DNA of 64,000 nt from the NCBI RefSeq assembly GCF_000169455.1, contig NZ_AAYC01000001.1:210001-274000 (forward strand). The letters run 5' to 3'. The stretch is from Roseobacter sp. SK209-2-6 (GTDB taxonomy: Bacteria; Pseudomonadota; Alphaproteobacteria; Rhodobacterales; Rhodobacteraceae). The notes below the pieces were generated by a model. The model saw only the letters and a program-made list of their open reading frames with translations, was not told where the DNA came from and searched no databases. How positions within the stretch are numbered: the stretch's first letter is position 1; every line of letters starts with the position of its first letter. Both the position numbers and the translations under genes were made by a program. This document shows, in pieces, positions 1 through 64,000 of the stretch.

Positions 1-1501
<1,501 letters not shown>

Positions 1502-1659
1502 GATCCAGTAAAAGACAGCCAAACAGAAAGCACCAAGCAAGACTTGGACAACACTTGATTGTATTCCTGCGCTCTTGGAAGTGTCACGAAACACCATCGT
1601 GACATAACTCGGGTGCGGCTTCTCGCGCAGTTGCCACGCAACTACGCTGCCAGCCGCCA

Positions 1660-1703
1660 ACCGAGAAAATCCAAGAACCGCAGGTTCTTGGATTTTACTC
1701 GGT
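1660..1703 (+). other. Processing hairpin between 23S and 5S rRNA
   Basis: An almost perfect stem-loop: 14 bp (1666-1679 with 1683-1696, loop GCA), extended after one bulged A by ACCGAG (1660-1665) against CTCGGT (1698-1703). It ends at the first bases of 5S rRNA, so it probably guides RNase processing of the precursor. Its right arm can also pair with the 3' flank of 5S (see findings). Confidence 0.6.
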
Positions 1704-1818
1704 TTGGTGGTCATAGCGAGAGCAAAACACCCGGTCCCATCCCGAACCCGGAAGTTAAGTGCCTTTGCGCCGATGGTACTTGGGCTTAAGCCCTGGGAGA
1801 GTAGGTCACCGCCAAACC
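1702..1818 (+). rRNA. rrf: 5S ribosomal RNA
   Basis: Typical alphaproteobacterial 5S: the 5' GTTTGGTGG pairs with the 3' CCGCCAAACC, the conserved CCCATCCCGAACCCGGAAGT core is near 1737-1757, and GGGAGAGTAGGTCACCGCC closes it. About 117 nt, placed 200 nt after 23S in the usual 16S-23S-5S order. Ends may be off by one or two bases. Confidence 0.95.
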
Positions 1819-1978
1819 TAGTAAAATCCAACAATCCTCTCTAAACGATCAATCAAAAATACCTCGCCTGACAAATCTATACGTTAAGTGAGGAAAAACG
1901 GGCCCAAAAAGCGATACGCTCAGAAGCCCGTAACCCTGTCCTCAAGCAGCCGAATAGGCGGTAGGACTAACACAGCGT

Positions 1979-2055
<77 letters not shown>

Positions 2056-2179
2056 AAAACACAACAGAAATAGCAGAATGATAGCGCACAAAGGCGCGCT
2101 TTACCCGTTTGGGCCCAAAACTTCGTGGAAGCACCGTGGAAGCAAATTGAGCAAAGTGCTGTTGTGAAGGTACAACACT

Positions 2180-2990
2180 TTAAACTCTAGCAAACCACTC
2201 CTGGTTTATGGTCACTTTCTCAACCATCTCGGTTCGCACACCCGACCTATTCGATTTCACTGAGTCACACAGGTGTTCACCATCTATCAAGTCAATGGCC
2301 TTTGCTCCGTCACGGGTCGCCTCCTCCGAGTAAAATGACTGGTAGTGATAGATAGGCCCTTGTCGGCACGGCCTTCCAATGCGCCGCGAAAGTCCCGGAT
2401 CTCTTTTGAGCCAACGCTGCCCTTGTAACGTTTGCACTGGAAGTAGACCTGGAAGGACACAAGGTTAACCCGCAGAACCGCGACACCATCAATGCCGCCA
2501 TCACCGGACTTGCCGCGTCCTTCGACCTTCACGAAACCAGCCTCTCGCAACAGTCTTTGTGCCGAGCGGCCGAATGCATCTGGGCCCATGGTTTTCATTA
2601 CATCCAACAGGCTGGACTTCCAGTCGTTTTGGGTGTCCGGCTCTTCTTCGCTGGTTGTTTCAACCTCAGACGCTTTGCGCTTTTGCTTGTCACGCTTTGC
2701 TTGCAGCCGGTCGCGTTCCTTTTGGCGCTTTGCCTTGGCTCGTTCTTTTTCTTCTTGTGTGACCTGATCATAGATCGCGCGCGTCGCGGCAACATCCAGA
2801 ATTTTGGCCCCAGTTTCCGTCAAGGCCCATACACTACGCGCCGAGTTCTCTAGCGCTCCACCGCGTTTCAAATAGGTGCGCGCCCATGACAGATAGTGAT
2901 TCACTCGTGGGCCACTGTTATTGGTCATCATGTAGCCCGTTCGGCTTCGGTGACGCCTTCACAGAGAAATCACCTCTTCATCCAGCTCGT
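2180..2990 (-). pseudogene. Broken Mrr-type restriction endonuclease
   Basis: The frame opening at 2931 resembles an Mrr protein: a winged-helix part (WARTYLKRGGALEN), a lysine/arginine-rich charged linker, then the Mrr catalytic core with the Asp of GDGGIDG and the QCKRYKG motif. It loses frame after SITTSHFTRR near 2335. The missing C-terminal piece (EATRDGAKAIDLIDGEHL) continues in another frame down to 2180. At the other end GVTEAERA, typical of the Mrr N-terminal domain, sits upstream of the ATG in a third frame (about 2935-2960). At least two frameshifts therefore separate three recognisable pieces. Intact Mrr cuts methylated or modified DNA; this copy should be inactive. It lies just after tRNA-fMet. 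Confidence 0.75.
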
Positions 2991-3300
2991 GGATCGTGGC
3001 AGAGCCGCCCAGTACAATGCGACGAAGACCGAAAGCTTGTTAACACTCGTATTCAGCATGGCGAAATGGATTTGTCACCCGATTTTCAGCGGAATGCCGG
3101 GATCTGGAACCTGAAGCAGAAGAGTCGTTTGATCGAATCTCTTTTGCTGAGGATATCTTTGCCTGGGTTCTATGTGGCCAGCGATAGGGAGGAGAACTGG
3201 GCCGTAGTCGATGGTCTTCGTTGTAGGGGGCCAATTGCTCATGCTCCATTGCTACCCCACTGGATTCAAGCAGTGAACCCCTCACGCCTTTAGTGAAATA
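2990..3300 (+). pseudogene. Remnant of a DUF262 (GmrSD-type) protein
   Basis: Only the N-terminal block survives: GEMDLSPDFQRNAGIW, KQKSRLIESLLLRISLPGFY and NWAVVDGL follow the DUF262 signature, which ends in VDGQQR in intact proteins. Here the Q-R is lost (VVDGLRC) and the frame degenerates after about 3225. Upstream residues (ESLLT) are in a neighbouring frame, so there is also a frameshift near 3050. DUF262 forms the NTPase/DNA-interacting half of GmrSD type IV restriction enzymes. The piece is divergent to the broken Mrr and is followed at once by IS21 debris, so it was probably truncated by that insertion. Confidence 0.7.
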
Positions 3301-3304
3301 TGGC

Positions 3305-4045
3305 CCCCGAAACCTACCTTGGATGATCTCGATGTGTAGAACGAGTGGTAGCGCCTGCGCTGTGAAGAACTGGCAAACCGGCCCCATTCCGAACAATCGG
3401 ATCGCACAGTTGCCGAAGTGTTCGAAGTCGAATGCTCCGCGCTGGCTCCCAGGGGCGTGCATCTGAGAGATACGTGGAGAAGAGCGTCCGCGTCCGCTCC
3501 ACCTGCCTGGTTCAATATGCCAGAAATCGATACAGTGTGCCCTCCCAGTTCGCCAAACAGCATGTGTCGCTGGGGGCTTATGCAGGCCGGATCGTGTTGA
3601 TGTCGGGCCAAGAAGTCATCGCAGGGCACAAACGTCGCTTCACTCGCAATGTCAGCTATTTTGAGTCCTGGCATAACGCGCCTCTATTGAATCGTAGGCC
3701 TGGCGCTCTGCGTGACGGCGGACCTTTTGGGGAATGGCAATTGCTCGGCACGATGCACCTGTTAAGAGAGTGCTACATAACAGGTAAAGGTGGGGCGGGA
3801 GTTCGTCGAACCGCTTTTGCTGGCGCAGGATCCTGGGATCGAAGTGGTCGAGACGACTTGCGAACTGGCAGCGGAATATAACATCCTGGTCTTGCCGACA
3901 TCATCAATCTCCCTCTCGGTACATTGTTTCGCAATGTCCTGCCGGGCAGTGGAGCAACCATTTGGAGGAGTCGCTCATCACACCGCTCAGCGATGCCGAT
4001 ACCTATCTGCAACTGACCTTACGGCCCAGGGCTGATTGCAAGCGC
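3305..4045 (+). pseudogene. IS21-family transposase remnant (istA-like)
   Basis: Pieces of an IS21 IstA C-terminal half are readable across several frames: LRCEELANRPHSEQSDRTVAE near 3355-3420, RNRYSVPSQFAKQHVSLGAY then KPGALR-type RRPGALRDGGPF at about 3510-3735, GREFVEPLLLAQDPGIEVVE near 3790-3850, and a DADTYLQLTLRPRADC end near 3990-4035. In-frame stops near 3330-3350 and frame jumps near 3780 and 3900 show it is dead. The DDE catalytic region of the N-terminal half is missing. Confidence 0.75.
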
Positions 4046-4059
4046 AAGGAGACGCTGTG

Positions 4060-4350
4060 CTGAGCTGAGGAGAACGCCCTCGTCGACCAAATGATTGCCC
4101 TGAGGCTGCACGGGATGACAGCTTTCGCCCAAAACTTGCTGTCCGGACGCAAACCACCAAGTTTGACGGCCGCGATGATGCAGCTGATAGACTCTGAGAC
4201 TGTAGAACGCCGGGTGCGCTCCATCTGTCAGCTGAACGGCGATTGCTGGCTATCGCCGAGAGGCCAGCATCAAATGCGCATCGCGTTCGGCATTGACCTT
4301 GAACCAATGGCGCAAATCCCTCACTTCACTATGCGATCATCGAAAGAGGC
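4060..4350 (+). pseudogene. IS21 helper ATPase remnant (istB-like)
   Basis: A frame from 4091 reads MIALRLHGMTAFAQ and DSETVERRVRSICQLN, matching the N-terminal helical part of IstB helper proteins (the family pattern is L-x-x-L-R-L-x-G-M). The Walker A and B motifs of IstB are absent, so only the first 60-80 residues remain. It follows the istA-like fragment directly, as in intact IS21 elements. Confidence 0.6.
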
Positions 4351-5327
4351 AATACGTCCTACCGGTTCGCCAAGAGTAAACAGCGCAGAAAAAATAACCG
4401 CCGCGCAAACGAAGCCCACAGGGCGGACGCACTATGTGCGGGCGGATCGCCTGGGGGCTTTACACCAAAAAAGTGGGTAAGATTTAAACACTGAGACCGG
4501 GTCAGGCTTGAACGCTCTTTGGCAGCTTGAGTGCTCAAGATACTTGTATCCTCTATTAAGCGTCATAAACCAGCGGACAGCAGCAAGTCTGGGGCTAATT
4601 AGGGGGCAGCTGCAACGCTTCCAGTGGTTCCTTGTCTATATCGAGATCAAGCTTACGCCACAGGTATCTTTGATTTTCGCCCTCTAAACGGCAGTACATG
4701 TATTGTATGTGCGAGAGGGGGGAGCACTTGCCTTCACCTTCCGCTTCGATCCCGGCCGGATCTATCGGAAAATGGAGAGCCCCGATCACCTCGATCAGCA
4801 TCCGCTAGGATCAGGACTGGCGACATTCAATGCCTTCTGGTCGCGGCACAGAGTGCTGGTGCCCGTCTCTTTCCAGTCGAGGCCTGTCGGCTGCAATAAA
4901 TTTTCGACAATCCCACTCGTCTGGCGAAGGGATTTTCTAAAAAGAACCGTCATTGTCAGGCAAATCTGGATCGCCGTGTCGCTATTCTAGGTCCAGTGAT
5001 TTCGCTTTCCGGTTGCTTGGAAACGCCACCCCATCACGGGTTCAAATCAGAGTCCTAGGCACCCTGCTGCTTCAGCGAACACTTCAACAACCGCGAGCTT
5101 TTCGTCTGAGACTTCCTAGGGGGCCAAATTCGCATACCAGCCAGCTACCACACTGGCCACATGAGTTGAATCCCTCAGCGAATTGCGCAAAAGATCCATG
5201 CCGGAACACCGTTTCTCTGCCGTCCAGTTTGGATTGCTTCTGGGGATAGAAACTGCTGTACAGGTATCTCTTTTGGCACAGAAATTCGCTTTACGATGAA
5301 ATTAGTCTTGGGCGAACCGCAGAACCC
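4350..5327. other. Degenerate intergenic stretch without a recognisable gene
   Basis: About 1 kb with short frames on both strands but no family I recognise. A 95-residue plus-strand frame (4703-4990) and a 68-residue minus-strand frame (4595-4801, YLWRKLDLDIDKEPLEAL) look protein-like yet match nothing I know, and the latter is interrupted by a palindromic repeat (4689-4718). Together with the preceding broken genes this reads as an eroded island. Confidence 0.5.
4689..4718 (+). repeat. Short palindromic repeat, copy C
   Basis: CGGCAG, a short dyad (TACAT/ATGTG) and CGAGAGG in 30 nt. The same frame of CGGCAG-dyad-CGAGAGG occurs twice more at 37852-37887 and 38591-38624. In the minus-strand frame crossing it the repeat does not create a stop. 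Confidence 0.5.
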
Positions 5328-5356
5328 TTGACGGCACTCTGAATTCTTCATAGGCA
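5328..5356 (+). promoter_or_regulatory. Candidate promoter for the alpha operon
   Basis: TTGACG (5328-5333), a 17-nt spacer and TAGGCA (5351-5356), about 155 nt before rpsM. The -35 match is good and the -10 match weak. Some promoter must lie here because the usual upstream secY/adk genes are absent. Confidence 0.3.
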
Positions 5357-5468
5357 AGCCCATCCCTCCTTGGGATGATTCTATGCAGGCCCTTACTGTG
5401 TCTGCGAGACCACCTCGTAAATGCTGGACTCTCTGGCGGCACTGCCAAAGTCAAGCGTTGTGAAAAAA

Positions 5469-5488
5469 GGTTCCGGAACTACGGAACC
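5469..5488 (+). promoter_or_regulatory. Hairpin in the rpsM leader
   Basis: GGTTCCG (5469-5475) pairs perfectly with CGGAACC (5482-5488) around a 6-nt loop, ending 12 nt before the AAAGGAAAG ribosome-binding region of rpsM. It could be a translational control site for the operon, but I see nothing that identifies the ligand. Confidence 0.35.
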
Positions 5489-5510
5489 GCAACGAAAAGG
5501 AAAGTGACAC

Positions 5511-5879
5511 GTGGCACGTATTGCCGGCGTAAACATCCCGACTGCAAAGCGGGTACCGATCGCCCTCACTTATATCACCGGTATTGGTCCGACTTCGGCC
5601 AAAGCCATCTGCGAAGCCGTGAATATCGACGAAACCCGTCGTGTGAACGAGCTCTCCGACGCAGAAGTTCTGTCCATCCGTGAGCACATCGACGCGAACT
5701 ACACCGTCGAAGGTGACCTGCGCCGTGAAGTTCAGATGAACATCAAACGCCTGATGGACCTCGGTTGCTACCGCGGCCTGCGTCACCGCCGTAACCTGCC
5801 CGTTCGCGGTCAGCGTACCCACACCAACGCTCGCACCCGCAAAGGCCCCGCAAAGGCCATCGCTGGTAAGAAGAAGTAA
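5511..5879 (+). CDS. rpsM: 30S ribosomal protein S13
   Basis: 122 residues, the normal length. [10 protein letters not shown] at the N-terminus, the helix-hairpin-helix ITGIGPTSA, and the [25 protein letters not shown] tail that reaches into the decoding centre and contacts S19 and tRNA. S13 sits in the 30S head and forms intersubunit bridges. The start is a GTG at 5511, preceded by AAAGGAAAG. It opens the alpha operon and is followed 15 nt later by rpsK. No secY or adk precedes it in this window. Confidence 0.98.
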
Positions 5880-5894
5880 GGGAGGGTTTGATCA

Positions 5895-6284
5895 ATGGCA
5901 CGTGATAAGACTCGCGTTAAGAAAAAAGAGCGCAAGAACATCGCCACCGGCGTTGCTCATGTGAACTCCTCGTTCAACAACACCAAGATCCTCATCTCTG
6001 ACGTTCAGGGTAATGCGATCTCTTGGTCTTCTGCTGGCTCCATGGGCTTCAAAGGCTCGCGGAAATCCACGCCTTATGCGGCTCAGATGGCTGCTGAGGA
6101 TGCTGGCAAGAAAGCCCAGGATCATGGTGTGAAAACGCTGGAAGTTGAAGTGCAGGGTCCTGGTTCCGGCCGTGAATCCGCACTGCGCGCTCTGGCTGCC
6201 ATCGGTTTCAACATCACCTCGATCCGTGATGTAACCCCGATCGCACACAACGGCTGCCGCCCACCAAAGCGTCGCCGCGTCTAA
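5895..6284 (+). CDS. rpsK: 30S ribosomal protein S11
   Basis: 129 residues, the usual size. [15 protein letters not shown], the [14 protein letters not shown] block and the C-terminal [17 protein letters not shown] are the S11 signature. S11 lies on the 30S platform next to S18 and the Shine-Dalgarno helix. GGGAGGG stands before the ATG at 5895. It is the second gene of the rpsM-rpsK-rpoA-rplQ operon. A strong hairpin follows it before rpoA. Confidence 0.98.
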
Positions 6285-6298
6285 TACTTAGACCTACG

Positions 6299-6328
6299 CT
6301 GGGGCCCCGCATTTTTGCAGGGCCCCAG
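6299..6328 (+). other. Intercistronic hairpin between rpsK and rpoA
   Basis: CTGGGGCCC (6299-6307) pairs with GGGCCCCAG (6320-6328) around a 12-nt loop. Only TCCGTCATTTT follows, not a clean T-run, so it is more likely an RNA-processing or attenuating stem inside the operon than a full terminator. Confidence 0.5.
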
Positions 6329-6396
6329 TCCGTCATTTTAAACCTCGGGCGTCTGCACCTTCGGACATGGGGTTCAGACAGGAATGGAGGGAAGGC

Positions 6397-7413
6397 ATGA
6401 TCCATAAAAATTGGGCAGAGCTGATCAAGCCAACACAGCTTGAAGCTAAACCGGGCAACGATCCCGCTCGCCAGGCGACCATCATCGCCGAACCGCTGGA
6501 GCGCGGCTTTGGCCTGACGCTCGGCAACGCATTGCGCCGGGTTCTGATGAGCTCGCTGCAGGGCGCGGCTATCACCAGCGTTCAAATCGACAACGTGCTG
6601 CACGAGTTCTCCAGCGTTGCTGGCGTGCGTGAAGACGTGACCGACATCATCCTGAACCTCAAAGGCGTGTCCCTGCGCATGGAAGTCGAAGGCCCCAAGC
6701 GCCTCTCGATCAATGCCAAGGGCCCGGCTGTTGTCACCGCAGGCGACATCTCCGAGAGCGCCGGCATCGAGGTTCTGAACCGCGATCACGTCATCTGCCA
6801 CCTGGACGATGGCGCCGATCTGTTCATGGAACTGACCGTCAACACCGGCAAGGGCTATGTCTCCGCTGACAAGAACAAGCCGGAAGATGCACCCATCGGC
6901 CTTATCCCGATCGATGCCATCTATTCGCCGGTCAAGAAGGTCTCCTATGACGTTCAGCCGACCCGTGAAGGCCAGGTTCTGGACTATGACAAGCTGACCC
7001 TGAAGATCGAAACCGACGGTTCCGTCACTCCGGATGACGCGCTGGCCTATGCTGCGCGCATCCTGCAGGACCAACTGTCGATCTTCGTCAACTTCGAAGA
7101 GCCCGAGTCCGCAAACCGCCAGGACGAGGACGATGGTCTCGAGTTCAACCCGCTTCTCCTGAAGAAAGTGGACGAGCTGGAGCTTTCCGTGCGTTCGGCA
7201 AACTGCCTGAAGAACGACAACATCGTTTACATCGGCGATCTGATCCAGAAGACCGAAGCAGAGATGCTGCGCACCCCGAACTTTGGCCGCAAATCCTTGA
7301 ATGAGATCAAGGAAGTGCTGTCGGGTATGGGGCTGCACCTCGGCATGGATGTCGAGGACTGGCCGCCGGACAACATCGAAGATCTGGCCAAGAAGTTCGA
7401 AGACACTTTCTAA
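6397..7413 (+). CDS. rpoA: DNA-directed RNA polymerase subunit alpha
   Basis: 338 residues, the alphaproteobacterial length. The N-terminal domain (about 1-235) carries the dimerisation and beta/beta' contact regions ([19 protein letters not shown]). The C-terminal domain (about 255-335) has the helix-hairpin-helix [14 protein letters not shown] and [14 protein letters not shown] that contacts UP elements and activators. The ATG at 6397 is chosen over 6367 because GGAGGGAAGGC precedes it and [12 protein letters not shown] is the conserved start. It is transcribed with rpsM, rpsK and rplQ. Confidence 0.98.
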
Positions 7414-7426
7414 GCCAAACAATTCA

Positions 7427-7446
7427 GGGGAGGGGCGACCCTCCCC
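7427..7446 (+). other. GNRA-capped hairpin after rpoA
   Basis: GGGGAGGG (7427-7434) pairs perfectly with CCCTCCCC (7439-7446) around a GCGA tetraloop. No T-run follows, so it is probably a stabilising or processing stem between rpoA and rplQ. Confidence 0.5.
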
Positions 7447-7554
7447 GAAATGCCCCGGGTGCGGGGGAAGTAGCGGGCATCTGCCCCAAGGAGATCAGCT
7501 GACACGCATCGGCTGACAGACAAAGCAAAAACGCAAGACCGAAGGAACACTCCA

Positions 7555-7980
7555 ATGCGTCATAAACGTGGTTACCGCCGCCTTAACCGTACTCACGAGC
7601 ACCGCAAGGCGCTCTTTGCCAACATGGCAGGCTCGCTGATCGAGCACGAGCAGATCAAAACCACCCTGCCCAAGGCAAAAGAATTGCGCCCGATCATCGA
7701 AAAGATGATCACTCTGGCAAAGCGCGGCGACCTGCACGCCCGCCGTCAGGCCCGTGCCCGCCTGAAAGAAGATCAGTATGTCGCCAAACTGTTCGACGTT
7801 CTGGGCCCCCGCTACGCTGAGCGTCAGGGCGGCTATGTCCGTATCCTGAAAGCCGGCTTCCGCTATGGCGACATGGCACCGATGGCGATCATCGAATTCG
7901 TCGACCGTGACGTTGCCGCCAAAGGCGCCGCCGACAAGGCCCGTGTGGCCGAGCTGGAAGCAGCAGTCGAAGAAGAATAA
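7555..7980 (+). CDS. rplQ: 50S ribosomal protein L17
   Basis: 141 residues. [24 protein letters not shown] is replaced only slightly from the family start, and [30 protein letters not shown] is the L17 core. The acidic alanine-rich tail (about 115-141) is common in alphaproteobacteria. L17 sits near the exit tunnel of the 50S subunit. It is the last gene of the alpha operon, closed by a terminator 29 nt downstream. An AAGGAA box precedes the ATG. Confidence 0.97.
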
Positions 7981-8008
7981 GACTGTCTGACATCGTCAGA
8001 CGGCATGA

Positions 8009-8041
8009 CCCCTGTTCCTTTGGAGCGGGGGTTTCTTGTTT
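8009..8041 (+). terminator. Terminator of the alpha operon
   Basis: A 10-bp stem with two G-T pairs (8009-8018 with 8022-8031, loop TTT) followed by TTTCTTGTTT. It lies 28 nt after the rplQ stop codon. Confidence 0.85.
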
Positions 8042-8283
8042 AAGAGGCCCTACAATTTGGTTTTCGCTATTACCTCGAAACTAGCAAAACAAAAGAAATA
8101 CTAACCAGTCCTTCTCCAAAGCAACGACCTGACAATTTGGAAAGATTTGCCTATGAGGTCCTTCCCGGCTGGTAGGCCGGGCAGCGCCTGACCTTCCCCA
8201 CGAGAAGGCTCTCTGCACCTGCTGAAAGTCGGCCACTGCCCTTGTGCTCTCCAACAAACGCTTCAGTTTAATTGGACGAGGTT

Positions 8284-8772
8284 CTAAAAGTCCGAAGGCT
8301 TAATGCCATGAGACCAGCCGGCTAGGTATTTCGCTATCCATTTCGAAAAGGAAGGGGCGACCCTAGACCTATAGTCAAAATCGTGATCCCAATGATAGAT
8401 AGGTGCTTTTGCTTGTTTTTCGGATTGAAGATGTTGCTTATCGAAGCAGAATAAATTGCCAAGGCTATCGCTTCCGATTGCTACAAGAGATTCGGGCATA
8501 CCGATTTTGCACCAGTCCAGGGTCTGCGTAACGATCATCTCAGGCTGATAAAGTTCCGAAAGGTCATGCAAATCAATTTCACGATCGGTAATAGCCGTGA
8601 GCAAGGCAAGGGTAGGTTTGGGAAGTCCGAAGCTTAGAACTTGGAACCTGTAGTCCATTGGGAGCTTTATCCCAAGCAGCTGCTCGGCCTGGTCAAGCTG
8701 TCCCGGGTCGACCCGCTCTGGCGGGTATTCTTCCAGACACCATTTCTTATTAAAATCTGAGAGCTCATTCAT
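8284..8772 (-). CDS. SMI1/KNR4 family protein
   Basis: 162 residues from the ATG at 8772; the frame stays open to a TTG at 8862 but I prefer the ATG. The SMI1/KNR4 (SUKH) fold is suggested by QAEQLLGIKLPMDYRFQVLSFG near the N-terminus, then IGSDSLGNLFCFD and a C-terminal WIAKYL helix. Proteins of this superfamily often act as immunity proteins against secreted nuclease toxins. No toxin gene is adjacent, so this may be an orphan immunity gene. It stands alone between rplQ and the DAHP synthase leader, is richer in A+T than its neighbours, and may have been acquired. The ribosome-binding site is weak. Confidence 0.75.
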   Translation of the reverse strand: MNELSDFNKKWCLEEYPPERVDPGQLDQAEQLLGIKLPMDYRFQVLSFGLPKPTLALLTAITDREIDLHDLSELYQPEMIVTQTLDWCKIGMPESLVAIGSDSLGNLFCFDKQHLQSEKQAKAPIYHWDHDFDYRSRVAPSFSKWIAKYLAGWSHGIKPSDF

Positions 8773-8965
8773 CTTTTTTCTGTGGAGCTTTCTTAAGTTC
8801 AGCAGTCTTTCAAACAATTTAGGTTCCAAGCAAAAAGTAAGAAATTGAATACGTGAATACAAAAACAGGCTTGTAATTGTTGCACAACAAACATTCGCAT
8901 GATCCCTTTGAAAAGGTCAACTTTCCAGATAGACAACCCGCCGAATCTCCGTTAGCGTCACCGGC

Positions 8966-9043
8966 ATGACCCAAACCTATGCTGCAATCTGGTTTTATTT
9001 TTATCCGGGCCGACAGGCGGACGGAGGGGTCTTGGCGTGCTGA
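8966..9043 (+). CDS. Aromatic leader peptide of the DAHP synthase attenuator
   Basis: A 25-codon frame starting ATG ACC CAA ACC TAT and ending TGC TGA. Codons 9 to 13 read Trp-Phe-Tyr-Phe-Tyr (8990-9004) and codon 5 is also Tyr, so six of the first 13 residues are aromatic. It lies 110 nt ahead of the aromatic-pathway gene and about 35 nt ahead of a rho-independent terminator. This is the layout of ribosome-mediated attenuation: shortage of charged aromatic tRNAs would stall the ribosome at these codons and favour read-through. No strong Shine-Dalgarno box is visible. The function is inferred from layout. Confidence 0.75.
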   Translation: MTQTYAAIWFYFYPGRQADGGVLAC

Positions 9044-9076
9044 CGACATAAGCGACGCAAAGCAGATACCACACCA

Positions 9077-9104
9077 ACCGCCCTCAGCAGATGGCGGTTT
9101 TTTT
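9077..9104 (+). terminator. Attenuator terminator before DAHP synthase
   Basis: ACCGCC (9077-9082) pairs with GGCGGT (9093-9098), loop of 10 nt, followed by a run of seven T ending at 9104. The left arm could instead pair with GGCGG (9016-9020) or the GGAGGGG stretch (9023-9029) within the leader-peptide region, which would give the anti-terminator. Confidence 0.7.
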
Positions 9105-9153
9105 GTATCCGCCGTCACTCGAGACAGGGCCTCCCGCAAGGAACCTGAGAACC

Positions 9154-10224
9154 ATGACCACCCAAATCGAAAACCTCCGCATCACCGATATGCAGGAACT
9201 GATTTCACCGGATGAACTGGCGGAAAAACTGCCCAGCAATGATCTGGCCAGCAAGACCGTGCTGGATAGCCGCGCGGCAATCCAAAAGGTGCTGCGCCGC
9301 ACGGATGACCGGCTGATCGTCGTTGTTGGCCCCTGCTCGATCCATGATACCAAGGCGGCCCTGGACTACGCAGAGCGGCTGAAGCCGCTGCGGGATGAGC
9401 TGGGCGACGCGCTGGAACTGGTGATGCGTGTCTACTTCGAGAAACCGCGCACCATCAGCGGCTGGAAGGGGCTGGTGAATGATCCCAGGCTCGATGGGTC
9501 CTTCCGCATCAACGAGGGGCTGGAGATGGCGCGCAAGCTCCTCTTGGACATTAATCAGATGGGTCTGCCGGTGGGGACCGAGTTCCTCGATACTGCCGTA
9601 CCGCAATACCTGTCGGACCTGATGGCCTGGGCCGCCATTGGCGCACGCACCACCGAAAGCCAGATCCATCGCGAGATGGCCTCAGGCCTATCGTGTCCCG
9701 TTGGTTTCAAGAACGGCACCCGTGGCAATGTGCAAATCGCCATCGATGCGGTGCGCTCCTCGGCTCATCCGCATCATTTCATGGCTCTGGCGAAAAATGG
9801 CCGCGCGGCGATTGCGGCCACAAGCGGCAACCCCGATTGCCACCTGATCCTGCGCGGTGGTGGCGGCACCAACTATGACGCCGCTTCTGTTGATGCGGCC
9901 TGCCAAAAGGCAGAGCAGGACGGCATCCGCGGCCATGTGATGATTGATGCCAGCCATGCCAACAGCGGCAAGGATCCGTTGAAACAGCCCTTGGTACTGC
10001 AGGATGTCGGCAATCAGCTGCGCGCTGGCGAACAGCGCATTACCGGCGTGATGATCGAAAGCCATCTGGTGGCGGGGCGTCAGGATCTGGGGCAGGGGGA
10101 GCTGACCTATGGTCAGTCCATCACCGATGGCTGTCTCGGCTGGGAAGATACGGTGACAGAACTGCACGGCCTGGCTGATGCGGTTCGGGCGCGCCGCAGC
10201 TTGCCGACCCAGATGGCTGGGTAG
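9154..10224 (+). CDS. 3-deoxy-7-phosphoheptulonate synthase, class I
   Basis: 356 residues. Catalyses condensation of phosphoenolpyruvate with erythrose 4-phosphate, the first step of the shikimate pathway to Trp, Phe and Tyr. The class I (AroF/G/H type) TIM barrel is clear: VVVGPCSIHD near residue 57, the GARTTESQIHREMASGLSCP block, FKNGT, and DASHANSGKDP with metal-binding residues. The ATG at 9154 is chosen for AAGGA at 9138-9142 and because the frame upstream crosses the terminator. The AroF, AroG and AroH paralogues cannot be separated from sequence alone. The leader peptide and terminator upstream imply control by aromatic amino acid supply. Confidence 0.93.
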   Translation: MTTQIENLRITDMQELISPDELAEKLPSNDLASKTVLDSRAAIQKVLRRTDDRLIVVVGPCSIHDTKAALDYAERLKPLRDELGDALELVMRVYFEKPRTISGWKGLVNDPRLDGSFRINEGLEMARKLLLDINQMGLPVGTEFLDTAVPQYLSDLMAWAAIGARTTESQIHREMASGLSCPVGFKNGTRGNVQIAIDAVRSSAHPHHFMALAKNGRAAIAATSGNPDCHLILRGGGGTNYDAASVDAACQKAEQDGIRGHVMIDASHANSGKDPLKQPLVLQDVGNQLRAGEQRITGVMIESHLVAGRQDLGQGELTYGQSITDGCLGWEDTVTELHGLADAVRARRSLPTQMAG

Positions 10225-10311
10225 ACCCCTTAGATCTTAGCTTGCGGCATGGCTTGCATTCAAGCGGTGCGGCAAGCATATCCTTTGGGGAAAGCCATTC
10301 CGGGAGCCCCC

Positions 10312-11724
10312 ATGATCCGCATCGTCCCTTCTGTCTCTTTGTTCTTGACCCTGGTTTGCGGAATTGCTGCCGCTCCGGCTAGCTTTGCTGAAACTCGCAT
10401 CCCGCAAACGCAGGCGGAGATCTCATTGGGATTTGCGCCCTTGGTCAAGCAAGCCTCCCCGGCGGTGGTGAATATCTATGCCAAGATCGTCACCCAGGCA
10501 CGGCAGCGGCAGCGCTCCCCCTTTATGAATGATCCATTCTTTGACGATCTGTTTCGCAATTTCGCCAACCCGCGCCCAAGGGTGCAGAACTCTCTGGGCT
10601 CAGGGGTGATCCTCTCTGCGGATGGTATTGTGGTTTCAAACTACCATGTGGTCGGAATGGCGACGGAGATCCGGGTGGTGACCACCGACCGGCGCGAATA
10701 TGACGCGCGTGTGGTGCTGGCAGACAAGGCCAGCGATCTGGCCATTCTGCAGCTGGAAGAGGCAGAAGGTTTACCACATCTGAACCTGCGCAATAGTGAC
10801 CAGGTGGAGGTCGGGGAACTCACCCTGGCGATTGGCAATCCCTTTGGTGTGGGCCAGACGGTGAGCAGCGGGATTGTCTCGGGCCTTGCGCGCAGTGGCA
10901 CTGCATCCGGGGAGGGCATCGGCTATTACATTCAGACAGATGCGCCAATCAATCCGGGCAACTCCGGCGGCGCGCTGATCGATATCAACGGCGACCTCAT
11001 CGGCATCAATACCCGCATCCTCAGCCGCTCTGGCGGGTCCAATGGCATCGGTTTTGCCATCCCGGCCAATCTAGTTCAGGAGTTCGTCAATCAGGCCCGC
11101 GATGGGGCAGAAGATTTCCAACGCCCTTGGGCTGGGATGATGGGGCAGCCGGTGGATGCGGATCTTGCGGCCTCCTTGGGGATGGTATTGCCTGAGGGGA
11201 TGCTGATTTCCGAGCTGCACAGCGAGAGCCCCTTTTCCAAGGCGGGTTTTCGCGTTGGCGATGTCATCAGCCGTGTGAATGGGCTGGAGGTAAACTCCCC
11301 GTCCGAGATGCTCTTCCGCATGTCGGTGGCTGGGCTGGGCGGAACCGCGCAGGTAGAGCGTCTGCGCGGTGAAAACCGTGAGGAAATCTTGGTTGAGATG
11401 TTCACCGCTCCGGATAGGCCCGCTGCTGAGCCTATTCAGTTGAACGAGAACAGCGCCTTGCCGGGGCTTACTCTGGGCCGGATCAATCCGCAGATCATTG
11501 TCCAACTGCAATTGCCGCTTTCCGCTGAAGGGGTTGCGGTGCTGGACCCTGGCCCCTATGCCGGACGCGCAGGGGTCCTTGCGGGAGATATTCTGTTTGG
11601 TATCAACGGAGAACCCGTGGCTGAGCCTGCAGATGTTGCGCGTCTTTTGGCTGATGCTGGGCGCTGGCTTCAGCTGGATCTGAACCGGCGCGGCCAGCGG
11701 GTCAGCCTGCGGATGCGCCGCTGA
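10312..11724 (+). CDS. DegP/HtrA-type periplasmic serine protease
   Basis: 470 residues. An N-terminal signal peptide (about 1-25, VSLFLTLVCGIAAAPASFA) sends it to the periplasm. The trypsin-like domain has the catalytic His in VVSNYHVVG, Asp in ASDLAILQL and Ser in NPGNSGGALID. Two PDZ domains follow (about 270-365 and 385-470), the second less conserved. Such proteases degrade misfolded envelope proteins. GGGAG precedes the ATG at 10312; the frame opens 63 nt earlier without a ribosome site. It lies 87 nt after the DAHP synthase gene. Confidence 0.92.
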   Translation: MIRIVPSVSLFLTLVCGIAAAPASFAETRIPQTQAEISLGFAPLVKQASPAVVNIYAKIVTQARQRQRSPFMNDPFFDDLFRNFANPRPRVQNSLGSGVILSADGIVVSNYHVVGMATEIRVVTTDRREYDARVVLADKASDLAILQLEEAEGLPHLNLRNSDQVEVGELTLAIGNPFGVGQTVSSGIVSGLARSGTASGEGIGYYIQTDAPINPGNSGGALIDINGDLIGINTRILSRSGGSNGIGFAIPANLVQEFVNQARDGAEDFQRPWAGMMGQPVDADLAASLGMVLPEGMLISELHSESPFSKAGFRVGDVISRVNGLEVNSPSEMLFRMSVAGLGGTAQVERLRGENREEILVEMFTAPDRPAAEPIQLNENSALPGLTLGRINPQIIVQLQLPLSAEGVAVLDPGPYAGRAGVLAGDILFGINGEPVAEPADVARLLADAGRWLQLDLNRRGQRVSLRMRR

Positions 11725-11805
11725 GAGATGCGAGGCCATTGAGGCTTGCCTTTGTCATGGTCCGCAACCGTCTCCGCCGGTTCACCCAAAATGTGAGGTG
11801 TCAAA

Positions 11806-13119
11806 TTGTCAGATCTTTTTGATGTTGGTCGTGAGCAGGAAAACCAACCGCTTGCAGCGGCCCTTAGGCCGCGCTCTCTGGACGAGGTGGTTGGACAGAA
11901 AACTCTGACCGCCAAAGGGTCGGTATTGCGGCGAAGGATCGCCGCCAATCAATTGGGCAGCATCGTTCTCTATGGTCCTCCGGGCGTGGGTAAGACTTCC
12001 ATCGCGCGCGCGGTTGGCGAGATGCTGAACAAGGAGTTCAAGCAGCTCCACGCCACGCGTGCAGGGGTCAAGGATATTCGGCAATTGGCGGATGAGGCGC
12101 GTATTCGCCCCATTCTGATCTTTGTCGATGAGGTTCACCGGTTCTCGGCGACCCAAGCCGATGATCTCTTGTCCATCTGCGAGGAAGGCACGGCGGATTT
12201 CATCGGTGCGACCACTCAGAACCCCTATACTGCGCTGCCAAAGGCTCTTGTTTCGCGCTCAACGATCCTGAAGCTGGAGCCGATCGCGATTGAGGATATG
12301 GAAGCCGTGCTGGCCCGGGGGCTCGAACACCTGGCAGAAATGGGTATCGAAGTAGTTCTGGCGCCAGAGCAATTGCGCATCATCGCGGGGCGCTCTGGCG
12401 GGGACGCGCGCAGTGCGCTCACAACACTTGAGAGCCTGGCGATCGGGCATGGGGACAGCGGCAGTGTGAAAGTCACCGATGATATGCTGGAGGAAGTCTA
12501 TCGTGCTGCCCCAGTGAATCATGACCGCTCGGGCGATCAGCACTATGATATCATCTCCGCCTTTATCAAATCGATGCGGGGCGGCGACCCGGAGGCGGTG
12601 CTCTATTGGCTTGCACGTCTCATCCATGGTGGCGAAGATCCCCGCTTTATTGCACGTCGGATCATGATCCAGGCGTCGGAAGATGTCGGTCTTGCGGATA
12701 ATACAGCACTTCAGACTGCAGTGGCCGCTGCACAGGCAGTTGAAATGATCGGATATCCTGAAGCACGGATCATTCTGGCCCATGCGGCCCTGCATGTGAC
12801 CCGCGCGCCAAAATCGGGATCCGCCAATCATGGGATCTCTGCTGCCCTCAGCGCTGTCGGTAGTGAGCCACCTTTGCCGGTGCCATTGCACCTGCGCGAT
12901 GCGCATTATCAGGGGGCGGAACAGTTGGGTCATGGCGGCTATCGCAGCCCGCATAACGACCCCAGGGGCTGGGTCGATCAGACCTATGCGCCGGGGATGC
13001 AGCCGGGGCGCTTTTATCAAAGTGAAGCGCGCGAGGCTGCAACCTTTGAAAAGCGCGCAGATGAATATTGGGAGCGGGTCACGGGCAGGCCGGTGCCAAA
13101 AGCATTTGAGCGGAAGTAG
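11806..13119 (+). CDS. rarA: Replication-associated recombination protein A (RarA/MgsA)
   Basis: 437 residues, the family norm. AAA+ ATPase related to clamp-loader subunits: LRPRSLDEVVGQ at the N-terminus, Walker A GPPGVGKTS (about 55-63), Walker B IFVDEVHRF, sensor 1 ATTQNPY, and the MgsA C-terminal helices with HYDIISAFIKSMRGGDPEAVLYWLARL-type residues. It acts on stalled replication forks. The start is a TTG at 11806, preceded by GAGGTG at a spacing of five bases. It stands downstream of the protease gene with an 81-nt gap. Confidence 0.95.
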   Translation: MSDLFDVGREQENQPLAAALRPRSLDEVVGQKTLTAKGSVLRRRIAANQLGSIVLYGPPGVGKTSIARAVGEMLNKEFKQLHATRAGVKDIRQLADEARIRPILIFVDEVHRFSATQADDLLSICEEGTADFIGATTQNPYTALPKALVSRSTILKLEPIAIEDMEAVLARGLEHLAEMGIEVVLAPEQLRIIAGRSGGDARSALTTLESLAIGHGDSGSVKVTDDMLEEVYRAAPVNHDRSGDQHYDIISAFIKSMRGGDPEAVLYWLARLIHGGEDPRFIARRIMIQASEDVGLADNTALQTAVAAAQAVEMIGYPEARIILAHAALHVTRAPKSGSANHGISAALSAVGSEPPLPVPLHLRDAHYQGAEQLGHGGYRSPHNDPRGWVDQTYAPGMQPGRFYQSEAREAATFEKRADEYWERVTGRPVPKAFERK

Positions 13120-13217
13120 AGGCTGTGGTTCGGGGCATGAGAGCCTAGCATTGGCCGCAAGGCGGGCTTGCAGCCGTAAAACTTGACATCCAAGCGCGCC
13201 CGCGCCACAGACCCGGG

Positions 13218-13598
13218 ATGATTTCGACGGTATCTCTTGTCGCCCTGGGCGGCGCCTGCGGAGCAGCGCTCCGCTATCTGACGGGCATCGGCCTTTTGCG
13301 GCTGATTGGCCATCAGGAGTTTCCGCTTGCGATCATCACGGTGAATGTCATTGGCTCGTTCCTGATGGGTGTCTTTGCGGTGACAGCGGCACATAAGGGG
13401 CTCACACATCTCAGCCCCTTTGTGATGACCGGTCTCTTTGGTGGCTTCACCACCTTCTCGGCCTTTTCCTTGGAAACGGCCACTTTGATAGAGCGCGGCG
13501 CCCTGGGGCAGGCCGCCATATATGTTTGTCTTTCGGTGGCACTGTCCGTCGGGGGATTGTTTCTGGGCCTCTGGCTCGCGAGAGGAGTGTTCGCATGA
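13218..13598 (+). CDS. crcB: Fluoride exporter CrcB/Fluc
   Basis: 126 residues with four hydrophobic helices, the size of one subunit of the dual-topology Fluc channel. GGACGAALRY, NVIGSFLMG and GLFGGFTTFSAFSLE are family motifs; the last includes the fluoride-lining Phe residues and the Na-site glycine turn. It exports fluoride across the inner membrane. The stop codon overlaps the ATG of the next gene (ATGA). I see no fluoride riboswitch in the 98 nt upstream. Confidence 0.93.
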   Translation: MISTVSLVALGGACGAALRYLTGIGLLRLIGHQEFPLAIITVNVIGSFLMGVFAVTAAHKGLTHLSPFVMTGLFGGFTTFSAFSLETATLIERGALGQAAIYVCLSVALSVGGLFLGLWLARGVFA

Positions 13599-14641
13599 GC
13601 GGCGTACAGATGATCACCGTCACCGAAGAGGATGATGACCAGCGGATCGACCGCTGGCTGCGCCGTCTGTTCCCGCATGTGAATCAGGGGCGTATTGAGA
13701 AGATGTGCCGCAAAGGTGAGCTGCGTCTGGATGGTGGCCGGGTAAAGGCCAGCACCAGGGTCGCGACGGGGCAGGTGGTGCGGGTGCCGCCGCTTCCCGC
13801 CTCTGATCTGAAACCGGCAGAACCACGGGCAACCAAAATCTCTGACGCGGATGCCAAGATGATCCGTGGCTGCGTGATCTACAAGGATGATGATGTCATC
13901 GTTCTGAACAAGCCTGCAGGATTGGCAGTGCAGGGTGGCAGCGGCACAACGCGCCACGTGGATGGGCTTTCCGAAGCTCTGCGCCTTGAGGCCGAGGAAA
14001 AGCCGCGTCTGGTGCATCGTTTGGACAAGGACACTTCGGGGGTTTTGGTCCTTGCGCGCAACCGCAAGGCAGCGCAGGCATTGACTGCCGCGTTCAGGCA
14101 CAAGAACACCCGCAAAATCTACTGGGCCCTCGTGGCCGGTGTGCCAACGCCCTATTTGGGTGAAATCAAGACCGGCCTGGTAAAAGCTCCGGGTCACGGG
14201 CGCAGCGGTGAGGGGGAGAAAATGATCCCGGTGCATCCGCGCGACATCGATGACACGCCAGGGGCCAAGCGGGCGCATACCCATTATGCCACCCTTTATC
14301 GTGTGGCGAGCCGCGCTTCCTGGGTGGCGATGGAGCCGATCACCGGGCGGACGCATCAGCTGCGCGCCCATATGGCGGCGATTGGCCACCCGATTGCGGG
14401 CGACGGGAAATACGGCGGCTCCGGTCAGGAGAACCTTGGCGATGGTTGGGGGGCACAGCTGGGGGGCATCATCAGCAAGAAGCTGCACCTGCATGCCCGT
14501 CGCCTGGTTTTTGAACACCCGGTGAGTCACAAGCCGATCTCGGTTGAGGCTGAGTTGCCGGAGCATATGAAAGAAAGCTGGGACACCCTGGGTTGGACAG
14601 AAGATTTGGCCGCCGAGGATCCTTTTGAGGATCTGCAGTGA
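13595..14641 (+). CDS. RluA-family pseudouridine synthase with S4 domain
   Basis: 348 residues. An S4 RNA-binding domain (about 10-70, RIDRWLRRLFPHVNQGRIEKMCRKGELRLDG-type) precedes the catalytic domain with HRLDKDTSGVLVLARN, whose Asp is the nucleophile, and ITGRTHQLRAHMA. RluC and RluD of E. coli have this architecture and modify 23S rRNA helices. The target cannot be told here, though the RluC-like length suggests positions 955/2504/2580. The ATG at 13595 overlaps the crcB stop, and its own stop overlaps the GTG of the HAD gene. Confidence 0.9.
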   Translation: MSGVQMITVTEEDDDQRIDRWLRRLFPHVNQGRIEKMCRKGELRLDGGRVKASTRVATGQVVRVPPLPASDLKPAEPRATKISDADAKMIRGCVIYKDDDVIVLNKPAGLAVQGGSGTTRHVDGLSEALRLEAEEKPRLVHRLDKDTSGVLVLARNRKAAQALTAAFRHKNTRKIYWALVAGVPTPYLGEIKTGLVKAPGHGRSGEGEKMIPVHPRDIDDTPGAKRAHTHYATLYRVASRASWVAMEPITGRTHQLRAHMAAIGHPIAGDGKYGGSGQENLGDGWGAQLGGIISKKLHLHARRLVFEHPVSHKPISVEAELPEHMKESWDTLGWTEDLAAEDPFEDLQ

Positions 14642-15306
14642 GCCAAGACCTCAAGCTGATCCTTTTTGACGTGGACGGTACGCTGGCGGATAGCCAAAAC
14701 GCGATTTCGTCAGCCATGGAGAGTGCTTTTATGGGTGTTGGGCTGCCAGCACCGGCCCGACCAGAGATCCTCTCCATCGTGGGCCTTTCTTTGCCTTTGG
14801 CGATTGCTGATCTTGCCTCGGAGCAGGATGACAGAACTCAGTCCCAATTGGTGGAAGGCTACAAACGCGCCTATATGCAGGCGCGACTAAGGGCTGGGGC
14901 AGATCATTCCCCCCTGTTTCCGGGTGCCGCTGAGATCCTGAAGGAACTCAACGCTGTGCCTGAATATCTGCTGGGGGTCGCCACCGGCAAATCCCAGCGT
15001 GGATTGGATGCATTGATCGCGGCCCATGGGCTGGAGTGTTTTGTGACGCGCCAGGTGGCAGATCACCACCCCTCAAAACCGCATCCTTCAATGATTTTTG
15101 CCGCCCTCGCGGAAACGGGAGTTGAGCCGCAAAATGCAGTCATGATTGGTGATACGGCCTTTGACATAGAAATGGGCCGCGCTGCTGGCGTCGCCACCGT
15201 TGCCGTCACATGGGGCTACCATCAGGCAGAGACACTGGGCGCGGATCATACCATCAGCGGTTTTCAAGAATTGAAACCGCTGCTGCAGAAGATTTGGAAG
15301 GTTTGA
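14638..15306 (+). CDS. HAD-family hydrolase, phosphoglycolate phosphatase-like
   Basis: 222 residues. HAD motif I DVDGTLAD (about 10-17), motif II-type ATGKSQRG, and motif III/IV GDTAFDIEMG near 165 place it in HAD subfamily IA with a small alpha-helical cap. It dephosphorylates a small metabolite; phosphoglycolate phosphatase is the closest named family but the substrate is not defined. The GTG start at 14638 overlaps the previous stop (GTGA), and the ATP12 gene begins four nt after its stop, so the four genes crcB to ATP12 form one unit. Confidence 0.88.
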   Translation: MSQDLKLILFDVDGTLADSQNAISSAMESAFMGVGLPAPARPEILSIVGLSLPLAIADLASEQDDRTQSQLVEGYKRAYMQARLRAGADHSPLFPGAAEILKELNAVPEYLLGVATGKSQRGLDALIAAHGLECFVTRQVADHHPSKPHPSMIFAALAETGVEPQNAVMIGDTAFDIEMGRAAGVATVAVTWGYHQAETLGADHTISGFQELKPLLQKIWKV

Positions 15307-15309
15307 CCT

Positions 15310-16014
15310 ATGAGCGAATGGAAGCAAAAGCGTTTCTGGAAAGAAGTCTCCGTAGTGGAAGAGGGGGATGGTTTTGCCATCACCTTGGACGGCCGCAAGG
15401 TAAAGACACCGGCCAAAGCAGCCCTGGTGGTACCAAGTCGTGCGATGGCCGAAGCCATCGCGGCGGAGTGGGACGCGCAGGAGGAAGGGATCAATCCAGA
15501 GACGATGCCCTGCACCAAATCCGCCAATGCAGCCATCGATAAGGTCGCGAATCAGCACGAGGAGGTCGCGAATATGTTGGCGGACTACGGTGATTCGGAC
15601 TTGCTTTGCTATCGCGCAGAGGCGCCTCAGGAACTTGTGATGCGTCAAAATGAGACCTGGGACCCGATTTTGGACTGGGCTGAAAACGCACTCAACGCAC
15701 GTCTGGAACCGCGCAGCGGGCTGATGCACCAGCCACAGAAACCGGAAGCTCTGGCGAAGCTGCGGGCCTCGGTTCATGCGATGACCCCCTTTCAGCTCGC
15801 GGCCTTTCATGACCTGGTTTCAATGTCCGGTTCTCTGGTTTTGGGCTTTGCTGCAGCCAAAGATTGCCGCAGCCCAGAGGAAATTTGGCGCATTTCGCGT
15901 CTGGATGAGGCTTGGCAGGAAGAGCAATGGGGAGTCGATGAGGAAGCGACGGAGGTTGCCGCAATCAAGGAGCAGGCCTTCTTGCACGCAAAGCGTTTCT
16001 TTGATTTCTCCTAG
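15310..16014 (+). CDS. ATP12-family F1-ATPase assembly chaperone
   Basis: 234 residues. KRFWKEVSVVEEGDGFAITLDGRKVKTPAK at the N-terminus, then LLCYRAEAPQELVMRQNETWDPILDW, are the ATP12 signature. In mitochondria and alphaproteobacteria this chaperone binds the F1 alpha subunit during ATP synthase assembly. The ATG lies four nt after the HAD stop. It ends a four-gene unit; no clear terminator follows within 60 nt. Confidence 0.92.
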   Translation: MSEWKQKRFWKEVSVVEEGDGFAITLDGRKVKTPAKAALVVPSRAMAEAIAAEWDAQEEGINPETMPCTKSANAAIDKVANQHEEVANMLADYGDSDLLCYRAEAPQELVMRQNETWDPILDWAENALNARLEPRSGLMHQPQKPEALAKLRASVHAMTPFQLAAFHDLVSMSGSLVLGFAAAKDCRSPEEIWRISRLDEAWQEEQWGVDEEATEVAAIKEQAFLHAKRFFDFS

Positions 16015-16246
16015 CGCGACAGGTTGTTGCGGGTTTAATCCCTAAATAGGAATTTTTCTTTCTATCAGGGAAATGTTCGCAATCCGGACATCGTTTTTCA
16101 TGATCACGCCCTTGACGTTTGTTGATGAATGCGCCCAAACTCCCCTACGAATTGGGGCTCTGTCCCAGTTCTTACCATCTCCGGCTTCTACGTAGGCCGG
16201 TAAAAAAAATCCGCCACAATAGGCGGAACATCAGGAAGAGGTAACA

Positions 16247-17263
16247 ATGAAAAATACCGTATTTTTGGGCGCGCTGACCGTTGCTGGTCTGGCAGCTGGT
16301 GCAGCTGCAGCCGGCACACTGGACGACGTGAAAGCCCGCGGCAAACTGAACTGCGGCGTCACCACCGGTCTGGTTGGCTTCGCAGCTCCGAATGCGAACG
16401 GCGAATGGGAAGGTTTTGACGTTGCTGTCTGCCGCGCGGTTGCTGCGGCTGCTCTGGGCGACTCGACCGCTGTTGAATTTGTACCAACCACCGGTAAAAC
16501 ACGTTTTACCGCGCTGGCATCTGGCGAAATCGACATGCTGGCCCGTAACACCACCTGGACCTTCTCGCGCGATGTTGACCTGAAGTTCGAATTCACCGGC
16601 GTTAACTACTACGACGGTCAGGGCTTCATGGTTCCAAAAGAGTTGGGCGTGTCCTCCGCAAAAGAGCTGGACGGCGCGACTGTCTGCATTCAGACCGGTA
16701 CTACCACCGAGCTGAACCTGGCGGATTTCTTCCGCTCCAACAACATCTCCTATGAGCCGGTTCCAATCGAAACCAACGCCGAAGCACAGCAGCAGTACCT
16801 GGCAGGTGCATGTGACGTTTACACCACCGACGCTTCTGGTCTGGCCGCAACCCGCGCCACCTTTGACGCGCCTGCGGATCACGTCCTGCTGCCAGAAATC
16901 ATCTCCAAAGAGCCTCTGGGCCCGCTGGTCCGCCACGGCGACCACGAGTGGGGTGATGTTGTTCGCTGGACTCTGAACGCTCTGATCACTGCTGAAGAGC
17001 TGGGCGTGACTTCTGCAAATATCGCTGAAATGTCTGCGGGCACCAGCAACCCAGAAATCAACCGTCTGCTGGGTACCGAAGGTACTCTGGGCGAGATGCT
17101 GGGTCTCTCCGCTGACTGGGGTAAGAACGCTGTTGCCGCTGGCGGCAACTACGGTGAGGTCTTCGCCAAGAACATCGGTGAGGACACACCGATTGGTCTG
17201 GCACGCGGTCTGAACGCTCAGTGGACCGAAGGCGGCCTGCTGTACTCGCCTCCTTTCCGCTAA
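16247..17263 (+). CDS. aapJ: General L-amino acid ABC transporter, binding protein AapJ
   Basis: 338 residues. A signal peptide (1-22, LGALTVAGLAAGAAA) is followed by a solute-binding protein family 3 fold: LNCGVTTGLVGFAAPNANGEWEGFDVAVCRA, RFTALASGEIDMLARNTTWTFSRD and VCIQTGTTTELNLADFF. In Rhizobium AapJ captures a broad range of L-amino acids in the periplasm and hands them to AapQMP. AGGAAGAGG precedes the ATG. The 230-nt upstream region holds a 6-bp hairpin (16210-16227) just before the ribosome site. A strong terminator-like hairpin follows, so the binding protein is probably made in excess over the membrane parts. Confidence 0.96.
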   Translation: MKNTVFLGALTVAGLAAGAAAAGTLDDVKARGKLNCGVTTGLVGFAAPNANGEWEGFDVAVCRAVAAAALGDSTAVEFVPTTGKTRFTALASGEIDMLARNTTWTFSRDVDLKFEFTGVNYYDGQGFMVPKELGVSSAKELDGATVCIQTGTTTELNLADFFRSNNISYEPVPIETNAEAQQQYLAGACDVYTTDASGLAATRATFDAPADHVLLPEIISKEPLGPLVRHGDHEWGDVVRWTLNALITAEELGVTSANIAEMSAGTSNPEINRLLGTEGTLGEMLGLSADWGKNAVAAGGNYGEVFAKNIGEDTPIGLARGLNAQWTEGGLLYSPPFR

Positions 17264-17278
17264 AAACTGCTTAGGAAA

Positions 17279-17305
17279 GGGCGCAGGTTAACCTGCGCCC
17301 TTTTT
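17279..17305 (+). terminator. Partial terminator between aapJ and aapQ
   Basis: A perfect 22-nt palindrome (11 bp arms 17279-17289 and 17290-17300, starting GGGCGCAGGTT) followed by five T. As an inter-cistronic terminator it would lower the transport-subunit mRNA relative to aapJ and protect the aapJ 3' end. Confidence 0.8.
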
Positions 17306-17405
17306 CCTACTCAAAACTTCCGAACAAAAACGCTTTAGATCTGTCGCGAGCAGGGAACCAACCCCGCCGAACAGAGGATCTGTAAGCCACGGGGATCTCA
17401 TCTTT

Positions 17406-18638
17406 ATGTCAACTCTTACTGACCCTCCCAAGGAGCAGTTTCAGCTGTCTATGTTGATCAACGATACGCGGTATCGATCGTTGACCTTCCAGGCCATTGC
17501 TGCACTCGTTCTGGCCTTGGCCATTTGGTATTTGGGCAACAACCTCATTCAGAACCTGCGCGCAGCGGGTCTGAATATCTCCTATTCCTTCCTCGGTGAC
17601 CCATCGGGATACGATATCAATCAGCGTTTGGTTGAATACGATAGCCAATCCAGCCATGCACGCGCTGCGATTGTCGGTATCCTTAATACCGTTTTGGTCG
17701 CTTTCCTTGCCTGTATTACCGCTACGATATTTGGTGTGATCGCTGGTGTTCTGCGCCTGTCGAACAACTGGCTGATCTCGAAGATCATGGCGGTTTATGT
17801 TGAGGTCTTCCGGAACATCCCTGTTCTGATCTGGATCATCATCATTTTCACCATCATGACCGCTGTGATGCCTGGGCCACGGGAATTCCGAGGCGCGGAG
17901 CCCACAGCCAGTATGGTGTTGGACCTATTTGCCTTCACAAACCGCGGTGTCTACATCCCGATGCCCTGGTTCGAGACGGGCTTGTTTGCCTCTGCCGGTA
18001 TGAACTGGGTTCTGGTTCTGGCGGTGCTTGCAGGCTCCTTCTTTGTCATGCGCAAGGTTGAACAGAACGCCACCAAGAAACAGGAAGAAACGGGTATTCG
18101 CCCTAATACCTTGTTTATCGGTCTGGCTGTCTGGATCCTGCCCATCGTCCTGCTGCTGTTCGTTATGGGCCTCACCTGGGAAGTGCCGGAGCTTAAGGGC
18201 TTTAACTTCAAGGGTGGCATCAAGATCGGTGGTCCATTGATTGCGCTGTGGTTCGCTCTGTCGATCTACACCGGCGCCTTTATCGCAGAAAACGTACGTG
18301 CTGGTATTCAGGCGATTTCCAAGGGTCAGACCGAAGCGGCCGCGGCCCTGGGCCTGCGTCCTGGTCGGATCATGAACCTGGTTGTTCTGCCACAGGCGCT
18401 GCGCGTGATCATTCCACCGCTGATTTCGAACTTCCTCAACATCACCAAGAACTCGTCTCTGGCGATCGCCGTTGGCTATGCTGATATTACCGCTACTCTG
18501 GGTGGTATTACGCTGAACCAGACCGGCCGTGCCATTGAGTGCGTTCTCCTGTTGATGCTGTTCTATCTGACTGCCTCGCTGCTCATTTCGATGGCGATGA
18601 ATGTCTACAACGCCTCCGTGAAGCTGAAGGAGCGCTAA
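17406..18638 (+). CDS. aapQ: General L-amino acid ABC transporter permease AapQ
   Basis: 410 residues with about eight hydrophobic helices, longer than typical His/Glu/Gln permeases because of an inserted segment, as in rhizobial AapQ. The inner-membrane permease loop that docks the ATPase reads EAAAALGLRPGRIMNLVVLPQALR near residue 318, and FRNIPVLIW is the early permease motif. It forms the channel with AapM. The aapM ATG follows after three nt. Confidence 0.95.
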   Translation: MSTLTDPPKEQFQLSMLINDTRYRSLTFQAIAALVLALAIWYLGNNLIQNLRAAGLNISYSFLGDPSGYDINQRLVEYDSQSSHARAAIVGILNTVLVAFLACITATIFGVIAGVLRLSNNWLISKIMAVYVEVFRNIPVLIWIIIIFTIMTAVMPGPREFRGAEPTASMVLDLFAFTNRGVYIPMPWFETGLFASAGMNWVLVLAVLAGSFFVMRKVEQNATKKQEETGIRPNTLFIGLAVWILPIVLLLFVMGLTWEVPELKGFNFKGGIKIGGPLIALWFALSIYTGAFIAENVRAGIQAISKGQTEAAAALGLRPGRIMNLVVLPQALRVIIPPLISNFLNITKNSSLAIAVGYADITATLGGITLNQTGRAIECVLLLMLFYLTASLLISMAMNVYNASVKLKER

Positions 18639-18641
18639 GCC

Positions 18642-19940
18642 ATGAGTGACAAGACAACAAATTCGATTGCCTTTGTCGCAGAAGGCACCATTCCTGAAAG
18701 CCCGCCTCCGGCGCGTGAAACTGGAGTGTATAAATGGGCGCGCGAGAACCTCTTCTCTAACATCCCCAACTCGATCCTCACCCTCGTCGCGCTAGCGCTG
18801 ATCTATTCGGTTCTGTCGAATACTCTGCCTTGGCTGTTGAACGGGATTTGGACGACCTCTTCCCTTGCTGAATGCCGTGAGGTTCTGGATGGCAAGGTTG
18901 GCGCCTGTTTCTCGGTTCTGTCCGAGCGCTGGAACCAACTGCTTTACGGCTTCAAATATCCAACCGAAGCCTATTGGCGTCCGAACCTGGCGCTTGTGCT
19001 TTTGCTGATCGCTCTGGCACCTGTGCTGTTCTTTGACCTCCCGCGTCAGCTTCTTGGCTTTACCGTGGTTTATCCCTTTATAGCCTTCTGGCTGATTTGG
19101 GGTGGTTCTATCCTGGTGCCTGTGATTGCTTTCCTCGGCTTTGTCGCCGCAGCGGTTGTCTTCCAGCGATTTGGTAAGGGCAGCTTTGCTGCGGGCTTCT
19201 TTGGGGCTCTTGTCGCTGCGCTGGTGGTCTGGAAGGTCGGCGGGTTTCTGATCCCGGAAGGGGCTTCAGAAAACGCGATGCTTTCGTCGGTGCCGAGTCG
19301 TGATCTTGGTGGTTTCATGTTGAACATGATGCTGGGCGTAACCTGTGTGTCGCTGTCGGTTCCGCTGGGAATCGCATTGGCCCTGGGACGTCAGTCCAGC
19401 ATGCCGCTGATCAAATGGATCTGCGTGATCTTCATCGAATTCGTTCGTGGCGTTCCGCTGATCACGCTGCTGTTTGTGGCATCAGTGATGCTGTCCTATT
19501 TCTTCCCGCCAGATGCGACGGTGGATCTGTTCCTGCGCGTGGTCATCATGATTACCCTCTTCTCAGCGGCTTATATCGCCGAGGTGATCCGGGGTGGTCT
19601 GGCGGCCCTACCAACGGGACAATATGAAGCGGCAGACAGCCTGGGTCTGGATTATCCGCAGGCCATGCGCCTGATCATCCTGCCACAGGCTCTTAAGATC
19701 TCGATCCCAGGTATCGTGAACGTGGCCGTCGGCCTGTTCAAGGATACAACTCTGGTTTCCGTGATCTCGATGTTTGACCTGGTTGGTATGATCCGTGGTC
19801 CCATCCTCGCCTCTACAGAGTGGAACGGCGTCTATTGGGAACTGCTGGGTTTTGCGGCCTTCCTGTTCTTCATCGTCTGCTACGGCATCTCTCAATACTC
19901 TCAGTGGCTCGAGCGTCGTCTCGCCACTGGTCATCGCTAA
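18642..19940 (+). CDS. aapM: General L-amino acid ABC transporter permease AapM
   Basis: 432 residues, the second permease of the system. EFVRGVPLITLLF and the EAA loop YEAADSLGLDYPQAMRLIILPQALK (about 327-350) identify the family. The long N-terminal part (1-210) has several extra helices, as in other AapM proteins. It pairs with AapQ and the ATPase AapP. The last codons are followed by AAGGAGGC and the aapP ATG. Confidence 0.95.
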   Translation: MSDKTTNSIAFVAEGTIPESPPPARETGVYKWARENLFSNIPNSILTLVALALIYSVLSNTLPWLLNGIWTTSSLAECREVLDGKVGACFSVLSERWNQLLYGFKYPTEAYWRPNLALVLLLIALAPVLFFDLPRQLLGFTVVYPFIAFWLIWGGSILVPVIAFLGFVAAAVVFQRFGKGSFAAGFFGALVAALVVWKVGGFLIPEGASENAMLSSVPSRDLGGFMLNMMLGVTCVSLSVPLGIALALGRQSSMPLIKWICVIFIEFVRGVPLITLLFVASVMLSYFFPPDATVDLFLRVVIMITLFSAAYIAEVIRGGLAALPTGQYEAADSLGLDYPQAMRLIILPQALKISIPGIVNVAVGLFKDTTLVSVISMFDLVGMIRGPILASTEWNGVYWELLGFAAFLFFIVCYGISQYSQWLERRLATGHR

Positions 19941-19952
19941 GGAGGCCAGACA

Positions 19953-20720
19953 ATGGCTGACACTTCTCAAATGAAAGTCTCCGACGAAATCGCCATCACC
20001 ATTGATAATATGAACAAATGGTATGGCTCTTTCCATGTGCTTCGGGACATCAACCTGACGGTAAACCAAGGTGAGCGGATTGTGATCTGTGGCCCTTCCG
20101 GTTCCGGTAAGTCGACCTTGATCCGCTGTATCAATGCTCTGGAAGAGCATCAGCAGGGTTCGATCGTTGTGGATGGCACATTGCTGTCCAATGACCTAAA
20201 GAACATCGACAAGATCCGGTCCGAAGTTGGCATGTGCTTCCAGCACTTCAACCTCTTCCCGCATCTGACCATCCTGGAAAACTGCACTTTGGCGCCGATC
20301 TGGGTTCGCAAGACACCCAAGAAAGAAGCTGAAGAGCGGGCGATGCATTTCCTTGAAAAAGTGAAGATCCCTGACCAAGCGTTGAAGTATCCTGGCCAGC
20401 TTTCTGGTGGCCAGCAGCAGCGCGTTGCGATTGCGCGTTCGCTTTGCATGATGCCCCGCATCATGCTCTTCGATGAACCAACTTCAGCTCTGGACCCAGA
20501 GATGATCAAAGAGGTGCTCGACACCATGATCGAACTGGCGGAAGAGGGCATGACCATGCTCTGTGTGACCCATGAGATGGGCTTTGCCCGTCAGGTGGCG
20601 AACCGGGTGATCTTCATGGCAGATGGCCAGATCGTTGAACAGAATGAGCCGGAAGAGTTCTTCAACAATCCAAAAAGCGAGCGGACACAGCAGTTCCTCA
20701 GCCAGATCCTCGGCCACTGA
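19953..20720 (+). CDS. aapP: General L-amino acid ABC transporter ATPase AapP
   Basis: 255 residues. Walker [10 protein letters not shown] (about 49-57), Q-loop [11 protein letters not shown], signature [15 protein letters not shown], Walker [15 protein letters not shown] and the switch His in CVTHEMG. It powers uptake through AapQM. AAGGAGG lies upstream of the ATG. It ends the operon with a strong terminator 20 nt later. Confidence 0.97.
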
Positions 20721-20740
20721 TAGAGAACTGAGAAAAAGAA

Positions 20741-20774
20741 AGCGGCCTTCGGAGAGATCCGGAGGCCGCTTTTC
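20741..20774 (+). terminator. Terminator after aapP
   Basis: AGCGGCCT (20741-20748) pairs with AGGCCGCT (20763-20770), with an inner CGG/CCG pairing, followed by TTTTC. An A-rich stretch precedes the left arm, so it could also end the minus-strand phosphatase gene. Confidence 0.8.
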
Positions 20775-20797
20775 TGTGAATGCTTGGGTATTGAGCG

Positions 20798-21307
20798 TCA
20801 GACTTGGATTTCTTCGTTCAAAAGTTCACGGGGTACGATAAAGTCGACTACGGTTCCTGAACTCCAGGCAAGGTCAGACCAGTTGTCTATATCAAACTCG
20901 GCAATCAGTGTAGCGCCTGTTGGATAGTCGTCAAAGCGGCGGTGTTCAGGGGGAGAAGTTACAATGGCATGGGCAAAGGCCGCTATGCCTGGATTGTGGC
21001 TGATGAGCTGAACCGTGGGATACTCCGCCTCGCGCAGAACCTGAAAGATCATCTCTGAACTAGCGTGGTACAGTCGTTCGATAAAGACAGCTGGGGCATT
21101 GACTGACATCAACTCCTGCGTCTCCCGGGTGCGTTGCGAAGAAGAGGAGAGGATCTGATCCGGAATGCGGTTGCTCTCACGCAGCCACTGGCCAAGAGCC
21201 TCTGCGGATTTTCGTCCACGTTTGTTCAAAGGTCGGGCGTGATCACTTGGGGCGCTGGTACCCCAAGAAGATTTGGCATGTCGGGTCAAGATCAAAGTTC
21301 GGGTCAT
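20798..21307 (-). CDS. SixA-like histidine phosphatase family protein
   Basis: 169 residues. The phosphatase triad motif LTRHAKSSW holds the catalytic RH at the N-terminus, the second Arg is in SSSSQRTRETQEL and the second His in ISHNPGI. SixA removes phosphate from His-phosphotransfer domains; this paralogue may instead act on small metabolites. It starts at an ATG that overlaps the stop of the iron-sulfur protein gene (ATGA), so the two are translated together. Confidence 0.85.
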   Translation of the reverse strand: MTRTLILTRHAKSSWGTSAPSDHARPLNKRGRKSAEALGQWLRESNRIPDQILSSSSQRTRETQELMSVNAPAVFIERLYHASSEMIFQVLREAEYPTVQLISHNPGIAAFAHAIVTSPPEHRRFDDYPTGATLIAEFDIDNWSDLAWSSGTVVDFIVPRELLNEEIQV

Positions 21308-22008
21308 GATGGGTGAAAATACCTCATGTGATGTGCGTTCTGTTCAAATTGCCGTTCAGCGCCAAGGCTCAGTGGGCAAGCGCGGCGCGCCAGGCACCCC
21401 TCAGTCAGGCAGGGCGTGCCGGCAGGAGTTTCCAGGTGACGGTGACAGGTTGCCAGTTGATAGGGGCCTCCGTCAATCAATGCTTGTACAGGGCAGATGG
21501 AAAGACACGGTCTGGATGCGCAATCTTTACAGGGCGAGTGTGCCAAAGGAGGAGGGGGAATGTCAAAGCCTTGCTCAAAATGCAGTGCCCCGCGAAAAGA
21601 GATCATCATACCAACCGTATCATGTACCAGCATTTGTGACGGGGATGTGAAAGCGCGTCCCGAGGCCAGGGCCCATTGCACAAATGGTGGGTAAGGTGGT
21701 CCATCCGAAGGAAAGAAGGGATTTGCGCCAAGGGTTTGAGCAAGATCGCCGATGACGCGGGCGGACCAGCGGTCAATCGGATCGGTTTCCTGATCCAAAA
21801 ATTCAGGTGAGTCTTTTAGGAGTGGCCAGAAATTTGGCGCAGTCCCAAGCAGGACCAGTGTTCCGCTGCCCAAGCGGCAGTGATCATCAACCGGTGCTTT
21901 CAGCGCGCCATAGATCGCAAGACCTTGCTCTGCGGCGAGCGTTTCAACCGTGTTGTAGCTTGTGTTCTCTATCAGGCTTTGGTCGGGTGGGGCTTGCGGA
22001 ATGGTCAT
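21304..22008 (-). CDS. Ferredoxin-like iron-sulfur protein
   Basis: 234 residues from the ATG at 22008, chosen because GAAAGGGAC precedes it; an in-frame ATG at 22032 has no such box. The C-terminal part has CKDCASRPCLSICP, a 4Fe-4S type spacing, then CLTEGCLARRACP. The rest resembles no enzyme I can name. It could be an electron carrier or a QueG-related reductase remnant of function. It is coupled to the SixA-like gene by an ATGA overlap. Confidence 0.6.
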   Translation of the reverse strand: MTIPQAPPDQSLIENTSYNTVETLAAEQGLAIYGALKAPVDDHCRLGSGTLVLLGTAPNFWPLLKDSPEFLDQETDPIDRWSARVIGDLAQTLGANPFFPSDGPPYPPFVQWALASGRAFTSPSQMLVHDTVGMMISFRGALHFEQGFDIPPPPLAHSPCKDCASRPCLSICPVQALIDGGPYQLATCHRHLETPAGTPCLTEGCLARRACPLSLGAERQFEQNAHHMRYFHPS

Positions 22009-22127
22009 GCTGGGTCCCTTTCGCTGGCTCATTGGTCGAGCTTAGCAGCCATCAAAGGGGGGCAAATGTCAAAAACGGCGCGCCAGGATACAGGAACGCC
22101 GCTTAGAGTTGCAAAAATAGGGAGCGC

Positions 22128-22988
22128 TTAGGCCCGGATCATTGAGCCAGCGCCATGGTCGGTGAAGAGTTCCAAAAGAACCGAGTTTTGTACTCTGCCA
22201 TCAACAATTGTGCAGGCGCGTACACCGTTGCGTACGGCGTCGAGTGCGGTTTCTGTCTTGGGGATCATGCCGCCTGCAATGACCCCGCTTGTGGTCATCA
22301 CTTCTACATCTGCGGCTTTCAGTTCCGTTACCACTTCGCCTTCGCCGTTCTTAACCCCGGCTACATCGGTCAACAGCAGCAAGCGATCAGCTTCCAGCGC
22401 TTTGGCGATGGCACCGGCGGCGGTGTCGCCATTGATGTTAAAAGTTTCGCCCGCACGGCCCGCGCCAATCGGGGCAATCACGGGGATCATGTCCTTTTCG
22501 AACAGCCCGTAGAGGACCTTTGGATCCATTGCAGATGGTGCGCCAACAAAGCCCAATTCGGGATTGGCCTGATCGCAGATGATTAGGTTGGCGTCCTTGC
22601 CAGATAGGCCTACAGCGCTTCCGCCCTGGCGGTTGATGGCTTGAACGATGCGCTTGTTGACGACGCCGGACAGAACCATCTCCACCACTTCCATGGTGGC
22701 GGCATCGGTGACGCGCTTACCATTGACGAACTCGGACTGGATCTGCAGCTTTTCCAGCATTGCGTTGATCATCGGACCACCGCCATGAACGATGACCGGA
22801 TTTACGCCCACTTGTCGCATCAGAACGATGTCGCGCGCAAAGGTATCCATGGCTTCGTCGCTGCCCATGGCGTGGCCGCCCAGCTTGATAACAACAATGG
22901 CCCCGGAAAAGCGCTGCAGGTAGGGCAGGGCGCTAGAGAGGGTCTCGGCGGTGGCAATCCAATCACGGTTCATGTCTTGTTTCTTCAT
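22128..22988 (-). CDS. argB: Acetylglutamate kinase
   Basis: 286 residues. Phosphorylates N-acetyl-L-glutamate, the second step of arginine synthesis. [12 protein letters not shown] carries the catalytic Lys, [14 protein letters not shown] the substrate loop, and the [19 protein letters not shown] and LLLTDVAGV motifs bind ATP and acetylglutamate. An N-terminal helix is present, the feature linked with arginine-inhibited hexameric forms. The ATG at 22988 heads a gene that stands alone on the minus strand, divergent to the SDR gene. Confidence 0.96.
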
Positions 22989-23147
22989 CGTTCCAATCCC
23001 TTTGGACGATGGTGTTACGCGCTTCCGCCGCCGCTGCCAAGGGCAAGGCCCGGCAAGAGTGCGATGAGCCTATGATTTGGAGCATTGCGGCGGTCGCGCA
23101 GAGTGATAGGGTCTGCAAGACTCCCACAGGAAACGGAGCCTGCCACC

Positions 23148-23876
23148 ATGTCCCGCAAAACCCTGCTTCTGACCGGCGCCAGCCGGGGTATCGGCCATGC
23201 CACTGTGCGCCGCTTCAATGCCGAAGGCTGGCGGGTGATCACCTGTTCGCGCCAGCCCTTCCCCGAGGAATGCCCCTGGGGTGGCGGCCAGGAGAATCAC
23301 GTGCAGCTCGATCTCTCGGACCCCTCCGACACCATTAATGCCGTCGGCATCATCCAGGAGCGTCTGGGCGGGCGACTGGACGCCCTAGTCAATAACGCGG
23401 GGATCTCACCAAAAGGGCCGGAGGGCGAACGCCTCAGCACCCTGGACACTGATCTGATGACCTGGGGCAAGGTTTTTCACGTGAATTTCTTTGCCTCTGT
23501 GGTGTTGGCGCGCGGGCTGAAGGATGAACTGGCAGCGGCCAAAGGCTCGGTGGTCAATGTGACCTCGATCGCGGGCAGTCGGGTGCATCCCTTTGCCGGG
23601 GCGGCCTATGCCACCTCCAAAGCGGCTCTGGCAGCGCTGACGCGGGAAATGGCGCATGACTTCGGCCCCCTGGGCGTGCGGGTCAATGCCATCGCACCGG
23701 GTGAGGTGGAAACGGCGATCCTGTCACCGGGCACGGATAAGATTGTCGAGAAATTGCCGATGCAGCGCCTGGGCCAGCCAGAGGAAGTGGCCGCGGCAAT
23801 CTATTTCCTTTGTTCGCAGGAAAGTTCCTACATTTCAGGTGCCGAGATCGAAGTGAACGGGGCTCAGCACGTCTGA
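23148..23876 (+). CDS. SDR-family oxidoreductase
   Basis: 242 residues, classical short-chain dehydrogenase. NAD(P)-binding TGASRGIGHATV at the N-terminus, LVNNAGIS, catalytic Ser in VVNVTSIAGS, YATSK with the catalytic Tyr and Lys, and GGQ-type end SGAEIEVNGAQHV. The substrate is unknown. The ATG at 23148 is preceded by AGGAAACGGAG; the frame is open 63 nt further upstream without support. A hairpin follows. Confidence 0.9.
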   Translation: MSRKTLLLTGASRGIGHATVRRFNAEGWRVITCSRQPFPEECPWGGGQENHVQLDLSDPSDTINAVGIIQERLGGRLDALVNNAGISPKGPEGERLSTLDTDLMTWGKVFHVNFFASVVLARGLKDELAAAKGSVVNVTSIAGSRVHPFAGAAYATSKAALAALTREMAHDFGPLGVRVNAIAPGEVETAILSPGTDKIVEKLPMQRLGQPEEVAAAIYFLCSQESSYISGAEIEVNGAQHV

Positions 23877-23912
23877 CGGCTATTGCAGCGGTGTGAGTGC
23901 TGCTTCTGGATG

Positions 23913-23941
23913 AACCCGCAGAAAGAAAATCTCTGCGGGTT
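23913..23941 (+). terminator. Hairpin after the SDR gene
   Basis: AACCCGCAGA (23913-23922) pairs perfectly with TCTGCGGGTT (23932-23941) around a 9-nt loop. No T-run follows, so termination strength is uncertain. A second hairpin at 23993-24023 has 11-bp arms beginning ATGCCTGCCGC and lies just after the minus-strand PepSY gene. Confidence 0.5.
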
Positions 23942-24031
23942 CGATTCGGGTCAGCTAGGCCTCAAAGGGACGCAACGGGCATTGCTGACCCTATGCCTGC
24001 CGCGTGAGGGATGCGGCAGGCATGTTCCAGC

Positions 24032-25429
24032 TCAGCTAAAGACGCGTTTCATCGCAGGGATATTGCCCAGGATTAGCAGGTCAAATGCCAGCACGGCCAG
24101 CAGGGTAAGCCCCACCAGCGGGAAGGCCATGGCGGTGAAGAGGCCGATCAGTACCGCGCCTTTCCAGAACGGCAGGTCCGCTGGAACCGGAGGGGCGGCC
24201 AGCCGCGCAGCTCCAGAGGGGCGTCGTTTCATCCACATGACCGCACCGGAGATGCAGACAAAGATTACAAAGAAGCAGAAGAGCGTGTTCAGCAGGAAGT
24301 TCCAGGTCCCCATCAGCCCCATGTGCAACGGGATGCCAACGGCCATGGATTTACCCATCCAGGAGTAATCCTCATATTTGACATCCGCCAGGATCTTACC
24401 AGTGTATTGGTCAATATGAATGGTGCGATCGACAAAGGGATCATCCGAATCGCTGCTCATGCTGTCGCGGTTGATTGTCCAGACACCGCTCTCGCCACCA
24501 GGATACGCCAGCCGGAAGCGGCCCTCCATGCCCAGCTCCCGGCCTAGGTAGATGACGTTCTCCGGGGTGACCGCGGTGCCCGCAGGCAGGCCGGTGATCC
24601 CTGCTTCGGATCCGGAAGCAGGCATCGGGGTTTGCTCAAGAGCCCAGGGCACGTCATTCGTGGCCCCGTGGTTCATGCTGGCATGGGTCTCATCAGAGAG
24701 CGGCACATCGTTCCATTTGGCCGCGGGGAAGCTGCCCCAAGGCTGCACCAGTTTTCCGCCCCAAATGCCGGCCCAGGACAGGCCGGAAATCAGGAAGACC
24801 ACCAGGAGAGCAGAAATCCAGAAACCAGTCACCGCGTGCAGGTTCTTCCACAGAGCCCGGCCCCGGGCGCGCAGGTCAGGCACAAAGGCAGAAAGCGCAT
24901 TGCCACGCGGCCACCAGATGTAAAGCCCGGTCAGAACCAGGACAATTCCCAGCCCAGCGGCGATTTCGATCAAACGGTCACCCATGTCGCCGATCAGCAG
25001 CGTTGAGTGGATATTGTCGGCAAAATCATACCAGCCCGCGCGGCGGTCCCATACCTGAATGACTTCGCCGGTATACTGATTAAGCGCTACCAGCCGCTGG
25101 CCTTGATCGGTGCTGACCCGGAAGACGGTAGCCAGTTCCGGTGACTTCGGGCCGATCCATTCAGCAATTGTGCCGGGCTGTGCCTGCAGGACAGCAGCGG
25201 TTTGGTCGGCATAGCTGATTTCGCTGCCGGTGACCTCTACGGCGATCTTCTCGCCGTCGCGGCCGTCAAACTGGGTTATGAACATCATCATCAGCCCGGT
25301 GACAGCGAGCATTAGCATGAAAGGAATGACATAGAGCGCGGCATAGAAGTGCCAGCGCCAGGCGGCGAAATAGAATTTTTCGGACAGCGAGCGTGCTTCG
25401 CCCGCGACTTGCGTTTGGCTGGTCGCCAT
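24032..25429 (-). CDS. PepSY-associated TM-helix protein
   Basis: 465 residues with about five transmembrane helices (around 30-52, 185-205, 225-245, 385-410, 430-460) and a large periplasmic region. The N-terminal FAAWRWHFYAALYVIPFMLM and LHAVTGFWISALL are typical of PepSY_TM proteins, often linked with iron uptake and ferric-siderophore reduction. A DUF2946 gene lies 74 nt upstream on the same strand, a common partner in metal-related loci. No TonB receptor is in this window. Confidence 0.85.
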   Translation of the reverse strand: MATSQTQVAGEARSLSEKFYFAAWRWHFYAALYVIPFMLMLAVTGLMMMFITQFDGRDGEKIAVEVTGSEISYADQTAAVLQAQPGTIAEWIGPKSPELATVFRVSTDQGQRLVALNQYTGEVIQVWDRRAGWYDFADNIHSTLLIGDMGDRLIEIAAGLGIVLVLTGLYIWWPRGNALSAFVPDLRARGRALWKNLHAVTGFWISALLVVFLISGLSWAGIWGGKLVQPWGSFPAAKWNDVPLSDETHASMNHGATNDVPWALEQTPMPASGSEAGITGLPAGTAVTPENVIYLGRELGMEGRFRLAYPGGESGVWTINRDSMSSDSDDPFVDRTIHIDQYTGKILADVKYEDYSWMGKSMAVGIPLHMGLMGTWNFLLNTLFCFFVIFVCISGAVMWMKRRPSGAARLAAPPVPADLPFWKGAVLIGLFTAMAFPLVGLTLLAVLAFDLLILGNIPAMKRVFS

Positions 25430-25503
25430 TGTGTTCTCTCCATATGGAACAGGCCCGGCCCCGCACTAGGAGGGCAGGCATAAATCAGAAGGTTTTCAGA
25501 TGT

Positions 25504-25872
25504 TCAGGAGAGAGCGGGTGGGCCGCGAGCATCATAGCGCCAGTGGAACCCGGCGCTGTGGTGGGTAAAGCCCTCATGATCCCAACGGGCGCTCAGCAGC
25601 GGCAGCAGGGGGAGGGAATGCTGTGTCTCGGGCAGAGCAGCCAGAGAGGGGAGGGCGGAGAAGGGGCAGCTGCGGTCATCCATCTGATCAACAGGGACCG
25701 GCATAGGGGCATCGTCGCCAAGATCCACCCATCGCTCTTCGACACCATCGGTGGTACATATCACCAGGAGGACGCGCCCTTCGCTGTCATGCGCAGGCAT
25801 CCATCCCGCCGGGATCAGCCCGGCGGCTATGATGGCCAGCAGCATCAGATATGACAGCAGCCGCGAAATCAC
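25504..25872 (-). CDS. DUF2946 family small membrane protein
   Basis: 122 residues. One N-terminal hydrophobic helix (about 5-22), then GWMP, VLLVICTTDG and RSCPFSAL, which fits the DUF2946 pattern. The function is unknown; the family is often found beside copper or iron transport genes. The GTG start at 25872 directly follows the engB stop codon, so translation may be coupled; an internal ATG at residue 10 is possible. Confidence 0.65.
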   Translation of the reverse strand: MISRLLSYLMLLAIIAAGLIPAGWMPAHDSEGRVLLVICTTDGVEERWVDLGDDAPMPVPVDQMDDRSCPFSALPSLAALPETQHSLPLLPLLSARWDHEGFTHHSAGFHWRYDARGPPALS

Positions 25873-26523
25873 CTATTCAATACCTGCAATTAAGGCGCGC
25901 AGAGTGGCGATGCCATCGCCTTTTTCCGACGAAGTAAGAACAATCTCAGGATAGGCAGCGGGGTGGCGGGCAAGCGCCTTGCGGACCTGCTCCAGGACCT
26001 TTTCACGGTCCTTGACCTTTACCTTGTCGGCCTTGGTCATAACGCATTGGAAGGTCACTGCAGCACTGTCCAAAAGCTTCATGATCTCCTCGTCCACCTC
26101 TTTGACCCCGTGGCGGCTGTCAATCAGCACAAAGGCACGGCGCAGGGTCTGACGGCCCGAGAGGTAGCGTTTGAGCAGCTTTTGCCATTTCTCCACCACC
26201 GGTAGAGGGGCGTTGGCATAGCCATAGCCCGGAAGGTCAACCAGAAAGAGATCCGGCCCTTGGGTGAAATAGTTGATCTCCTGGGTGCGGCCCGGCGTGT
26301 TTGAGGCCCGTGCCAGACCCTTGGTGCCGGTCAGCGCATTGATCAGGCTGGATTTGCCCACATTCGAGCGGCCGGCAAAGCATACCTCCATCCGGTCAGC
26401 CTCTGGCAGGCCGGACATGGCGACAACGCCTTTGACAAATTCCGACTGGCCCGCAAAGAGCATGCGGCCTTTCTCGGAAGTGATTTGGTCTGGCTCTTCG
26501 GCCACGGGAAACTGGATCTGCAT
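25873..26523 (-). CDS. engB: Ribosome biogenesis GTP-binding protein EngB/YsxC
   Basis: 216 residues from the ATG at 26523. G1 AGRSNVGKSSLINAL, the switch I TPGRTQEINYF, G3 DLPGYGYA, G4 TKADK and G5 TSS are all intact. It helps assemble the large ribosomal subunit. The start ATG overlaps the stop of the MOSC gene (ATGA). It belongs to the minus-strand series yidC-MOSC-engB, an arrangement seen in related genomes. Confidence 0.95.
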   Translation of the reverse strand: MQIQFPVAEEPDQITSEKGRMLFAGQSEFVKGVVAMSGLPEADRMEVCFAGRSNVGKSSLINALTGTKGLARASNTPGRTQEINYFTQGPDLFLVDLPGYGYANAPLPVVEKWQKLLKRYLSGRQTLRRAFVLIDSRHGVKEVDEEIMKLLDSAAVTFQCVMTKADKVKVKDREKVLEQVRKALARHPAAYPEIVLTSSEKGDGIATLRALIAGIE

Positions 26524-27275
26524 CACAAGACCTTTACGCTATCTCCAAGCTGGATGTCACCACCTGTCAGCACTTCGGCATAGACAGAAAAATTCTGGTG
26601 TCCCCAGGTGTTGTTCAAGGTGCCCAGCGTGTCTGCATCGCGTTCGCCGGTCTCCGGATTTGCGGTTGTCGCCAGGCAGCGCACAACCGGTTCCTTGATC
26701 TCAAAGACCGCCTCGCCGATCCGGACCTTTTTGCCAATAAGCTGGTTTTCCAACCAAGGCTCATCCAGATCAAACCAGATATTGCCGCGCCAGCGTTTAG
26801 GCGACAAATCCTGGCCCATGGCCTGCTCAACTGCCCGGTGAGAAGCCCAGTTACACAGGGTCACCGATGGGTAATCCGTGTCGGTCATACCGCGGCCGGG
26901 CACTCGGACAATCCGCGCAGATGCAGCGCGGTTCTGCGGCAACAGGGGCTTCTCCCATTCCAGGAACCGCACTAGATCCGCCGGATCCTCGGGATCAAAG
27001 CGCAGTTCTGGACGCTCCGGGTGGGTCAGGGTCAGCACTCCGCTGGCGTCATCCAGCTGCGCTTCGATTGCCATCAGAGCAGGAGCTTTGGAACCGCGGG
27101 TGAAATTGGCGCAGGGCGCCCAGACGCTGCTATCAGCCTTGGAGGCCTCATGCGCCACCGCCCAAACACGATCGCCGGGCATTGTCTGCCCGGCGATCAT
27201 GGTTACCGCGTCCAGTGCTTCCCGCCCATGTGACTTGAGCGGGTGGCGCCAGATATCAGTGACTTTATGTGTCAT
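26523..27275 (-). CDS. MOSC domain-containing protein
   Basis: 250 residues. An N-terminal beta-barrel part (VTDIWRHPLKSHGREAL) and a MOSC domain with WRGNIWFD, VRCLATTANPETGERD and TLGTLNNTWGHQNFSVYAEV. The conserved Cys near 206 is the residue that handles sulfur in MOSC proteins. Relatives bind molybdenum cofactor and reduce N-hydroxylated compounds or act as sulfur carriers. It overlaps yidC upstream (ATGA) and engB downstream. Confidence 0.88.
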   Translation of the reverse strand: MTHKVTDIWRHPLKSHGREALDAVTMIAGQTMPGDRVWAVAHEASKADSSVWAPCANFTRGSKAPALMAIEAQLDDASGVLTLTHPERPELRFDPEDPADLVRFLEWEKPLLPQNRAASARIVRVPGRGMTDTDYPSVTLCNWASHRAVEQAMGQDLSPKRWRGNIWFDLDEPWLENQLIGKKVRIGEAVFEIKEPVVRCLATTANPETGERDADTLGTLNNTWGHQNFSVYAEVLTGGDIQLGDSVKVL

Positions 27276-29080
27276 CAGCTCTCCGATTTGGGCTTCTTCT
27301 TGAAGCCCGACTTGATGTTGCCAAAGACGTCAGGCTTGTAGCCGTGACTGCGCATGATCAGGTACTGCTGGGTAAAGGTGATGGTGTTGTTGGCGATCCA
27401 GTAAACCACCAAGCCAGAGGCAAAACCACCCAGCATGAACATGAAGACCCATGGCATCCAGGCAAAGATCATCTGCTGGGTCGGATCCGTGGGCGCCGGG
27501 TTCAGTTTTTGCTGCAGCCACATGGAAATCCCCAGCAAGAGTGGCAGGATACCGATGAACACCAGAGCGAGGATAGAACCGGCTTCCGGACCCGAGAAGG
27601 GCAGCAGGCCAAAGAGGTTCATCAGCGAGGTTGGGTCCGGCGCCGAGAGATCCTGGAAGGGGCCGAAGAAGGGCGCGTGGCGCAGTTCCAGCGTGACAAA
27701 GATCACCTTGTAGAGCGAGAAGAAGATCGGGATCTGGATCAGGATTGGGAGACAGCCCGCGGCGGGGTTCACCTTCTCCTTCTTGTAGAGCTCCATCATC
27801 TCTTTCTGCATCTTCTGGCGATCATCGCCAGTGCGCTCTTTGAGCTTCTCCATCTCCGGCTGCAATTCCTTCATCTTCGCCATCGAAGCGTAGGACTTAT
27901 AGGCCAGCGGGAAGACGATGATCTTGATCAGAACGGTGAGGCCGATGATGGCCCAGCCCATGTTGCCGATCAGGAGGTTCAGCCAGTGCAGCACGGCGAA
28001 CATCGGTTTGGTCAGGAAGAAGAACCAGCCCCAGTCGATGGAGTCGAGGAAGCCAGCAATGCCGGATTTCTCATAGCTGCGAATGCTGGCCCATTCCTTG
28101 GCGCCGGCAAAGAGCATGGTGGTGACTTCCGTGCTGTTTCCGGCGGCCAGGCTGACGGTGGGCAGCACGATATCAGTCTGATAGATGCCACGGCGCTCGT
28201 CGAATTTCGCGATAGAACGGAAGCCCTGACCCGGTTCTGGAATCAGCGTCGACATCCAGTAGTGATCGGTGAACCCGATCCAGCCATTGGTTGTGACCTG
28301 CTTCACTTCGGAGCGGGAGCCATCACGGGGGTCGATGTCGAAATCTGCTACGTCGGAATAGTCGAGCTCAGAGAGTTCGCCATCCGCCATGCCGACAACG
28401 CCCTCATGCAGGATGAAGAAGTTCTTCAGATCTTCAGGTTCACCGTGACGGGCAAGCGTGCCGTAAGGCGCGAGGCTGATCGTGCCGTCGGTGGCATTGG
28501 TAACCGATTGGGTCACTGAGAACATATAGTCCTCATCCACGGAAATGGTGCGGGCGAAGGTCAGACCGTTGCCATTGTCCCAGGTCAGTGTGACCGGGGT
28601 CTCAGGACTGAGAGTGGCGCCTGCTGGGGCTGACCAGATCGAATTCGCCCCAGGAACATCGCTGGAGGTCAAGCCCGCGCCAGGTGCCCAGCCATAAAGC
28701 GCATAATAGGCCTGGGCTTCGCCAACAGGTTTCAGCAGTTTCACGATGGGAGAGCCATCCGCGAGCGTTTCACGATAGTCTTTCAGGGACAGGTCGTCGA
28801 TACGCCCCCCTTGCAGCGCAATACTACCGGTGACGCGTGGCGTGTCGATCGCAAGGCGTGGCGCATCTGGTGCAGAGGCCTCTTCGGTCGTGGCATTTGC
28901 CACCGCATCGGTCGCATCTGCTGTAGGAACCAGTGTCGTGCCGCTTTCGGCGGCATTTTCGGTAACAGCGACGTCAACCGGCTGCTCTGGCTCTGGGGGT
29001 GGGAAAAACGTGTACCACCCCAGGATCACCAAGAAGCTGAGTACGGTTGCGAGAATAAGATTTTTGTTCTGATCGTCCAT
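27275..29080 (-). CDS. yidC: Membrane protein insertase YidC
   Basis: 601 residues, the Gram-negative long form. The first helix (about 7-25) is followed by a large periplasmic P1 domain (to about 370), then the conserved five-helix insertase core with GWAIIGLTVLIKIIVFPL, the CGC-type hairpin KVNPAAGCLPILIQIPIFFSLY and the arginine of the hydrophilic groove. It inserts proteins into the inner membrane alone and with SecYEG. The ATG at 29080 (MDDQNKN) is the conserved start. It is separated from yidD-rnpA-rpmH by three unrelated genes. Confidence 0.97.
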   Translation of the reverse strand: MDDQNKNLILATVLSFLVILGWYTFFPPPEPEQPVDVAVTENAAESGTTLVPTADATDAVANATTEEASAPDAPRLAIDTPRVTGSIALQGGRIDDLSLKDYRETLADGSPIVKLLKPVGEAQAYYALYGWAPGAGLTSSDVPGANSIWSAPAGATLSPETPVTLTWDNGNGLTFARTISVDEDYMFSVTQSVTNATDGTISLAPYGTLARHGEPEDLKNFFILHEGVVGMADGELSELDYSDVADFDIDPRDGSRSEVKQVTTNGWIGFTDHYWMSTLIPEPGQGFRSIAKFDERRGIYQTDIVLPTVSLAAGNSTEVTTMLFAGAKEWASIRSYEKSGIAGFLDSIDWGWFFFLTKPMFAVLHWLNLLIGNMGWAIIGLTVLIKIIVFPLAYKSYASMAKMKELQPEMEKLKERTGDDRQKMQKEMMELYKKEKVNPAAGCLPILIQIPIFFSLYKVIFVTLELRHAPFFGPFQDLSAPDPTSLMNLFGLLPFSGPEAGSILALVFIGILPLLLGISMWLQQKLNPAPTDPTQQMIFAWMPWVFMFMLGGFASGLVVYWIANNTITFTQQYLIMRSHGYKPDVFGNIKSGFKKKPKSES

Positions 29081-29115
29081 CTGGGACTGCCACCTCGGTC
29101 TGTACAATGACAGAA

Positions 29116-29138
29116 GGGGTTCAACAGAGGTGAACCCC
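29116..29138 (-). other. Hairpin upstream of yidC
   Basis: GGGGTTCA (29116-29123) pairs with TGAACCCC (29131-29138) around a 7-nt loop, between the EAL gene and yidC. It may be a weak terminator for the EAL gene or a leader structure of yidC; no T-run is seen. Confidence 0.4.
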
Positions 29139-29202
29139 AAAGGTCAAGTAGAATCGAGGATTTTGGCAGTGGCATTGCGTCCCGGAGCCGGAAATCAGTG
29201 GT

Positions 29203-30747
29203 TCAGCTGCCTTGACGGCCGATTTCGGGTGCATCCTGCAGCTTTGCCTCATGGGCCGTGATCCAGTCCAGGGTTTGATCAAATGGCATCGGACGCCCGA
29301 TCCCAAAGCCCTGCACATGCCCACAGCCCAGTTGCGACAAGAGGGCGTGCTCACCGGCGGTTTCAACCCCTTCTGCCAGGGTTTCCAAATCAAGGCGCTC
29401 CGCCATGGTGAGGATCGCTGCAATCATCTTCTGCTGCTCAGGGTCCTGATCTGACCGCATGACAAAGGAGCGGTCAATTTTGATCCGTGCAATGTTAAAC
29501 CGGCGGACCCCGGAGATGGAGGCGTGGCCCGTGCCGAAATCGTCCAGTTCAATCTGGCACCCCAGGTCGCTGAGTGCGGCAATGTTACGGGTGACCACAT
29601 CGTCGGGCTGGTCGGTCATGACGGTTTCGAGGATCTCAACAGAGAGCCGCTCAGCGGGCAGGTTAAAGCGCTCCAGCTCCCATTTGATGTTCTCGGCGAG
29701 ATTGGGGTTGCGCAGTTCCTGGGTCGCAAAGTTGACGCCAACAGAAGGGATTTTGAAGCCCGCGGAATCCCATGCGTTCAAAGCGGTCAGCGAGTGGTAC
29801 AGCATGACCTGGCTCAGCCGCTCCATCAGGCCCGCATCCCGTAGGACCGGCAGGAATTTTGCAGGAGGCACCATGCCGCGTACCGGATGCATCCAGCGGG
29901 CAAGGGCTTCAAAACCCGTGACTTTACCGGTGTCGGTCGAGATCTGTGGCTGGAACCAAGGTACGATTTGTCCGGTTTCCAGAGCTTCGGCGGCTTCGTC
30001 GCGCAGGTTGGTGCGAGTTGAGGTACGCACATGCATATCGGAGGAATAGACCCGAATGCCCGATGGGCCACTCTGCTGTGCTTCACTCAGCGCCGCGTTG
30101 GTGGCCTGAGACCAATCACTGGGTTGGCTGCTGGGGGCACGACTGTTGAGGCAGAAGCCAATCGAGCAGGAGGTGTAGATGGTGCTGCCATCAAGCGAAA
30201 TTGGCCCTTCGACTGCCGCTTGCATACGTCCCGCCATCTGGACGCAGGATTCTAAATCCAACTGCAGAACCGGGGTAAGGCAGACTGCGAACTTACTGTC
30301 ACCAATGCGGGCAACAGTGTCTCCGTTGCGCAGAGTGCTGGCGATTCTCTCACCGCAGGTTTGCATGACGTGATCGCTGGCGGCCTGCCCCTCGCGGATG
30401 GTCAGATCCTTATAGTCGTCAATTTCGATGAAATAGAGGGAGGATCGAAGGCCAGAATTTTCACAATCTTTGGCAACAAGCTCCAGCTCCAGTTCAAAAC
30501 CCTCGCGCAGCATGAGGCCGGTGACATTGTCTCTGGGAGTGGCGTTTCGCCCATTTTGAGCAAAGGCCCCCAGAGCCGCAAAAATCAATGGAACACCCAA
30601 GGCAACCCACAGCAGTGCTGCTTCACCTCCGAACCAGAAAGTTGCAAGCGTCAATGCAGGCAGAAAAGCCAGAATAGGCGGCGCAAAGAGTGACGGTGCC
30701 AGCCGCGTCCGGATGCGTTTCAGGAAACCTGAATTCGCTTGTGTCAT
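29203..30747 (-). CDS. Membrane GGDEF/EAL protein, probable cyclic-di-GMP phosphodiesterase
   Basis: 514 residues from the ATG at 30747, preceded by GAAAGG. Two hydrophobic helices (about 18-62) anchor it. The GGDEF domain (about 70-235) is degenerate: the active-site loop reads RIGDSKFAV, without a GGEEF motif, so it should not make cyclic-di-GMP. The EAL domain (about 255-500) keeps the catalytic set: EALARW, the NF Asn, ELDDFGTGHASI, KIDRSFV and ETLAEGVET. Phosphodiesterase activity is likely, with the GGDEF part as a regulatory domain. It lies between yidC and ttcA on the same strand. Confidence 0.9.
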   Translation of the reverse strand: MTQANSGFLKRIRTRLAPSLFAPPILAFLPALTLATFWFGGEAALLWVALGVPLIFAALGAFAQNGRNATPRDNVTGLMLREGFELELELVAKDCENSGLRSSLYFIEIDDYKDLTIREGQAASDHVMQTCGERIASTLRNGDTVARIGDSKFAVCLTPVLQLDLESCVQMAGRMQAAVEGPISLDGSTIYTSCSIGFCLNSRAPSSQPSDWSQATNAALSEAQQSGPSGIRVYSSDMHVRTSTRTNLRDEAAEALETGQIVPWFQPQISTDTGKVTGFEALARWMHPVRGMVPPAKFLPVLRDAGLMERLSQVMLYHSLTALNAWDSAGFKIPSVGVNFATQELRNPNLAENIKWELERFNLPAERLSVEILETVMTDQPDDVVTRNIAALSDLGCQIELDDFGTGHASISGVRRFNIARIKIDRSFVMRSDQDPEQQKMIAAILTMAERLDLETLAEGVETAGEHALLSQLGCGHVQGFGIGRPMPFDQTLDWITAHEAKLQDAPEIGRQGS

Positions 30748-30814
30748 GTTCAGACCTTTCGCCTCAGCAGGGATATGCATGAGGCAGACTAAGGGACTGC
30801 TTCTGACTCTGAAG

Positions 30815-31702
30815 TTAACGCAGGAGGGGAATCTCTGAGGATTCTGCGCTTTCCGCCGGTGAATTCCGTTCAAGCCCCGCAAAATCGAAAAGTTTGGGGT
30901 CCAGAAGGTGTGAAGGTCTTGCATTCATGAGGGCACGGAACATGATCTGCCGACGACCGGGGCTGTTTTTTTCCCATTGATCGAGAATCTGCTTCACCTG
31001 TTGCCGCTGTAGCCCGTCTTGGCTGCCACATAAGTCGCAGGGAATGATCGGATAGTTCATTGCTTTGGCGAACTTCTCGCAATCCTCTTCGGCTACATGG
31101 GCTAAGGGGCGGAAAACAAAGAGGTCTCCCTCTTCGTTCACCAGCTTCGGGGGCATGGTGGCCAGACGACCGCCATGAAAGAGATTCATGAAGAATGTTT
31201 CAAGGATATCATCCCGATGATGTCCCAGCACAACCGCTGAACAGCCTTCTTCACGGGCGATTCGGTAAAGGTTGCCACGACGCAGGCGGGAGCAGAGCGC
31301 GCAATAGGTGCGGCCCTGCGGGACCTTGTCCATCACGATGGAATAGGTGTCCTGATATTCGATACGATGCGGAACACCCATCTTTTCCAGGAATTCAGGC
31401 AGCACAGTGGCTGGAAATCCAGGCTGACCTTGGTCCAGATTGCAGGCGAGTAGCTCGACTGGCAAGAGGCCGCGCCACTTCAACTCATGCAAAACCGCAA
31501 GCAGAGTATAGCTGTCCTTACCGCCGGAGAGGCAGACCAGCCACTTGGGCGTGGTGCCATCTTCGCGGCGCTCCACCATGCCATATTGTTCGATGGCCTC
31601 TCGCGCATAGCGCACGATGCGCTTCCTGAGTTTCTTGAACCCAGTGGTCGAGGGGGCCCCGGTAAAAAGCGGGTGAATTTCGTCGAGATCATCATCAAGC
31701 AT
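30815..31702 (-). CDS. ttcA: tRNA 2-thiocytidine(32) synthetase TtcA
   Basis: 295 residues. The PP-loop [10 protein letters not shown] binds ATP, CALC and CDLC hold the iron-sulfur cluster, and [19 protein letters not shown] is a family hallmark. It thiolates C32 of certain tRNAs, including tRNA-Arg. The ATG at 31702 is the conserved start. The gene follows the small DUF1127-like gene on the same strand and precedes the EAL gene. Confidence 0.95.
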
Positions 31703-31783
31703 GGCGGCCCCCTAGCCGAGGTGACCGCCTTTGCCAAGAAAAAAACGGCAACCGCCCAAATATGAGCGGCGCCGTAACTTGAT

Positions 31784-32032
31784 CTAGAAGTGCATGCGGG
31801 AGGACGGAAGATCCTCTGGCAGGGGCAGCAAACCGATGTCTCGCCTCAAATGATTGTTGAGCGGTGGCGGGCGCCCGGTTTTGCTGGTGAGGCGACGGGA
31901 GGCAATCCACTGACTGGCCAGCGCGGTCAGGGTTCTGCGTAGTCCAAAGCGCGCTAAGACTTGCGCCAGGGCTGCATGAGGGTCTTGTACGTAGGTGTCT
32001 GGGATTGAGTTTGGAAATCCTGAATGTGTCAT
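31784..32032 (-). CDS. Small DUF1127-like protein
   Basis: 82 residues from the ATG at 32032. The end LNNHLRRDIGLLP resembles the L-R-D-I-G-L motif of DUF1127 (YjiS-like), small arginine-rich proteins linked to RNA metabolism and phosphate handling in alphaproteobacteria. A hairpin (32041-32058, CCGACTG/CAGTCGG) lies just upstream. Gene reality is plausible, the function unknown. Confidence 0.5.
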   Translation of the reverse strand: MTHSGFPNSIPDTYVQDPHAALAQVLARFGLRRTLTALASQWIASRRLTSKTGRPPPLNNHLRRDIGLLPLPEDLPSSRMHF

Positions 32033-32058
32033 GGGTTTTGCCGACTGCGGACAGTCGG

Positions 32059-32392
32059 TTCCTGTGAGTTTGCTGTGAAAAGGATCAGCAAAAGCAAAAC
32101 TACCCAAGATTGGGCATAGGGCTCTAGGATGCTGAAGTTTGGAAGTTACGATCAGGTGAGATCAGACTCGCCAAGGCGAAGGAGTGAACTTCAAACCAGT
32201 CGAAGATCCGCTGCGCCTGCACAGCCTGCCGGAGCGCGCGATGTTTGATATGATGTATTCATTCATGCCTCCTGCAGCTAAGGGTTGATCGTGGCGGCTG
32301 CCTAACATGGCGAAAGGCCTCAGCATATGCTGGTATTCCTTACTGTGACACTTGGAGCACAGGTCGCTCACCCTGAGGAAGGCTAAGAGGGG
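32059..32392. other. Intergenic stretch without a clear gene
   Basis: About 330 nt between the DUF1127-like gene and yidD. A minus-strand frame (32162-32371) has no recognisable features. On the plus strand a short run reads VEDPLRLHSLPERAMFDMMY near 32198-32260, protein-like but without start or partner, perhaps a gene relic. I see no RNA gene or terminator here. Confidence 0.4.
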
Positions 32393-32626
32393 CTAGGGGT
32401 CTTTGCGCTCTGGGACGGGATCATAGCCATCGCCACCTAGCGGGTGGCAGCGACCGATCCGTCTGGCCGTCAGCCAGGCGCCCTTTAGGCCACCATGTTT
32501 CTCCAGAGCTTCCAGAGCATAGGCAGAGCAGGTGGGCTGATAGCGGCAGTTAAAGCCGACCCAGGGACTGAAGATCAGCCTATAGGCGCGTACCGGTAGC
32601 GCAAGGATATGGGCCAGAGGAGACAT
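32393..32626 (-). CDS. yidD: Membrane protein insertion efficiency factor YidD
   Basis: 77 residues from the ATG at 32626. [26 protein letters not shown] and [17 protein letters not shown] contain the conserved cysteines of the family. It is an inner-leaflet amphipathic protein that assists YidC-dependent insertion. It lies 66 nt after rnpA in the conserved rpmH-rnpA-yidD order. A start ten codons earlier is possible. Confidence 0.93.
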
Positions 32627-32691
32627 GACAGAGAGATAGGAGCAGGACGCAAGCAAAGCAACTGGGATTGTAAGGGGTGAAGCTTGGGCCG

Positions 32692-33117
32692 CTATTTCGC
32701 GTGAATTTTTCGCAGGGCGTAGACTAGATCGCGCTTCAGCTCTTCAAAGGGGCGCTGGGCAGTCTCATTTGCACGGCCGATCAGCACATAGTCCCAACCG
32801 GTGCGACCATGCACTGGTAGAATCATCCGGGCAGCCTCACGCAGACGGCGCTTGGCGCGGTTGCGGGCCACCGCATTGCCAACCTTTTTGGAGCAGGTAA
32901 AGCCGACACGAATCCCACCGCTGTCGCGGCGGTTCAACCCCTGTACCATCATGCCCTTGGTGCCCTGCTTCTGGGCGGGGGGGCGGGCACAGGCGAGGAA
33001 GTCACGGCGTTTGGCCAGGACTTCGGGCTTTTGTACGGGGGATGCACAAACGGACACCGCCGGAGACGTATCCCCGTGGGCAGCCTTGCCATCCATGGGG
33101 GTCTCCGGCGGTGTCAT
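32692..33117 (-). CDS. rnpA: Ribonuclease P protein component
   Basis: 141 residues. The RNR motif [12 protein letters not shown] and the RRDFLACAR region identify the protein subunit of RNase P, which matures tRNA 5' ends. An N-terminal extension of about 30 residues before the core is longer than in E. coli, so a start at a later codon cannot be excluded. It follows rpmH after a 23-nt gap spanned by a hairpin. Confidence 0.93.
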
Positions 33118-33129
33118 GTCCGTCAGAAC

Positions 33130-33157
33130 AAGAACTGAGCTTATGCGCTCAGTTCTT
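33130..33157 (-). other. Hairpin overlapping the rpmH stop codon
   Basis: Eleven perfect base pairs (33130-33140 with 33147-33157) around a 6-nt loop that holds the rpmH stop codon TAA. Transcribed from the minus strand the right arm uses the last four rpmH codons. A few T follow (TTGTTCT), so it could terminate partly or mark a processing point between rpmH and rnpA. Confidence 0.6.
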
Positions 33158-33275
33158 TACGTCCGCGTGCGCGGCGTGAGTTCAGGATCTTGCGGCCTGC
33201 CTTGGTGGCCATGCGCGCACGGAAGCCGTGGCGGCGTTTGCGAACCAGGTTCGAAGGCTGATAGGTGCGTTTCAT
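33141..33275 (-). CDS. rpmH: 50S ribosomal protein L34
   Basis: 44 residues, the standard length: starts [20 protein letters not shown] and ends [18 protein letters not shown]. The very basic protein lies in the 50S subunit. It is first in the rpmH-rnpA-yidD series, with a good promoter about 75 nt upstream. Confidence 0.97.
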
Positions 33276-33346
33276 CGCTCCGGTCTCCAATTGCTAATGT
33301 CGGGCTGTAGCGGAATCGCCGCCCGGCGGTCTATCTCGAAGCCCGG

Positions 33347-33375
33347 TCATTAGAAGGGATTCCCGGGCAAGTCAA
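33347..33375 (-). promoter_or_regulatory. Promoter of the rpmH-rnpA operon
   Basis: On the minus strand TTGACT (33375-33370), a 17-nt spacer and TAATGA (33352-33347), about 72 nt upstream of the rpmH ATG. Position, spacing and both boxes fit a vegetative sigma-70 promoter. Confidence 0.65.
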
Positions 33376-33600
33376 ACCCTGTCACCCTGTTTTTCGGGGG
33401 TGACTGCAACATTTCTGCTTCAAATGGGGGAAAAGGCCCCTTTGGATGCTGCAAATGTTGCAGAGCTGACAAATACCGCCGAAATCCTCACGTTTCCAGG
33501 CCCTCCGGATCAAGGAGGCGTGAAGTTGCCCTCAGCAGGCTCGAAGATCAATCCGTTTGAGTTTAGCTACATAGGACCGCAGCGCAGATGAGGTGGAGAG

Positions 33601-34338
33601 ATGAGTGAAATGGCTGAGACATCAAAACAGGGAATTGCGCGGCATCTGCCGCTGATCGCAGTTGCGGCGGTTGCCATTATTGGTGCCGCGACCCTCAAGG
33701 ATTACCTGACCTTTGATACGTTGCGCGACAATCGCGAAGCGCTGATGGCGTTCCGCGATCAGAACTATCTTGGTCTGGTGGGTATTTTTGCCGCCATTTA
33801 TATCCTTATCGTGGTCTTCTCTCTACCCGGTGCGGCGGTTGCTTCCGTGACCGGGGGCTTTCTCTTTGGCCTCGTCTCCGGCACCGCGCTCAATGTCGTC
33901 TCTGCGACAATTGGTGCATCCGGCATTTTCCTGGCCGCGCGCTGGGGCCTGGGCGAGATGCTGACTGCCAAGTTTGAAGCGGCCGAGGGGCGGGTGCAGA
34001 TGCTGAAGGCTGCTCTGCGCCAGAATGAAATCGAAGTCCTGCTTTTGCTGCGGCTCGTGCCAGCTGTTCCCTTCTTTGTTGCCAATCTACTGCCTGCCCT
34101 AGTTGGGGTGCGATTTGTCAACTTCCTGTGGACCACGGCCGCGGGAATCATTCCGGGCGCCATCGTGTTCACATGGATTGGTGTTGGCGTGGGTGAGGTC
34201 TTTGACCGCGGTGAGGACCCGGATCTTTCGCTTCTGTGGGAGCCACATGTGATCGGGCCTATTCTAGGTCTCTGTGTTTTGGCCGCTATGCCGATCATCG
34301 TGAAGTCCTTCCGCGCCAAGCATAAGCAAGAGGGCTGA
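33601..34338 (+). CDS. TVP38/TMEM64 (VTT) family membrane protein
   Basis: 245 residues with about six hydrophobic segments. FSLPGAAVASVTGGFLFG and the re-entrant loop region LLLRLVPAVPFFVANLLPAL are the VTT (DedA-related) signature. Such proteins are thought to transport or scramble lipids. GGTGGAGAG precedes the ATG at 33601. Its stop is followed three nt later by the flavin oxidoreductase ATG, a pairing seen often in proteobacteria. Confidence 0.9.
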   Translation: MSEMAETSKQGIARHLPLIAVAAVAIIGAATLKDYLTFDTLRDNREALMAFRDQNYLGLVGIFAAIYILIVVFSLPGAAVASVTGGFLFGLVSGTALNVVSATIGASGIFLAARWGLGEMLTAKFEAAEGRVQMLKAALRQNEIEVLLLLRLVPAVPFFVANLLPALVGVRFVNFLWTTAAGIIPGAIVFTWIGVGVGEVFDRGEDPDLSLLWEPHVIGPILGLCVLAAMPIIVKSFRAKHKQEG

Positions 34339-34341
34339 GCC

Positions 34342-35760
34342 ATGAGCCGTATCAATTGTGATCTCCTGGTGATTGGCGCCGGGTCTGGCGGTCTTTCTGT
34401 TGCAGCGGGCGCAAGCCAGATGGGTGCTGATGTTGTGCTGCTGGAGGGCCACAAGATGGGCGGTGACTGCCTGAACTATGGCTGTGTCCCATCCAAAGCG
34501 CTCCTTGCCAGTGCCAAGGTCGCCTATCAGCAGGGCCATGCCCAGTCCTTTGGCGTGTCGGATCAGCAGCCACAGGTGGACTACGCCGCCGCCAAGGACC
34601 ATGTGCATGACGTCATCGACACAATTGCACCCGTTGACAGCCAGGAACGATTCGAAGGCTTTGGAGTTACGGTGATCAGGGAGTTCGGCAGTTTCCTCTC
34701 CCCGACAGAAGTACAAGCCGGGGATCATGTCTTAACAGCAAGACGGATTGTGATCGCTACAGGCAGCGCCCCCTTTGTGCCCCCTGTTCCCGGTCTTGAT
34801 CAGGTTCCTTACGAAACCAATGAAACCATCTTTGACCTGCGCGAACAGCCCAGGCATCTGTTGATCATTGGCGGTGGGCCTATTGGTATGGAAATGGCAC
34901 AGGCGCATATCCGCCTCGGCAGCAAAGTGACGGTGCTCGAAGGTGCCAAAGCGCTGGGCCGGGATGACCCGGAGGCAGCCGCTGTGGTGCTGGAAGCCCT
35001 GCGCGGAGAAGGGGTTGAAATCGTTGAGGGGGCCTTAGCCGCAGAGATTTCCGGAGAAGTGGGCGCAATAAAGGTCAAAACGCAGGATGGTCGCAGTTTC
35101 AAAGGATCGCATCTGCTTATGGCCGTAGGGCGCAAGAGCAATATTGATCGGCTGAACTTGGCTGCTGGTGGTATTGAACCCAGCAGAACCGGGATCAAAG
35201 TGGATGCGGGGCTGCGCACCAGCAATCGTCGGGTCTATGCCATCGGCGATGTCGCAGGCTCTCTGCAGTTCACCCATGTCGCGGGCTACCACGCTGGGGT
35301 GATCATCCGTTCCGCACTCTTTGGTTTACCCTCAAAGGCCAGCGAGGTTCACATTCCGCGCGCGACCTATACAGATCCGGAATTAGCCCAGGTCGGCCTC
35401 ATCGAAGCGGAAGCCCGCGAGCGCTTTGGGAGCAAGTTGGAAATTGCCCGCTTTGACTACCACCATAACGACCGCGCACTTTCGGAGCGCAAGGCAAAGG
35501 GTTTTGCCAAGGTCATGGTGGTCAAGGGTCGCCCGGTTGGGGCGACAATCGTGGGGCACCAGGCTGGGGAGTTGATCTCCCTTTGGTCTCTGGCTCTGGC
35601 CAACCGGTTGAAAATGAGCCAGGTTGCAGCCATGGTTGCGCCTTATCCCACCATTGGGGAGGTGAACAAACGCGTCGCGGGGGCCTATTTCTCACCTCGG
35701 CTTTTTGATAGTCAGTTTGTGAAACGCGCGGTGCGCTTTGTGCAGCGCTGGATCCCCTGA
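34342..35760 (+). CDS. FAD-dependent disulfide oxidoreductase (mercuric reductase/LPD-like)
   Basis: 472 residues, pyridine nucleotide-disulfide oxidoreductase class I. FAD site GAGSGGLSVA, redox pair GGDCLNYGCVPSK, NAD(P) site IIGGGPIGMEMAQ, AIGDVAGSLQFTHVA, and a C-terminal dimerisation domain with the usual catalytic His region (LALANRLKMSQVAAM). It lacks an N-terminal heavy-metal domain and no mer genes are near, so true mercury reduction is unlikely. The substrate is unknown. Co-transcribed with the VTT gene. Confidence 0.9.
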   Translation: MSRINCDLLVIGAGSGGLSVAAGASQMGADVVLLEGHKMGGDCLNYGCVPSKALLASAKVAYQQGHAQSFGVSDQQPQVDYAAAKDHVHDVIDTIAPVDSQERFEGFGVTVIREFGSFLSPTEVQAGDHVLTARRIVIATGSAPFVPPVPGLDQVPYETNETIFDLREQPRHLLIIGGGPIGMEMAQAHIRLGSKVTVLEGAKALGRDDPEAAAVVLEALRGEGVEIVEGALAAEISGEVGAIKVKTQDGRSFKGSHLLMAVGRKSNIDRLNLAAGGIEPSRTGIKVDAGLRTSNRRVYAIGDVAGSLQFTHVAGYHAGVIIRSALFGLPSKASEVHIPRATYTDPELAQVGLIEAEARERFGSKLEIARFDYHHNDRALSERKAKGFAKVMVVKGRPVGATIVGHQAGELISLWSLALANRLKMSQVAAMVAPYPTIGEVNKRVAGAYFSPRLFDSQFVKRAVRFVQRWIP

Positions 35761-35790
35761 GTCGGATTCTCTTGAACTGGAAGGGTCTAA

Positions 35791-37176
35791 ATGCTGAATA
35801 CACTTTCAGGCCGATTCCTGATCCTGACGACGGTCTTTGTCATGCTGGCCGAAGTGCTGATCTTCGTGCCCTCGATCTCTCGCTTTCGGCTAGACTATCT
35901 CCTGGATCGGCTGGAGCGGGCGCAGATCGCCTCTCTGGCGCTGTTGGCAGACGACATGTTGGAGACAGAGCTGGAAGCGGAGCTTCTGGAAAACGCCGGT
36001 GTATTCAATGTTGTGCTGCGACGGGATGAAATCCGACAGCTGATGCTCTCGTCGCCGATCCCCCAACAAATTGGCACCACCTTTGATCTGCGCATGGCGA
36101 CGCCCGCATCCATGATTGGGGATTCTTTGCGTCAGCTGGTCACGTCGGAAAACCAGATTGTCCGCGTCATAGGTGCTCCTGTCCGTGATGCAGGGTTGCT
36201 GATCGAAATCACCATGGAGACAGCGCCACTGCGCGCCGCGATGATCGACTATGGGGTGCGCATCCTGGTCTTGTCGGCGGTTATTTCTGTGGTGACAGCG
36301 CTGCTGCTATTTGTTGCCGTACGTATTTTCCTGGTGCGCCCGATCAAAGGCGTTGTCGACTACATGCAGCGCTATGCGGCAGCACCCGAAGATGCGCGTG
36401 GGATCATACAGCCAAATGCAGGGGTCACAGAGTTGCGGGAGGCCGAAGAGGCCCTTCAAAAACTACAGACAGAGCTGACCCAGGCCCTGCGGCAACGCGA
36501 AAGGCTGGCCCAGCTTGGCGGAGCGGTTGCGAAGATCAGTCATGATCTGCGCAATATCCTCACCTCTGCCCAGCTCTTCACCGATCGCATCGAGATGAGT
36601 GAGGATCCGCTGGTGCGGCGCCTGGCTCCGAAATTGGTCAATTCAATCACCCGCGCAGTGTCTCTTTGTGAAGGCACCCTGGCCTTTGGCAAGGCAGAGG
36701 AGCCGGCCCCGACTTTCTCTTATGTGCCTTTCTGCGAAATCGTTGATGATATCGTCGAAAGCGAGATGCTGGCGGCCGGGGAAGCGGATGTTGAACTGAT
36801 CAATGCTGTGCCCAAGGGGTTGATGCTGCGCGGTGATGCGGAGCAGTTGTTCCGCGTGGTGATGAACCTTGTCAGAAATGCGCGACAGGCCCTTGTGGTG
36901 ACGGGGAAGGGCGGAACGGTCACAATTTCCGCTGAGGAAGATGATGATTGCTGGCGCATTTTGGTCGCCGACACGGGGCCGGGTCTTCCGAAAAAAGCTC
37001 AAGACAATCTCTTCACGCCCTTCCAGGGTGGGGCGCGAAAAGGAGGGAGCGGCCTCGGCCTTGCTATTGCTGCGGAACTGATACGTGGGCACGGCGGTTC
37101 AGTTTCACTCAAGTCAACCGGCGCAGAAGGCACAGAGTTCGAGATCCATCTTCCCAAGGGGGATGGCACCTTCTGA
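35791..37176 (+). CDS. Sensor histidine kinase
   Basis: 461 residues. Transmembrane helices at about 8-28 and 155-180 flank a periplasmic sensor region. A HAMP-like linker (185-225) leads to a coiled segment, then HisKA with phosphoacceptor His251 in KISHDLRN, and HATPase_c with the N box NLVRNARQAL, G1 DTGPGLP and G2 GGSGLGLAI. No response regulator is adjacent, so it is an orphan kinase in this window. It lies 30 nt after the flavin oxidoreductase. Confidence 0.92.
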   Translation: MLNTLSGRFLILTTVFVMLAEVLIFVPSISRFRLDYLLDRLERAQIASLALLADDMLETELEAELLENAGVFNVVLRRDEIRQLMLSSPIPQQIGTTFDLRMATPASMIGDSLRQLVTSENQIVRVIGAPVRDAGLLIEITMETAPLRAAMIDYGVRILVLSAVISVVTALLLFVAVRIFLVRPIKGVVDYMQRYAAAPEDARGIIQPNAGVTELREAEEALQKLQTELTQALRQRERLAQLGGAVAKISHDLRNILTSAQLFTDRIEMSEDPLVRRLAPKLVNSITRAVSLCEGTLAFGKAEEPAPTFSYVPFCEIVDDIVESEMLAAGEADVELINAVPKGLMLRGDAEQLFRVVMNLVRNARQALVVTGKGGTVTISAEEDDDCWRILVADTGPGLPKKAQDNLFTPFQGGARKGGSGLGLAIAAELIRGHGGSVSLKSTGAEGTEFEIHLPKGDGTF

Positions 37177-37280
37177 GCAGCATCAAGCTGTCCAAAATTT
37201 TGGGCGCTGTGGGAAAGAGGAAATAATCTCATTTTTGGGGTTGCGCCGATGACTGACTGCATTTACATCCCGGCATCAGT

Positions 37281-37357
37281 GGACCGATAGCTCAGCTGGA
37301 TAGAGTACTTGACTACGAATCAAGGGGTCGGGGGTTCGAATCCTCCTCGGTCCGCCA
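37281..37357 (+). tRNA. tRNA-Arg (ACG)
   Basis: 77 nt with encoded CCA. Acceptor GGACCGA pairs with TCGGTCC, the anticodon stem CTTGA/TCAAG holds CTACGAA (anticodon ACG), and the T-loop reads GGTTCGAATCC. The A34 is normally deaminated to inosine to read CGU, CGC and CGA. It is an intact single tRNA gene beside a decayed IS region. Confidence 0.96.
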
Positions 37358-37549
37358 CTTCCAAATTGTGAGACGCACATAGTTCTGTCTTTTGCGACAG
37401 ACCATTGCCTCAGCGTCGAATGGCCTTGCCTTCAGCCATTTGGTGATGTCGAATATACTTCCTTCCTCAAAACGGCTTTTGAGAGAAGCCCTTCAGGGCG
37501 CTTGTCTCTGAAGCCTGCTCCCGGCGAGGGTTGGGGGTAGCGAGTGCAA

Positions 37550-37613
37550 CATAATTCGTTAGAGTTGGTACGGCCTGCAGGCGCAGCCGAGGACTCGGCC
37601 TTGTCTAATTATG
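37550..37613 (+). other. Structured intergenic element after tRNA-Arg
   Basis: CATAATT-TTAGA (37550-37563) can pair with TCTAATTATG (37604-37613) with a small bulge, and GGCC (37572-37575) with GGCC (37597-37600). Inside and just after are two direct copies of TGCAGGCGC followed by GAGGAC (37576-37594 and 37615-37631). No frame or known RNA family is recognised in the 37358-37665 gap. Confidence 0.4.
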
Positions 37614-37851
37614 CTGCAGGCGCGTGAGGACGAAGTTCCCTAGTTTTTCCTGAAGGGAGGGCGGGTGTTGTTGAAAAACTCGTTATTTTGGCGATGCATC
37701 CGGGCTTATTGACCTGATTTTTTGGAGCAATCCGTAGCTATGCCGCTTTTTCACCCGGCGGCAGGCACCATTGGCTTCAGTTTGGCCAGTTTCCGGAGGT
37801 TCTGTGCGGTGGCTGCGAGGGTAAAATCGTCCTGAACGCTACATGCGTTGT

Positions 37852-37887
37852 CCGGCAGCGCATTTGCAAAGCAAATTTCGCGAGAGG
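37852..37887 (+). repeat. Short palindromic repeat, copy A
   Basis: CCGGCAG, a dyad with ATTTGC/GCAAAT arms around AAA, then CGAGAGG, 36 nt in all. It sits inside the transposase C-terminal ORF, where family members go straight from LRGP to a D-E/D-F motif; here about 13-14 extra codons (reading SREICFANALPDNA) are inserted in frame. Confidence 0.65.
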
Positions 37888-38590
37888 GCCCTCGCAATGG
37901 GAGCCATCCCAACCCGAGGATACGTTTGAGGTGGGCGAAGAGCATCTCCACTTTCTTGCGCCGTCGCTGCGCTGTTGGATTGTATTCTGAAGCAACGCAG
38001 TTTCGCGCTAAGTCCCTAACAATTTTGTACTTCTCGCGGCGGATACGGCGGGTGACTGTGTTGGGGCAGCATTTGGCTTTTGACGGGCAGTCCCGGCAAT
38101 CGGATTTGAGCGCGCCGTAGTTCTTCGCTTTCAGGCCCGGCGCATTCCTGGCGGGGTCAGAGTAGTTTCGGCGCGCGTGTCGCAACTCCTTGCCTTCCGG
38201 GCAGAGGTATCGGTCATTTTCCTCATCCCAGGTAAAGTCAGATCGTGACCAGGTTCCATCGTTACGCTTTGAGTGATCAAAGGCCGGGATGAACGGGAGG
38301 ATCTTTCGCTTGAGCGCAAGCCAAACCAGATTGTCTGCTGATCCAAATATGGTGTCCGCGGCAACCCAATCTGGTTTCAGGCCAAATCGCTCTTCAGTCC
38401 GGTCGTTCGATGGGCCAATGACTCACTGGATCATTGGCTTTTCCATCTCACTCTTGCGCATGGCGCCCACCTCTGCCTACCGGATCGACAAACTGGCATC
38501 CACATCCACAATGATCCCATGATCCGTGTCGATCAGGCAATTATCTGAATAGGCGAATAAAGCAGGCCCTTTCCGCGCTGCCGTCTATTA

Positions 38591-38624
38591 CCGGCAGTGC
38601 ATTGCGCAGCAATGTCACGAGAGG
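38591..38624 (+). repeat. Short palindromic repeat, copy B
   Basis: CCGGCAG, a dyad with CATTGC/GCAATG arms around GCA, then CGAGAGG, 34 nt. It interrupts the transposase after DPASR; removing about 39 nt restores the expected DPASRWTAARKG-type sequence. Confidence 0.65.
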
Positions 38625-39235
38625 CATCGACTGGCGGGATCAGCATGGGCCGTGCACTTGGGCTTTGTCTCATTGGCCGCCCCAAACGCTGCATCATCAA
38701 GAGCGTCGAGAAATTCGCGAACCGCCCGTGGTGCATCATCCGGTGTGACCCCGCGCTCCTCCCAGTCCTTCGGGTTGTTCGGGTTCTGTTTCTGGACATC
38801 TGCCCCCTCTCGGCAGTTTGCTGCGCAATCGCCTGCCGGGTAATGGATCAGACTGGCATCGGCGGCAAAGCCCTGACCGCCAACCAGTCCCTCTTCAATA
38901 CAAAGCGCTACGGACATCTCAAAACATGACGCAATAGATCGCTTTCACGGAAGCGGCCATGGCGGTTCTTGGAAAGTGTAGAGTGGTCAGGGATGCGGTC
39001 CGTTAGATCGAGACGGCAGAACCACCGATAGGCCAGGTTCAGATGCGTCTCTTCGCAAAGACGTCGTTCCGAACAGATGCCGAAACAGTAGCCGGCCAGC
39101 AGCATGCGGATCATCAGTTCGGGATCGACCGAGGGAGGGCCCGTAGGGCTGTAGAAATCCGCCAGATCCCCTCATCTGATACAGGAATTGAACCAGCCAT
39201 TCAGGCTTCGATCAAGGAAGAGTTTTTCAACACAA

Positions 39236-39727
39236 TCAGCCCATTTTACCAATGCTGCAGTGAACCCTAATGAACGCTACACAGGGGATGGCTGTTTTTA
39301 GGGTATGGCGGTTTTTGTTATCTTCCTTTGGGGTTGAAGCGCGCGCTGCAAATTGTACTAGGCGTGTGAATTTTGGGCGATCCATATGCGTGGCCGCAGG
39401 GCATTCTGCCACGTGACGAAGCGCATCGCGAAGCCTGGTGAGACTCCGGATCTGCTCATTGAGCGCATCCGCGCGGAGATGCAACTCTGACCTCGGCTAT
39501 TGCGGCGTCCCATCTTTGGCGAGCATGCCTTTGATTTTTTCAAGAGAAAACCCCGCCATCTTTCCCAGCGATATCAAGGCATGCTGCGTCGTTACCTGCG
39601 TGTCGAACTGCAGCCGCAGCTCTTTCCTTGCGACCGAATGAATAAGTCCGATTTCCTCGTAGTAACGCAAGATCGATGGAGAAACGCCGCTTAGTTCCGA
39701 AAAAACACTGATATCAAGCAGTTTCAT
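39236..39727 (-). pseudogene. MerR-family regulator with in-frame TAG
   Basis: The frame from the ATG at 39727 reads LLDISVFSELSGVSPSILRYYEEIGLI, a MerR winged helix, and continues to MLAKDGTPQ, where a TAG (39499-39497) stops it after 76 residues. The same frame then goes on with LHLRADALNEQIRSLTRLRD and RHVAECPAATHMDRPKF, the expected coiled-coil dimerisation helix and Cys-containing tail, down to 39236 at the IS edge. No frameshift is needed, so one nonsense change separates the two halves. The 76-residue product would keep the DNA-binding domain but lose dimerisation. It is divergent to the MFS gene. Confidence 0.75.
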
Positions 39728-39729
39728 GC

Positions 39730-39760
39730 TTGACCTCAAGTCAGCTTGAAGTTGAAGGAT
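39730..39760 (+). promoter_or_regulatory. MerR-type promoter/operator of the MFS gene
   Basis: TTGACC (39730-39735) and AAGGAT (39755-39760) with a 19-nt spacer, the overlong spacing typical of MerR-controlled promoters. Within the spacer is a near-perfect dyad ACCTCAAG-N4-CTTGAAGT (39733-39752). The regulator gene starts 3 nt to the left on the other strand. Confidence 0.65.
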
Positions 39761-39795
39761 GGCAATCCACTGGCAATCTTACAAGTGAATCCACC

Positions 39796-41235
39796 ATGGT
39801 CGACATGTCACGGGCCCGTACGCCCCCGGCCATTCTGATGGCTCTCACCGCCGCAACTCTGACCGCATCTCTGGGTATCAGCATTACCTCGGTCCTGCTT
39901 CCCACGCTGGCACGCAGCTTCTCTGCGACGGTGTCAGACGTGCAATGGGTCGTGCTGGCCTATCTCATAACCGTGACGGTCACCATCGTCTCTGCCGGGC
40001 GGCTTGGCGATCTTTTCGGCAACCGCCGGGTTCTAACCGCCGGGCTCGTCGTCTTTATTACCGCGTCGGTTCTGAATGCCGTTGCTCCGAGCCTTAGTCT
40101 GTTGATTGCAGGACGAGCTCTGCAAGGGCTTGGCGGAGCAATCCTGATCGCGCTTCCCATGTCTGTCGCGCGCAACCTTGTTCCGACAGAGCGGCTAGGC
40201 ACTGCGATGGGCTTGCTTGGGACAACCTCTGCGGTCGGGACGGCATTGGGCCCATCCCTTGGCGGCTTACTGCTGGCATGGGGTGATTGGCGTTTGGCTT
40301 TCTGGCTTCTCAGCGGCTTTGCCTGTTTGACACTTCTCATGTCGGTTTTCTCCATTCCGCGCGCTTTTGAGCGGAAGGGCACGTCTTTCCGGGAGCTGGA
40401 TTTACCGGGAACGTTTCTATTGGTGTTCGCTTTGAGCGCCTATGCCCTGGCGGCAAGCGGAGGAGCCGCTGGTGTTCCAGTTTCTCCGGGTGTGCTGTTC
40501 ACAGTCGCGCTGGTCACAATCGTCCTCTTCGTGATCGTCGAAGCGCGTGTCGCATCGCCTTTGGTGCCGATGAGCATGCTGTTCGACCGGACGGCAGGTC
40601 TTGGTTTTTTCATGAACGTAGCTGTAGGCACGATCATGATGTCCACGCTGGTCGTCGGCTCGTTCTTCCTGGCCTTTTCACTTGGGTTAAACGAGACGTT
40701 CATTGGTCTGGTGCTGGCGGTCGGACCTGCGACCGCCGCACTTTCCGGATTTCCGGCGGGGCGGTTGACAGATCGGCTCGGTGCGGGTCGCGTAATGGTC
40801 TTCGGTCTTTTGCAAACAATGCTGGGTCTGCTTTGTCTGGCCCTCCTCCCGCGGTGTTTCGGAGTCGGCGGATACGTTGTCGCGCTCATCGTTCTGACCC
40901 CGGGATTTCAGATGTTCCTTGCCGCCAACAATACAACGGTTATGGCCGACGCGGCTCTAGAACAGCGAGGCCGTCTCTCGGGCTTACTCGGTCTGTCCCG
41001 CAACCTTGGCCTGATGACGGGAACCTCTGTCATGTCAACGCTGTTTATTACAATTCTGGGAACCGATGATGCCACGAGAGCCCCCGCCGACGATGTTGCC
41101 CATGCCTTTTCAACGACATTCCTGGTAGCCGCAGGCCTGGCCTTGGCCACGTTGGGTCTGGCCATCTTCAGCCGAGACGGGCGCAATCGAAAACGTCCAG
41201 CCCAGCGGCGTGAGGTGATTGAGAATGAAGAATGA
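39796..41235 (+). CDS. MFS transporter, DHA2-like drug exporter
   Basis: 479 residues from the ATG at 39796 (a second ATG lies three codons on). Many hydrophobic helices, about 14, as in DHA2 exporters. LLPTLARSFSATVSDVQWVVLAYLI at the first helices, the motif A loop GRLGDLFGNRRVL, and motif C GTALGPSLGGLLLAWGDWRLAF. It probably exports toxic organic compounds with proton antiport. Expression should respond to the divergent MerR-type regulator, which is damaged here, so the transporter may be deregulated. Confidence 0.88.
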   Translation: MVDMSRARTPPAILMALTAATLTASLGISITSVLLPTLARSFSATVSDVQWVVLAYLITVTVTIVSAGRLGDLFGNRRVLTAGLVVFITASVLNAVAPSLSLLIAGRALQGLGGAILIALPMSVARNLVPTERLGTAMGLLGTTSAVGTALGPSLGGLLLAWGDWRLAFWLLSGFACLTLLMSVFSIPRAFERKGTSFRELDLPGTFLLVFALSAYALAASGGAAGVPVSPGVLFTVALVTIVLFVIVEARVASPLVPMSMLFDRTAGLGFFMNVAVGTIMMSTLVVGSFFLAFSLGLNETFIGLVLAVGPATAALSGFPAGRLTDRLGAGRVMVFGLLQTMLGLLCLALLPRCFGVGGYVVALIVLTPGFQMFLAANNTTVMADAALEQRGRLSGLLGLSRNLGLMTGTSVMSTLFITILGTDDATRAPADDVAHAFSTTFLVAAGLALATLGLAIFSRDGRNRKRPAQRREVIENEE

Positions 41236-41495
41236 TCGAACAAGAAAGTGTGTTTCATGACCTGCACGCAAGAAATTTGTGGTCCTGCTCCAAATAGCAC
41301 CGGACCTTCCTCCCTTCTTGATGCAGCGAACTCACACTTTGTCCGCGTTGCCACTGATGTGTGCAATGCTCAGTCTCCGCTCAGTTTGCGTAACCCGCCT
41401 TTAGCCAACCCAAACAAACTTCAAACCCTCCGAACGCATCGAGGGCAACTGTTTCGGGGCGAAACCTACAGTTTATGGCGTCTTGGGGGCATCAG

Positions 41496-42203
41496 CTACT
41501 TTGGATTACTTAGGTTCTCGCCCTCTCGCTCCACTTCGGCGTCTGCCTTGTCGGTGATTTGATCAAGCGAGGCTTCAAGGCTCTGGCGAAGCGCTTCGAA
41601 CTCTTCGTCGTTTGGCTTTTTCGGAACCTCCCTCTCCCATTCCTGACACATCAGCACACCGCGCGAAAAGGGTAGCGGCAACATCTGTTTGTCCCAGGTT
41701 GGGAGCTTGGCCACCCGACGTTCGGCAAAGGCGACGGTGAAGACACGACAGCCCGTCATCCTAGCCCAGGTGATGGGAACCCCGGATGCAATTCGGGCAG
41801 GGCCACGCGGTCCATCAGCGGCTATCCCGATTGAACATCCCTCTTTGGTACGGCGCAATACCTCACGCGACAGCGCCACATGGCGCTTATGGCTCGACAT
41901 GGGGATGGTCTCAAACCCTAGACGTACCAATATTTGTCCCGCCAAACGCCCGGCACGGGCCGCAGAGGTGAGGGCGCAGATGCGACCCAGCGAAGTATCA
42001 AACAGATAGGGTGCCATTATCAGACGTTGATGCCAGAGCACAAAAATCACCGGCTCACCTCTTGCGACACAGGCGTCCATCTCCTCAAAGCCGCTGCGGC
42101 TCCAGCGTGAAGTTCTGTGAGCAAAGGCAACATAGCCAGCCAAAAGGGCTTCGACCGCTCGGTTCACCCTGGGACTATCAGCAATTTTCTTTCTAAGGCT
42201 CAA
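41496..42203 (-). CDS. DUF374 lysophospholipid acyltransferase family protein
   Basis: 235 residues. FVLWHQRLIMAPY near 55 and IGIAADGPRGPARIASG near 125 are DUF374 (LPLAT-like) signatures; the His-containing first motif and the DGPRGP motif form the acyltransferase site. It likely transfers an acyl chain to a lipid or lipid A-related acceptor at the membrane. The gene is alone, convergent with the MFS gene across a 260-nt gap in which I see nothing, and is followed on the other side by tRNA-Trp. Confidence 0.85.
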   Translation of the reverse strand: MSLRKKIADSPRVNRAVEALLAGYVAFAHRTSRWSRSGFEEMDACVARGEPVIFVLWHQRLIMAPYLFDTSLGRICALTSAARAGRLAGQILVRLGFETIPMSSHKRHVALSREVLRRTKEGCSIGIAADGPRGPARIASGVPITWARMTGCRVFTVAFAERRVAKLPTWDKQMLPLPFSRGVLMCQEWEREVPKKPNDEEFEALRQSLEASLDQITDKADAEVEREGENLSNPK

Positions 42204-42348
42204 GTGGTTCCCCTCTTTTCCCGCCAGTCATAGTATAGCAAAGGTCAGGGAGCCAGCCTGTCAGAGAACAGGTTGCAAAAAGCCACGCATTTCTGCCGAT
42301 TTCCCTCTTGCGAGTCGCGTTGAGGTGGCTTAGGAACACCTGCACTGC

Positions 42349-42424
42349 AGGGGTATAGCTCAGTTGGTAGAGCGACGGTCTCCAAAACCGTAGGTCTCGG
42401 GTTCGAACCCTGATGCCCCTGCCA
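42349..42424 (+). tRNA. tRNA-Trp (CCA), prophage attachment gene
   Basis: 76 nt with encoded CCA end. AGGGGTA pairs with TGCCCCT, the anticodon loop is CTCCAAA (anticodon CCA), and the T-loop GGTTCGAACCC is intact. An integrase gene reads toward it from 70 nt downstream, so its 3' half is the likely attachment core (attL). In relatives secE-nusG normally follow tRNA-Trp; here the prophage does. Confidence 0.96.
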
Positions 42425-42493
42425 GTAAAATCAAGCATTTAGACTGAACTTGCTGAAACCCGAAATTTCGGTTTCCCAAAAAGTTTCCCACGT

Positions 42494-43492
42494 TCATGAT
42501 CCGTTTTTGTTCTGTTCGCGCAGCGTTTGAGCTTGTTGCGCCAGGCGCTTTTGATTCGCACTTTTTGAGTACTTCTGGATCATCGAGAGGCTCTTGTGTC
42601 CGGTGATTGCAGCGATCTGATGATCAGTGCAGCCAGCCTCTGCTAGCTCACCTGCGGCACTGTAGCGGAGGCCGTGAAAGCCGTATCCTTCAAGGCCCAG
42701 CTCCTTTCGGGCCTTCAGAAATTTCTTTTGAATATAGTCATACCCGAGTTGACGCCCGAAATCGTCAGAGAGAATCCAATGGAGGCTTTTGCGGGGTGTT
42801 TCATCCAGGATAGCCCGCAAGCTGTCTGTGAATGGGATCCACAGCCGAACCCCAGTTTTGCCTTGCGTCACCCAGATGCCATCGTCTTCTATATCTGACC
42901 ACTTCATGCGCGTGAGGTCTGAGGCTCGCTGCCCAGTGCCCAGAGCCAGCTCAAAAGCAAGCCGCTCTAAGCCGCGCACGTTTTTCCGGAAGGTCGCAAC
43001 CGCAGGCTTTGGCCAGGGCTTGTGGCCCTCTCCTGTTTTGATCTTTTCAATTCCCTTGGCGGGATTGTCCCTTTGCCAATCCAGATCAACCGCATGCTCG
43101 AAGAGGATAGATAGCATATGGGGAATGTAGTTTGCAAAGCGTGCCCGGTGCTTGTTGGCCATCTGCGCCTCAATGATAGTGGAGCGGCGCATCTTGGTCG
43201 GGTCCTTTTGGCCAATTGTTCCAGCGAGATATTCCAGCACTTTTGAATAGTCAGCCTTTGTTCTTGGCGCCAAACCTTCCCATCGCGGGGATCTCTTGTA
43301 GCTCTGAATTAGCTTCTCGAAGGTGAACCTCTGTGAGAGAGCCCCGCCACCGCGCATTAGGCGCCAGTATTCCCGGTCATACTCTTCACTGTTGGGGTCG
43401 TCGGGAAGGCGCACATAGCGTCCGTCCTTGCGGAAATACTGATACAGTCTCCCTTTGACTCTCTTGGTTGTAGTGAATTTCTTCTTCACCAT
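42494..43492 (-). CDS. int: Phage tyrosine-type integrase
   Basis: 332 residues. A SAM-like core-binding domain (about 55-150) precedes the catalytic domain with Arg189 (GTGQRASDLT), Lys212 (QGKTG), His273 and Arg276 (HGLRYSA), His299 (TGHKS) and the nucleophile Tyr308 (KYSKSA). All six catalytic positions are present. It recombines attP with the tRNA-Trp 3' end. Its stop lies 70 nt from the tRNA. Its start overlaps the stop of the excisionase-like gene. Confidence 0.95.
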   Translation of the reverse strand: MVKKKFTTTKRVKGRLYQYFRKDGRYVRLPDDPNSEEYDREYWRLMRGGGALSQRFTFEKLIQSYKRSPRWEGLAPRTKADYSKVLEYLAGTIGQKDPTKMRRSTIIEAQMANKHRARFANYIPHMLSILFEHAVDLDWQRDNPAKGIEKIKTGEGHKPWPKPAVATFRKNVRGLERLAFELALGTGQRASDLTRMKWSDIEDDGIWVTQGKTGVRLWIPFTDSLRAILDETPRKSLHWILSDDFGRQLGYDYIQKKFLKARKELGLEGYGFHGLRYSAAGELAEAGCTDHQIAAITGHKSLSMIQKYSKSANQKRLAQQAQTLREQNKNGS

Positions 43493-43692
43493 CTCACATC
43501 CTCAAAGCCGTCAACGAAATCGCCACGCATGACGGCCCGCAGCTCTTCTGCATCCCATCTTTCATAGGGGCCTACCTTCCTTGGCCGAGGCAAAACTCCC
43601 TGAGCTACAAGTTCACGAAACTCTGACGGCTTCATGTCCATCATTTTTGCAGCGCCGGTTTCAGCAACGGCAATGATTGCAGTGCGTCCCAT
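43486..43692 (-). CDS. Excisionase/AlpA-like DNA-binding protein
   Basis: 68 residues. KMMDMKPSEFRELVAQGVLPRPRKVGPYERWDAEEL fits a small winged helix-turn-helix of the AlpA/MerR-like excisionase kind, with the recognition helix near 18-32 and the RWD turn near 45. It overlaps the integrase start and is probably the recombination directionality factor. It is assigned by small size, position and motif only. Confidence 0.6.
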   Translation of the reverse strand: MGRTAIIAVAETGAAKMMDMKPSEFRELVAQGVLPRPRKVGPYERWDAEELRAVMRGDFVDGFEDVRW

Positions 43693-43750
43693 TTTTGACC
43701 TCCGGATGCGCTGGGCGATATGGTGTTTCCCATATCGGGGTGGGTGGATT

Positions 43751-43954
43751 TCAATAATCAGTCATCAGGTCGGCCCCGAGCGGGGTTAGGCTCCAGTGCC
43801 CGGATGGCCATGACCTAAACTTAATCAATCCTGCTTCTTCTGCGGCCGACAACTCGGCATCAGATGCGCGAGGCACGCCTATCCGATCATTCATGACCGC
43901 GCGCACGGCGGGCCGGTGCTTTTGCAGGTTTCTCAATGGCGCATTGGGGCTCAT
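43751..43954 (-). CDS. Hypothetical phage protein, winged-helix-like C-terminus
   Basis: 67 residues: PNAPLRNLQKHRPAVRAVMN then AELSAAEEAGLIKFRSWPSGHWSLTPLGADLM, which looks like a small winged-helix tail (LTPLGADLM is common at the end of such domains). The function is unknown. It lies in the minus-strand operon between the excisionase-like gene and an 85-residue gene. Confidence 0.5.
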   Translation of the reverse strand: MSPNAPLRNLQKHRPAVRAVMNDRIGVPRASDAELSAAEEAGLIKFRSWPSGHWSLTPLGADLMTDY

Positions 43955-43968
43955 GTCGCGCTCCAGAA

Positions 43969-44226
43969 TTAGGAAGATTGATGTTGTGCAATTCGGCGGT
44001 TGTTTTCCGCCTCGAAACCGAATGCGATAATCTGAGCGTGCAAAACCCAGTCATCCGTATCCATCGCTCGAGGGCGCGTGCAGATACAGGTCAATCCTCC
44101 TGTTGAGAAGTCTGACTTTCTGCAGAGAAGGGCTTCGTTCTGGCAAATTCGATCTTGGATGAACCAGCCATCAGGAAAGCCCTCTCGAATAATCCGGTCA
44201 TTGAAGCGAGGTTTCTTATTTTGCAT
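43969..44226 (-). CDS. Hypothetical phage protein
   Basis: 85 residues with four cysteines (ICQN, LLC, ICT), no recognised domain. KPRFNDRIIREGFPDGWF starts it. It is separated by 14 nt from the next gene in the minus-strand operon. I cannot assign a function. Confidence 0.5.
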   Translation of the reverse strand: MQNKKPRFNDRIIREGFPDGWFIQDRICQNEALLCRKSDFSTGGLTCICTRPRAMDTDDWVLHAQIIAFGFEAENNRRIAQHQSS

Positions 44227-44252
44227 GTTCTCTTCCTGGTGTTGCGTCTCAC

Positions 44253-44522
44253 CTAGTCAGTTTTCTGAGCATCTCTCAGCACTTTGCGCGCCTGATCTGC
44301 GTCCCGCAGGGCCTGCGCCACAGGGGTACGGATGGTTTTGAACAGGCTGCGAAGTCCTTGCTCATGCGGCTGCATGTATGACTTTCCAAGCTTTTCGTAG
44401 AACACCTCTAGGAAGGCGTCCGCGCCATATCCGGTCATGGCATCTAGCGCCCGCAGCTCACTTTCATTGAATGTGATGACTGCCTTTGCTTCGACAACCG
44501 TTGTGGTCTTGAACTCAGCCAT
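44253..44522 (-). CDS. Hypothetical phage protein
   Basis: 89 residues from the ATG at 44522: AEFKTTTVVEAKAVITFNES, then ELRALDAMTGYGADAFLEVFYEKLGKSYM and a helical C-terminus. The start overlaps the preceding gene's 3' end by eight nt, so I prefer it over the longer frame to 44639. Similar short ORFs occur in other rhodobacterial phages in my recollection, but the function is unknown. Confidence 0.55.
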   Translation of the reverse strand: MAEFKTTTVVEAKAVITFNESELRALDAMTGYGADAFLEVFYEKLGKSYMQPHEQGLRSLFKTIRTPVAQALRDADQARKVLRDAQKTD

Positions 44523-44991
44523 TCCGGCCTCCTGCAAGTAGCTCATCCGCCATTCTGAACACATCGCCAGGCCCGCTGGGCGTCCATGTGAAATAGGCGT
44601 CATCGGTGGCGGAGTTGTATTTGAAGAACTGGTAGACAACCCAATTTCTCAAGGCAGTCCAAGCGGTCTCCTCATCCCATTCTGGCTCATAGTAGCCGGA
44701 CATTCCCCCTACCATTGGGGTGCCCTTCAGAGGGTGACAGGGATACCCCAGCTTGACATACGGGTACTCACTTCCCGCCCTGCATTTTGGCGATAGGGTG
44801 CCCGCATGTGTTTGTTTGCAAATGATATCGGTATGGCATGACGGAGTCCGGTCCAGCTTTGCGAGATCCCGAATGATCAAGCCGTGGTAGTTTTCACCCT
44901 TCTCCGCGAGAAACTGCTCGCGAGTATCTCCGATCCTTGCCAGATAAGGCGCCGCGCGCTTGGATAGCTTTTTCAGAATGCGCAGGTTCAT
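44515..44991 (-). CDS. Hypothetical phage protein
   Basis: 158 residues. An N-terminal basic helix (NLRILKKLSKRAAPYL), a cysteine-containing middle (SCHTDIICKQ, PKCRAG, GYPCHPLKGTPM) and a tryptophan-rich end (EETAWTALRNWVVYQFF). I do not recognise a family. It overlaps the following gene and lies 12 nt after the DUF2786 gene. Confidence 0.55.
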   Translation of the reverse strand: MNLRILKKLSKRAAPYLARIGDTREQFLAEKGENYHGLIIRDLAKLDRTPSCHTDIICKQTHAGTLSPKCRAGSEYPYVKLGYPCHPLKGTPMVGGMSGYYEPEWDEETAWTALRNWVVYQFFKYNSATDDAYFTWTPSGPGDVFRMADELLAGGRNG

Positions 44992-45003
44992 TGGTTTGCG
45001 CCC

Positions 45004-45714
45004 CTAGTTTGAGGGCAGCGCAAGCGTTGCGCCTTGCCCTGTAACTGGTCGATGCAGGGAGAGGTTTTCTCCGGCCTGCTTGCCAGCCTCCGCACCTTCA
45101 GAAAAGACAGAGATTTTGCGGTTGATTGCCTTTCTAAGGCAAAGGCTCTCGAAGTGTTCGTCCAGCTTCTGGTTCTTGACGATCATGACTTCGGTTCCGG
45201 TTCCGCGGCCAGCATCGTCTAGCGTCTCAGACATGGCATACAGGCGCTGGGCAATGCGTCGAGCCATGAAGATTGCAAACGATTTCCTGTCCTTTGCACG
45301 TATGGCGGGCGAGTAGGGTCCAGGATCGTAGCTGGCACTTTCAACCTTGATGGCGTTCAGGATGTGGCCATGCAGCCAAACAGCCAGGTCGCGCTCTGCG
45401 CCATAGCCGTAATAGGTCATGGCCGATCCACTAGAGGGGCGGCCTCTGAACGCGCCGCGAGTATTGGTGAAAGCAGCGATGGCATTCTGTACAAAGACCA
45501 TTGCGCCGCCGGGTCTGCCGCCCGTCCATGGGGTGGAGCTGGCACCAATTTCCTCGGCCTGATCACCTGAAACCTCTTCCATCGTGAATCCAAACTTGCT
45601 CATCAGGTCCATGGCCTTCTGCATGCAAAGGTTGGCTTCTGCTTCACTTGATGCAGGGTCATTTGCCCTGGCCATCAGTGCCGCTGCGCGTTCTTTCATT
45701 GAGCGTTGTGCCAT
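45004..45714 (-). CDS. DUF2786 domain protein
   Basis: 236 residues. The N-terminal MKERAAALMARANDPASSEAEANLCMQKAMDLMSKFGF-type stretch is the DUF2786 signature (about 1-45), and the rest resembles the companion domain that follows it in phage proteins (FTNTRGAF, YYGYGAERDLAVWL). The function is unknown; it is common in phage early or lysogenic regions. A plausible ribosome site precedes the ATG at 45714. Confidence 0.8.
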   Translation of the reverse strand: MAQRSMKERAAALMARANDPASSEAEANLCMQKAMDLMSKFGFTMEEVSGDQAEEIGASSTPWTGGRPGGAMVFVQNAIAAFTNTRGAFRGRPSSGSAMTYYGYGAERDLAVWLHGHILNAIKVESASYDPGPYSPAIRAKDRKSFAIFMARRIAQRLYAMSETLDDAGRGTGTEVMIVKNQKLDEHFESLCLRKAINRKISVFSEGAEAGKQAGENLSLHRPVTGQGATLALPSN

Positions 45715-45733
45715 GACTTCCTCTTAGCGGATT

Positions 45734-45991
45734 TCAGTTAGATTTCGTGGCTTGGTATTCGTGTTCTGACAAGCCGACCTTCCAGAACCCTCCGCAATGA
45801 TCGCGAATTTCATCCAGGGTACTTTCGGTCGGCTTGTGGGCAGGGGTGGGCAGGATCAATTCGCCATCACGCTCACAGATAATGCCTTCAACACGCACCG
45901 GCGGCAGGCCGAAGGAAAAGGCAATCCGGTCACCAACCTGGACGGTTTCCCCGTCGATGTCCCTTTCGATGGGCCGTTTCTGGCCGGTCAT
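45734..45991 (-). CDS. Hypothetical phage protein, beta-rich
   Basis: 85 residues. DIDGETVQVGDRIAFSFGLPPVRVEGIICERDGELILPTP suggests a small beta-barrel (SH3/KOW-like) fold, followed by a helix. The function is unknown. Its ATG overlaps the stop of the next upstream gene (ATGA at 45988-45991). Confidence 0.55.
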   Translation of the reverse strand: MTGQKRPIERDIDGETVQVGDRIAFSFGLPPVRVEGIICERDGELILPTPAHKPTESTLDEIRDHCGGFWKVGLSEHEYQATKSN

Positions 45992-47010
45992 GCTGCGTCC
46001 TGGTCGAAGCGCACATGTTTACCATCGGGGCAAACCATCGACAGGATGTGCGGAACCCTCTGTACTTCCTTTTCGGCTTCAGCCCGCGTGTATCGCCCGG
46101 CGCGGTTTGCGTCTGAGCAATAGCCGCAGGAATTGACCGCGTAGTAAGCGTCATCTTTGCGGGACCAGATCCGATAGACCTGCTCATCCCCAAACAGGAT
46201 CCCTTGCAACTGTTCCGCTCTGCGAAAGTCAGAGGCCTGCACTGCGCGAGAAAGCAAACGCTCTAAGACGCCGCGCCTTCTGCGCTCGTTAAGTTTTGTG
46301 CGCAGGTTCGCCGGCTGTTTTGTGAACAGCTCACGGCAGGACTTATTGGTGCGCTCGTTGGGTGAGATTTTGACCCACCACATTGAGTTAAGGTTGTAGA
46401 AAGCCTGACCTCGGCGGATACGTCCATCATGACCGGCAAACCAAACGGTTTGCCCTTGGCTCAATAGTTCGCCGTCCTTGCTGGTTCGGTTGTAGTCAGC
46501 ATGCCAATCGGCATGGCCCAGATCGGGCTTTGTGTGGCAGCTCTCTGCGTAGTCCTTTTGGATCAGCTGATCGGCAGAAAGTTTTGAGAGGTTCTTATCC
46601 TTAATTTCCAGGCTGGCGAAACTCAGAAGCCATGTAAGAATGCGCCGCTTTTCCAACTCCCAGCGCTTCTGATCCAGGTAGGTCATACGCTGCAGTTTGT
46701 CGAAGTCGTAGCGCCGCCCATTCGGGTTATCCAGCGGGTAAGTGGTGCACCAGAATTCGATTTTGGTCACGCGGCCTGACAGTTCAATCTTTGCTCGCAA
46801 TGTGCCTTTGGCAGCAAGGCGATGGCCGGGACTGAGACAGCTGTAGTGCTTGCGCACCTGCGGATCTTCCTTGACCGACCAGCCGCGACCGCGCAGCTGG
46901 CGGATCAGCCCCGAATAGACCTCTTCCCGAAAGGTGGGGTCGTTTGGGTCATCTTGCCAGATCCCTATGTGTGAGTCGTGAATGTTGATATCTAGCTTGC
47001 GCTTACTCAT
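45988..47010 (-). CDS. Hypothetical phage protein, 340 residues
   Basis: 340 residues. Starts SKRKLDINIHDSHIGIWQDD and has a central tryptophan-rich segment (DWHADYNRTSKDGELLSQGQ, WFAGHDGRIRRGQAFYNLN) and a C-terminal VYRIWSRKDDAYYAVNSCGYCSD. I recognise no catalytic motif. It is the largest gene of the minus-strand operon. Its size and ordered sequence suggest a real enzyme or binding protein of unknown type. Confidence 0.6.
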   Translation of the reverse strand: MSKRKLDINIHDSHIGIWQDDPNDPTFREEVYSGLIRQLRGRGWSVKEDPQVRKHYSCLSPGHRLAAKGTLRAKIELSGRVTKIEFWCTTYPLDNPNGRRYDFDKLQRMTYLDQKRWELEKRRILTWLLSFASLEIKDKNLSKLSADQLIQKDYAESCHTKPDLGHADWHADYNRTSKDGELLSQGQTVWFAGHDGRIRRGQAFYNLNSMWWVKISPNERTNKSCRELFTKQPANLRTKLNERRRRGVLERLLSRAVQASDFRRAEQLQGILFGDEQVYRIWSRKDDAYYAVNSCGYCSDANRAGRYTRAEAEKEVQRVPHILSMVCPDGKHVRFDQDAA

Positions 47011-47020
47011 CTATCGGCCC

Positions 47021-47269
47021 TCAAAAAACAACAATGGCGACTGCCAGCGCCACGGCGGCGCAGACGATGGGTTTCAATGGATTTAGCGGGGCGCGCGCTG
47101 GGCGCATGAGGGCGCCGCTCTGAAGGCCTGCAAAGCGGCCCAGAGGCGCGCGCCCCGGTGAACTCCCTTCACCCCCAACGTGAGTGGTGGGAAAAGCCCC
47201 GGCAGCGCGCTGGCTGCCGGGTGAGGTGCCCGCATCGGTGCGGGGCAGGGAGGAACCGTGTTTGTTCAT
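47021..47269 (-). CDS. Small predicted membrane protein
   Basis: 82 residues: a low-complexity Gly/Pro/Ser-rich N-terminus and one C-terminal transmembrane helix (PIVCAAVALAVAIVVF). The tail-anchored form is unusual. The start overlaps the preceding gene's end (ATGA at 47266-47269), which supports translation, but the GC-rich composition weakens the case. Confidence 0.45.
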   Translation of the reverse strand: MNKHGSSLPRTDAGTSPGSQRAAGAFPTTHVGGEGSSPGRAPLGRFAGLQSGALMRPARAPLNPLKPIVCAAVALAVAIVVF

Positions 47270-47820
47270 GCTGCGGCGCTCAACTCATGCATAAGGATCC
47301 GGGCTGGTAGATCGGCCAAAGCGGCGCAGCGCCAGTTTTCAGCGGCTTCCAGTGCGGTGGCCCCGCGACCAATGATGCCGAACATGTCGATTTCATAGAA
47401 ATGAGAGGTGACGCGCTGGGCGGGCAGGGTTGGATCAATCCACGATCCTGCACCCATCTGCGCGGCCGCGATGGTCACGAGATGGATCTTCTCTGCTGGC
47501 TTCTGCGCAAATGCACCAAGGAAGGTCAGTAGGGGATCCATTCCAGAGAGCCCGCCAAGGCTGCGCAGCACCGTACCGCACCAAAGGCGCAGGCAATTGC
47601 CCAGGTCAGCGTCTATCGCATCCATCCCATGCAGGGTGATGTGAGCGGCTTCGTCATTCTCGCAGATTGTTGCATCCAGGAGCCTAACAGCCATGTCAGC
47701 GGCTTTCGCAGGCGAAACCAGCGTCAGCCATTCCAAGAGGGCTGCAGCGGATTGAGCGGCCCGGACCCCTTCTGTTTGATAGGCGGGGGTCGCTCCAGGG
47801 ATTAGGGTAAGTTCAATCAT
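47266..47820 (-). CDS. Hypothetical phage protein, first gene of the minus-strand operon
   Basis: 184 residues, mainly helical: ALLEWLTLVSPAKAADMAVRLLDATICEN, LWCGTVLRSLGGLSGMDPLL, ATALEAAENWRCAALADLPA. No known family. AGAAGGAGTGAGAG before the ATG at 47820 is the best ribosome site of this operon, and a promoter element lies 50-95 nt upstream. It may be the leader of the prophage-state operon that ends with int. Confidence 0.6.
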   Translation of the reverse strand: MIELTLIPGATPAYQTEGVRAAQSAAALLEWLTLVSPAKAADMAVRLLDATICENDEAAHITLHGMDAIDADLGNCLRLWCGTVLRSLGGLSGMDPLLTFLGAFAQKPAEKIHLVTIAAAQMGAGSWIDPTLPAQRVTSHFYEIDMFGIIGRGATALEAAENWRCAALADLPARILMHELSAAA

Positions 47821-47871
47821 TGCACTCTCACTCCTTCTAGCCGCTGAACCACGATCAATTCATTATGAAGA

Positions 47872-47915
47872 CATAAACACATTTAGCATTGATCAGTCAA
47901 TGCAAAATGTATAAT
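47872..47915. promoter_or_regulatory. Bidirectional promoter/operator, copy 1
   Basis: Plus strand: TTGATC (47889-47894), AGTCAATGCAAAATG, then TATAAT (47910-47915) toward the Cache gene. Minus strand: TTGACT (47900-47895), 17 nt, TTTATG (47877-47872) toward the operon that ends with int. GCATTGA-N4-TCAATGC (47886-47903) is a perfect dyad. A near-identical element with one base fewer is at 50172-50196 in front of the cro-like gene. Confidence 0.7.
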
Positions 47916-47951
47916 TCAACGGCACAACCATAAGGATGTGAGGTTTGAGCT

Positions 47952-48752
47952 ATGAACACCGAGAGAAGAGAAGTATCCTGCAACCAAAGATTTAATGAGG
48001 TCAAGAATTTGGCAAATCGACTACTTCAAGCACTTTGCTGCTTGGTGCTGTCTCTTGCGATTGGCAGCGGTGCCGCAGCTAAGAGTAATAACAACTTTGA
48101 TCTAGTATTTGAAATCACCATCGCCCGCCTGGAGCTTGCTGAAGCCCTACTTAGGTCAAGCGCTGATTTCTGGGCCGAAAACCCAGACGTTGGCGGCATC
48201 AATGCCCACCTCTCGTTGAGGCAAGTCTTGAATGGCAGCCCATATTTTCGCTCTATTTTGGCGATTGGAGAGGACGGAATTCTGTCCTTTGATAGCTTCA
48301 ATCCGGTCCCGTTTCTTGGGGCCAAAGATCTAAGTGACCGGGGGTATTGGAAGGCCGCAAACGCTGCGAAACCCAAGACGCTGGTATTTTCCCCTCCGGT
48401 TGTAGGGCGCCAATCAGGTATGACGTTTGTTCCTTTGGCAATGGCTGTGCCAGGCGGGACAGCTCGGAGGCAGCGCGTGGTTGTTTTAACAGCTCTGCCT
48501 GAAACCCTTTTACCCACTTCAAACATGTGCAACTTTTGCGGGGTTTCCCTGGTGCAAAAGGGCAAAGTGCTCGTTTCCAGTCGCCCGCTTTCCGACGTGA
48601 ATGCCCGTGTCATTGAGGCGCTGAATTTCGATGGCCACTATGGCTCGAAGTCCCTTAACGTTCGTGGCCTGAACGTTACGACCCATTGGAAACGATCGGA
48701 GAGGTTCGGGATCGTGCTCGTGTACTATTCTGTTGAGCCAGGCGGGGAATAG
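47952..48752 (+). CDS. Solo Cache-domain exported protein (phage cargo)
   Basis: 266 residues. A basic N-terminus and one hydrophobic segment (about 24-43) form a signal anchor or signal peptide. The rest looks like a dCache-type ligand-sensing domain: LLRSSADFWA, PYFRSILAIGEDGILSFDS, KDLSDRGYWKAA, and VFSPPVVGRQSGMTFVPLAM follow the pattern of Cache domains of chemoreceptors and diguanylate cyclases. No signalling domain follows, which is unusual. Two cysteines are close together in MCNFCG. Its promoter matches that of the cro-like gene, so it should be controlled by the phage repressor. A possible role is altering host sensing or the envelope during infection. Confidence 0.65.
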   Translation: MNTERREVSCNQRFNEVKNLANRLLQALCCLVLSLAIGSGAAAKSNNNFDLVFEITIARLELAEALLRSSADFWAENPDVGGINAHLSLRQVLNGSPYFRSILAIGEDGILSFDSFNPVPFLGAKDLSDRGYWKAANAAKPKTLVFSPPVVGRQSGMTFVPLAMAVPGGTARRQRVVVLTALPETLLPTSNMCNFCGVSLVQKGKVLVSSRPLSDVNARVIEALNFDGHYGSKSLNVRGLNVTTHWKRSERFGIVLVYYSVEPGGE

Positions 48753-48778
48753 CTGGACAACCCATCCTGTATGAGAGA

Positions 48779-48804
48779 GGGGCGCTTAATGCGCCCCTTT
48801 TTTT
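48779..48804 (+). terminator. Terminator after the Cache gene
   Basis: GGGGCGC (48779-48785), loop TTAAT, GCGCCCC (48791-48797), then seven T. The minus-strand gene ends inside the loop (stop at 48786-48788), so the two convergent transcripts share it. Confidence 0.9.
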
Positions 48805-49124
48805 GTGCCCATCAGGTCATCGAGGATCTGCTCTGCAAGTTTGGGCGTGATATCTCGCGCGCTAGCTATTTCAAAAACTATCAACTCACGGGCGCTTGGG
48901 TCTAACGTTTGCTTGCTGCTGAACAAGTGAGGAATCCCAAAGGCAACCCCCGTGACTCCTAAGACAACTCCGAACAAAAGTGCGCTGGTGATCTGAGCCA
49001 ATCGACCAAATCTCGCCCGATGGGGAGATACTTCTTCTGGTTGAGAATTGGGTGCTGCCGACAAAGCGCTGAGGCTTTCTAGTCTGCTGCGTAGCTGCAT
49101 GGCTTCTGGGTCTGCAAAGGTCAT
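48786..49124 (-). CDS. Small predicted membrane protein
   Basis: 112 residues from the ATG at 49124. A charged N-terminus (TFADPEAMQLRSRLESLSAL), one transmembrane helix near 45-68 (QITSALLFGVVLGVTGVAFGI), then ARELIVFEIASARDITPKLAEQIL. No family is recognised. It lies opposite the GNAT gene with 64 nt between the starts, and ends in the shared terminator loop. Confidence 0.55.
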   Translation of the reverse strand: MTFADPEAMQLRSRLESLSALSAAPNSQPEEVSPHRARFGRLAQITSALLFGVVLGVTGVAFGIPHLFSSKQTLDPSARELIVFEIASARDITPKLAEQILDDLMGTKKGAH

Positions 49125-49188
49125 TTTTTCGCTTCTCACTTCTCCATTGCTAGCATTGCTATGCCAAACGTATAGAGGAATCAACAAA

Positions 49189-49797
49189 ATGTATATAATC
49201 GAACTGGCCAAGCCTAGAGACGCCCACTGTATCGCCAAAATCCACGTCTCATGCTGGCAGGAGTGCTACTCATTTCTGCCAAGAGGGCTCCACGAAGCCC
49301 GCAATGAGGCCGTTAGGAGCAATCAATGGACGTCTCGCCTCAACCATCAAGTCGAATCAAAAACGCTAGTATTGAGAGATGCTGGCATAATCGCTGGCTT
49401 TGCGCACATCACTAAAAATGGGGATAAGGATATGCCTGGAATAGCAGCGGAATTGCACGCCTGCTACCTCTTGCCGGGCTATCGGGGCACCTTGGCCGGT
49501 CCGCAAATGATGCTGGAAATGCTCAATTGCGCCAAGGATGAGGGGTGGGACAGCTTCTCTGTTTGGGCGTGGAAGCGAAACCCGATCAGGCGCACCTACG
49601 AGGCTTTGGGTCTCAAGCGGAAGATCATGCGAGATCGGGAGATTTGCGGATACTTCGTGCCAGAGGTGGGTTATTGTCAGACAGATATTTCAGAAACAGA
49701 GGGTAAGCTGCTAAAAAACCTCACCCACCAGAAGCGGCGTGCTTATGAAAAGCGAAGTCGACAACGTTGTGTAACCCACCGGCTCCGCTTTTGCTGA
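49189..49797 (+). CDS. GNAT-family acetyltransferase
   Basis: 202 residues. IIELAKPRDAHCIAKIHVSCWQECY at the start, then LHACYLLPGYRGTLAGPQMM carries the acetyl-CoA loop and SVWAWKRNPIRRTYEALGLKR the C-terminal fold of GNAT enzymes. AGAGGA lies nine nt before the ATG at 49189. The last 77 nt run antisense over the 3' end of the repressor gene. It is probably a lysogenic cargo gene; the substrate is unknown. Confidence 0.75.
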   Translation: MYIIELAKPRDAHCIAKIHVSCWQECYSFLPRGLHEARNEAVRSNQWTSRLNHQVESKTLVLRDAGIIAGFAHITKNGDKDMPGIAAELHACYLLPGYRGTLAGPQMMLEMLNCAKDEGWDSFSVWAWKRNPIRRTYEALGLKRKIMRDREICGYFVPEVGYCQTDISETEGKLLKNLTHQKRRAYEKRSRQRCVTHRLRFC

Positions 49798-50134
49798 CAT
49801 AGCGGCAAATATCAACTACCAAATCAGAAATCACTTCAGGGGGCGCATCTTTTGCCCCCTCATGGCGTAGAACGAATTTTATAATCTCAGAAAGTGTCGA
49901 GTCAGAGACTTCTGCGATGTTGGTTGTTTTTTGCTCTATGCCAAACATCACGAAGCATGGGTCTGCACCAAATGCAGACGAATACTTCTGAACATCGTCA
50001 GGCTTGCAGCCGCGGGTGCCGTTCTCATGCGCCGCGTAGGTAGAGACAGTCCAGCCGAAACTTTTAGCGGCCTCTGCCGCTGAGCGAAAGCCTGCGGATT
50101 GGCGGGCCTGTCTGAGTCGATTTCCAATTTCCAT
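49721..50134 (-). CDS. Phage repressor, HTH XRE-type
   Basis: 137 residues from the ATG at 50134. NRLRQARQSAGFRSAAEAAKSFGWTVSTYAAHENGTRG is an XRE helix-turn-helix with the recognition helix near 27-38. The C-terminal part (80-137) is helical and shows no S24 LexA-type peptidase residues, so SOS-type self-cleavage is not expected. It is divergent to the cro-like gene across a compact promoter/operator region. Two earlier in-frame starts exist (50146, 50194). Confidence 0.75.
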   Translation of the reverse strand: MEIGNRLRQARQSAGFRSAAEAAKSFGWTVSTYAAHENGTRGCKPDDVQKYSSAFGADPCFVMFGIEQKTTNIAEVSDSTLSEIIKFVLRHEGAKDAPPEVISDLVVDICRYVSKSGAGGLHNVVDFAFHKHAASGG

Positions 50135-50158
50135 ACAGCGGTACATAGCACCGAAAAA

Positions 50159-50199
50159 ATTACAAAACGGGTTGATAGTCAATGCAAATTGCATAATAT
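50159..50199. promoter_or_regulatory. Divergent promoter/operator of the phage switch, copy 2
   Basis: Plus strand: TTGATA (50172-50177), 16-nt spacer, TAATAT (50194-50199). Minus strand: TTGCAT (50187-50182), 17 nt, TGTAAT (50164-50159) toward the repressor. ATGCAA-A-TTGCAT (50182-50194) is a perfect dyad. The plus-strand element shares about 25 of 26 positions with copy 1 at 47889-47915. The cro-like ATG lies eight nt after the -10 box. Confidence 0.7.
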
Positions 50200-50206
50200 G
50201 CCCGTT

Positions 50207-50530
50207 ATGAGTAAATTCTTTCAGCTATGGTCGTCAATCGGAGAGATTGAACGCGAAATGGGCGGCACCTATTCGGCTTGCGCTGCATGGGTGCACCGAG
50301 GTGAGATTCCGCGTTCATTTGACCTGAAGTTGTTGGAGGCGCTGAAACGAAGAGGGATTTCGCTCGATCTCGCCGAGCTTCACCTTTGGCACGACAAGCA
50401 CGCAGAGCGGAAAAAGGCCATTCGCGAGGGGAGCATTTCTGGCCCTCAACAGTCAAAAATTCCCCTGCCATGGGAAGGGAAGCTGGCAAAACCAGAAAAC
50501 CCTGCCGTCGGGAAGGGTTTGCCGAAATGA
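50207..50530 (+). CDS. Cro-like DNA-binding protein, first early gene
   Basis: 107 residues from the ATG at 50207. KFFQLWSSIGEIEREMGGTYSACAAWVHRGEIPRSFD is a Cro/YdaS-like helix-turn-helix, and the tail is basic and proline-rich. The ATG lies eight nt after the -10 box, so the mRNA is probably leaderless or nearly so. An ATG at 50198 lies inside the -10 box. The stop overlaps the next ATG (ATGA). Confidence 0.65.
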   Translation: MSKFFQLWSSIGEIEREMGGTYSACAAWVHRGEIPRSFDLKLLEALKRRGISLDLAELHLWHDKHAERKKAIREGSISGPQQSKIPLPWEGKLAKPENPAVGKGLPK

Positions 50531-50619
50531 CCTGGTTTCGCACCATCTCAAGAACCTATGCGCGCTGGGCGGATCGCTTTGAGCTCTTCCTGCTCAAACT
50601 GCGGGAGGGGTGGCGATGA
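50527..50619 (+). CDS. Very small phage protein (30 residues)
   Basis: 30 codons, ATG at 50527 overlapping the previous stop (ATGA) and ending in an ATGA overlap with the next gene. It reads TWFRTISRTYARWADRFELF and is aromatic and basic. GGGAAGGG precedes the start. Overlaps on both sides argue that it is translated, though it is too short for a family call. Confidence 0.5.
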   Translation: MTWFRTISRTYARWADRFELFLLKLREGWR

Positions 50620-50933
50620 GTTCCGCGGCCCCATCTCCCTGTTCATCAGCCTCCCCGGAAAAACTGTTGTTTCAGAGCGTTCTGTTCCAAGCGCTATTGG
50701 ACGCAACTTCTCCCTCCACCGTTGCGCGCTATGCCGAGACACGCGACCGCGCAAAGAGGTGGTTCCAGGAGGGCCGAAAGGACTTCCGGTGGATTTGCTG
50801 GCTGGCGGGGTTTGATCCTGAAGAGGTGCGCTCTGCCTACTTGGATGACCGCATCAATAGAGAAGCACTGCGTGGCGAGCTGGTAGGGCACCACGCGAGC
50901 CGTCGCCCAGAAGGGCAGGAGGTGAGAGCATGA
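50616..50933 (+). CDS. Hypothetical phage early protein
   Basis: 105 residues from the ATG at 50616 (GTG at 50610 is less likely). SPEKLLFQSVLFQALLDATS and AKRWFQEGRKDFRWICWLAGFDPEEVRSAY form a helical protein. Its helical DPEEVRSAYL segment resembles small phage helix-turn-helix proteins. Both ends overlap neighbours by ATGA. The function is unknown. Confidence 0.6.
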   Translation: MSSAAPSPCSSASPEKLLFQSVLFQALLDATSPSTVARYAETRDRAKRWFQEGRKDFRWICWLAGFDPEEVRSAYLDDRINREALRGELVGHHASRRPEGQEVRA

Positions 50934-51805
50934 GCATCGAGATGTATTCGCTGATCAAGCGTAGGGTTGCGGGCTCACCAACCAAGAAGGCGATCCTGCT
51001 CTATATGGCGGATGCCGCCAGCGATGACGGCTCTGGGATTTGGGTCAGCAAAGGCAACATGGCCGCTGATCTGGAGATGAAGAGCAAGCGCACGGTACAG
51101 ACCAATATCGCAGAGCTGGTGGCCGCTGGGATCCTCTCTGAAGTCGGTCAGCGCAAGTGCAAGAATGGCTTCACCATCGAATACCGGATCAATGTTGATG
51201 CCGTTTCCAGCCTTCCGCAGACCCGTGCAGGAAATGCACCCCTACCACAACATATAGCGGGTGCAGGAAATGCACCCGTGCAGGAGATGCACCTGACGGG
51301 TGCAGGAGATGCACCCCCACCCGTGCAGGAGATGCACCCAAACCATCCTTTGAACCATAAAGGAACCATGTGCCCGGCTGACACCGGCCACACACAACCA
51401 CTAGATTTGGATTTTGGACCTTTCTTTGATGAGGTTTGGCGTCTGTGCCCACGGCAAGACAGCTGGTCGCAAACCGAAGAGGCGGTGAAAGCCGTGATCG
51501 ATGGCGGCGCTGTGCCAGCTGATGTGCTAGGTGCGACCCGTGCCTATGCCAAGCGAACTGCGGGGCACGACCCATCCCGGATCAAGTACAGCCAGAACTT
51601 CTTTGCTGATGGGTTCTGGGAGCAATTCGTGCCGAAGCGCGCAGCAAAAGTGGATCAAGCTGAGATCCTGCGCCGCCGGGCCGCTGACATCATCGCAGGC
51701 AAATCTTTCCTCACTCGCAGCATCTCTGCCCATGCGGCGGGGGAGTGCATCACCGCCGGGCTGGTGACGGCTGAGCAATGTCGGGATGCGGGGATAAACC
51801 TATGA
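50930..51805 (+). CDS. Phage replication protein with helix-turn-helix N-terminus
   Basis: 291 residues. The N-terminal winged helix (about 1-80, YSLIKRRVAGSPTKKAILLYMADAASDDG, KGNMAADLEMKSKRTVQ) is of the phage replication-initiator type. A repeat-encoded linker (about 99-137, GNAP/VQEMH) follows, then a C-terminal helical domain (FFDEVWRLCPRQDSW, YAKRTAGHDPSRIKYSQNFFADGFW). The gene contains five 16-bp iterons exactly in the linker, the layout of lambda O. I infer it binds them to start phage replication. The gene is joined to both neighbours by ATGA overlaps. No helicase-loader gene is seen. Confidence 0.7.
   Translation: MSIEMYSLIKRRVAGSPTKKAILLYMADAASDDGSGIWVSKGNMAADLEMKSKRTVQTNIAELVAAGILSEVGQRKCKNGFTIEYRINVDAVSSLPQTRAGNAPLPQHIAGAGNAPVQEMHLTGAGDAPPPVQEMHPNHPLNHKGTMCPADTGHTQPLDLDFGPFFDEVWRLCPRQDSWSQTEEAVKAVIDGGAVPADVLGATRAYAKRTAGHDPSRIKYSQNFFADGFWEQFVPKRAAKVDQAEILRRRAADIIAGKSFLTRSISAHAAGECITAGLVTAEQCRDAGINL
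51225..51338 (+). repeat. Five iterons, probable phage replication origin
   Basis: GTGCAGGAAATGCACC at 51225-51240 and 51261-51276, and GTGCAGGAGATGCACC at 51278-51293, 51300-51315 and 51323-51338. Each copy is itself a dyad (GTGCA/TGCAC). Start-to-start spacings are 36, 17, 22 and 23 nt. They lie inside the replication gene. Confidence 0.85.
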
Positions 51806-52086
51806 CCTCACCCCACCTGAACCCAGAGACCCATGGCATCGCCTTTGGCAAAGCGGTCGTGACCGTGGACCCGGATCTTGGGGATTGCATCGTGAGGGCG
51901 CCCCGCAAGGTCGGAATGACTGTGACGCCCGTTAGCCGCCGGTTCAACAGCCTGGATGAGATCGAAGGCGCCCGCGTACAGCAGCTGCGCTTAGAGGCAG
52001 GAGGGGACGCGGTAGCTGGTGACATCGCGCGTGCCCTCAAATTCGCAGCGCAACAGTTGGCCAGGAAGCAAAGGAAACGCAGATGA
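51802..52086 (+). CDS. Hypothetical phage early protein
   Basis: 94 residues from the ATG at 51802. GIAFGKAVVTVDPDLGDCIVRAPRKVGMTVTPVSRRFNSLDEIEGARVQQLR, then a basic tail ending QLARKQRKRR. No family is recognised; the beta-then-helix pattern and basic end suggest nucleic-acid binding. ATGA overlaps link it to both neighbours. Confidence 0.55.
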   Translation: MTSPHLNPETHGIAFGKAVVTVDPDLGDCIVRAPRKVGMTVTPVSRRFNSLDEIEGARVQQLRLEAGGDAVAGDIARALKFAAQQLARKQRKRR

Positions 52087-52349
52087 CCGATCTGACCGAA
52101 GAAGAGAAAAGCGAGAACTACCGCGTCACCGCGGGAGAGTTGCGCCAGTTCATCGAGCGCTTTGAACGCCTGGATGCAGAGAAGAAGGACCTTGCGGAAC
52201 AGCAAAAGGAGGTCATGGCAGAGGCCAAGGGTCGTGGCTATGACATCAAGGTCATTCGAAAGCTGATTGCGCTTCGCAAGCGGGACAAAGACGACATCGC
52301 CGAAGAAGACGCGGTGCTGGAGATGTACAAAGAAGCGCTGGGCATGTGA
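52083..52349 (+). CDS. GapR-like DUF2312 protein
   Basis: 88 residues. ELRQFIERFERLDAEKKDLAEQQKEVMAEAKGRGYDIKVIRKLIALRKRDKDD and the closing EEDAVLEMYKEALGM match the DUF2312 (UPF0335, GapR) family almost throughout. Chromosomal GapR of Caulobacter binds overtwisted AT-rich DNA ahead of replication forks. A phage copy beside the phage replication gene and origin may aid phage DNA replication or manage template topology. It is coupled by ATGA to the preceding gene. Confidence 0.9.
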   Translation: MTDLTEEEKSENYRVTAGELRQFIERFERLDAEKKDLAEQQKEVMAEAKGRGYDIKVIRKLIALRKRDKDDIAEEDAVLEMYKEALGM

Positions 52350-52352
52350 ACG

Positions 52353-52769
52353 ATGACAGAACGCATGACCGCAGAGCAATATCGTGATGCACATCTGGCG
52401 AAAGGGCAGGGCGGTGACAAACGCAGGGTCCGTGGCGCCCAGCGCACCACCACGGCAGACGGCATCACCCATGACAGCAAGACAGAAGCGGAGCGTTGGG
52501 AAGAGCTGAAGCTGCTGCAGCAGGCTGGCGAGATCTGCGGTTTGCGCCGTCAGGTGAAGATCGTGCTGCAGGGGCGCGACGGGCCAATCATGACTGACAG
52601 TGGCAACCAGGAACGCACCTGGAAGGCTGATTTCGTCTACGTCGATAACGCGCTGGGCATCACCGTGATCGAAGATCGAAAAGGGCATGAAACGGATGTG
52701 TTCAAGCTCAAGAAAGCGATCCTTGCCGCCCAGGGGATGGAGATCCTCATCACCAAGGCCAAGGGGTAG
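52353..52769 (+). CDS. DUF1064 phage protein, nuclease-like
   Basis: 138 residues. DSKTEAERWEELKLLQQAGEICGLRRQVKIVL, WKADFVYVDNALGITVIEDRKGHETDVFKLKKA are the DUF1064 signature. The E, D and E-D-R-K-G pattern looks like a PD-(D/E)XK endonuclease fold. Members occur in phage early regions and are thought to process recombination or replication intermediates. It begins four nt after the GapR-like gene. Confidence 0.8.
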   Translation: MTERMTAEQYRDAHLAKGQGGDKRRVRGAQRTTTADGITHDSKTEAERWEELKLLQQAGEICGLRRQVKIVLQGRDGPIMTDSGNQERTWKADFVYVDNALGITVIEDRKGHETDVFKLKKAILAAQGMEILITKAKG

Positions 52770-52772
52770 CCT

Positions 52773-53363
52773 ATGGGCAAGCGTTCCAATTTCAAGCGCC
52801 GGGATAAGGATACCTACGATACCTTTGATCCGAAGGCCTTGCCCCCGCTGTTGCGACACCTGCCCAAAGGGGTGAGGTTCTGGGAGCCCTGTGGCGGCCA
52901 GTATGACCTTGCTGCAGGCCTTGAGGCCGCGGGGCATGAATGTGTGGTTGCCTCTGATATTGCGCCGCGTGATGAGCGGGTGTTTCGCTGTGATGCGATG
53001 ACGGTAACTGCGGCGGATGTGATGGCAACTGGGGCAGAAGCGATCATCACTAACCCCGTTTGGTCGCGCCCTCTCATGCATGCGATGATTGACCACTTTT
53101 CCCGCATCTTGCCGACGTGGCTGCTGTTCGATGCCAGCTGGGCGCATACAGAGCAGAAGATGATTGCAAAGAAACACGGCGTGCGCACCGCGCCGGATCT
53201 TTTGCAGCACTGCCACATGATCGTATCGGTTGGCCGGCTAATCTGGATCGAGGGCACGACCACGCCGGGCAAGGATGATGTGTGCTGGTATTTGTTTGAT
53301 CAGCGGCAGGCTCGTGTGACCTCTAACCCGGTCTTTGTCCCGCAGTTGAGTGAGGCCGCATGA
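52773..53363 (+). CDS. DNA methyltransferase-like phage protein
   Basis: 196 residues. FWEPCGGQYDLAAGLEAAGHECVVASDI is a Rossmann SAM-binding start (EPCGG in place of the usual EPSAG-type) and ITNPVWSRPLMHAMIDHF takes the place of motif IV. The motif reads NPVW instead of NPPY/NPPF, so adenine methylation is uncertain; it resembles the class of small phage-borne methyltransferase-like proteins. It overlaps the next gene (ATGA). Confidence 0.65.
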   Translation: MGKRSNFKRRDKDTYDTFDPKALPPLLRHLPKGVRFWEPCGGQYDLAAGLEAAGHECVVASDIAPRDERVFRCDAMTVTAADVMATGAEAIITNPVWSRPLMHAMIDHFSRILPTWLLFDASWAHTEQKMIAKKHGVRTAPDLLQHCHMIVSVGRLIWIEGTTTPGKDDVCWYLFDQRQARVTSNPVFVPQLSEAA

Positions 53364-53548
53364 GGTTCTGCAGGTTCAAAGGAATGATCTGCCCCGATAT
53401 GGCGCTGACCTATGCGGATGCCAAACAGATAGCGAACCGGAAGGGAATCTGGATGGTCGAGTATCTCAGGGCGCGCCGTTGTCGTGACAGGCTCATTGGC
53501 TACTTCCGCAAAAAACACTTCGAAAAAAAATACTGGGATCAGGCATGA
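53360..53548 (+). CDS. Hypothetical phage protein, small and basic
   Basis: 62 residues: RFCRFKGMICPDMALTYADAKQIANRKGIWMVEYLRARRCRDRLIGYFRKKHF. Strongly basic and helical in the second half. No family is recognised. ATGA overlaps join it to both neighbours, which supports translation. Confidence 0.55.
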   Translation: MRFCRFKGMICPDMALTYADAKQIANRKGIWMVEYLRARRCRDRLIGYFRKKHFEKKYWDQA

Positions 53549-54159
53549 ATTATTCTATTGGCCAGAAAGTTGAGACAGAAGAGCGCCGCAGGCTGATGGG
53601 TGAAGAGTTCCAAGGCCGGGATGGGAGTAAGGTTGCCCTCTGGTTCGTTCTGAAGGTGCAGCCCATGAAAGAGTTCGAGGTGGAGATGTGGCTGGGGCAG
53701 CAGGAAGGCGTTCTTGAGGCTTGGCTGCCAACTAACAAAGCGTGGCGCAACCAGGCCCGCGGGCATCGGCGCAAGGTCCAGTATCGGCAGAAGATCGCAC
53801 CAGGCTATGTCTTTGCCTGTGTAGAGCGTCGGATAGCCTGGGATCTGCTACAGCGCCGCTCAAACGGCAAGGTGCTGGGAGTGGTTGGCTACAATGGGCG
53901 CCCACTGCCCGTGCCGGAAGAGCAGATGCGCGCCATGAAGAAACTGCCGAAGATCGTTCAGAAGATCTATGCCGAAGCGCAATCCGTCAAGCTGGTCAGG
54001 CCCGGTGACAAAGCGCGCATTCTGGATGATGGCCCAATGTGTGATTGGGTCGTGGATGTGACCGAGGTGAACGGAGGGATTGCCAAGATCCTTGTGCCCT
54101 TGCTGGGGGAGCGGGAAGCGCAGATATCCATGGAGCAGTTGGAGAGAATACAAGAATAG
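53545..54159 (+). CDS. NusG/RfaH-like phage transcription factor
   Basis: 204 residues. The NGN-like domain (about 33-125) has WFVLKVQPMKEFEVEMWL, EAWLPTNKAWRNQARGHRRKVQYRQKIAPGYVFACV and VLGVVGYNGRPLPVPEEQM, which follow the beta-alpha pattern of NusG. A KOW-type C-terminal domain (about 150-204, VRPGDKARILDDGPMCDWVVDVTEV) follows. It is the last gene of the early operon, where phages often place an antiterminator. I infer control of late transcription by RNA polymerase binding. The KOW motif is weaker than in host NusG. Confidence 0.8.
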   Translation: MNYSIGQKVETEERRRLMGEEFQGRDGSKVALWFVLKVQPMKEFEVEMWLGQQEGVLEAWLPTNKAWRNQARGHRRKVQYRQKIAPGYVFACVERRIAWDLLQRRSNGKVLGVVGYNGRPLPVPEEQMRAMKKLPKIVQKIYAEAQSVKLVRPGDKARILDDGPMCDWVVDVTEVNGGIAKILVPLLGEREAQISMEQLERIQE

Positions 54160-54243
54160 CTACTTCTGCAGCTCACAGCCCTGAGTGGACCTTGAGGCGG
54201 CCGCTTGAATGTGTACAGTTTATTCTACCAGGAAGGGAATCCT

Positions 54244-54453
54244 ATGTCTGTACTCGACAACGTAAGAGATCTTGTGAAAACCGTCTCACCAAATTGCATT
54301 TGTGATGACTGCATCACCCAAAAACTTGATCTGTCAGTGCGCCAGCATGCAAACCACAAAACGCGGGAACTAGCAGGATCCCCAAGTTTCTTTAGAGCAA
54401 AACAGCGCTGCTCCTATTGCGGAGACGAAAAGCTCTCTATCAGAGCTTACTAA
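54244..54453 (+). CDS. Small zinc-ribbon-like protein
   Basis: 69 residues from the ATG at 54244, preceded by AGGAAGGG. Two CxxC pairs (NCICDDCI and RCSYCGDE, 45 residues apart) could hold one zinc ion. The sequence SVLDNVRDLVKTVSPN begins it. Unknown function; it lies at the left edge of the AT-rich cassette. Confidence 0.6.
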   Translation: MSVLDNVRDLVKTVSPNCICDDCITQKLDLSVRQHANHKTRELAGSPSFFRAKQRCSYCGDEKLSIRAY

Positions 54454-54610
54454 CAGCCAGAAGTGGACGTTGGCCTGCGCTAGAAAATGAACATACAAGG
54501 GCGTATGCGCCAAAAGCTTTTTAGCGCGCTACTTTCATCATGAACTCCTGAATGGCGATCCCGCCGCCTGTACACTACCCTAGATAAAGAGATTGCCTCA
54601 AGGAAACCAA

Positions 54611-55591
54611 ATGAACAAAGAGCCGGATAGAATCAGTTTTGGCACTGTGAGCCTTGTCACGCAGGGCGAGCATAAGTTCTATACTACAACCATTCCCAGT
54701 GAGGTTCTTGCAAGAACCTGTGTCGCGATCAGTCGCGAGGAAAACAACATAGACGGCTTTCAGCGTGTATTGGATCGAAAACGTGCCCAAGATATCGCCG
54801 ACTACATCGACAACGGATTAGGAACAGTACCCAGCTCGATCGTCCTGTCGTCGCAGGACGACGCTGAACTTATCTATGATTCAAAACGTAAAAGTATTTC
54901 GTTCAAAGATATTCCTCAGGCATTCTTGATACTCGATGGGCAACACAGGGTCTTTGGCTTTGCCCTTGCAAAAAAGACGCTTCGCGTACCAGTGGTGATT
55001 TACGACAACCTGAACAAACGAGAAGAGTCACGGTTGTTTATTGACATCAACTCCAAACAGAAGGGCGTTCCATCTGAATTGCTGTTAGATATCAAGAAGA
55101 TGGCTGAGTATGAAAATGACGCTGAGGCAACGATGCGGATCATTTTTGACAGGTTCAAAGATGACCCGGAGACTGTTTTGTATGGAAAGTTATCACCATC
55201 CAAAAAAGTTGCAGGAAAGATCACTAGAACTGTTTTTAACTCTGCCGTCGGTCCATTGGTAAAGCTATTTCGGTCCATGTCAGACGATGAAGTCTATGAC
55301 ATCTTCAAAGCCTATTATCAGGCCACATACGACTCAGTTTTTGAACCTAAGGGCGTTGGGTTTGAATTTTTTCAACCTACCGTGTTCAAGGCGACCAGCG
55401 GGTTCTTCCCGGCCGTAGCTAGGCGGACGAAGGACAGGTTCGGATCGATCTACACCTATGATCATTTTTCAGAAGTTCTTAGTCCGGTGTCTGACAAGTT
55501 TCGACCAGCAAAGATCAAGGAAAGCAAGAACGCATACAAGCCTTTGGTCAAGCATCTTGAAGAGTGCTTAGATTCTGATTTCCATTTGTGA
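54611..55591 (+). CDS. DGQHR domain (DndB-like) protein
   Basis: 326 residues from the ATG at 54611, preceded by AAGGA. The core reads FLILDGQHRVFGFALA (DGQHR at 109-113), QRVLDRKRAQDIADYI (51-66) and LFIDINSKQKGV (142-153), the pattern of DGQHR/DndB proteins related to ParB-fold NTPases. DndB regulates DNA phosphorothioation in Dnd systems; standalone members occur in other defence loci. No dndA/C/D/E is present. The gene is lower in GC than the flanking phage genes. It pairs with the next gene in one transcript (12-nt gap). Confidence 0.85.
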   Translation: MNKEPDRISFGTVSLVTQGEHKFYTTTIPSEVLARTCVAISREENNIDGFQRVLDRKRAQDIADYIDNGLGTVPSSIVLSSQDDAELIYDSKRKSISFKDIPQAFLILDGQHRVFGFALAKKTLRVPVVIYDNLNKREESRLFIDINSKQKGVPSELLLDIKKMAEYENDAEATMRIIFDRFKDDPETVLYGKLSPSKKVAGKITRTVFNSAVGPLVKLFRSMSDDEVYDIFKAYYQATYDSVFEPKGVGFEFFQPTVFKATSGFFPAVARRTKDRFGSIYTYDHFSEVLSPVSDKFRPAKIKESKNAYKPLVKHLEECLDSDFHL

Positions 55592-55603
55592 AGGTCGCTC
55601 GCT

Positions 55604-56533
55604 ATGGAAGCACCAGTGGCATTGCTCAGGCAAGTTAGGCTTGATCTGCTTTGTGCACATCGAGCGACTACGAACGATTTCAAAGCGTTTGTTGCATCAC
55701 AGCGGTATACTCCAAGCTCAGTAGACGGAGTGTTTCAACTTCGCCCCTATGTGTGCGACGAGCTTGTCTCCGCACTTTCCGGTGATTGTAGCAAATTTAG
55801 CCGGGCTGCATGTGAAACCATTGCTGGTCTATGCACCGAACCCAAGGCACCAAAGAGCGCGGCATGGTTTGTCATCAGATCGTACTACGCTGCATTTTAC
55901 AGTGCGCACGCTTTCCTTCGCTTGTTCGGCCGCACATGTACAAACATTGATGGCGCTGAGCTAGCTAAACTCAAAGAGGCCGCAAGCGCATTTAATCTGC
56001 CGCTTCCAGGCAAGGGATTTTACACAATCAAAATTTCTGCTGATCAGCAGAAATTAGAATTCAAAAAGCTAAAGAACTCGCACGAAGACACTTGGGCTAC
56101 GTTGTATGCTGTTCTGGATGAACTGCGCGAAGCGGCGGCAACTATCGCTGCGCCGAAGGCATCTCGAGACACAACTGTACAAATACTCAGCGATATTAGA
56201 GATACCATGTCGTGCAGCGGCAGGTTTGAGAATGGGAATTATCTTTCCTTCGTTAGAAATCAGGTTCAATATCGCTTTGCCGAGCAAACGTGGTATCCTT
56301 ATGGATCAAAGGCATTTCCTCCGCCGGTTACGGCAGAAGAAATTGCGAAATCCGTTCTGGAAGGTCGATATCAGCGCCTTGCGGGATCGAATGAACTGAT
56401 CAAATTTGTCAACGCATCTCTTGAGTTCGTTCAATTGACGCTTAGCCTTATCGATTTCTCAGCGGGACAAGGTGCTTCTGCCAGCACCCATCTTCACAGA
56501 GATTACAAGCACGTCCGAAACATGTATGCTTGA
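55604..56533 (+). CDS. Uncharacterised protein with a HEPN-like helix motif
   Basis: 309 residues. No family is certain. KSAAWFVIRSYYAAFYSAHAFLRLFGR (about 84-110) looks like the first helices of HEPN/MNT-type domains, in which Y-Y-A-A-F is common. The usual R-x4-6-H RNase motif is not evident here, so a catalytic claim is not made. The C-terminal part (about 215-309) reads NYLSFVRNQVQYRFAEQTWYP and is mixed. It follows the DGQHR gene after 12 nt and is convergent with the TIR-like gene. Confidence 0.55.
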   Translation: MEAPVALLRQVRLDLLCAHRATTNDFKAFVASQRYTPSSVDGVFQLRPYVCDELVSALSGDCSKFSRAACETIAGLCTEPKAPKSAAWFVIRSYYAAFYSAHAFLRLFGRTCTNIDGAELAKLKEAASAFNLPLPGKGFYTIKISADQQKLEFKKLKNSHEDTWATLYAVLDELREAAATIAAPKASRDTTVQILSDIRDTMSCSGRFENGNYLSFVRNQVQYRFAEQTWYPYGSKAFPPPVTAEEIAKSVLEGRYQRLAGSNELIKFVNASLEFVQLTLSLIDFSAGQGASASTHLHRDYKHVRNMYA

Positions 56534-56596
56534 TGGAGAATGCACTATTGGTGCGTATCGACTAGTGTTGGGTAGGTTATGAAGTTAGTGCTAATT

Positions 56597-57808
56597 CTAT
56601 ACCATCTCCTCTCGCTCTAGCACAGCCCGAACATCTTCGAACACCGCTGATACGTTACCTTTTGGAAACCGAATTTGCCCGAGGCCTTGAATGTTTGAAA
56701 ACTCTTCACAGCCTTCTTCGAGGACTACGATAGCCTTTGTAAACCCAAGCCGTCCTTGGAATAGCCCTACTTCATGAATGACGTTCATACGGGCATGCAT
56801 TGAACCATCGGCTTGTTCATCTTCGGAAGTTAGGACGATAAATGCACACCCAGCACCGTCTAGCATTTCCGAAAGGCGGGAAATATTGGTGACGCCTGCG
56901 ACTGGCACACGATTAAACTCTTCGTATGGAAGATTTAGACGACCTACCACAAAATCTTTCAGCTCTCGCCAAAGAGAGGAGCGTCCGTGACCAATAAATA
57001 CGTTGGTGCCAACGCGCTCGGAGCGCCTCTCTTGCTTCTCTTTGCGACTCATGTGTGACCCTGCCTTCCTTGCAATGGCTGCCAAGCTCTTCGCGGCGTC
57101 AGCGGGACATTGAAGAGAGGCGGCTTTGGCGATGACCTCTTGATGTGGCGCTATGTGAAGGCCCGCTGTTAGCGCGTTCATATCACGCGTCACCATTTGC
57201 CTGTTGGACAGCATTGCCTTTGCCATCTCGCCCTCTCTGAGGACTCTAGTCGCTTCCGCTTCCCCCAACATTTTTTCCAGAAATGAATCTTTCTGGGCGC
57301 TAAGCGCAACTGATAATATGGAGAGGACTTTGTCCCGAGCGTCAGCCACATCTAGGGCTAATTTCTCACTGTCAGATTCAGCTTGGCTTAATTCGGGGTT
57401 GCCCGCCGATGAATATATAGCTTCTTTGACAATTTCTGGAGAATATTCGATCCAGGCTCCAATAGACCCCATACCTATATAACTCATGTCCTCTAATCCC
57501 CATTCAGCGCTAAACTGCGCACCAGGCGGTCGTGGGATTAGTCCTTCATAATATACATAAGCGTGGTGTCCTATGTTGGACCCACTCCAAGATTTTTGGA
57601 CTTGCGTGGCTGAGTCAATCACAGCTTTCAGGGCAGTTTTGTGTTGGATTTGAAAGTTATCGGCTACGGTCGATAACTCGTTGCTCAGATTTAACAATTC
57701 CGTTGACACTGAAACCCTCAAATTGCTGGATAGAATTAGATGACGCTTTGGTTTGCGTTGAAGTCGGATGTATTCAATTTTGGTATCTGGCTCGAAAGAA
57801 GATGGCAA
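56597..57808 (-). CDS. TIR-like (CAP12/Pycsar-type) effector protein
   Basis: 403 residues; a TTG start at 57808 is supported by AGAGGGAA. The C-terminal 268-403 part matches the TIR-like domain of CAP12/Pycsar effectors (PF10137-type): NVFIGHGRSSLWRELKDFV, GAGCAFIVLTSEDEQ, RMNVIHEVGLFQGRLG with a conserved Glu346, and SNIQGLGQIRFP. These domains act as NAD hydrolases or nucleotide-binding effectors in abortive defence. The N-terminal half (SWSGSNIGHHAYVYYEGLIPRPP, SAEWGLEDM) recurs before such domains in my memory of the family and may sense the trigger. It faces the DGQHR/HEPN-like genes tail to tail. Confidence 0.8.
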   Translation of the reverse strand: MPSSFEPDTKIEYIRLQRKPKRHLILSSNLRVSVSTELLNLSNELSTVADNFQIQHKTALKAVIDSATQVQKSWSGSNIGHHAYVYYEGLIPRPPGAQFSAEWGLEDMSYIGMGSIGAWIEYSPEIVKEAIYSSAGNPELSQAESDSEKLALDVADARDKVLSILSVALSAQKDSFLEKMLGEAEATRVLREGEMAKAMLSNRQMVTRDMNALTAGLHIAPHQEVIAKAASLQCPADAAKSLAAIARKAGSHMSRKEKQERRSERVGTNVFIGHGRSSLWRELKDFVVGRLNLPYEEFNRVPVAGVTNISRLSEMLDGAGCAFIVLTSEDEQADGSMHARMNVIHEVGLFQGRLGFTKAIVVLEEGCEEFSNIQGLGQIRFPKGNVSAVFEDVRAVLEREEMV

Positions 57809-57995
57809 GCTTTCCCTCTGTACTAGGGAAGTAGAGACGTTGGTGGTGGAGCTGACAGTGCTCGCTATTGAGCTTTAGCTTTCGCGGCTTGATAAGAAAC
57901 CTCGTACTTGTTACCTGTTGGTTGTGGTGAGTAGCGTATGGAAACGTAGATAAGCCCTTTTCAGCCCGGCCCCAACCTTTCGAAAGGTGCAGCCG

Positions 57996-58382
57996 ATGCA
58001 ACTGCGTAAGCAATTCCCAAATAGTGGTTTGATTGAAGTTTGGCGTCGGTCGGAGCGATGGAAACAGTTCCGGCTCACTATCCTTAAGCGTGATCTTTGG
58101 GCCTGCAAGATGTGTGGCAGGGCTCTGGTCACTGGCCGGAAGCCGAAGGCTTCAGCTGTTGTGGATCACCTGATCCCAGCTCACCTGCGCCCTGATCTTT
58201 TCTTTGAAGCAGAGAACAACCGGAGCGTTTGCAAGGGCTGCCATGACGGTCCCTGCCAGAGTATCGAGGCTAAGCACGGGCGCGATGAGGAAGCAATCAA
58301 GGCGGCCAAGATGTCTTGGCACCCTGGCGGCTATGACGCGCAGGGCTTCCCGCTAGATCCGTCCCACCCCTGGAACAGCTAG
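57996..58382 (+). CDS. HNH endonuclease, phage packaging region
   Basis: 128 residues from the ATG at 57996, preceded by GAAAGG. RRSERWKQFRLTILKRDLWACKMCGRALV, AVVDHLIPAHLRPDLFFEAENNRSVCKGCHDG shows the HNH zinc-binding CxxC pairs and the catalytic His of VVDHLIP. In HK97-like phages an HNH gene next to terminase helps cos cleavage. It starts the packaging module. Confidence 0.9.
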   Translation: MQLRKQFPNSGLIEVWRRSERWKQFRLTILKRDLWACKMCGRALVTGRKPKASAVVDHLIPAHLRPDLFFEAENNRSVCKGCHDGPCQSIEAKHGRDEEAIKAAKMSWHPGGYDAQGFPLDPSHPWNS

Positions 58383-58507
58383 GCCGCCCGCCCTCAGCCC
58401 CAAAGGGGGAGGGGGGGTGTCAATCCCTGGGAGAGGATTTGCGGCTCTACCCGTACTCCCCATTCGTTCGCACAGAGATCACGCAAAAAGGGGGGTGGGG
58501 GTCAAGC
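58383..58507 (+). other. Candidate cos-site region between HNH and small terminase
   Basis: A 125-nt gap with a very G-rich stretch (two runs of six or more G: 58407-58420 and 58490-58500). The position is where a cos site lies in HNH-bearing phages, but no repeat or cleavage sequence can be recognised. Confidence 0.3.
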
Positions 58508-58906
58508 ATGTCAAACGGCAAGAAACCAAGGCAGCCGAACTATTCCAAGATCTTCGGAGCGCACCCCGAAATGGCGGAAGTCGCGAAGATGGTTTGGCAT
58601 GATGTCATCGGGCACCTGGTTGCCTGCGATTTGCTGGACACGAGGCGCGCCCGGATCGCGGATCGCTATGCAAGAGCCTGCGCCGAATATGAGCGCATCT
58701 ACCCTGAAGCCGCCAAAGATGGCCCAGTCAACAAGGGCAAGAATGGCGGCGATGTCTGGAATATGAAGTGGGGGGCGGTCAAGGACTTGAACGTGCAAAT
58801 GCAGAAGTTCGAGGATGCCCTTTTGATTGCGCCAAAAGCCGCAAACGCCACAGCAGCTCCTGGCGGCTCGGGTGGAGGAAAGCCCGCAAATGAGTTCCTC
58901 GACTGA
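58508..58906 (+). CDS. P27-family small terminase subunit
   Basis: 132 residues from the ATG at 58508. PEMAEVAKMVWHDVIGHLVACDLLDTRRARIADRYARACAEYERI and the WNMKWGAVKDLNVQMQKFEDAL block are the P27 small terminase pattern. It recognises phage DNA for packaging. Its end overlaps the large terminase start by 17 nt. Confidence 0.88.
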   Translation: MSNGKKPRQPNYSKIFGAHPEMAEVAKMVWHDVIGHLVACDLLDTRRARIADRYARACAEYERIYPEAAKDGPVNKGKNGGDVWNMKWGAVKDLNVQMQKFEDALLIAPKAANATAAPGGSGGGKPANEFLD

Positions 58907-60671
58907 CCCAACAACGCAATATGCGCGGGATGTCATCGAGGGGAAAATTGTAGCCGGAGAGTTTGTCAGATTGGCGGCGAAACGCCATCTGGACGATTTG
59001 AAGGGCGGGCACGCTCGCGGGTTGTCTTGGGATCTGGAAGAGGCCAATCGGGCCATTCGCTTCTTCCCAAGCTGCCTTACAATTACTGAAGGAGAGAAAG
59101 AGGGTCAGCCCTTTGACTTGCTGCCCTGGCACTTGTTCGTTGCTGGGTCGATCTATGGTTGGCGCGACAAAAACGGTCTTCGACGTTATCGGTTCATTTG
59201 GCTGGAAACAGGCAAGGGGCAGGCAAAGTCACCGTTTATGGCTGGGGTCGGTCTCTATGAGATCCTTGGCCGGAAAAAACAACGGGCCGAGGCCTATTGC
59301 ATCGGTGAGGACCGCGACACGGCGAATGTCATGTTTCGAGATGCAGTCGCAATGTGCCGGGCGCCGGTTCCCGGCTGGGGGGAGGACTCACTGGAGAGCA
59401 CCCGCCGTGTGAATATCAGTGGACGTGGTGACAACGCCTGGCGGATCAGCCACCCAAAGTCGAGCTCAAGGTTTGAGCCAGTTGCAAACAGCGATGCGAT
59501 TTCTGGACCAAAACCCGTAGCGGTTTTTGGTGACGAAATCCACGAAATGAAGACCAACAAGGCCATTTCAATCTGGCGCGCCGCCATCGCTAAACGTCCA
59601 GGTGATCCAATGATGATCCTGGGCACCAATACGCCTTCTGTGGATCAGCAAGTGGGCACTGAATACAGCACCTTTTTCCAGAAGGTCCTGAAAGGAGAAT
59701 TCACCGACGATTCCGCCTTTGCCTACATCGCGCGGGTGGATGAAACCGACGATCCCATGAATGATGAGGCTTGCTGGGTAAAGGCCTTGCCAGCCCTGGG
59801 TGTCACCTTCCCGCTGGAGAATGTTCGCAAAGAGGTTGAGACCTCACGCTTGATGCTCTCAACCCAGCTGACCACCAAGCGTCTCTATTTTGGGATCCCG
59901 GTTGGCACCGCAGGTTTCTGGATTTCGCAAGCGGCCTGGACCAAAAGCCTGGGCTCAGTGGATGAAGACGAAATGGCGGGTAGGCGGTTGCACCTCTCGC
60001 TGGATCTGTCCCAGAAAAACGACCTGACGGCGCTCTCAGGGTGTTGGGAAGGTGACCGGCTGGCGGTGAAGACCTGGTACTACACTCGCAGTTATGAGCT
60101 GGAGGAGCGGGAAACTGCAGACCACATAAACTATCGAGAGATTGAGGCGGCGGGCCAACTTACAATCACTGAAAGCGCCACCATCGACTATAGTTTTGTG
60201 GCCGAACAGGTGAAGCAGCTTTGCGCCAAGCATGAGGTTGTTCAGCTGGTGGTGGACTCGGCCTTTATTCAAGACTTTATCCGCGCCTGTGATGATATCA
60301 GCTTCCAGGTTTGGCTCTATGAGGGACCGGAAGAGCCAGAAGGAAATGGCCTGAAAATCGTAAGGCACGCTCAGGGTGGCAAGGTCGTTTTTGAGGACAA
60401 GATGCTCTGCATGCCGGTCTCAGTGCGTCACCTTGAGGATCATATCCTCAAAGGGAATGTGCTGATCGATGACAACCGGCTGACCACTATTTGCGCTTCG
60501 AATTCGGTTCTCGATACCGATGCGCAAAAAAACAAATGGTTCAACAAGCGGCGCTCGCGCGGGCGCATTGACGGGATGGTAACCATCACCATGGCGGTAG
60601 GTTCCGCTACTGGAGAGATGGAAGCCACCAGCACCGGGATTTCAATCCCTGATGACTATGAGGTCTGCTGA
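58890..60671 (+). CDS. Large terminase subunit
   Basis: 593 residues from the ATG at 58890, preceded by GGAGGAAA. Walker A-like ETGKGQAKSP (about 106-115), Walker B VAVFGDEIHEM (about 210-220), a coupling motif near GTNTPS, and a C-terminal nuclease domain starting LSLDLSQKNDLTAL with metal-binding Asp, then VVDSAFIQDF. It pumps DNA into procapsids and cuts concatemers. It overlaps the portal gene. Confidence 0.95.
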   Translation: MSSSTDPTTQYARDVIEGKIVAGEFVRLAAKRHLDDLKGGHARGLSWDLEEANRAIRFFPSCLTITEGEKEGQPFDLLPWHLFVAGSIYGWRDKNGLRRYRFIWLETGKGQAKSPFMAGVGLYEILGRKKQRAEAYCIGEDRDTANVMFRDAVAMCRAPVPGWGEDSLESTRRVNISGRGDNAWRISHPKSSSRFEPVANSDAISGPKPVAVFGDEIHEMKTNKAISIWRAAIAKRPGDPMMILGTNTPSVDQQVGTEYSTFFQKVLKGEFTDDSAFAYIARVDETDDPMNDEACWVKALPALGVTFPLENVRKEVETSRLMLSTQLTTKRLYFGIPVGTAGFWISQAAWTKSLGSVDEDEMAGRRLHLSLDLSQKNDLTALSGCWEGDRLAVKTWYYTRSYELEERETADHINYREIEAAGQLTITESATIDYSFVAEQVKQLCAKHEVVQLVVDSAFIQDFIRACDDISFQVWLYEGPEEPEGNGLKIVRHAQGGKVVFEDKMLCMPVSVRHLEDHILKGNVLIDDNRLTTICASNSVLDTDAQKNKWFNKRRSRGRIDGMVTITMAVGSATGEMEATSTGISIPDDYEVC

Positions 60672-61983
60672 CTTGGGACTGATGCAATTCTTTTCAAGCG
60701 AACCAGAGGCGCCAGAACAGCGGGATCCGCGGGACGAATTCTGGTTCAACGGGGTTCGCGGATCTTCCGAGATCGGCGTTGAGGTGACGATTAAGCGGGC
60801 GCGCCAGGTTCCGGTGGTGAATGATTGCATTTCCACGTTGGCCGAGTCCGTTTCCAGTCTACAGCTGGGGGTGTTCGAAAGGGTCAGTGCATCAAAGGTT
60901 CGCCGTGCGGACAACCACCCGGTTGTTAAGCTGCTGAGGAACCCAAACAAGCGGCAAACAACCGTCGAATTTGTCTACATGATCGTAAGCGATCTGAGCA
61001 GTGCAGGGGATTTCTACGCCAAGAAAATCTGGAACGAAAAATTCGAGCTTGTTGGACTGAAGCGCATCGATCCTGAAACGGTTGAGGTTGATGAAACCCA
61101 GGATGAGACCAAGCGTTTTCGCTTCACCGACAAGTTTGGGGTTCAGCACATCCTGTTGGAGGATGAGGTTTGGCACATTCCGCGGCCACCTGTGGAAGAT
61201 GGCATCAAGGGCACTTCACCGATCCTGGATGACGGAAGAGAGGCCATAGCAGTTGCGATTGCCTTGCAGCGTTATGCTAATTCCCTTTTTACCAATGACG
61301 CGACGCCATCCTATGTCTGGGCAATGCCAGCCGGGCAGAGTTTCAGCGATAAGGGTGATAAGGCTAGATGGTTAAAGGCCATGGCGCGCTGGCTTGGTGG
61401 GAAAAACCGCTGGCGACCGGCGGTTGTAGAGTTCGGAATCGAGCCAAAGCGTCTGGGCCTGACATCCGAGGAGGCGCAGTTTCTCGATACCCGCAAAGAG
61501 CTGTGGCTTGATCTGACCAGGCTCTGGCGCATGCAGCCCCACAAAGTTGGCATTTTGGACCGGGCGACCTTTTCCAACATTGAAGAGCAGTCACTGGATT
61601 ACGTCACTGGCACCTTGCGCCCATTGCTGGAGCTGATTGAAGCCTCCGTGAATAAGTTCCTGATCGAGGATGAGGAATTCTATTTTGAGTTCAATGTAAG
61701 CAGCCTCCTGCGTGGCGATATCAAGGCGCGCTATGAGGCCTATGCCCTTGGTCGCCAATGGGGTTGGCTGAGCGTCAATGATGTTCTGCGCTTGGAAAAC
61801 CAGAATGGCATCGGGGCTGCTGGTGATCGGTACATTGAGCCATTGAACATGGTCCCGGTCGGTTCTGGATCAGATCGGCGCGATAACCAGGGCAGCGTTG
61901 AAAAGTCCATAGCATTTTTACGCGAAAGCACTGCGACCAATGGCGGTCGCTCAGGATTGGAGATGATTAGAGATGCCGCATGA
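60652..61983 (+). CDS. HK97-family portal protein
   Basis: 443 residues as drawn from the ATG at 60652; ATGs at 60658 and 60682 are possible. VPVVNDCISTLAESVSSLQLGVFER, NKRQTTVEFVYMIVSDLSSAGDFYAKKIWN and LTRLWRMQPHKVGILDRATFSNIEEQS are typical of HK97-like portals, which form the twelve-fold channel at the capsid vertex. It overlaps terminase by 20 nt and the protease gene by 11 nt. Confidence 0.93.
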   Translation: MTMRSADLGLMQFFSSEPEAPEQRDPRDEFWFNGVRGSSEIGVEVTIKRARQVPVVNDCISTLAESVSSLQLGVFERVSASKVRRADNHPVVKLLRNPNKRQTTVEFVYMIVSDLSSAGDFYAKKIWNEKFELVGLKRIDPETVEVDETQDETKRFRFTDKFGVQHILLEDEVWHIPRPPVEDGIKGTSPILDDGREAIAVAIALQRYANSLFTNDATPSYVWAMPAGQSFSDKGDKARWLKAMARWLGGKNRWRPAVVEFGIEPKRLGLTSEEAQFLDTRKELWLDLTRLWRMQPHKVGILDRATFSNIEEQSLDYVTGTLRPLLELIEASVNKFLIEDEEFYFEFNVSSLLRGDIKARYEAYALGRQWGWLSVNDVLRLENQNGIGAAGDRYIEPLNMVPVGSGSDRRDNQGSVEKSIAFLRESTATNGGRSGLEMIRDAA

Positions 61984-62890
61984 AATCGAGCGGGTGTTGC
62001 AGTCGGTCGCTTCGGGCGTCTGGCTGATCGACCCGGAAAAAGCCGCTGAGATTGTGAGCGTTTTGAGCCTGCGCGCTCATGGTCTTCCATCAGATTGGGC
62101 AGAAGATGCGCGCTCTAAACCGGTCTATGCGATGGAGCCTATTCAAGGGCGGCGCGGGACGGTTCACCTGCTGCGCCTTCACGGCACAATTATGCCCCGT
62201 GGTGGCATGATGGCGCGCATGTCTGGAGGTGCTTCGCTTGAAATGTTCCAGAAAGCCTTCTCGCAAGCCGCATCAGATGCGCATGCACAGGCCATTGTCA
62301 TTGAAGTGGATAGCCCCGGCGGCATGGTGGAGCAGGTTCAGGAAACAGCGTCGATGATCTATTCGGCGCGGCGTTCTGGTCGGCCCATTGTGGCCGTGGC
62401 AAATTCCCTGGCTGCGTCGGCGGCCTATTGGATTGCATCCGCCGCCGATGAGCTGGTTGTCACCCCTTCGGGGCGGGTTGGGTCAATCGGTGTCTATACC
62501 ATGCATGACAACCTCGCTGTAGCGCTGGAAAAGGCAGGCATTGAACGGTCTGTCATTTCCGCCGGGGCGCGCAAGGTTGAAAGCCTGCCATTTGGCAAAC
62601 TGGCACCAGAGGCCAGAGCGGCAACACAGGCTCAGGTAGATGCCACCTATGAGCGCTTTACCCATGATGTTGCGGAATTCCGCGGTGTCGCTTCAGAGGT
62701 TGTGCGCGCAGATCCTGAAGAGGCTGAAGCACACTTTGGGGGCGGCAGGGCCTACCATGCACAAGAAGCTGTCAGACTTGGGATGGCGGATCGGGTGGCG
62801 ACACTTAGTGAGACCATCCAGCGACTTTCTACGGAGGGTCGCGTGCCAAAACCAAGCGTTGCCAGAGCGCGCTTGAACCTCGCGGGCTGA
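61973..62890 (+). CDS. S49-family capsid maturation protease
   Basis: 305 residues. AIVIEVDSPGGMVEQVQ and VANSLAASAAYWIASAADELVVTPSGRVGSIGVY are the SppA/S49 core with the Ser nucleophile in NSLAASAA. It would cleave the capsid scaffold domain. A charged C-terminal tail (EAEAHFGGGRAYHAQEAVRLGMADRV) may act as an internal scaffold. Located between portal and capsid genes, as usual. Confidence 0.93.
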   Translation: MPHEIERVLQSVASGVWLIDPEKAAEIVSVLSLRAHGLPSDWAEDARSKPVYAMEPIQGRRGTVHLLRLHGTIMPRGGMMARMSGGASLEMFQKAFSQAASDAHAQAIVIEVDSPGGMVEQVQETASMIYSARRSGRPIVAVANSLAASAAYWIASAADELVVTPSGRVGSIGVYTMHDNLAVALEKAGIERSVISAGARKVESLPFGKLAPEARAATQAQVDATYERFTHDVAEFRGVASEVVRADPEEAEAHFGGGRAYHAQEAVRLGMADRVATLSETIQRLSTEGRVPKPSVARARLNLAG

Positions 62891-62988
62891 GAACCGCACC
62901 AACTCTTTTCCGAACAATCGGTCACCTAAACCGCGCGCGCCGGGCGTGCGGCGCAGGTGTGTCTTTGCCCGGCGCAATGGAGCAGAAG

Positions 62989-64000
62989 ATGAGCAAACTG
63001 CAAAAACTCCGTAAAGAACTTGAAGAGAAAAAGGCCGCGGGTCTGGCCTTGGTTGAGGCTGCAGAAGCAGGTGGCCGAGATTTCACAGCAGAAGAAGAGA
63101 CGCAATATCAGGCTATCGAAGCTGAGATTACCCGTCTCCAAGGCGAGATTAAAACTGCTGAGGATCTGGCAGAGCGCCGTCGGACAATGACCGGCGTGGC
63201 GGCTGGCAACAACCGCGTGCATGATGAAGATCCTGAGCTGACTGGCGGTTTTGCGGCCCTGGGAGAATTCGCTACCGCCGTGCATCAAGCCATCGGCACT
63301 GGCGGCACGGTAGACCCCCGACTGGCCAGCCTTGTGGCCACAACCCACCAGGGCGGAACGGTAGACGGGGAAGGTTACCTGCTTCCACCGCAATATCGCG
63401 ACCAAATCTGGGAACTGGTCAACGACTTTGACGAGTTCGGCCCTCTTATCGATGAGGAGCCGACAGGCAAACGGGAAGTCAAACTGGGCGCAGATGAATC
63501 AACCCCCTGGAGCTCTGCAGGTATCGTAGCTCACTGGCGCGGTGAAGGCTCCAAAATGGACCCCTCGAAAATGGAAGGTCAGGAGCGGAATGTACCGCTA
63601 CATGAGCTGTACACTTTTGCCCTCGCGACAGAAGAGTTGCTGGAGGATGCGCCTCGGCTCAACAACCGACTGGGCAAAAAAGCAGCTGGTGCCATTGCTT
63701 GGAAAAAGAACCAGGCGATCATTGATGGCACTGGTGCTGGTCAGCCCCTGGGTTGGATGAAATCCAAGGCGCTGATCAAGATTGCCAAAGAGGATGGGCA
63801 GGGGGCAAAAAGCGTCACCCCTAAGAACATTGTTAAGATGTATGCGCGCCTGCAGCGGATCCCCGGTGACAAACCGTTTTGGTTGATCAACCAGGATGTG
63901 CTGCCGGAGCTGATGTTTATGACTGTGGGTGACAAGCCTATCTGGATGCCGTCAGGAGACCTGGCAAATGCGCCTGGTGGATACCTTCTCGGCTTGCCCA
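62989..64000 (+). CDS. HK97-family major capsid protein, 5' part
   Basis: 337 codons up to the window edge, no stop. GGAG lies six nt before the ATG at 62989. The first 100 residues (KLQKLRKELEEKKAAGLALV and following) form the helical delta domain that acts as a scaffold. After SLVATTHQGGTVDGEGYLLPP comes the mature HK97 fold: PTGKREVKLGADESTPWSSAG, ATEELLEDAPRLNNRLGKK, DGTGAGQPLGWM. The protease immediately upstream would remove the delta domain. Confidence 0.93.
   Translation, partial: MSKLQKLRKELEEKKAAGLALVEAAEAGGRDFTAEEETQYQAIEAEITRLQGEIKTAEDLAERRRTMTGVAAGNNRVHDEDPELTGGFAALGEFATAVHQAIGTGGTVDPRLASLVATTHQGGTVDGEGYLLPPQYRDQIWELVNDFDEFGPLIDEEPTGKREVKLGADESTPWSSAGIVAHWRGEGSKMDPSKMEGQERNVPLHELYTFALATEELLEDAPRLNNRLGKKAAGAIAWKKNQAIIDGTGAGQPLGWMKSKALIKIAKEDGQGAKSVTPKNIVKMYARLQRIPGDKPFWLINQDVLPELMFMTVGDKPIWMPSGDLANAPGGYLLGLP

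Follow-up and report, generated by a model that had tools for sequence, protein, structure and literature searches.

A very probable ribosome-mediated attenuator with mixed aromatic codons in front of an accessory DAHP synthase gene in Roseobacter sp. SK209-2-6 and other Proteobacteria

The 64,000-nucleotide stretch of Roseobacter sp. SK209-2-6 DNA analysed here (the window; contig NZ_AAYC01000001.1, positions 210,001 to 274,000, from a genome of 4.55 Mb) carries on its forward strand a gene for a class I DAHP synthase of the AroFGH type (9154-10224). This assignment, already made in the original prediction from the sequence letters, was confirmed by a match to NCBIfam TIGR00034 (aroFGH) with 503.3 bits against a cut-off of 173.2. 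The same strand carries upstream of it a short ORF of 25 codons plus stop (8966-9043), encoding MTQTYAAIWFYFYPGRQADGGVLAC, and a terminator hairpin region (9076-9104), and the DAHP synthase gene is the one that these elements would regulate. The nearest named relatives by the DAHP synthase protein belong to Leisingera, with 79-82% identity among the best 80 of at least 591 stretches. A 192-aa ORF for which NCBIfam gave no match at E 0.001 lies on the minus strand between rplQ and the leader (8284-8862), and at 58827-62890 there are consecutive ORFs resembling phage terminase, portal and S49-type peptidase proteins, which, judged from their sequence, probably belong to a prophage.

The distribution of the class I gene was found to be patchy. 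It is present in 6 of 120 genomes of the family and in 9 of 12 of the genus, and 21 of 387 genomes of the class match it at E 0.001, three of these 21 matches being weak (about 30% identical). A class II DAHP synthase is present at another place in all 12 genomes of the genus. The class I gene and its leader form an optional segment between rplQ and htrA (window 7978-10248), and in the three genomes of the genus without the gene (L162, L164 and L167) rplQ is directly followed by htrA. These three genomes also gave no hit to the leader peptide or to our RNA model, so that within the genus the leader is present or absent together with the gene; in the ninth genome that has the gene, the contig ends within it and the leader is unreadable. 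Judged from this gene content, the class I enzyme is a second DAHP synthase of accessory character, and its gene appears and vanishes with the leader.

The leader ORF has the composition that had been claimed for it, with Tyr at codon 5 and Trp-Phe-Tyr-Phe-Tyr at codons 9-13 (8990-9004). At least six aromatic residues in codons 2-13 would be expected by chance with a probability of 1.1e-5 (binomial, with a background aromatic frequency of 5.0% taken from four window genes), so that the density is indeed above chance as proposed. Among 477 short window ORFs (ATG start, 15-40 aa, one per stop codon, both strands) the leader ORF ranks first in local aromatic density, with 6 in 10 residues, and no other contains five consecutive aromatics; the two runners-up, with 5 aromatics in 10, are located inside longer ORFs. 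Tyr5 had been counted with the aromatic run and is present, but it does not qualify as an acting codon, as it is replaced by Val in L003 and lies too far upstream. Assignment to a known leader-peptide protein family was rejected, since three leaders searched against NCBIfam and Pfam matched no family at E values up to 1.

A -35 element, TAGACA (8930-8935, forward strand, 5/6 identical to TTGACA), begins 36 nt before the leader ATG, and a probable -10 element read by eye, TTAGCG (8952-8957), ends 8 nt before it; in many relatives the latter reads CTATAT or CTAGCG. In all 41 alphaproteobacterial leaders compared, the best hexamer agrees with TTGACA in at least five of six positions and starts at -38 to -35 (29 at -36 and 10 at -35), and such a hexamer at -36 to -30 was obtained in 39/41 leaders as against 1.9% of shuffles. 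Most of these leaders also show, by eye, a -10-like hexamer ending 7-8 nt before the ATG. The window leader has no Shine-Dalgarno sequence, and the best Shine-Dalgarno match reaches 2-3 of 6 positions in 38 of the 41 alphaproteobacterial leaders as compared to at least 4 of 6 in 38 of the 41 downstream genes. From the promoter spacing and the missing Shine-Dalgarno sequence, the transcript is therefore predicted to begin at or next to the leader ATG, and the leader ORF in alphaproteobacteria is probably leaderless. Leaders of the other lineages did not show this promoter spacing (a 5/6 hexamer in 5 of 30, none at -36 or -35), and they likewise have no clear Shine-Dalgarno match.

Downstream of the control codons, four arms on the forward strand can be recognized in the RNA. 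Arm 1 (9004-9011) pairs in the full-length fold through UCCG (9004-9007) with CGGA (9022-9025) and GCC (9009-9011) with GGC (9016-9018); it is placed elsewhere in some lineages. Arm 2 (9016-9032) consists of the core GGCGG (9016-9020) and the inner pairing GGAGGGGUCU and would form the left half of an antiterminator, the right half being arm 3 (9061-9082), with CCGCC (9078-9082) and the upstream AGCAGAUACCACACCAA. Positions 9076-9082 of arm 3 are at the same time the left arm of the intrinsic terminator, which is completed by arm 4 (9093-9104), comprising GGCGGTT (9093-9099) and the T run (9098-9104). Hence arm 3 with its neighbours is complementary to both arm 4 and arm 2, in line with the suggestion that an alternative partner for the terminator's left arm exists at 9016-9029. 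The terminator with its T run was borne out, but not its stem length of 6 bp: AACCGCC (9076-9082) and GGCGGTT (9093-9099) form seven perfect pairs around a 10-nt loop, with seven T and with the last two pairs inside the T run. A simple promoter and terminator scan of the region found nothing; the terminator was missed because the scan allows loops of at most 8.

RNA folding, a check that had been recommended, gave a divided result. The expected arms fold: the whole leader adopts 1:2 plus 3:4, and the 2:3 form appears when the RNA is folded without its first 36 nt and without arm 4. The energy of the whole leader, on the other hand, is ordinary for its composition (z -0.70), the stability of the antiterminator fold is not unusual (z -0.55), and the 2:3 core of the genus was not significant in comparison to codon-shuffled leaders, 64-76 of 100 shuffles being as good.

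Loss of the ORF and the stems from close relatives, the observation named beforehand as fatal to the prediction, was not seen, as both are kept in the seven other readable members of the genus. Across the eight genus sequences the mean pairwise identity of the leader ORF is 0.990 as against 0.400 for the DNA 60-190 nt 5' of the ATG, and the terminator is 99% identical. Beyond the genus, leader and stems are also kept in further genera of the family, and their conservation extends over Alphaproteobacteria, Burkholderiales and Xanthomonadales. With fixed criteria (an ATG ORF 14-45 codons long, four or more aromatics within 10 residues and a terminator downstream), leader and terminator were found in 72 of 109 loci and then in 41 of 67 further loci, the remaining 26 giving no such finding; on the 67 further loci, 0/670 shuffles and 1/67 reverse complements passed. 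One locus, L094, had been dropped before the count of 109 on account of a gene cut at the contig end. The 67 further loci comprise 27 loci and 40 hand-picked ones, mostly one or two per family, out of 221 genomes with a match, and locus counts in this study are unthinned for relatedness unless given as distinct.

In Alphaproteobacteria, 41/44 and 23/23 loci, in total 64/67, carry leader and terminator, and the three misses are L073 (leader and arms with an interrupted T run), L106 (two aromatics only) and L098 (upstream region cut at the contig end). Leader and terminator are further present in most of the sampled loci of Burkholderia, Caballeronia, Paraburkholderia, Massilia, Xanthomonas, Stenotrophomonas and Dyella. 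The same criteria found no such element in L024, a Candidatus Burkholderia, or in the sampled Erwinia, Pantoea, Serratia, Vibrio, Methylotenera, Thiomonas and Rhodocyclus loci, so that the sampled enterobacterial and Vibrionaceae loci gave none. Representative leaders are those of Leisingera (MTRTYAAFWYFFYPRHMADGGVSAF), Bradyrhizobium (MITVATSYFWYFSYDSSLAAGGSRSI), Xanthomonas (MNANRSFYFWYYGFPMPLAEEGVRSP) and Burkholderia (MSAKFYFYFFWHLKPLADREG). Two large Paracoccus plasmids also carry the gene together with the attenuator, L255 at 2339-2476 (NZ_CP087599.1) and L256 at 2333-2476 (NZ_CP035286.1). The Paracoccus plasmid leader is absent from the gene table consulted, which is itself incomplete.

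The aromatic codons of the window leader lie about 12-27 nt 5' of the antiterminator arm at 9016-9020. When 94 distinct leaders, selected by aromatic content and not by the position of the aromatics, were aligned on arm 2 (L198 being excluded as its arm 2 deviates from the search motifs), aromatics were counted in 70, 76, 90, 92, 44 and 67 leaders at codon offsets -9 to -4, respectively. The peak at offsets -6 (92/94) and -7 (90/94) corresponds to 18-21 nt 5' of the GGCGG of arm 2, and from offset -2 onward no offset has aromatics in more than 4/94 leaders. This spacing fits a ribosome whose leading edge would halt just before arm 2. Trp, Phe and Tyr are each found at the critical distances, and Trp is the commonest residue at offset -8 (37/94). 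All three aromatics are present in 35 of 41 alphaproteobacterial leaders and in 20 of 31 others; Trp is missing in 6/41 and 11/31, and Phe and Tyr are both present in 41/41 alphaproteobacterial leaders. Beyond the aromatic run, Ala before it and Pro followed by Leu-Ala-Glu or Met-Ala-Asp after it are recurrent, the most constant residue being Ala at offset +1 (83/94), which is encoded by arm 2 itself.

The codon choice in the leaders also differs from that of the genes downstream. In the 41 alphaproteobacterial leaders UUU and UAU are used 157 times versus 55 for UUC and UAC, and in the downstream genes 116 versus 320, related loci being unthinned in these counts. The contrast is mostly due to Phe, with UUU:UUC of 70:26 in leaders and 21:213 in genes. 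The Tyr codons UAU:UAC stand at 87:29 in leaders and are near even in genes (UAC 107, UAU 95).

The arms covary between lineages. Over 113 loci with 66 distinct arm sets, the contiguous 2:3 pairing amounts to 5 pairs in 31 loci, 6-9 in 76 and 3 in 6. The base following the core in arms 2, 3 and 4 is T/A/T in 65/113 loci, A/T/A in L016 and L020, and C/G/C in L107, L108, L227 and L198 (the last with a broken arm 2 core). At this position arms 2 and 3 pair in 78/113 loci and are unpaired in 35/113, including the window's genus. Within the core itself, five loci around L109 and the Paracoccus leaders have an A in arm 2 together with a T in arm 3, the Paracoccus arms being compensated as CCAGCGG / CCGCTGG. 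Two alignments were prepared, A1 with 38 of 42 alphaproteobacterial leaders and A2 with 34 of 72 leaders, near-identical ones being removed by hand. For the 3:4 helix in A2 (34 rows), 98.3% of cells are paired and there are 12 doubly changed cells, all at one pair, a number reached in 0/500 shuffles. For the 2:3 helix in A2, three pairs are changed on both sides (4/500 shuffles gave as many); its other measures are weak, with 191/500 shuffles as high for doubly changed cells, 86/500 for the covariation score and 31/500 for paired cells.

In the window's family, RNAalifold gave a 2:3 core of five invariant pairs plus an inner helix, and no compensatory change was found in this core; its support there is therefore by homology. 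The expectation that an alignment of relatives would reveal conserved aromatic codons and covarying stems thus held for the codons and, between lineages, for the stems, but not for covariation within the window's own family: arms 2, 3 and 4 covary between lineages and do not do so within it.

Three features identified in this study go beyond the original prediction, namely the promoter abutting the ATG, the accessory nature of the DAHP synthase gene and a fifth arm. Arm 5 (CCGCCGTC, 9109-9116, forward strand) lies shortly past the T run and is complementary to GAUGGCGG (9090-9097) of arm 4 and could pair only in read-through RNA. The fold of 9070-9125 is stable (z -3.26). Complementarity of arm 5 exceeds that of shuffles at the 5% level in 42 of 64 alphaproteobacterial, 10 of 16 Xanthomonadales and 1 of 33 other leaders, and as a control an arm-5-like complement was found at 1 of 23 terminators of the same genome. 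Pair counting detected no 4:5 covariation (80.2% of cells paired, equalled by 100/500 shuffles), and therefore the support for arm 5 is the complementarity test and not covariation. Arm 5 is transcribed only once the terminator lies behind the polymerase, so that an effect on termination is unlikely; most likely it would steady the read-through RNA. A possible helix also exists between the first 12 nt and the sequence past arm 2 (window 8966-8977 with 9021-9048). Own partners matched better than swapped ones in Alphaproteobacteria (0/2000 permutations as good, 49 distinct) and in Xanthomonadales (9/2000, 10 distinct), and not in the remaining lineages (1397/2000, 28 distinct). Since the permutation test ignores relatedness, this better matching within clades than between them is suggestive only.

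Taken together, the locus has a short ORF with end-product codons before a biosynthetic gene for these end products, an intrinsic terminator between this ORF and the gene, and a putative terminator-excluding antiterminator whose free arm lies just past the control codons, as indicated by between-lineage covariation and fixed spacing. It is very probably a ribosome-mediated transcription attenuator of the accessory DAHP synthase gene, a reading that was put forward in the original prediction and is strengthened by the conservation of leader and stems and by the covariation of the arms between lineages. Transcription would start at or beside the leader ATG with the ribosome trailing the RNA polymerase. 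When too little tRNA charged with Trp, Phe or Tyr is available, the ribosome would stall at codons 9-13 and cover arm 1; arm 2 (GGCGG) could then pair with arm 3 (CCGCC), and the polymerase would enter the gene. When all three are plentiful, the ribosome would continue and arm 2 would be taken by arm 1 or covered; arm 3 would then pair with arm 4 and transcription would end in the T run. A ribosome at the stop codon would leave arm 2 at the edge of its footprint, and therefore termination probably relies on the 1:2 pairing. The conserved leader, the codon-to-arm spacing, the exclusive covarying arms, the terminator and the co-occurrence of gene and leader in the genus are the parts of this model backed by sequence comparison; we infer that the ribosome stalls, that each of the amino acids is sensed, that the start is leaderless and what arm 5 does.

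A response of one element to all three amino acids may be expected from the mixed codons, and here an alternative deserves serious, if lesser, consideration: the same attenuation may effectively sense one or two amino acids, e.g. Phe or Tyr, with the other aromatic codons being neutral or driven by the RNA. The AroR leader of C. glutamicum, with Phe-Tyr-Phe, responds according to the available part of one report to Phe limitation and not to Tyr (PMC11802643), and the lack of Trp in 6/41 alphaproteobacterial and 11/31 other leaders, together with Phe and Tyr in all 41 of the former, points in the same direction. The prominence of Trp at offset -8 (37/94), the occurrence of all three residues at the critical distances and the 35/41 alphaproteobacterial leaders holding all of them argue instead for a combined response. 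It is rather unlikely that, besides attenuation in cis, the terminated leader RNA (about 140 nt) or the peptide acts in trans like rnTrpL and peTrpL of Sinorhizobium meliloti. The terminated RNA would be a small leaderless mRNA as rnTrpL is, as far as the accessible text of the sources goes (PMC7298713, PMC10117765), and the leader ORF is 99% identical among the eight genus sequences; yet no target was indicated by our analyses, and codons and arms explain much of this conservation.

Sensing of small molecules in the ribosome tunnel is also performed by arrest peptides such as TnaC. That the leader peptide arrests the ribosome in response to a free small molecule in the tunnel, rather than to uncharged tRNA, could be read from the recurrent residues outside the aromatic run (Ala; Pro; Leu-Ala-Glu or Met-Ala-Asp). 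However, the most constant of the residues, Ala at +1 (83/94), is encoded by arm 2, and the aromatics differ between lineages in kind and in order, a variation that an arrest peptide dependent on its sequence is unlikely to tolerate; we regard this reading as very improbable. A chance ORF ahead of an ordinary terminator would agree with the average fold energy of the whole leader and with the empty simple promoter and terminator scans, but it is hardly credible in view of the conservation in three groups of Proteobacteria, the covarying arms and the fixed spacing, and it was rejected on the top aromatic density among 477 ORFs and on the 0/670 shuffles that passed the fixed criteria.

An RNA model, R1, was built from 34 leaders and used to search for further members. 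Scores of 88-116 bits were obtained in six of the 120 family genomes, which are exactly those that carry the class I gene; as these six are among the model's own sequences, the informative part of this result is that no other place exceeds 27.9 bits. Outside its own sequences R1 recovered L106 (72.7 bits), L073 (40.7 bits) and the two Paracoccus plasmids (35.9 and 26.9 bits). In L106 the leader has two adjacent aromatics only (MNAARTLSARFYPRSIAGGIRGA) with an intact RNA element, and it is possibly a decaying or single-site sensor. Some R1 match at E 0.01 exists in 61 of the 120 family genomes, many of them covering terminator positions only. As a true Paracoccus member scores 26.9 bits, diverged members may hide among the weak matches. 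Among 24 weak-match loci (L132-L155), three (L135, L137 and L138) have nearby a short ORF in which 10 residues include four or more aromatics, and L145 and L153, which are full-length weak matches, have no aromatic leader.

L137 (25.4 bits), whose genome belongs to the family but lacks the class I gene, is a weak full-length match with leader and terminator on the minus strand (1635 down to 1525), combining the ORF MIRIATLASAARWYFTAYT, an upstream TTGACC hexamer and a GCCGCC/GGCGGC terminator. It precedes a gene for a 152-aa GNAT-family protein (1482 down to 1027, minus strand; Pfam PF00583, 54.6 bits). The L137 RNA folds with unusual stability (z -5.0), forming a strong 1:2 hairpin, and its 5' end, AUGAUCC, pairs with GGAUCAU past arm 2. 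L137 is possibly the same kind of switch on a GNAT acetyltransferase gene. Occurrence of the element before other genes could thus be rejected only in part: matches away from the class I gene reach at most 27.9 bits, but the L137 look-alike remains. A bolder reading may be offered tentatively, namely that these attenuators, with five arms and a leaderless start, make up a widespread family not described before, which would gauge Phe, Tyr and Trp jointly ahead of the enzyme that opens the common pathway. In this family arm 5, possibly with the 5'-end helix, would act as a second layer that locks the read-through RNA as 2:3 plus 4:5 and alters mRNA stability or translation beyond termination, and the design may also stand before other genes, as in L137.

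In E. coli, the DAHP synthases are controlled by repressors and by enzyme feedback. The original paper on the AroR leader of C. glutamicum is reportedly that of Neshat et al. 2014. This leader, with Phe-Tyr-Phe, precedes aroF and mediates a response to Phe limitation by ribosome-mediated attenuation, as stated in the available parts of two reports (PMC11802643, PMC4046766). It resembles our element in having an aromatic leader peptide and ribosome-mediated attenuation before a DAHP synthase gene, but it is actinobacterial and the available descriptions mention no Trp codon, whereas most alphaproteobacterial members here have Trp; the two were compared by description only. The uORFC-13-1 motif of Acholeplasma, with 24 representatives, is described in the accessible text as a predicted Phe-containing upstream ORF beside a terminator before aroF (PMC8632094). 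It differs in that a U run codes for at least one Phe, in its restriction to Acholeplasma and environmental sequences and in being a prediction. The same source cites an attenuation-like control once hypothesised for E. coli aroF. Putative attenuators from a database of predicted attenuators were reported in 2005 before the DAHP synthase-tyrA operon of two Vibrio species, no leader peptide being mentioned in the part of that source available (PMC1173090), and the one Vibrio locus sampled here (L050) has no aromatic leader by the fixed criteria. The trpL attenuator of trpE(G) in S. meliloti is likewise alphaproteobacterial and ribosome-mediated, with a transcript beginning at the leader ATG, as is predicted here; it differs by its Trp codons, its 14-aa leader and its location before trpE(G), as far as described in the excerpts available (PMC7298713, PMC10117765). 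The sole Rfam model touching 8965-9104 at E up to 10 was Phe_leader (RF01859), and membership in it was rejected at 14.2 bits (E 9.1) against a gathering score of 55.

Aromatic-leader attenuators before DAHP synthase genes are thus already known, being described for AroR of C. glutamicum and predicted for Acholeplasma, as far as the accessible text of these sources goes. An earlier description of the proteobacterial leader family emerged neither from the peptide and RNA searches nor from the literature matches listed, and the attenuator database of PMC1173090 may hold members of it. The mixed Trp, Phe and Tyr codons, the probably leaderless ORF and the predicted fifth arm are the features that appear new in our study.

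All aromatic amino acids depend on DAHP synthase as the entry step, and one kind of mixed-codon RNA switch before its gene appears to be shared by alphaproteobacteria, Burkholderiales and Xanthomonadales. The 94 distinct leaders with their fixed spacing offer a test bed for the stall positions that permit antitermination and for the question of whether such a leader works as an OR gate for three amino acids. Moreover, an accessory DAHP synthase may arrive with its own control in genomes which already have the class II enzyme.
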